From: a virus
IMG/VR virus record: IMGVR_UViG_3300012919_000046
Span: 1 to 21,044 of that record
Direction: 5' to 3' (one strand)
Length of the DNA stretch: 21,044 nt
Of the stretch, positions 1 to 21,044 are shown in pieces. A program made the position numbers and the translations under genes. The notes below the pieces were generated by a model. That model ran no database searches, was not told the DNA's origin, and saw only the letters and a program-made list of their open reading frames with translations. Numbering within the stretch: the first letter of the stretch is position 1; each line of letters opens with the position of its first letter.

Positions 1-1
1 C

Positions 2-82
2 ATCCTGGATTTAGATAAAATTAGAAATACAAACTACCCAGGAACGTTTAAAGAATGGTGGACAATACTAAACACAAAATAA
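2..82 (+). CDS. C-terminal end of an unidentified upstream gene (partial)
   Basis: Frame 2 is open from the window edge to a TAA at 80-82 and would encode the last 26 residues of a protein ending EWWTILNTK. The other two plus-strand frames close within the first 20 bases, so this is the only frame that can carry a gene entering from the left. It would overlap the start of the following SDR-like gene by 28 nt. Tight overlaps are normal in T4-like phages, but the fragment is too short to name and could be chance. Confidence 0.35.
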   Translation: MLDLDKIRNTNYPGTFKEWWTILNTK

Positions 83-585
83 TCTGCACAGGCAACCCCG
101 ACGGCTTTCCAGATGATCACGAACACTTGAAAACTGTGGCACACGGGGTAAGAATTCATTTACCTGAAACCAAGTTTGTTCATAGATCTAATGGGTATGA
201 CTTACGTCTATGGGACGACAAAAGGAGAGACCAATTTAAACAATTAGTGAAAGATTCGACTGCATTCATTAATGCGTCTAAGATCTGCCAATTGGGACAG
301 CTTCAGTTGTTAAACTTGGCACACGAAACGGCACTTGAAAATAAAATTGATAACTTTACAATTATAAACATAGGTAGCACCGCTGAATTCGAACCAGACA
401 AATTTCAAATGTATAGTATTGAAAAAAATGCATTGAAAGAGAGAAGCCGACAGTTATCAAAACTTGGATTTAGATCATGTCATATTACAATTGGTAATCT
501 AAACAATGTATCTGAAATTGGAAAAATTATAAAATACGTTCTGGAATCTGATCCTTTTGTTTCATTCGTGAAACTTGAAACATAA
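55..585 (+). CDS. SDR-like (short-chain dehydrogenase/reductase fold) protein
   Basis: This 176-aa protein looks like a shortened SDR enzyme, a family of NAD(P)-dependent oxidoreductases. Three things point there: an N-terminal TGNPDGFP (residues 12-19) resembling the TGxxxGxG nucleotide-binding loop with the last Gly replaced by Pro; FINAS (71-75) where SDRs have the NNAG strand; and a plausible catalytic set of Ser108, Tyr120 and Lys124 (YSIEK, a YxxxK motif 12 residues after the Ser). Typical SDRs have about 250 aa, so helices and the substrate lid are reduced. The ATG at 55 is the first usable start; AGGA at 40-43 is a distant possible ribosome site. Substrate is unknown. It could be an auxiliary metabolic enzyme or a degenerate nucleotide-binding protein. 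Fold call fairly sure, activity uncertain. Confidence 0.6.
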   Translation: MVDNTKHKIICTGNPDGFPDDHEHLKTVAHGVRIHLPETKFVHRSNGYDLRLWDDKRRDQFKQLVKDSTAFINASKICQLGQLQLLNLAHETALENKIDNFTIINIGSTAEFEPDKFQMYSIEKNALKERSRQLSKLGFRSCHITIGNLNNVSEIGKIIKYVLESDPFVSFVKLET

Positions 586-616
586 AAAAACCCCTACTAA
601 AAAACAGCAGGGGTTT
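584..616. terminator. Bidirectional intrinsic terminator between convergent genes
   Basis: The arms AAACCCCT (588-595) and AGGGGTTT (609-616) pair perfectly, and after an A/C mismatch a further CT/AG pair narrows the loop. On the minus strand the hairpin is followed by seven T residues (complement of 584-590), a textbook intrinsic terminator for the histone-like gene and the operon behind it. On the plus strand the tail is TTTAATT, weaker but usable for the SDR-like gene. Its place between convergent genes fits. Confidence 0.85.
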
Positions 617-631
617 AATTGGATCCAATTA
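616..631. repeat. 16-bp perfect palindrome next to the terminator
   Basis: TAATTGGATCCAATTA is a perfect inverted repeat with no spacer. It abuts the right arm of the terminator hairpin and lies 4 nt beyond the stop codon of the minus-strand histone-like gene. It could extend the RNA secondary structure or be a site for a dimeric DNA-binding protein. No function is shown by sequence alone. Confidence 0.55.
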
Positions 632-635
632 GCAA

Positions 636-833
636 TTACGACGCCGTTACTGTCGATGCCGCGTTTTTTGCCTCTTGAATTTCTTTTCTTCTTGCTTTGA
701 TCAATTTTGAAAGATTTGCAAGTGCTTTTCTGGCTCTTGTTGCAGAAGCCTTTACACCTTTTTCTGTGAACTTTCCGTTCTCTTCAGAATATGCTTGGAT
801 CTCTGTCATGATCTGCTCGTGTGTGTTAGACAT
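636..833 (-). CDS. Histone H1/Hc1-like small basic protein
   Basis: This 65-aa, Lys/Arg/Ala-rich protein has the pattern GVKASATRARKALANLSKL (residues 26-44) followed by a basic helix KARRKEIQEAKN (46-57). The [AST]xxRARKAxxxLxKL arrangement is characteristic of the bacterial Hc1/histone H1-like family, small DNA-binding proteins that compact nucleoids. A phage copy could bind host or phage DNA during takeover or packaging; that is inference. The N-terminal 25 residues are more acidic and may form a separate helix. A strong ribosome site, AAGGAAGGA, lies about 10 nt before the ATG on the minus strand. It is the last gene of the minus-strand cluster, just before the terminator. The family assignment is from motif recognition only. 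Confidence 0.65.
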   Translation of the reverse strand: MSNTHEQIMTEIQAYSEENGKFTEKGVKASATRARKALANLSKLIKARRKEIQEAKNAASTVTAS

Positions 834-923
834 AATTTACGTCCTTCCTTTTTAATCGTACGATGTTATTAGTTAACATAGCATTAATTAAAGCACGTAA
901 GAAGTGGTTTTGTCAAGAAAAAA
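834..923. other. Intergenic gap between gp46 and the histone-like gene
   Basis: This 90-nt gap holds the ribosome site of the histone-like gene (complement of CTTCC at 842-848) and a weak hairpin, TGTTA/TAACA around 864-878. I see no TATAAATA late box on the minus strand. The gap is long for this compact cluster, so an early or middle promoter for the histone-like gene may lie here, but I cannot identify one. Confidence 0.3.
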
Positions 924-2699
924 TTAAACAATTATTTCCACATCATTGGCATAGTTGGTAAAACCATTTTCTTTGGTAACTTTTAAAACTGAATTTACCC
1001 TGCTTATCAGCTCGTCTTTGTGTGAAATTAGGAAAATATTTTTTTGCTGTGTTCTAGACATGTCTTTTAGAACAGCCATAGCCGACTCAACTCCCGATAT
1101 ATCCATTCCAGAATCTACTAGTTCATCTATAAACAGCAAGTTGATCTGTTGATAAAGGCTCTCCCACACGTCTCTGAAAGCCCAGCTCAATGATAGTATA
1201 AGCCTGTTCCGTTCACCTCTACTCAAATTATCAAAATCTAGCTCTCTGCCCAGTTCTTCAATTCGGACAGTTAGGTCAGGTTGGAACACTACGGTGTGTG
1301 GTAATTTTACTTTTCCAAGGAAAAAGGCCAATCGTTGATTCAAATATGTTAAGTTTTGTTCGATTATTCTTGTTCTAATAAAAGAGTCTTTTGCGGTCAA
1401 CAGTTTGAATAAAAATTCTTGATGTCTGTGTAGATCTTCCATTTCATTGACATTGGTATAATCAACTTTTTGTATAGCTTTCTTGGTAAGTTCTTCGATC
1501 TGTTCTGCATATGGATCTTCATTTTTCTCAGTCTGCTCCAGCTGACGTTTAAGATCTTTCAAAGAAGCTTTGTGATTATATGCTTCGTCGATGGTATCAT
1601 AGTACGTGTCGGGTATTTGTCCAATATCTCCCACTTCGTCAATGCCCTGTTGTATTTTTGCAAGATCACTTTTTAACTTTGTAGCATAGTCTGTAGACTC
1701 TTTCAGCTGAAGTTTTAATTTGTCTACAAGATGTGTGTGTTTATCACCACGTAGTTCTTGTTCACAGGTTGGACATTTTTGTTGTTCTGAAAATTTAAGA
1801 TCGGCTTGTGTTCTTTCTACATTGTTTTCCGCCTTTGTAAGACTGTCCTCGTGATATGCACGTTCTTTTTCAAGTCCACGCAACGCGGTCTGCATCTCGT
1901 GATGTTTCTGAAGCCTTTTGTGTGCGTCAAGTTCGGCCTTAATGTCCACCTTGTCCAGTTCGGTAATTGCTTCATTGAACTTGTCTGTGTCTTGCTTTTT
2001 TTGATTTTGCCACGCACTGGATCTTATTTTCAAGCTTTCAATAGATTCTTGTATCTTTTCATTTGATGCTATCTTGCTGTCAATCTTGTATTTCTCTTCT
2101 GTCAGTTGTTGTTTTGTTGTCTTCATCTTTTCTTTCAGCAAATCTGCTTTTTGCGATAGTAAAGTTATTCCTAATAGCTGTTCGATTATTTCCCTTTGTT
2201 CGGCTTGTTTTGTTGCAAGGAAAGGAAGTGTGTAAGTGTTTAAAGCACAAATGTGCTTGAACATTGCATGACTCATGCCCAACAATTTGTTTATTTCCTG
2301 TTGAGTTTCTCTGTTTTCACCTTGGGCTTCGTTGCTTTCAAAATCTTGTTCTATGCTATTGGCATAAAACTTGAATATTTGTGGTTTACGTCCACGTTCA
2401 ATGACGTATTCTATATTATTTTTTATAAATTTCACAGAAACAATCATGCCCTTTTCATTTGTTTTGTTTACAAGATTGTCTCTTCTAATCTGTGTTAATG
2501 GTTCACCAAATAGCACATAGCTTAACGCATTTATAATTGTTGTCTTTCCTGTACCATTTCTTGCTCCTGCATCATCGCCTCCGAGATCCATGTTTTCGCC
2601 TATAACCAAAACAAGGTTTTTATCTGCAAAATTTATGCTTTGTGCGGCATTGCCAACGCTCATGAAATTTTTTACGGTAAGTTCTTTAATTTTTAGCAT
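924..2699 (-). CDS. 46: gp46-like recombination endonuclease subunit (Rad50/SbcC ATPase)
   Basis: The 591-aa protein is the ATPase half of the phage Mre11-Rad50-type nuclease, which resects DNA ends for recombination-dependent replication and host DNA breakdown. Visible parts in order: Walker A GARNGTGKT at residues 45-53; a long charged coiled-coil arm (about 185-305); a zinc hook CPTC at 309-312; the return coiled coil (about 320-450); the ABC signature LSRGE at 492-496; Walker B LLFIDE at 521-526; and the switch His in ISH at 558-560. Length is close to T4 gp46 (about 560 aa). It begins 14 nt before the end of the small upstream gene, so the genes are overlapped and probably co-translated. 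It forms a complex with the gp47 product encoded just upstream. Confidence 0.95.
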   Translation of the reverse strand: MLKIKELTVKNFMSVGNAAQSINFADKNLVLVIGENMDLGGDDAGARNGTGKTTIINALSYVLFGEPLTQIRRDNLVNKTNEKGMIVSVKFIKNNIEYVIERGRKPQIFKFYANSIEQDFESNEAQGENRETQQEINKLLGMSHAMFKHICALNTYTLPFLATKQAEQREIIEQLLGITLLSQKADLLKEKMKTTKQQLTEEKYKIDSKIASNEKIQESIESLKIRSSAWQNQKKQDTDKFNEAITELDKVDIKAELDAHKRLQKHHEMQTALRGLEKERAYHEDSLTKAENNVERTQADLKFSEQQKCPTCEQELRGDKHTHLVDKLKLQLKESTDYATKLKSDLAKIQQGIDEVGDIGQIPDTYYDTIDEAYNHKASLKDLKRQLEQTEKNEDPYAEQIEELTKKAIQKVDYTNVNEMEDLHRHQEFLFKLLTAKDSFIRTRIIEQNLTYLNQRLAFFLGKVKLPHTVVFQPDLTVRIEELGRELDFDNLSRGERNRLILSLSWAFRDVWESLYQQINLLFIDELVDSGMDISGVESAMAVLKDMSRTQQKNIFLISHKDELISRVNSVLKVTKENGFTNYANDVEIIV

Positions 2700-2856
2700 C
2701 TTCGTGATCTTTTTTCCATTTCCTATAACCTTTCAACCATTCTTCATGTGAGAGTGGTTTTTTCAAGTATTCCCATGTGCTTTCTCTAGTCCATGTTGGT
2801 GTCTCATATTCGCCTTTTAAAATTTTTATTAACTTTTTTTTACTGACTCGTGACAT
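2686..2856 (-). CDS. 56-aa basic, Trp-rich small protein between gp47 and gp46
   Basis: The minus strand has an ATG at 2856 and a TAA at 2686-2688, giving 56 aa that begin MSRVSKKKLIKILKGEY and end WKKDHEDAKN. It overlaps the gp47 stop by 17 nt and the gp46 start by 14 nt, filling the 140-nt gap between the two nuclease genes exactly. The protein is strongly basic with four Trp (residues 22, 28, 40, 47) and reads like a folded small helical protein. T4 also carries small genes (46.1, 46.2) between 47 and 46, but I cannot assert homology. It may modulate the nuclease or bind DNA. No family recognised; the overlaps on both sides and sensible composition make it likely real. Confidence 0.7.
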   Translation of the reverse strand: MSRVSKKKLIKILKGEYETPTWTRESTWEYLKKPLSHEEWLKGYRKWKKDHEDAKN

Positions 2857-3862
2857 CCAGATCATTGTAGATTGCTGTTAGTATGTTTTTGTCATATGTC
2901 TCAGAATCTACACCTTGTAGTTGTTTTATAACAATCTGATCAACAGAGTCAAATTTTTGCACTTCGACAGTAGGTTGCTGTGCCTGTTCTATTTGCTCAG
3001 GTATCAGTTGTAGCTCTCGTAATTGGTATTTGTCTATGAATGTTTCTCTTATAAAATTAGCCTCTTCATAACTTATTTTTATGTCTAGTGTTACCCTCAC
3101 ATACATTTTTGGTTTTAAATATTTTTCTGGATCTGCAAGTAGTTCTGATATTTTTATAGTGATATATCTTGGCATATCTGGCCAGTTGATATACTTTGGC
3201 TGTCCACCATATTCAAGCACCATCATTCCTCTGTCATCATCCCATGCATCTGCGTAGTTGTGTGGAAATGCGTTGCCCATGTATGTCACATTGTTCATGT
3301 GTTGTCTTTTATGGAAATGTCCTGTAAACACCATGCCACAATTTTTAAAATGTTCTGTCTTGATACCACCAACATCTGGCATTTCAACCATCGCGTTCAT
3401 TTTAAAATATGGCAGTTCAAAATGTCCAAATACATATTTCTGTTTCATGTTTTCAATACGTTTCCATTCGTCTTCTACTATCCATGGTATTATTGCCACG
3501 TCGTCCTCTACTATCCAATCGTTTACAATCTGTATGTTTGGAATATTTCTTATAAACTCCATAGAATTAATTTCTCTTTTTTCTCTGTAGAACAAATCAT
3601 GATTACCCATTATTACATAAACTTTTTCAAAAGAATTGCCAAGCCTCTCCATGTTTGATACTGTATAGTTCATTGTTGATACGTTTGTCGAAGCCCTATG
3701 GTGATGCCAATCACCCAGAAATATGCAAGTCTCACATCCATGTGCTTTTGCCTGTTCTATGAACCAATACACAAATGCTTCACAGTCGTCATTGTGTACA
3801 CGACTGTTTCCCTTCATGCCAAAATGTATATCAGTGAAACATGCGACTTTTTTAAAAAACAT
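2840..3862 (-). CDS. 47: gp47-like recombination endonuclease subunit (Mre11/SbcD nuclease)
   Basis: The 340-aa protein is a calcineurin-like metallophosphoesterase, the nuclease partner of gp46. All family motifs are visible: Asp11 and His13 in FTDIHFG; Asp51 with His53/His54 in FLGDWHHHR; Asn87-His88-Asp89 in MGNHD; His147 in FGHFELP; and His182/His184 in FTGHFHKR. These residues hold two metal ions, normally Mn2+. The C-terminal third (about 215-340) would be the capping and gp46-binding region. Length matches T4 gp47 (339 aa). The start codon is 3 nt after the gp55 stop, and AAGGAAA inside the gp55 end can serve as ribosome site, which points to a shared transcript with gp55. Confidence 0.95.
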   Translation of the reverse strand: MFFKKVACFTDIHFGMKGNSRVHNDDCEAFVYWFIEQAKAHGCETCIFLGDWHHHRASTNVSTMNYTVSNMERLGNSFEKVYVIMGNHDLFYREKREINSMEFIRNIPNIQIVNDWIVEDDVAIIPWIVEDEWKRIENMKQKYVFGHFELPYFKMNAMVEMPDVGGIKTEHFKNCGMVFTGHFHKRQHMNNVTYMGNAFPHNYADAWDDDRGMMVLEYGGQPKYINWPDMPRYITIKISELLADPEKYLKPKMYVRVTLDIKISYEEANFIRETFIDKYQLRELQLIPEQIEQAQQPTVEVQKFDSVDQIVIKQLQGVDSETYDKNILTAIYNDLDVTSQ

Positions 3863-3865
3863 CTA

Positions 3866-4843
3866 TTACCATTTCCTTTTTATCACTGGAATCTTTCTTC
3901 CAGGTTTCAGTTCTAATTTTTTGTAGCCAACCTCATCAAAATCCATTTTACCTGTTTTTTTATATTGTCGATTAAGTTTTGCAATACCTGTTTTGTTAAC
4001 GTATCTCACTTCTCCGTGTGCAGTCTCCATCTTCTTTTTGAAAGTCGGAGTGTTTTGTATGTTTTCATTCTGCCTTGTAAATGATGGATTCATGTCGTTC
4101 ATTTCTAAAAGGTCATCTCTTATTGCTTGGTTTTTCTTTTCTATGTTTAAGATTCTTGTAAAGCTATTTGTTATTGCGGCTGTGTAGTATGCAAAAGGAT
4201 TTTCAGATTTTGATTCATCAAACTGTAAGCCTATCTGTGATAACTGCATCAGCGCCTGTGATTGCATTTCGTCATTGTAGGTGTAGCCTCTCCAGTTTGA
4301 TCTTGTGCCATATCTTTCACACAGTTTCATGAACATCATGGCAAGGCTATTTGTTATTTTGCCATGGTCAGCTGAAAAATTACCATTTAACATGCCACCT
4401 ACCCAGTGTGATTTGCCAACACATTTTAATTTTCCTTTTTTATCAAATCTGTAGTGCTGGAATGGTGGAAAGTTTACTTTGGCATGATGGTCTGCAACGC
4501 TCTTTGGATTTTTTTTACGATCGCTAGACATCGGAATATGGTCATAAGTCATCACCCTAAACACAAGATCTGTTTTTTCTATTTTTCTTGTGCTTACAGT
4601 GTAGTCACTTAATTTAATTTTTTTTAGTCCGGCATCTTTAGCCTGTTGCCATGCTTCCTGGGTTAGTCTTTTTGATCTTGCTTTTCTGGCCTTTGCAATG
4701 GCACTAGCATTTACTTTTTTAAGATTTGGAACTATCAGATCATATTGTGAATCTTCTGGATCCACATACGAACAATATGTATTTTTGCTGGCGTGTATTT
4801 GTGCCAACAGATCTCGATTGTTTAGGTACTTCACTCTTTTCAT
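3866..4843 (-). CDS. 55: gp55-like late transcription sigma factor
   Basis: The 325-aa protein matches the late sigma factor that directs host RNA polymerase to TATAAATA promoters. The diagnostic core is at residues 184-246: WRGYTYNDEMQSQAL, then FDESKSENPFAYYTAAITN and FTRILNIEKKNQAIRDDLL, equivalent to sigma region 2, which melts and reads the -10 box. T4 gp55 is only 185 aa; here about 150 extra N-terminal residues are present, with a basic patch KARKARSKRL at 51-60, plus a longer basic C-terminal tail ending KRKW. In T4 the C-terminal end contacts the sliding clamp; whether this tail does so is unknown. It heads the minus-strand cluster and lies divergent to a late promoter it should recognise. 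The start at 4843 has a weak GAAAGA-type ribosome site. Confidence 0.88.
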   Translation of the reverse strand: MKRVKYLNNRDLLAQIHASKNTYCSYVDPEDSQYDLIVPNLKKVNASAIAKARKARSKRLTQEAWQQAKDAGLKKIKLSDYTVSTRKIEKTDLVFRVMTYDHIPMSSDRKKNPKSVADHHAKVNFPPFQHYRFDKKGKLKCVGKSHWVGGMLNGNFSADHGKITNSLAMMFMKLCERYGTRSNWRGYTYNDEMQSQALMQLSQIGLQFDESKSENPFAYYTAAITNSFTRILNIEKKNQAIRDDLLEMNDMNPSFTRQNENIQNTPTFKKKMETAHGEVRYVNKTGIAKLNRQYKKTGKMDFDEVGYKKLELKPGRKIPVIKRKW

Positions 4844-4980
4844 AGTTATCTTTCATGTAAGTTAAAGTGACCACAAACAGGTCTGTTGAATCGTGCCGTA
4901 TGGTGAATTAAGTGCGCCTAAAATTGTGCCTATAAATATAGTAAAGTATACGAAATTTTACAAAGGATTACAACCATAAA
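4844..4980. promoter_or_regulatory. Divergent control region between gp55 and the baseplate operon
   Basis: This 137-nt stretch separates the leftward DNA-processing genes from the rightward structural genes. It contains one exact late promoter on the plus strand (4931-4938). For the minus strand I see no TATAAATA box and no convincing -35/-10 pair, so gp55 is probably served by an early or middle promoter not recognisable here. An imperfect direct repeat, GTGCGCCTAAAA and GTGCCTATAAA, overlaps the late promoter. Confidence 0.6.
4931..4938 (+). promoter_or_regulatory. T4-type late promoter (TATAAATA) for the baseplate operon
   Basis: An exact TATAAATA lies 42 nt upstream of the tail tube cap-like gene. 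This is the sole core element read by gp55-type sigma factors, and gp55 is encoded just to the left. By analogy with T4, transcription would begin about 6 nt past the box, near 4944, leaving a leader of about 37 nt. AAAGGA at 4963-4967 is a rather distant ribosome site. It probably serves the genes to gp25 and may read through to gp6. Confidence 0.85.
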
Positions 4981-5817
4981 ATGAGTTTAAAAAACGTTAT
5001 CAAGGATGTAGGCGAGAGCATATTCAATAGAACATTTGGTAGACTACGAGGCGCAGGACTCGGTGATCTTAAAATAGCTAACGCTAGGGCCAAGTGGGGC
5101 GGACGTAACGATAAAAAAGATTGGCGTGTCAGATTGACTATCCCGACTAGAGCTAGTGCTCTTTACAACAGCATAATGGCTGGTAATGATTTGTTGAAGC
5201 CACTGGCACAATCCAGAGGCATGTTTTGGCCTTTGACTCCGTCTATGGTTATCCAACACAGTGCAAACTACAACGCATTGGCACAGACACATAGTAACTA
5301 TCCTTTCCAGGCTTATCAGAACTCACAAGTTGATCAAATGAACATAATTGGAGAATTCCCTGTGCAGAATCAACAGGACGCACAACATTGGGTGGCAACA
5401 ATTAATTTTTTAAGAACTGTAACGAAAATGTTTTTTGGTAGCCAGCAAGATCTCAAAGGAAATCCACCACCCATCCTACACTTGAATGGATATGGAGATC
5501 ACATGTTTACGAACGTGCCTGTTGTTGTTAACACTTTCAACGTAGAACTTAGATCAGGCATAGACTATATTTCAACAAAACAGAACACAACAGGCATAAG
5601 TCCAGATCTTAAAAAATTTGTTTTCGATGGAGGCTATGACGCAAATGAATTCAATATTGAACCATCGGGAGAATCACAGACCTGGGCTCCAACATTATCA
5701 AACATTTCTGTATTAGTGACGCCTGTCTACTCGAGAGATTCGGTTAAAAACTTTTCTCTCACCGAGTTTGCCCGTGGCAACTTGAACGGCAAGTCAGACA
5801 GGATTGGATTCATTTAA
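4981..5817 (+). CDS. Baseplate tail tube cap/initiator protein (gp48/gp54-like)
   Basis: The 278-aa protein belongs to a family I know from marine T4-like phages as the baseplate tail tube cap or initiator, the ring on which the inner tail tube polymerises. Recognisable segments are AKWGGRNDKKDWRVRLTIP (residues 37-55), FWPLTPSMVIQHSANYN (82-98), NIIGEFPVQNQQDAQHWVA (121-139) and PPPILHLNGYGDHMFTN (162-178), the last followed by a beta strand rich in Val. It is the first gene behind the late promoter and overlaps gp53 by one base (TAATG). T4 has two related ring proteins, gp48 and gp54; only one is in this window and I cannot say which it replaces. No signal peptide or membrane segment. Confidence 0.7.
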   Translation: MSLKNVIKDVGESIFNRTFGRLRGAGLGDLKIANARAKWGGRNDKKDWRVRLTIPTRASALYNSIMAGNDLLKPLAQSRGMFWPLTPSMVIQHSANYNALAQTHSNYPFQAYQNSQVDQMNIIGEFPVQNQQDAQHWVATINFLRTVTKMFFGSQQDLKGNPPPILHLNGYGDHMFTNVPVVVNTFNVELRSGIDYISTKQNTTGISPDLKKFVFDGGYDANEFNIEPSGESQTWAPTLSNISVLVTPVYSRDSVKNFSLTEFARGNLNGKSDRIGFI

Positions 5818-6116
5818 TGGCAAAGTATTCAAGGACATCTCCATATTTCAACACACCTCAGAGCTCTGAGGCATTGGGCTATTTTGTACCAAGGAATATA
5901 ACATCTGAGGATGACGACAGATCATACACTATTGAAAAGACATACGCTTACCGTCCTGACTTGTTGGCGTTTGACCTATACGGATCTCCAAGATTATGGT
6001 GGGTGTTCGCCCAGAGAAATCCAGACCAGATTGAAGATCCCATATATGATTTCAAACCAGGAGTGACTATTAAATTGCCTAAGCCGGCCAATGTGTCTCG
6101 CGATGTCGGAGTATAA
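5817..6116 (+). CDS. 53: gp53-like baseplate wedge protein
   Basis: The 99-aa protein carries the gp53 signature: a Tyr-rich start (YSRTSPYFNT), then YGSPRLWWVFAQRN (residues 55-68) and DPIYDFKPGVTIKLP (74-88). The pattern YGxPxLWWxxxxxNxxxxP, ending in a hydrophobic IxLP, is the LysM-like module that clamps wedges to one another in T4-like baseplates. T4 gp53 is 196 aa; this form is about half and retains just the core module. It overlaps the preceding stop by one base, with only a weak, distant AGGA upstream, so translation is probably coupled to the cap gene. The next gene begins two bases after its stop. Confidence 0.85.
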   Translation: MAKYSRTSPYFNTPQSSEALGYFVPRNITSEDDDRSYTIEKTYAYRPDLLAFDLYGSPRLWWVFAQRNPDQIEDPIYDFKPGVTIKLPKPANVSRDVGV

Positions 6117-6118
6117 CA

Positions 6119-8566
6119 ATGAGTCTGAAAAAAAGAAAAAAATACAGGCACGGTGTCAGGACTTCTAACAAAACAAATTTCTCAAAGTTTTTAGATAGCT
6201 TTACTAAAAGGTTTGGCGAATCTACAAAAAACTCAAGGGGACAAGTTAAAAAAAAACTTGAAAATTTAGTATCCACAGAACAAGTGGTCCAAGCTTTGAA
6301 AAAAAGCACTTTTGATTCTATAAAAGAAGATGGGATCTATAATTTCGTAAGTAATTATTATAAAGAACAAGACCAGGTCCAAACCGAAAATCCACTTCAC
6401 AAATACGCAACATACACCTATCTGTTTACACTCAGTGGACTACGGGAGAATGAGCTTGAAGATTTTAGTTTCCTATCAAACCCTGTTCATGATATACTAG
6501 CACGTTCTTCTGGCATAGGTGACCCTAACAACAGAGGGCAGGTTTATAACTCAGGTGACTTTATAGGGCCATTAAGAAGTAAAAAGGACCGAGCAAATAA
6601 GGCCTATAGGGATAGCATCGGAATACTGGGTCAAGGCAGAGATATATTTTTTGAAGATGTGAACATAGTCAGCACTGTCAGTCCAGGACCCGAAAGAGGA
6701 CTAGCCGATTTTGCGAGAATGGAATTCAAATTGCACGAGCCTTTCGGAATATCATTTATCGAAAAGGTCCGCGCCGCCACAAGGGTCAACGGCTATAAAG
6801 ATTATCAAGATGCCCCTTTGCTTCTGACTATTGAATTCAAGGGCTTCGACGAGGAAGGCGTTGAACTGCCGTCAAACATAATTAGAAAGATTCCTATTAT
6901 CCTAACGAGGGTAGATCTCGATGTCAACGAAGGAGGTGCGATATATGATATCAGTGCTACGAGATATCAAGACATAGCCTTTGATGATAGGTATAAATTT
7001 CCAAGGACAAAACTTTCGATACAGGCCGATACACTAGAAGAGGCCGCAGACCAAATATTGAAAGGATTGGATAAGCAGATGCAACAGGAGATCGACAATC
7101 ATTACAGGACTGTGAAGGATGAATATGTTATTCAGTTTGATCCACGTGTCTTGGATTACGCCGGTGATTTCACAGGCAAAGATTCCATACACGCATCAGT
7201 GGCACCAAAAGGATATTACGAAAATGGCGACTTTATGGGAGACATCTCAGGCCTAAGTTCAGACCTAGAGCCGCCGAGCAACAGCAATAGTAAGCCTATA
7301 GAGGTCAAAAAGATAGATGCTGAGATTACAAGCAACACCGCATTGACTAAGGTCATCGAAGATCTCGTTAGATCAACAGATGGTTTTGAGAACACTGCCA
7401 TTGATTTCTGGACTAACTATCTCAGAGGTGCAGGAGTTATAGGGGACAGTGAAAAAGCAACCAAGGAAACAGTTGGAAGCGTATTAAAAGATCAAAAACG
7501 ATTCAATAGTATATTACGTGAAAATCAATATGTGCCATGGTTCAAGATTAAGACAAGTGTAAAAACTCATTCTAACCAATTTGATCGTATAACCAAAATG
7601 CATAAGAAAACAATAGGGTACCATGTGATTCCGCACAAGATCCATGTGTTAAGATTTATTAAGCCAGGAATCAGTATTCCAACTGAGGACCTTGGTAACA
7701 AAGAGAATCAAGTAAGAAGAACATACAACTACATCTATACAGGTGAGAACACTGATGTGCAAAACTTGAGGATTAATTACAAAACCGCGTTCTATCAAAG
7801 AAATGTTGTTGACACCCCAGGACTGGTTGACGGAAATGTAATAAGAGAGACAGAGGCCAGCATAAGGCAACTAGGCGGAGAAGATTATCCAGAAGAACTT
7901 ACGCCATTGAGGCAGTATCCAAGCACGATCAAAAGTAGGATGGTGGTTAATAGGCTAGATAGACAAGATGACAGAACATCTGAGATGTATGATTATCTGA
8001 CAAATCCAATTGCTGATATGATGAATATTGATCTGGAGATACTGGGAGATCCAGCATACATATGCCAGGATCAGTTTATACCTATGACAACAGATGGCAA
8101 CAGATTAAGTAATGGTCTTGACTTTTCGGGAGACTTCGAATCCTTTAACGCAGATGATTATAGTCCATTGATTTTATTGAACTACAGGTTGCCTGATGAC
8201 ATCAACGACGAGACCGGTGTCACTTTTGAAAAAGATACGCAGACACCTTCAGAAAATTTATTCTTTTCTGGAATTTACCAGATTGTAAAAATAGAAAGTA
8301 GTTTCAGCCAAGGCCAATTTACGCAATCTTTGAATTGCGTAAGGCTAAACAATCAAAATGGGAAATCACAATACCAGACACAGTTTTCTACAGATAAAAA
8401 ATTGGTTTCCAAAGGAAGTACAAAGAACAACGAGAATATTTCCTCAGTTGTTAAAAAGCCAAAATATTCTTGGTGGTACTATATCAAGAATGGTGGTAAG
8501 AAAGCTGTAGAACGTAGGGATGAAGCTATAAAAGAAGGAATTAACCAGGCAGAAGACGATAGATAA
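6119..8566 (+). CDS. Large baseplate hub-like structural protein (gp27-like role)
   Basis: The 815-aa protein is a virion structural protein placed directly before gp5, where a hub protein is expected. A basic N-terminus (KKRKKYRHG) leads into hub-like strands YATYTYLFTLSGL (residues 96-108), LHEPFGISFIEKVRAAT (205-221), and RKIPIILTRVDLDVNEGGAIYDISAT (256-281, quoted in part: IPIILTRVDLDVNE). Near the C-terminus are LEILGDPAY (639-647) and FFSGIYQIVKIESSFSQGQF (715-734), typical of gp27/gpD-type hubs that form the trimeric ring holding the needle. T4 gp27 is 391 aa, so this one is about twice as long. GGAG lies 8 nt before the ATG. It overlaps gp5 by one base. The hub role is inferred from position and these strand patterns; homology to gp27 is not proved. 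An A-rich run (6126-6140) follows the start. Confidence 0.65.
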   Translation: MSLKKRKKYRHGVRTSNKTNFSKFLDSFTKRFGESTKNSRGQVKKKLENLVSTEQVVQALKKSTFDSIKEDGIYNFVSNYYKEQDQVQTENPLHKYATYTYLFTLSGLRENELEDFSFLSNPVHDILARSSGIGDPNNRGQVYNSGDFIGPLRSKKDRANKAYRDSIGILGQGRDIFFEDVNIVSTVSPGPERGLADFARMEFKLHEPFGISFIEKVRAATRVNGYKDYQDAPLLLTIEFKGFDEEGVELPSNIIRKIPIILTRVDLDVNEGGAIYDISATRYQDIAFDDRYKFPRTKLSIQADTLEEAADQILKGLDKQMQQEIDNHYRTVKDEYVIQFDPRVLDYAGDFTGKDSIHASVAPKGYYENGDFMGDISGLSSDLEPPSNSNSKPIEVKKIDAEITSNTALTKVIEDLVRSTDGFENTAIDFWTNYLRGAGVIGDSEKATKETVGSVLKDQKRFNSILRENQYVPWFKIKTSVKTHSNQFDRITKMHKKTIGYHVIPHKIHVLRFIKPGISIPTEDLGNKENQVRRTYNYIYTGENTDVQNLRINYKTAFYQRNVVDTPGLVDGNVIRETEASIRQLGGEDYPEELTPLRQYPSTIKSRMVVNRLDRQDDRTSEMYDYLTNPIADMMNIDLEILGDPAYICQDQFIPMTTDGNRLSNGLDFSGDFESFNADDYSPLILLNYRLPDDINDETGVTFEKDTQTPSENLFFSGIYQIVKIESSFSQGQFTQSLNCVRLNNQNGKSQYQTQFSTDKKLVSKGSTKNNENISSVVKKPKYSWWYYIKNGGKKAVERRDEAIKEGINQAEDDR

Positions 8567-10854
8567 TGACAGGAATTATAGACACACACGATAACCAAAA
8601 AGATTTTGACAACAAGCTGGCGGAGAAAAATCCTGGTCCATATGTTGGACGTGTGAAATACGTTGAGGATCCACTTAACATGGGAAGGCTTGGAGTAAAC
8701 ATTCCTGAACTTTCCAAGACAGATGACCCAACGGCAGAACAAGTTATATGGTGCCAATACCTATCACCTTTTTACGGAACAAAAAGTGGTGACGCACTGT
8801 CTGGGAACGACGAAGCCGATTTTAAGGATGCCGGACATAGTTATGGTTTCTGGGCCATTCCACCCGACATCGATACAGATGTTCTAGTGATATTCGCCAA
8901 AGGTGAAGCTTCTAGACAAAATGCTTTCTGGATCGGTTGTATTCAACAGCCACTTACAAATAAAACTATTCCTGGATATGGCGCAGATACCTATCATAGA
9001 GAATCAACAGGTACAACGCCAGGTGCTGATGAGCAAAGCACTCCAAGGGAAAGACAAATATTACGTAACACGGGTGTAGATGCACCCAACTATGGCACAG
9101 ATGTTTTACCAGTTGGAGATCGTAATCGGGCTTCTGTTAATAACGCCACAACACTTGCAGGAGCAAAAAATATAAGATTCCCGGTCAATAAAATCCAAGC
9201 GGAACAATTGCTAGAACAAGGACTAATTCAAGACACGACCAGAGGTACCACTACTTCGTCAGCCAGACGTGAATCGCCTAGTGCTGTCTTTGGATTTAAC
9301 ACTCCTGGAAGGATCAGGCCAGACTCTAGGCAAAAGCCGATAGGAATAGGTGGGCAGAATGTAGCCACAGACAGGTTACCTGGACATAGTTTTGTTATGG
9401 ATGATGGTGATGCAAATGGCGTCAATCAACAGATAAGGTTGAAAAGTGCTTCGGGGCACCAGATTCTAATGAATGACACAGAAGGTGTCATCTACATAGC
9501 TAACAAATCTGGGAACAGCTGGATCGAAATGAGCGATGAAGGAAAAATTTATATATATGCTCAGGACGGATTTAATTTACGTAGTGATGGAAACTTTGAT
9601 CTACACAGCGGTTCTGATATCAACTTCCACGCAAAAAATGATATAAAATTTACGGCAGAAGGCAATGTTATCAACAATGCTGACAGCTACTTGATGAACA
9701 TGGGTCGACAAGGAATCTTCAATAGCTCACAAGCAGGAGTAATAGGTGATTATGCATTACAAGGTATAACTGCATACACAGGTGGAAATGTGCTAATTGG
9801 AGCAGGCTCGGCTCCAGAACCACCACAGAATCCAAATCAGAGAGCAGGTGCCAATGCTAGTCGAGGTGGAGGGCAAATTCATCTAGCAGGACCACAGGTC
9901 CACTTCAATTCGATCAAGGCACAAAAAACGTGGGGACCTAGTTGGTTATCTCCTGAACGGGTAGGAATAGTAACAGATGATTCACAGAATGATGTTAACA
10001 TCACAGTTGACGATGGTGGACTCTTGGAAGCTAATACCAAGAAGACAAAGACAACAGTGCCAAACCTAGTCACGCACGAACCATTTACCCGTGCACCGTC
10101 TGCCATTATCGAAACAGTATCACAGTGGGAAGATCCTGTAAAATGGAAAGAGCTATCAGAAACTCCTGGCACATTGGAATATATGGCTATGCAAAACAGA
10201 AAGAGTCCTATCGAATCTATCAAAAATCTACAATATCTTGCTGATTCGAAAAAATTTTTAGCAAACAATGGTGGAACAACTAAACAGTTGGAAAAAGCTA
10301 ACGCACTTTTATCTAATTTCAAAAAATCTTATAACAAAATTTATAATGTTAGCACTGTACTACCTAATCTTTCAAAAGATAATTTACGTAATTTAATTGT
10401 AAACAAAGTAACGGCAGGAAGAATCACATCAATATCAGACATATCAAGATTTGTAGGTGGAGGAAATATAAACAGCTTGATAGGTGGAGACATTGGCACA
10501 GTGGCTAGAAGCTTTGTGCAGGGATTCAAATCACGTGGCCTAATATCACAGGTGCCTCCTAGCTTAAGGGGAACATTCAAGGGCAACCTATTACAGATAG
10601 GTAGTCAACTAAAGGCAGGAATAGCCAGGGCTTTCACTTCATTTTTTAGTGACGTAAGATTAAAAGAAAATATTAGTCATGTTGGTGTATCGGACGCTGG
10701 AATAAACATTTACAGGTTTAAATACAAAGGAGTCGACGGTGTGTTCGAAGGTGTCATGGCAAACGAAGTTCCATGGGCAACAACACTATCTGAAAATGGT
10801 TATTACATGGTCGATTATAGCAAAGTTGACGTTGACTTTAGGAGGATTAATTAA
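8566..10854 (+). CDS. 5: gp5-like baseplate central spike (needle) protein with C-terminal S74 chaperone domain
   Basis: The 762-aa protein forms the trimeric membrane-piercing needle. Residues 24-130 are the gp5/GpV OB-fold: PYVGRVKYVEDPLNMGRLGV, then YGFWAIPPDIDTDVLVIFA and AFWIGCIQQP. A polar linker follows (135-270). Residues about 275-450 are a beta-helix with short repeats such as GHQILMNDTEGVIYIANKSG and GKIYIYAQDGFNLRSDGN. The last 68 residues are a peptidase S74 intramolecular chaperone: SDVRLKENI at 695-703, with predicted catalytic Ser695 and Lys700, then IYRFKYKG and FEGVMANEVP. In this family trimerisation triggers self-cleavage before the Ser. T4 gp5 has a lysozyme between OB-fold and needle; I see none here. 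Preceding and following genes overlap by one base each. Confidence 0.88.
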   Translation: MTGIIDTHDNQKDFDNKLAEKNPGPYVGRVKYVEDPLNMGRLGVNIPELSKTDDPTAEQVIWCQYLSPFYGTKSGDALSGNDEADFKDAGHSYGFWAIPPDIDTDVLVIFAKGEASRQNAFWIGCIQQPLTNKTIPGYGADTYHRESTGTTPGADEQSTPRERQILRNTGVDAPNYGTDVLPVGDRNRASVNNATTLAGAKNIRFPVNKIQAEQLLEQGLIQDTTRGTTTSSARRESPSAVFGFNTPGRIRPDSRQKPIGIGGQNVATDRLPGHSFVMDDGDANGVNQQIRLKSASGHQILMNDTEGVIYIANKSGNSWIEMSDEGKIYIYAQDGFNLRSDGNFDLHSGSDINFHAKNDIKFTAEGNVINNADSYLMNMGRQGIFNSSQAGVIGDYALQGITAYTGGNVLIGAGSAPEPPQNPNQRAGANASRGGGQIHLAGPQVHFNSIKAQKTWGPSWLSPERVGIVTDDSQNDVNITVDDGGLLEANTKKTKTTVPNLVTHEPFTRAPSAIIETVSQWEDPVKWKELSETPGTLEYMAMQNRKSPIESIKNLQYLADSKKFLANNGGTTKQLEKANALLSNFKKSYNKIYNVSTVLPNLSKDNLRNLIVNKVTAGRITSISDISRFVGGGNINSLIGGDIGTVARSFVQGFKSRGLISQVPPSLRGTFKGNLLQIGSQLKAGIARAFTSFFSDVRLKENISHVGVSDAGINIYRFKYKGVDGVFEGVMANEVPWATTLSENGYYMVDYSKVDVDFRRIN
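10648..10851 (+). other. Peptidase S74 intramolecular chaperone autoprocessing domain of gp5
   Basis: This is the coding segment for residues 695-762 of the needle protein. SDVRLKENI supplies the Ser-Lys dyad spaced five apart, as in other autoprocessing chaperones of trimeric beta-helical proteins. GVMANEV and MVDYSKV match the usual downstream strands ending in a Tyr-Ser-Lys-Val motif. Cleavage would be expected just before Ser695 and would release a 68-residue fragment. Confidence 0.8.
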
Positions 10855-11276
10855 TGGCGTACGGCAGTAGTTCGGGATCAAGCGGAGGAGAAAAAAGCAA
10901 GTCATCAGTGACTTTTAAGGGCTTCTCATCACGTACCACAGGACAAAGTTTCAAAGTGTATGATTTTGAATGTGCAAAACAGGATCTAATCAATAGGTTA
11001 TCGGTTCGTAAGGGAGAACGTGTTGAAAATCCTGAATTTGGAACCATAATATATGATGCCATATTCGAGCCATTGACAGAAGAACTAAAAGAAGCAATAG
11101 TTGAGGATGTTACGGAAAATCTAAACGCTGATCCACGTATAAGCACGGATGAAATTATACTTACAGAGGCAGATAGAGGTATTGCCATCCAGGCAACTAT
11201 CAAATATGTGCCATTGGACATAACCGAAAAACTACGTTTTCAGTTCGATGAAAACGCTTTGCTACGCCTATCTTAA
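10854..11276 (+). CDS. 25: gp25-like baseplate wedge protein
   Basis: The 140-aa protein is the gp25/GpW wedge component, which joins gp6 to the hub and helps start sheath assembly. The conserved core is INRLSVRKGERVENPEFGT (residues 46-64) followed by an acidic helix FEPLTEELKEAIVEDV. T4 gp25 is 132 aa, so the length is normal. The first 18 residues (GSSSGSSGGEKSKSS) form an unusual Ser/Gly-rich leader that recalls the Ser/Gly tail on the neighbouring gp6. AGGAGG about 8 nt before the ATG is the strongest ribosome site in the structural cluster, even though the start also overlaps the gp5 stop by one base. Confidence 0.9.
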   Translation: MAYGSSSGSSGGEKSKSSVTFKGFSSRTTGQSFKVYDFECAKQDLINRLSVRKGERVENPEFGTIIYDAIFEPLTEELKEAIVEDVTENLNADPRISTDEIILTEADRGIAIQATIKYVPLDITEKLRFQFDENALLRLS

Positions 11277-11296
11277 TATACGCACTTAATTTAAAT

Positions 11297-11304
11297 TATA
11301 AATA
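11297..11304 (+). promoter_or_regulatory. Second T4-type late promoter (TATAAATA), directly before gp6
   Basis: An exact TATAAATA lies in the 42-nt gap between gp25 and gp6. Transcription by analogy with T4 would begin near 11310, only about 9 nt before the gp6 ATG, and no Shine-Dalgarno sequence fits in that space. An in-frame TAA at 11292-11294 and the absence of an intervening start codon rule out an earlier gp6 start. It would boost gp6 and the giant gene behind it. Confidence 0.8.
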
Positions 11305-11318
11305 TCCATACAAACAGT

Positions 11319-14300
11319 ATGGCCACAACAGATAGACAAAACAGATTATTAGTTGCCGAGGATTGGCGTAAAATTTACCAAGCTTTCCAACAGGCTGATT
11401 TCAAAAGTTACGATTTTGAAACACTGAGACGAACAATGGTTGCCTATCTACAGGAAAACTATCCTGACGATTTCAATGATTTTGTGGAAAGTTCAGAGTA
11501 TGTTGCGTTGATAGACCTAATTGCCTACATTGCACAATCACTTTCTTACAGAGTGGATTTGAACGCTAGGGAAAATTTTTTAGAGACTGCAGAAAGACGT
11601 AATTCAATACTTAGACTTGCAAGACTTATCAATTACAATGCGAAAAGAAACCAGCCTGCTAAAGGCTTACTTAAAATAGATTCAATTTCTACGTCAGAAG
11701 ATGTATTTGATTCTTCAGGCACCAATATTGGAAATACAACAATTATTTGGAATGATTCGGCAAATGCAAATTATAGAGAACAATTCATAGCAATATTGAA
11801 TGCCGCCAATGTAACGGGTCAGACATTCGGAAGTCCAAGAGAAAAGGGTAGCATAGGCGGAGTAGACACTGAAGTTTACACAATGTCCTCAAACCAAACT
11901 GACTTGCCAATATTTGGTTTCAGTGCAAGTGTGGGGGGTACTGATAGAAGTTTTGAAGTAGTACCAAGTCAGATTACAGATTCAGAAGACATCTATGAAA
12001 GTCCACCAATTGATGGAAGTGGATTGTCTTATTGTTATCGTACAGACGGCGGTGGAGATTCGTCCAACAACACTGGTTACTTTTTCTTGTTCAAGCAAGG
12101 CACTTTACAGTACACAGATTTCAATGTCGACCAGGCAGAAACAAATTTCATACAGCCAATCAATGTACCAAATATTAATAACACGGATGTATGGTTATTC
12201 AGACAAGACGAATTAGGATTGCCAATACAATTATGGAAGCAAGTTCCAGCAATGTCTGGCAACAATGCAATTTACAATTCATTGTCAGCAGATGAGAGAT
12301 TAATTTATAACGTTGTAACTAAAGCGGATGATCAAATAGATTTAGTCTTTGGAGACGGAAACTTTGCAGATGTGCCTCTAGGTAGTTTCAGAACTTACTA
12401 CAGAGTGAGCGATAATGCAAAATTTGCCATACAGCCTGCGGACATGAGAGGTGTGCAAATTAGTGTTCCTTACACAGATAAAAATGGCGCAACACAGAGA
12501 ATAACAATGGTGATGAGCCTTAAGGCATCAATTTATAACTCTGCGGCAAGTGAAAGCAATGATTCAATTAGGGAGAAAGCTGGACAAGTATACTACTCAC
12601 AAAACAGAATGATAACAGCAGAAGATTATCAAGTTGTTCCGTTGGGTGCGTCACAAGAAATTATAAAAGTAAGATCTGTAAACAGAACTGCATCCGGTAT
12701 TTCAAGAGCAAAAGAAATTTTAGATCCAACCGGTGCATACTCTAATGTTTCAGTGTTTGCAGAAGATGGTATATTGTATAGAGAAGAATCAACGCAACAG
12801 TTCAGTTTTAATTTTGCCAATAGAAGTCAGATCAATTCTACTATTAACACTGACATTGAATCAAAATTAAAAGAAGCATATGCACGTAATTTTTATTATC
12901 TCAAATATGGAACAAAAAATTTAGCAACGTTAAATGCAACATGGAATTCAACAACTACAGGAACTAACACCAACACAGGATATTTCACTGCTAACGGTCC
13001 TTTAGCTATAGGATCATCTGCAACATCAAATTTAAAATATGCAAAAGTTGGTGCTCTTGTTAAGTTTATATCACCTGATACACGAGAATTTTTAAATGAT
13101 ACTTTAGTGACTGCAGGCACAGATCTTGCAGAAGACAGGAAATGGGCAAAAATTGGGTCTGTCACAGGAGATGGGGCGAACAGTGGCGTTGGCAACCTTG
13201 ACACAGGTGAGGGACCAGTTACCTTAGCATCCATAATACCTAATGGATGTAAAGTTGATAGTGTTATTCCTAATTTCACAACAACTTTTTTACAGACACT
13301 TAAAACAGATTTAATTGATAGGATTGAAGGATATGAAACTTTTGGTATAAGATATGATGTTGATACGGAAACGTGGAAAGTGATCACTACTACAAATTTA
13401 AGTGATAGTAGTATTTTCAGTCTTAATAATGCAGGAGACACCTCTGGTGGAAACTTAGATGCTAGTTGGTGGTTCAAGCTAACAAATGACGGAAACACAT
13501 ATACAGTTACGTATAGAAAACTAGATTATATTTTTGAGTCAGAATCACAAAACAAGTTTCATTACGATAAACAAGAAAAAATTTACGATTACAAAACAGG
13601 AAGAAGCGTAAGGGACACAGTAAAACTTCTTAAAACAAACAGTATAGTATCAACAGGAAACAGTGTTGGATACCCTATTACGTGGTCAATAGAAGATACA
13701 GTGACTGAGTCAGATGGCTTTCAAGATAATAGGAAAGTTAAAGTTGGATTTTTTGATTCCGACGATGACGGCATAGTTGACAATCCTGAACTATTTGACA
13801 TCATAATTGAGCCTGAAACAACTATTAGTAACAAGTTTGTATTCTCAGAAAAATATTTGTCCTATAATAATATTGAAAGATATAGGCCATATGCGGCTAC
13901 AAACTTTGTAGTGTCTAAAAATGAATCTGATATTAATCTTGCAACTACAAGCTATTCTGATGGCCAACTTTTTTATTTTTATGATGAAAGTGAAGATGTA
14001 ATTAAGAAATACGACGAAGATACTAATACACTAGTAACAAGTACAGATTATATTGCAAGACGTGGTAGAAGCAGTTTAAGTTTCCAATACAAACATCATG
14101 CAGGACAAGAGACAAGGATTGATCCTAGTGTATCTAATATTGTAGATGTATATTTCTTAGAGAGAACATACGATAACCTATTTAGAATATGGCTACAGGA
14201 CGGCGGGAACAAACCTGCACCAAGCACTAGTGATCAACTAAGGATTGCTTACGGTAGCTACATAAATCCATTAAAATCATTATCGGACCAAGTGGTGTAT

Positions 14301-14807
14301 CATCCTGTTAGATACAAAATATTATTTGGAAATAATTCGGATGAGCAACTACAGGCTACATTCAAAGTTGTGAAAAATCCAAAAACCAATGTCAGCGATG
14401 CGGTTATAAAAACACAAATTATCGGCGCAATAAATGAATTTTTCGCTTTAGATAATTGGGATTTTGGAGACACTTTTTATTTTACGGAACTAGCAACTTA
14501 TGTACACAATAGATTAGCTCCAGATTTACTTACTTTATTAATTGTTCCAAATCAAACAGGACAAAGTTTTGGGTCTTTGTTCCAAATAGATTGTGCATCA
14601 GACGAAATATTCATCAGTGGGGCCACCGTTGATAATGTTGAAATAATTAGTGCCATAGGTGCAAACCAAATAGTAGCATCAGGTACGGTTGTGTCTTCAA
14701 CAACATCAACGTCAAGCACAACATCAGGTTCAGCAGTATCAGGTTCCACTACATCAGGTTCAAGCTCGTCAGGATCGTCCGGCGGAAGTAGTGGGAGCGG
14801 ATATTAA
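11319..14807 (+). CDS. 6: gp6-like baseplate wedge protein
   Basis: The 1162-aa protein is the gp6/gpJ wedge component that forms the inner iris ring of the baseplate. The N-terminal core is typical: VAEDWRKIYQAFQQADFKSY (residues 12-31), then FVESSEYVALIDLIAYIAQS (55-74), SYRVDLNARENFLETAERRN and ARLINYNAKRNQPAKG. A second core segment around 935-1000 includes HHAGQETRIDPSVSNIVDVY and the C-terminal gpJ-type region INEFFALDNWDFGDTFYFTE. T4 gp6 is 660 aa; the extra length is mainly inserted Thr/Ser/Asn-rich beta domains (about 540-850). One insert has an EF-hand-like loop at 813-824 (DSDDDGIVDNPE). The protein ends in a Ser/Gly/Thr repeat tail (1124-1162). It overlaps the next gene by one base. 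Confidence 0.9.
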   Translation: MATTDRQNRLLVAEDWRKIYQAFQQADFKSYDFETLRRTMVAYLQENYPDDFNDFVESSEYVALIDLIAYIAQSLSYRVDLNARENFLETAERRNSILRLARLINYNAKRNQPAKGLLKIDSISTSEDVFDSSGTNIGNTTIIWNDSANANYREQFIAILNAANVTGQTFGSPREKGSIGGVDTEVYTMSSNQTDLPIFGFSASVGGTDRSFEVVPSQITDSEDIYESPPIDGSGLSYCYRTDGGGDSSNNTGYFFLFKQGTLQYTDFNVDQAETNFIQPINVPNINNTDVWLFRQDELGLPIQLWKQVPAMSGNNAIYNSLSADERLIYNVVTKADDQIDLVFGDGNFADVPLGSFRTYYRVSDNAKFAIQPADMRGVQISVPYTDKNGATQRITMVMSLKASIYNSAASESNDSIREKAGQVYYSQNRMITAEDYQVVPLGASQEIIKVRSVNRTASGISRAKEILDPTGAYSNVSVFAEDGILYREESTQQFSFNFANRSQINSTINTDIESKLKEAYARNFYYLKYGTKNLATLNATWNSTTTGTNTNTGYFTANGPLAIGSSATSNLKYAKVGALVKFISPDTREFLNDTLVTAGTDLAEDRKWAKIGSVTGDGANSGVGNLDTGEGPVTLASIIPNGCKVDSVIPNFTTTFLQTLKTDLIDRIEGYETFGIRYDVDTETWKVITTTNLSDSSIFSLNNAGDTSGGNLDASWWFKLTNDGNTYTVTYRKLDYIFESESQNKFHYDKQEKIYDYKTGRSVRDTVKLLKTNSIVSTGNSVGYPITWSIEDTVTESDGFQDNRKVKVGFFDSDDDGIVDNPELFDIIIEPETTISNKFVFSEKYLSYNNIERYRPYAATNFVVSKNESDINLATTSYSDGQLFYFYDESEDVIKKYDEDTNTLVTSTDYIARRGRSSLSFQYKHHAGQETRIDPSVSNIVDVYFLERTYDNLFRIWLQDGGNKPAPSTSDQLRIAYGSYINPLKSLSDQVVYHPVRYKILFGNNSDEQLQATFKVVKNPKTNVSDAVIKTQIIGAINEFFALDNWDFGDTFYFTELATYVHNRLAPDLLTLLIVPNQTGQSFGSLFQIDCASDEIFISGATVDNVEIISAIGANQIVASGTVVSSTTSTSSTTSGSAVSGSTTSGSSSSGSSGGSSGSGY
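13755..13790 (+). other. EF-hand-like calcium-binding loop in gp6
   Basis: Residues 813-824 of gp6 read DSDDDGIVDNPE, which fits the 12-residue loop DxDxDGxxxxxE with oxygen ligands at positions 1, 3, 5, 9 and 12. The surrounding sequence is beta-rich, not helical, so it would be an isolated or thrombospondin-like calcium loop and not a true paired EF hand. Confidence 0.5.
14690..14804 (+). repeat. Tandem 15-bp repeat coding the Ser/Gly/Thr tail of gp6
   Basis: ATCAGGTTC recurs at 14723, 14738 and 14753 with exact 15-bp period, and a decayed copy, TCAGGA, follows at 14769. It encodes pentapeptides of the form xSGSx (TSGSA, VSGST, TSGSS, SSGSS). The stretch before it is Ser/Thr-rich. It is probably a flexible tail and could vary in copy number between relatives. 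Confidence 0.7.
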
Positions 14808-17800
14808 TGGCTGATAACGAAACTAACGCTCTTACAAACCAAGAAGTTGTTAAACAAGGTTCTGCCGAACTGCGTAGAACAGTTCAGCACCTACCAGCTT
14901 TCTATAGGACAGACGCCAACCAAAGATTCCTTTCAGCAACTCTAGATCCTCTTGTACAAAAAGGATCTCTAGATAGGTTAGATGGCTTTATTGGTCGCCA
15001 AGACGCATACACACGAAAAGCTACTGACAGATATATTTCAGCTACAAGTAGAGATAGATTAGCATATCAACTTGAGCCAACAGTAACATACACAAAATTA
15101 GACACAACTAGTCTTAATCCAGAAGATCAAGTTGAGTTTAGTGCAACTTATGATGATTACATAAATCAAATCAAATACTTTGGCGGAAAAGTTGACAACC
15201 ATGATAGGATTAACAAAGAAAAAGTTTACAGTTGGAATCCCGCTATCGATTATGACAAACTTGTAAATTACAGAGAATACTACTGGCTCCCTGAAGGTCC
15301 AAATGCCATAGAAATAGCTAAAGTCGGGCCTGGTGTAGTTGCGGAGTACAAAGTTACAAATGTTGTGAAAGGTGCATACAACTTCAGCATACAAGATGGC
15401 ACGAACAATCCTATCCTTAGATTATACAGGGGCAACACATATAAATTTAACATTGACGCTAAAGGACATCCTTTCTGGATAATGACTGAGCCTTATAAAG
15501 ATAAAATTGCGGCAGATGGATCCACCTCCACAATATATTCATCCGGAGTTACAAATAACGGTAGTGATAATGGTATAGTAACATTTACTGTGCCAACAAA
15601 CGCTCCAGATACACTTTATTATCAATGTGGCAACCATGATGCCATGTACGGCTCTATTTTAATTAAAGATGTAGAGACCACAGATAAAATTGATCCAGAG
15701 AAAGATATTATCGGTGCCATGAATTACAGTGTTGATACCTTAGATTTATCCAATGGTATGAAAATAAAATTCGATAGCACTAAAGTGTCATCTACATATC
15801 AAAATAAAGAATATTACATTGAAGGTATAGGTGATAAAATTACATTAACAGATGTTGCAAGTCTTATAACGCCAGGTAGCTATTCAAAAGAATTCACAGT
15901 TGGTTATGATTCTTTCGTGTTTGATCAGCAACCATATTCGAAAGCATTTTACAGACCTCAAGATCACGATTACATTACAATTAAACGTGACTCTCGTGAT
16001 AAAAATGCTTGGTCGAGATATAATAGGTGGTTCCATAAATCAATTATAGAAGAAGTTGGTAGGGTAAATGGATATACCGCAGAATTGAAAGAGACAGATA
16101 GAGCAAAAAGACCGATAATTGAATTCGATAGTGGCTTGCAATTATACGATCATGGAACTGTCGCAAAAAATCATATTACACTGATTGACACGGTGCAGAC
16201 CGATGCATTTTCAAACGTTGTTAATCAGCCAGGCTACATTATAGATGGCCTACCATTGACAGATGGAATGAGAGTTATGTTTACAGCAGATACTGATCCT
16301 ACTGTTAAAAATAAAATTTATGAAGTAAGCTTTATCATAGGAAGTGACTCATCCGAAACAATAGCACTCACGCCAACTTCTGATAGTGCACCAGTAAGTA
16401 ATGAGTCATTGTTTGTTGAGTTCGGCACTGATAACCAAGGTAAAACTTTTTTCTATGATTCGTCTAGTACCACTTGGAAAGAATCACAGCAAAAATCCTC
16501 GGTGAACCAACAACCGTTGTTTGCAATGTTCGACAATAATCATGTATCATTTGACGATGCAACTACATATCCAAATTCTTCATTCGAAGGTGCAAAAGTA
16601 TTTGCGTTTGCAACAAGTGAAACGGCAACAAAAGATACCGTACTAGGTTTAAAAGTTAAGTACAACACGATCAATAACATTGGTGATATAGTGTTTGAAA
16701 GTGATCATACGTCTGGCACTTTCACATACAAATCCGGAACAAGCACACTAACAAAAAATTTAGCCGAAGGCCACCTTCATTATACCACATCATTATCAAC
16801 CCATAATAACAAAAGTGCTTGGATCGAAAGAGAAGTAGATAGTAAACAGCGTGTTGTTAGGACTTTTATTGCGGATAGTAATGAAAAACAATTTTTCCAA
16901 ATTGACTTTTATAAAGAGTCAGTTAATATCAGCGACCTGGAGATAGCAGTAAGTGTAAATGGAATATATAAAGACCTAACCACAGATTATACGATTGTGG
17001 ATGGATCGACAAACAAATATGTTAAATTCAATAAAGAACTTGATATAGATGATCAGGTTAAGATAGTTGGGTACAGCTCAAGCAAAAAAGTAGATGCAAA
17101 AGGCATCTATGAAATACCAGAAAACCTTGAGACCAACGCTGAAAATATTCAACTTGGCACATTTACTTTCGGTGAAGTTGTAGGGCACGTCAAAGATATT
17201 GTAGAAAGAAATTCAGATGTAACCGGGGTCTATCCGGGAGTATCAAATCTAAGAGATAAGCCTAATGCAAGATTAAGAGGAGGTAAAATTAAACAGCATC
17301 AAGGATCACTTTTACCTGCGATGTTCGGATTAGTTGATCAACAAGCAAACGTAATTAAAGCTATTGAATTTTGTAATAAAGAATATGAAAAATTTTATGA
17401 TGCATTCTTGACTCTAAACACTGGCAATGCATATGAAGGTGTTGTAGTTGATCGTGTTGATGAAATATTGAAGAAGATCAATCAAGGCAAAAACAACTCA
17501 TTTGCTTTCTATTATGATGATATGATAGGTCATGGCGAGAATGTTTCAATAAGAACTTACAATGTGCTAGGATCAAGCCAGACAGAATACGCATTAGACT
17601 CACAGCATAGTATTTCAAAATTAAGCAATAGGGCAGTTTATGTGTATCTTAATGACGTCCAGCTAATTTTGGGACAGGACTACACTTTTAGCACAGAGGA
17701 CGATAGTCTTACAATCACTACTACTTTGGCCGAAGGCGATACCGTTATTATCAAAGATTACCCAGACACATCTGGCAGTTACATTCCTCCTACTCCAACA

Positions 17801-20800
17801 AAATTAGGAATGTATCCAAAATTTAAACCTGAACAGTACACCGATAACAGCTACCAAACTGCAACATCGGTTATTAGAAGACATGATGGATCTATAATCA
17901 AATCCTTTGGTGATGAAAGAGATGACTTAATACTCGAATTAGAAAAGAGAATTTACAACAATTGTAAAATCAGCTATGACGCGACACTTCTTGACTTTAA
18001 TGAAGTGATGCCAAGTGCATTTACATCAACTGACTTCAGCTTACAGGATATTACTGATGTTATGTCAACAGATTTTTACATATGGGCTGGCGCCAACGGT
18101 GTTCAGTACATCACAAATTCAACATTTTCAGAAGGATCCCCTTTCACTTATAACTATTCCCAATCCAAAAATAGGTTAACTGGAGAAAACCTACCAGGGT
18201 ACTGGAGAGGAATTTACAAATATGTGTATGATACAGATACTCCTCATACTACTCCTTGGGAAATTTTAGGACATTCTGAAAAGCCATCTGATTGGGAGAC
18301 AACATACGGTGCTGGTCCTTACACTTCAGGAAATGACCTGCTTTGGAACGATATCGCAATACAAACCGGTAGGTATGGAAAGCCAAGCATTAAAGATTAT
18401 CTACCTGTGGACGCATCAGGAAATTTAAGAGACCCAATATCTATAGGATTAGTTGATGCACTTGATATTCCAGGAAGAAGTATAAGTTGGAAGTTTGGAG
18501 ATCATTCGCCGGCAGAAACAGCATGGAGAAGATCTAGTTCGTATCCGTTCACAGTAATTAAAACACTAGCACTTACACGACCTGCAAAATTCTTTTCAGT
18601 TTATTTCGATAATAGTAGATTAATCAAAAACGTAAGTGGTAACTTAATTGATTCTGATACAGGCGTCAGACAAAATTTAGCAAAAGCAAAATATCATTTA
18701 GAAACTGAAACAAATAATTCTACCGGAGTTGTGACAAGGTACAGCACATCAGGTTATCAACCTTTGGTTGTCAATCATCTTATTGCGAGGAATCTTGATA
18801 CTATTAGTTTCTTCTACGATAAAATGAAAGGATTAAAAGTACAGCTATCCCACAAATTAGGTGGCTTCACAGACAAAGGCAATTTAAATGTCCTGACCGA
18901 TTCTGTTTCGCCGGGATCAACAGCAGGCAGTAAATTTATCCCAGATGAAAATTATAAATTATTGTTCAGGACAAGTAATCCTGTTGACACATATTACTAT
19001 TCTGGCGTTCTTATAGAAAAGAATACCGATACTACATTAGACGGAAGCACTTTAGCTGGCGGCTACAAAGTACTTGGATATTCATCGACTAACCCAACAT
19101 TTAATTTTTATTACCCTATAAGAGGAAATCAAGGACAAAAAATTAGGATAGGTGAAGTTGAAGTAGCAGAATATCCAAATTATTCTGATACGGTGCAGAC
19201 TATTCCATATGGACATGTTTTTGAAACAATTCAAGATGTAGCTGATTTCTTATTTGGTTATGGCAGATATCTAGAAAAAAGAGGATTTAGGTTCAACAAG
19301 TATTCTGGTGAAATTAAAAAAGTTCTAAATTGGAGTAATGCTGTTTCTGAATTTTTATTCTGGACAACACAGAACTGGGCTCCAGGAAGTGCAGTTACAG
19401 TATCCCCAGGGGCGTCTGGGATCGAGCTTGAAACAAACAACGCAGTTGTAGGTAGACTAATGAATCTCAGTGGTGACTATAGTATTTTAGACGCTGGAGG
19501 CAGAAAGATAGATATAAAGGACATTAGTACTAAAAGAGTAGGAACAACTTTTGACTTAAAAATAAAAGATCCAGATGTTGGATTATACAATATTGTCATG
19601 AACACTGTTCAAAAAGAGCATTTGCTTATATTTGATAACAACACAGTGTTTAATGATGTAATATATGATCCGTACTCAGGATTCAGGCAGGAAAGACTGA
19701 AACTTGTCGGATGGAAGACAGGAAACTGGAATGGTGACTATTATGCTCCTGGTTTTATTTTTGATGCCGCAAAAATTAAGTATTGGACAAGAAACACTGA
19801 CTACAGCATAGGTGACACAGTGGAGTATCAAGGTAGATATTATGTATGTAAGATAAACCATAACAGCTTATCTGAATTTGATAACAATAATTGGACCATA
19901 AAAGATGATAAACCAACAGCAGAACTTATTCCAAATTTTGATTATAAAATAAGTCAATTCAACGACTTTTATAATTTAGAAACAAATAATTTTGATGAAT
20001 CACAGCAGAACCTAGGACAAAGATTGATAGGTTATCAATCCCGTGATTATTTACAAAATTTATTTGAGAACGATGTATCACAATACAAATTTTATCAAGG
20101 TTACATTAGAGAAAAAGGCACGAAAGCGGCCATAGATAAACTTCTAAAGGCCAGATATGAGAATCAAGATATATCACTTGATATATTTCCTGAATGGATG
20201 ATTAGGAGCGGCAATTTTGGAAACACAGATTCTGTACAAAACATACAATTTGTTTTGAACAAAAATGAAATAGTTGCTAATCCGCAAAGCATAGAACTTT
20301 TTGATAATACAACTTTTACAAAAAATTATGTAAGAAGTCTTGGAATAGCAAAACAGAACTTTTATCATGATCCTGTTGACTACAATGCCGCAGTAACATT
20401 TAAAAAACATGATTATTCCAAGGAAGGTGTGAACAGAGATAATATTCAAAAAATAAAGACTGCAGGGTATCCTCAGATAAATCAGGTACAAAGAACAGTC
20501 TTTGACATAGATCAATTATTAGATATCGATGTATCTACCTTTCAACCTAATGACCTTATATGGGTAGCAAACAAAACAAATAAGGACTGGGACGTGCTTA
20601 AGGTAATGCACGGTGGCGTCAATATTGAAAGTTTACAGGCTGTGAACAATGCCACACAGATGAAAGTGATATTTAATGACTCACATGGTCTTAGTGCCGC
20701 CTCGGGGACTAGCACCGCAGACTATTTTGCAATAACCAATGCTCAAGTTGTTGATCTTAACGGGGTATACAAGGTTCAGACAGTGGTTGATCATAAAACA

Positions 20801-21044
20801 CTTTTAGTTGATTTCGACGGTGTTGTGACATCATTACCTAGCATTGGTGACAATTCAACAGCTGACAGTTACGGTAATCTATACAAATTTATTTCTGTAA
20901 GAATATCTTCAATGGATAATGTTAATGATAGACTTGCTTACAGTGATTATGATGATAAAAACACTGCACTAGAAGTCAAGGGCGATAAAGTTTTTGCAGA
21001 TGCTGATAGTTCTGGTTTATGGCGTGTGTACGAAAAACAGAATC
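14807..21044 (+). CDS. Giant baseplate wedge protein (gp7-like), 3' end outside the window
   Basis: The frame opens with ATG at 14807, overlapping the gp6 stop, and stays open to the window end, giving at least 2079 residues. T4 gp7, next after gp6, is 1032 aa. The N-terminus (LRRTVQHLPAFYRTDANQR at 22-40) resembles tail proteins that contact gp6/gpJ. Inserted modules follow: a cupredoxin-like domain (about 185-290), two related beta modules (711-759 and 943-988), the marine-phage segment YIPPTPTKLG (992-1001) with DLILELEKRIYNN after it, and a CBM5/12-like module (1660-1696). FYQGYIREKGTKAAIDKLL (1762-1780) resembles the C-terminal gp7 segment around FYSTKGIEAS. The gp7 role is inferred from position, size and that segment; it may combine wedge and peripheral or fibre functions. 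No signal peptide or membrane segment. Confidence 0.8.
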   Translation, partial: MADNETNALTNQEVVKQGSAELRRTVQHLPAFYRTDANQRFLSATLDPLVQKGSLDRLDGFIGRQDAYTRKATDRYISATSRDRLAYQLEPTVTYTKLDTTSLNPEDQVEFSATYDDYINQIKYFGGKVDNHDRINKEKVYSWNPAIDYDKLVNYREYYWLPEGPNAIEIAKVGPGVVAEYKVTNVVKGAYNFSIQDGTNNPILRLYRGNTYKFNIDAKGHPFWIMTEPYKDKIAADGSTSTIYSSGVTNNGSDNGIVTFTVPTNAPDTLYYQCGNHDAMYGSILIKDVETTDKIDPEKDIIGAMNYSVDTLDLSNGMKIKFDSTKVSSTYQNKEYYIEGIGDKITLTDVASLITPGSYSKEFTVGYDSFVFDQQPYSKAFYRPQDHDYITIKRDSRDKNAWSRYNRWFHKSIIEEVGRVNGYTAELKETDRAKRPIIEFDSGLQLYDHGTVAKNHITLIDTVQTDAFSNVVNQPGYIIDGLPLTDGMRVMFTADTDPTVKNKIYEVSFIIGSDSSETIALTPTSDSAPVSNESLFVEFGTDNQGKTFFYDSSSTTWKESQQKSSVNQQPLFAMFDNNHVSFDDATTYPNSSFEGAKVFAFATSETATKDTVLGLKVKYNTINNIGDIVFESDHTSGTFTYKSGTSTLTKNLAEGHLHYTTSLSTHNNKSAWIEREVDSKQRVVRTFIADSNEKQFFQIDFYKESVNISDLEIAVSVNGIYKDLTTDYTIVDGSTNKYVKFNKELDIDDQVKIVGYSSSKKVDAKGIYEIPENLETNAENIQLGTFTFGEVVGHVKDIVERNSDVTGVYPGVSNLRDKPNARLRGGKIKQHQGSLLPAMFGLVDQQANVIKAIEFCNKEYEKFYDAFLTLNTGNAYEGVVVDRVDEILKKINQGKNNSFAFYYDDMIGHGENVSIRTYNVLGSSQTEYALDSQHSISKLSNRAVYVYLNDVQLILGQDYTFSTEDDSLTITTTLAEGDTVIIKDYPDTSGSYIPPTPTKLGMYPKFKPEQYTDNSYQTATSVIRRHDGSIIKSFGDERDDLILELEKRIYNNCKISYDATLLDFNEVMPSAFTSTDFSLQDITDVMSTDFYIWAGANGVQYITNSTFSEGSPFTYNYSQSKNRLTGENLPGYWRGIYKYVYDTDTPHTTPWEILGHSEKPSDWETTYGAGPYTSGNDLLWNDIAIQTGRYGKPSIKDYLPVDASGNLRDPISIGLVDALDIPGRSISWKFGDHSPAETAWRRSSSYPFTVIKTLALTRPAKFFSVYFDNSRLIKNVSGNLIDSDTGVRQNLAKAKYHLETETNNSTGVVTRYSTSGYQPLVVNHLIARNLDTISFFYDKMKGLKVQLSHKLGGFTDKGNLNVLTDSVSPGSTAGSKFIPDENYKLLFRTSNPVDTYYYSGVLIEKNTDTTLDGSTLAGGYKVLGYSSTNPTFNFYYPIRGNQGQKIRIGEVEVAEYPNYSDTVQTIPYGHVFETIQDVADFLFGYGRYLEKRGFRFNKYSGEIKKVLNWSNAVSEFLFWTTQNWAPGSAVTVSPGASGIELETNNAVVGRLMNLSGDYSILDAGGRKIDIKDISTKRVGTTFDLKIKDPDVGLYNIVMNTVQKEHLLIFDNNTVFNDVIYDPYSGFRQERLKLVGWKTGNWNGDYYAPGFIFDAAKIKYWTRNTDYSIGDTVEYQGRYYVCKINHNSLSEFDNNNWTIKDDKPTAELIPNFDYKISQFNDFYNLETNNFDESQQNLGQRLIGYQSRDYLQNLFENDVSQYKFYQGYIREKGTKAAIDKLLKARYENQDISLDIFPEWMIRSGNFGNTDSVQNIQFVLNKNEIVANPQSIELFDNTTFTKNYVRSLGIAKQNFYHDPVDYNAAVTFKKHDYSKEGVNRDNIQKIKTAGYPQINQVQRTVFDIDQLLDIDVSTFQPNDLIWVANKTNKDWDVLKVMHGGVNIESLQAVNNATQMKVIFNDSHGLSAASGTSTADYFAITNAQVVDLNGVYKVQTVVDHKTLLVDFDGVVTSLPSIGDNSTADSYGNLYKFISVRISSMDNVNDRLAYSDYDDKNTALEVKGDKVFADADSSGLWRVYEKQN
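15360..15676 (+). other. Cupredoxin-like domain within the gp7-like protein
   Basis: Residues about 185-290 form a beta-rich unit running from YNFSIQDGTNNPILRLYRGN through DAKGHPFWIMTEP to NAPDTLYYQCGNHDAMYG. His221, Cys274, His277 and Met280 occupy the order of type 1 copper ligands (His, then CxxHxxM on the last loop). The CxxHxxM spacing is shorter than in plastocyanin, which has CxxHxxxxM. Copper binding is possible but not shown. Confidence 0.65.
19784..19897 (+). other. CBM5/12-like putative carbohydrate-binding module
   Basis: Residues 1660-1697 match the short chitin-binding-type pattern: Trp1660, then Tyr1666 and SIGDTVEYQGRYYVCK, ending NNNW at Trp1696. The core WxxxxxYxxGDxVxYxGxxYxC with a closing Trp is typical of CBM5/12 modules that bind polysaccharide. 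In a baseplate it could help adhere to cell-surface sugars. Confidence 0.6.

Follow-up and report, generated by a model that had tools for sequence, protein, structure and literature searches.

A cupredoxin domain with a putative type 1 metal site, inserted in a gp7-like baseplate wedge protein and shared with other phage tail proteins

The window (the whole stretch of viral DNA analysed here, 21,044 nucleotides of IMG/VR record IMGVR_UViG_3300012919_000046) ends in a long open reading frame that stands behind a series of baseplate genes, as follows.

5817-6116: gp53, which precedes the gp7-like gene
8566-10854: gp5-like hub, which also precedes the gp7-like gene
10854-11276, + strand: gp25-like baseplate wedge subunit (PF04965 and phrog_261), part of the context
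11319-14807, + strand: gp6-like baseplate wedge subunit (phrog_10646, 2.6e-288), the upstream neighbor that fixes the context
14807-21043, + strand: gp7-like baseplate wedge protein, its ORF open at the window end, 2,079 amino acids seen

With gp53, the gp5-like hub, gp25 and gp6 ahead of the gp7-like gene, the genes follow the T4 order 53-5-25-6-7, and given that order, gp7 is expected after gp6, exactly where this ORF lies. The protein is a homologue of the virion protein gp355 of phage PA5oct, whose record is marked ESI-MS/MS. A phmmer search of the whole protein against PDB gave no match to the solved T4 gp7 at E<1. The label gp7 is therefore based on the order of the genes and on homologues among the virion proteins of other phages, PA5oct gp355 for one, and we write "gp7-like" throughout.

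Several of these proteins carry further recognizable segments. Residues 1660-1689 of the gp7-like protein (19784-19873 of the window) match a chitin-binding type 3 unit (CBM_5_12, Pfam 2.8e-6), and a relative from a Pseudomonas phage is annotated with a chitin-binding domain of the same kind. The C-terminal part of the gp5-like hub contains an SDVRLKENI stretch resembling the S74 chaperone domain (phrog_6121), which is unusual for a hub, and the gp6-like protein ends in a low-complexity tail of Ser, Thr and Gly, about 45 residues long (14660-14804).

Near its N-terminus the gp7-like protein contains a cupredoxin domain. Its extent and four candidate ligands are given below, with conservation taken from 94 representatives below 70% identity, chosen from 470 domains that we collected from viral contigs, phage records and bacterial genomes.

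15338-15691, + strand: cupredoxin domain as modeled, residues 178-295 (AlphaFold2, Foldseek, VIA-align and profile matches)
about 15344-15679, + strand: cupredoxin core, residues about 180-291 of the gp7-like protein
15467-15469, + strand: His221, putative N-terminal copper ligand in a GHPF motif, 95.7% conserved, with silent CAT/CAC variation
15626-15628, + strand: Cys274, putative copper ligand, 95.7% conserved
15635-15637, + strand: His277, putative copper ligand, 95.7% conserved
15644-15646, + strand: Met280, putative axial ligand, probably also structural, 98.9% conserved and retained where the other three are lost

His221 lies in the context GHPFWI, and Cys274, His277 and Met280 lie together in YYQCGNHDAMYG. 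The composition of the protein (4 Cys, 32 His and 20 Met in 2,079 residues) predicts 0.0006 C-x2-H-x2-M motifs. An earlier, sequence-only reading of this DNA had placed a complete set of type 1 ligands at these four residues of the ORF, and all four are found there. The extent it proposed, 15360-15676 (residues 185-290), falls inside the domain and is somewhat too narrow: the first modeled strand begins at about residue 179, and the unit spans about 15338-15679. Cys274 is the only Cys in this domain, and exactly one Cys is present in 88 of the 94 representatives; a disulfide role for Cys274 was considered and is ruled out because it is the lone Cys of the domain in those 88 members.

That this is a genuine domain, above chance, follows from a Pfam score over the cut-off, a match to a phage protein family, the occurrence of relatives in 350 phage records, and the near-universal presence of the four residues. 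The Pfam match is to PF25489 (At5g54830-like), at 28.6 bits against a cut-off of 27 when the domain is scanned alone and at 23.9 bits, below the cut-off, in the whole protein. Among 92 family members 39 match this model, the best at 9e-12, and many members fall below the cut-off; PF25489 is named after a plant membrane protein, and its curated name is silent on copper. The C-terminus of PHROG 677 matches the domain at 5e-22. As a single-sequence phmmer query against PDB the domain matched only antibody chains. A profile of 14 divergent members matched 58 PDB chains at E<10, the great majority of them blue copper proteins, including plastocyanin (6.9e-5), copper nitrite reductase (1.1e-4) and amicyanin (0.008), as well as rusticyanin, auracyanin and pseudoazurin. 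The same kinds of blue copper protein were matched by a 92-member profile, and the Pfam Copper-bind model was touched by 14 of the 92 members.

An AlphaFold2 model of residues 178-295, computed from an 84-row alignment that was built without rows from annotated phage records, has eight strands (pLDDT 89.4, pTM 0.84), in keeping with the 7-8 strands of the Greek-key beta-sandwich of cupredoxins. When residues 1-420 are modeled, only the cupredoxin and the segment that follows it reach good confidence. The best Foldseek match in PDB is rusticyanin (E 2.8e-5), with moderate TM-scores of 0.4-0.58 across the matches, and VIA-align gives Z-scores of 10.6 for the nitrite reductase of Hyphomicrobium (HdNIR), 10.1 for rusticyanin and 9.7 for auracyanin A; cupredoxins make up 50 of the 50 VIA-align matches listed. 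The fold proposed by the sequence-only reading, a cupredoxin-type beta-sandwich, is thus what structure prediction and fold search returned, and the cupredoxin identity is borne out by the profile matches to blue copper proteins together with the fold matches of the model.

In the model, His44 (His221 of the protein) sits just ahead of strand 46-49, and Cys97, His100 and Met103 (residues 274, 277 and 280) sit in the loop that joins the final pair of strands, 92-97 and 104-110. As modeled, then, the His and the Cys/His/Met group occupy the places of the known copper ligands in the cupredoxin topology. The sequence-only reading had named a fold that sets the four residues far apart as a refutation, and the modeled topology bears on this indirectly. 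The automatic alignment sets Cys and Met on known ligands and leaves the N-terminal His unplaced, and hhalign against rusticyanin aligned the C-terminal loop alone. The automatic alignment with plastocyanin is out of register by two positions at the first His (G-F-P-H in plastocyanin versus G-H-P-F here), and we set that alignment aside for judging the N-terminal His. Rusticyanin, with its sequence taken from PDB, reads G-F-G-H85-S-F, and the N-terminal His can be matched to it through a rusticyanin-like GHxFxI motif; one close gp7 relative has GHSF in place of GHPF. From this rusticyanin GHxF motif, and from the predicted position before a strand, we infer that His221 is equivalent to a copper ligand.

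Among known cupredoxins, rusticyanin (ligands His85, Cys138, His143 and Met148) and auracyanin A have the same fold (Z 10.1 and 9.7), with a GHxF His that precedes a strand and with the Cys, His and Met ligands carried by the last loop. However, rusticyanin has a C-x4-H-x4-M loop and is a free periplasmic electron carrier, whereas the phage domain has C-x2-H-x2-M and lies within a virion protein. Amicyanin (profile match E 0.008) shares the C-x2-H-x2-M loop followed by a G-x-I/V-x-V strand, but it works as a free carrier in the periplasm, with methylamine dehydrogenase as its partner, and the context of its N-terminal His is unlike that of the phage domain. Plastocyanin proper is characterized by a C-x2-H-x4-M loop and a PHN motif at the first His, and the domain in the window has neither (C-x2-H-x2-M, GHPF).

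Copper and other metals have been connected with phages before. Cyanophages carry plastocyanin (petE) as an auxiliary metabolic gene (PMC6722890); this too is a phage-borne copper protein, but it serves photosynthesis as a soluble carrier produced inside the host cell and is not a part of the virion. Metal in phage tails has also been proposed, as HxH iron sites in T4 gp37 and in alterophage tail fibers, in connection with an iron "Trojan Horse" idea (PMC11705849). Those are His-only octahedral iron sites, unlike the phage cupredoxin site, and no HxH motif is present in residues 178-295. Our literature search, which covered few subscription journals, found no paper describing a cupredoxin domain in phage virions. 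The cupredoxin kind is already known; what looks new is its setting, in baseplate and fiber proteins where selection preserves a full type 1 site.

All four ligands are present in 419 of the 470 relatives. Over the 99 alignment columns scored in the 94 representatives (70% redundancy), Met is conserved in 98.9% and the His, Cys and His in 95.7% each, so that the four rank 2, 4, 5 and 6, with Met second; when the cellular relatives are scored by themselves, the ranks are 2, 3, 4 and 6. A non-ligand Tyr and a non-ligand Pro equal the ligands in conservation. The sequence-only reading had named free variation of the four residues as evidence against a metal site, and the alignment shows none, the ligands being among its six most conserved columns. 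These figures are inflated to some degree, because several of the scans were seeded with peptides containing ligand residues. The bacterial-genome scan used two patterns, the first free of ligand residues and the second holding the Cys only, and all four residues occur in 75 of the 76 domains it recovered. The C-x2-H-x2-M spacing is found in 88 of the 94 representatives, and two members keep their ligands with other loop lengths, C-x4-H-x2-M and C-x2-H-x3-M (L238:4992-5288 and L388:692-1021). Known cupredoxins, with their C-x(2-4)-H-x(2-4)-M loops, also vary in the length of this loop. Among close relatives the ligand codons vary silently (CAT/CAC 59/22 for the first His, TGT/TGC 64/17 for the Cys, CAT/CAC 68/13 for the second His), and it is therefore the amino acids that selection keeps.

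The strongest single piece of evidence is a natural loss of ligands. In a clade of 46 sequences around Synechococcus phage S-B05 (S-B05-type tail fibers), His, Cys and His have been lost together and replaced by Phe, Ala and Thr/Val (the ligand-less domains of this type are loci L402-L448 and L094, not L446). Of the 11-15 most conserved columns, exactly these three are lost and the rest are kept, Met included; the joint loss has a P of 0.002-0.006, for one event. Intact sisters of the clade retain all four ligands, and at least two further, partial losses lie elsewhere on the tree. Because exactly those three residues were lost, the trio behaves as one unit and the fold appears not to need it. 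The clade is also a ready natural control without the ligand trio.

The domain is an exact insertion with respect to PA5oct: the homologue from this Pseudomonas phage runs directly from the segment ending at about residue 178 to the one starting at about 298. It lies at the same place in all 80 of 80 close marine orthologues of the gp7-like protein. The same module forms the C-terminal 100 residues of cyanophage gp9 (PHROG 677, "baseplate wedge tail fiber protein connector"), a different carrier protein in which the domain is terminal, whereas in the gp7-like protein it is internal. It also occurs in tail fibers of cyanophages and T7-like Prochlorococcus phages, and it is present in a pelagiphage and in a Methylophilales phage. 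The earlier statement that such segments occur in marine phage structural proteins is thus right, and the range extends further, to bacterial exported proteins. Cellular copies are found in flavobacterial lipoproteins that begin with a CHRD domain and end with the cupredoxin (L184-L220) and in short stand-alone bacterial proteins with signal-like N-termini; judged by such sequence features, many cellular relatives look exported. Proteins with two copies in tandem occur in the PS1 clade and related marine bacteria (L179, L182, L189, L192-L194, L196). In BFVD a similar predicted fold is seen in "beta-sandwich" proteins that stand alone and come from giant viruses of pithovirus-like and marseillevirus-like kinds (A0A481Z6J5, A0A481Z7Q7, A0A481YVH3). 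Viral and cellular copies are intermixed on the tree, which is weakly resolved, and the module is one that is swapped among carriers and probably faces outward.

Taken with the model and the ligand conservation, the four residues suggest that the gp7-like protein likely contains a true metal-binding cupredoxin site, complete and of type 1, and the metal would probably be copper. We propose that a cupredoxin domain with a short-loop, amicyanin-like C-x2-H-x2-M site, inserted between two scaffold segments of the protein, would fold independently and bind a single ion, in most likelihood of copper, through His221, Cys274, His277 and Met280 during or after assembly, and that the bound metal would be under selection. 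Zinc, iron or nickel in place of copper seems doubtful. Cupredoxin sites can take zinc when expressed in bacteria, which speaks for such a substitution, but His-Cys-His-Met is the classical copper set and the profile neighbors are copper proteins. It is likewise improbable that the domain is a plain beta-sandwich spacer without metal, in which the ligands are fossils or serve folding only. The retention of Met where the other three are lost, the equal conservation of Tyr and Pro, and the persistence of a large clade without His, Cys and His all fit a spacer. However, that clade dropped the trio and yet kept the fold residues, which weakens the spacer explanation and speaks against a folding need for the three residues; a useless trio should not persist in 89 of 94 divergent representatives, viral and cellular, and it would be strange for an extracellular protein to retain a lone free Cys that does nothing.

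The role of the domain is much less sure than the putative metal site; the sequence-only reading had offered binding of a metal from seawater, redox sensing and a spacer as possible roles. Because the module has been swapped among gp7, gp9, tail fibers and bacterial exported proteins, the most likely role would be that of a metal-locked, outward-facing domain that stabilizes its part of the tail, contacts the host surface, or both, and does not act as a carrier in an electron chain. A more specific form of surface contact, somewhat unlikely though the best placed of the other roles, is a metal-dependent adhesin, whose bound copper or metal-organized tip would contact a surface ligand or a metal-uptake receptor of the host. 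Such an adhesin would do with copper what the iron "Trojan Horse" is proposed to do with iron, and it resembles the proposal for tail-fiber iron ligands in marine phages (PMC11705849) but with a different site. The location of the module in gp9, in tail fibers and in the gp7 insertion agrees with an adhesin, as does that proposal, and selection on the ligands would be accounted for if the metal tunes the tip. Type 1 sites, however, normally bury the metal among four protein ligands with little space for one from outside, and the same domain is common among bacterial exported proteins. Electron transfer by Cu(I)/Cu(II) cycling, whether sensing the redox state of the cell surface or quenching oxidants, seems very unlikely: the full ligand set with an axial Met is that of electron carriers, and the best structural matches are redox proteins, but no partner domain or second redox center is evident within the window, and a fixed position in the baseplate is unlike that of a mobile carrier. 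Since no partner is seen, metal-locked stability or host-surface contact is favored over electron transfer.

Known cupredoxins serve as electron carriers, as oxidase domains and, in a few cases, as metal chaperones. Copper in the baseplate and tail proteins of abundant ocean phages, bound in a complete type 1 site that selection preserves, would come as a surprise, and many ocean phages may carry copper bound on their tails. A bolder form of this idea, which we consider unlikely, is that marine phage tails hold redox-active blue copper centers in an exchangeable module used for host attachment or for triggering the baseplate change; if it were true, phages would constitute a copper-binding pool in seawater. 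A complete type 1 site would also offer a first way into the study of an unnamed domain that recurs in cyanophage gp9, tail fibers and gp7.
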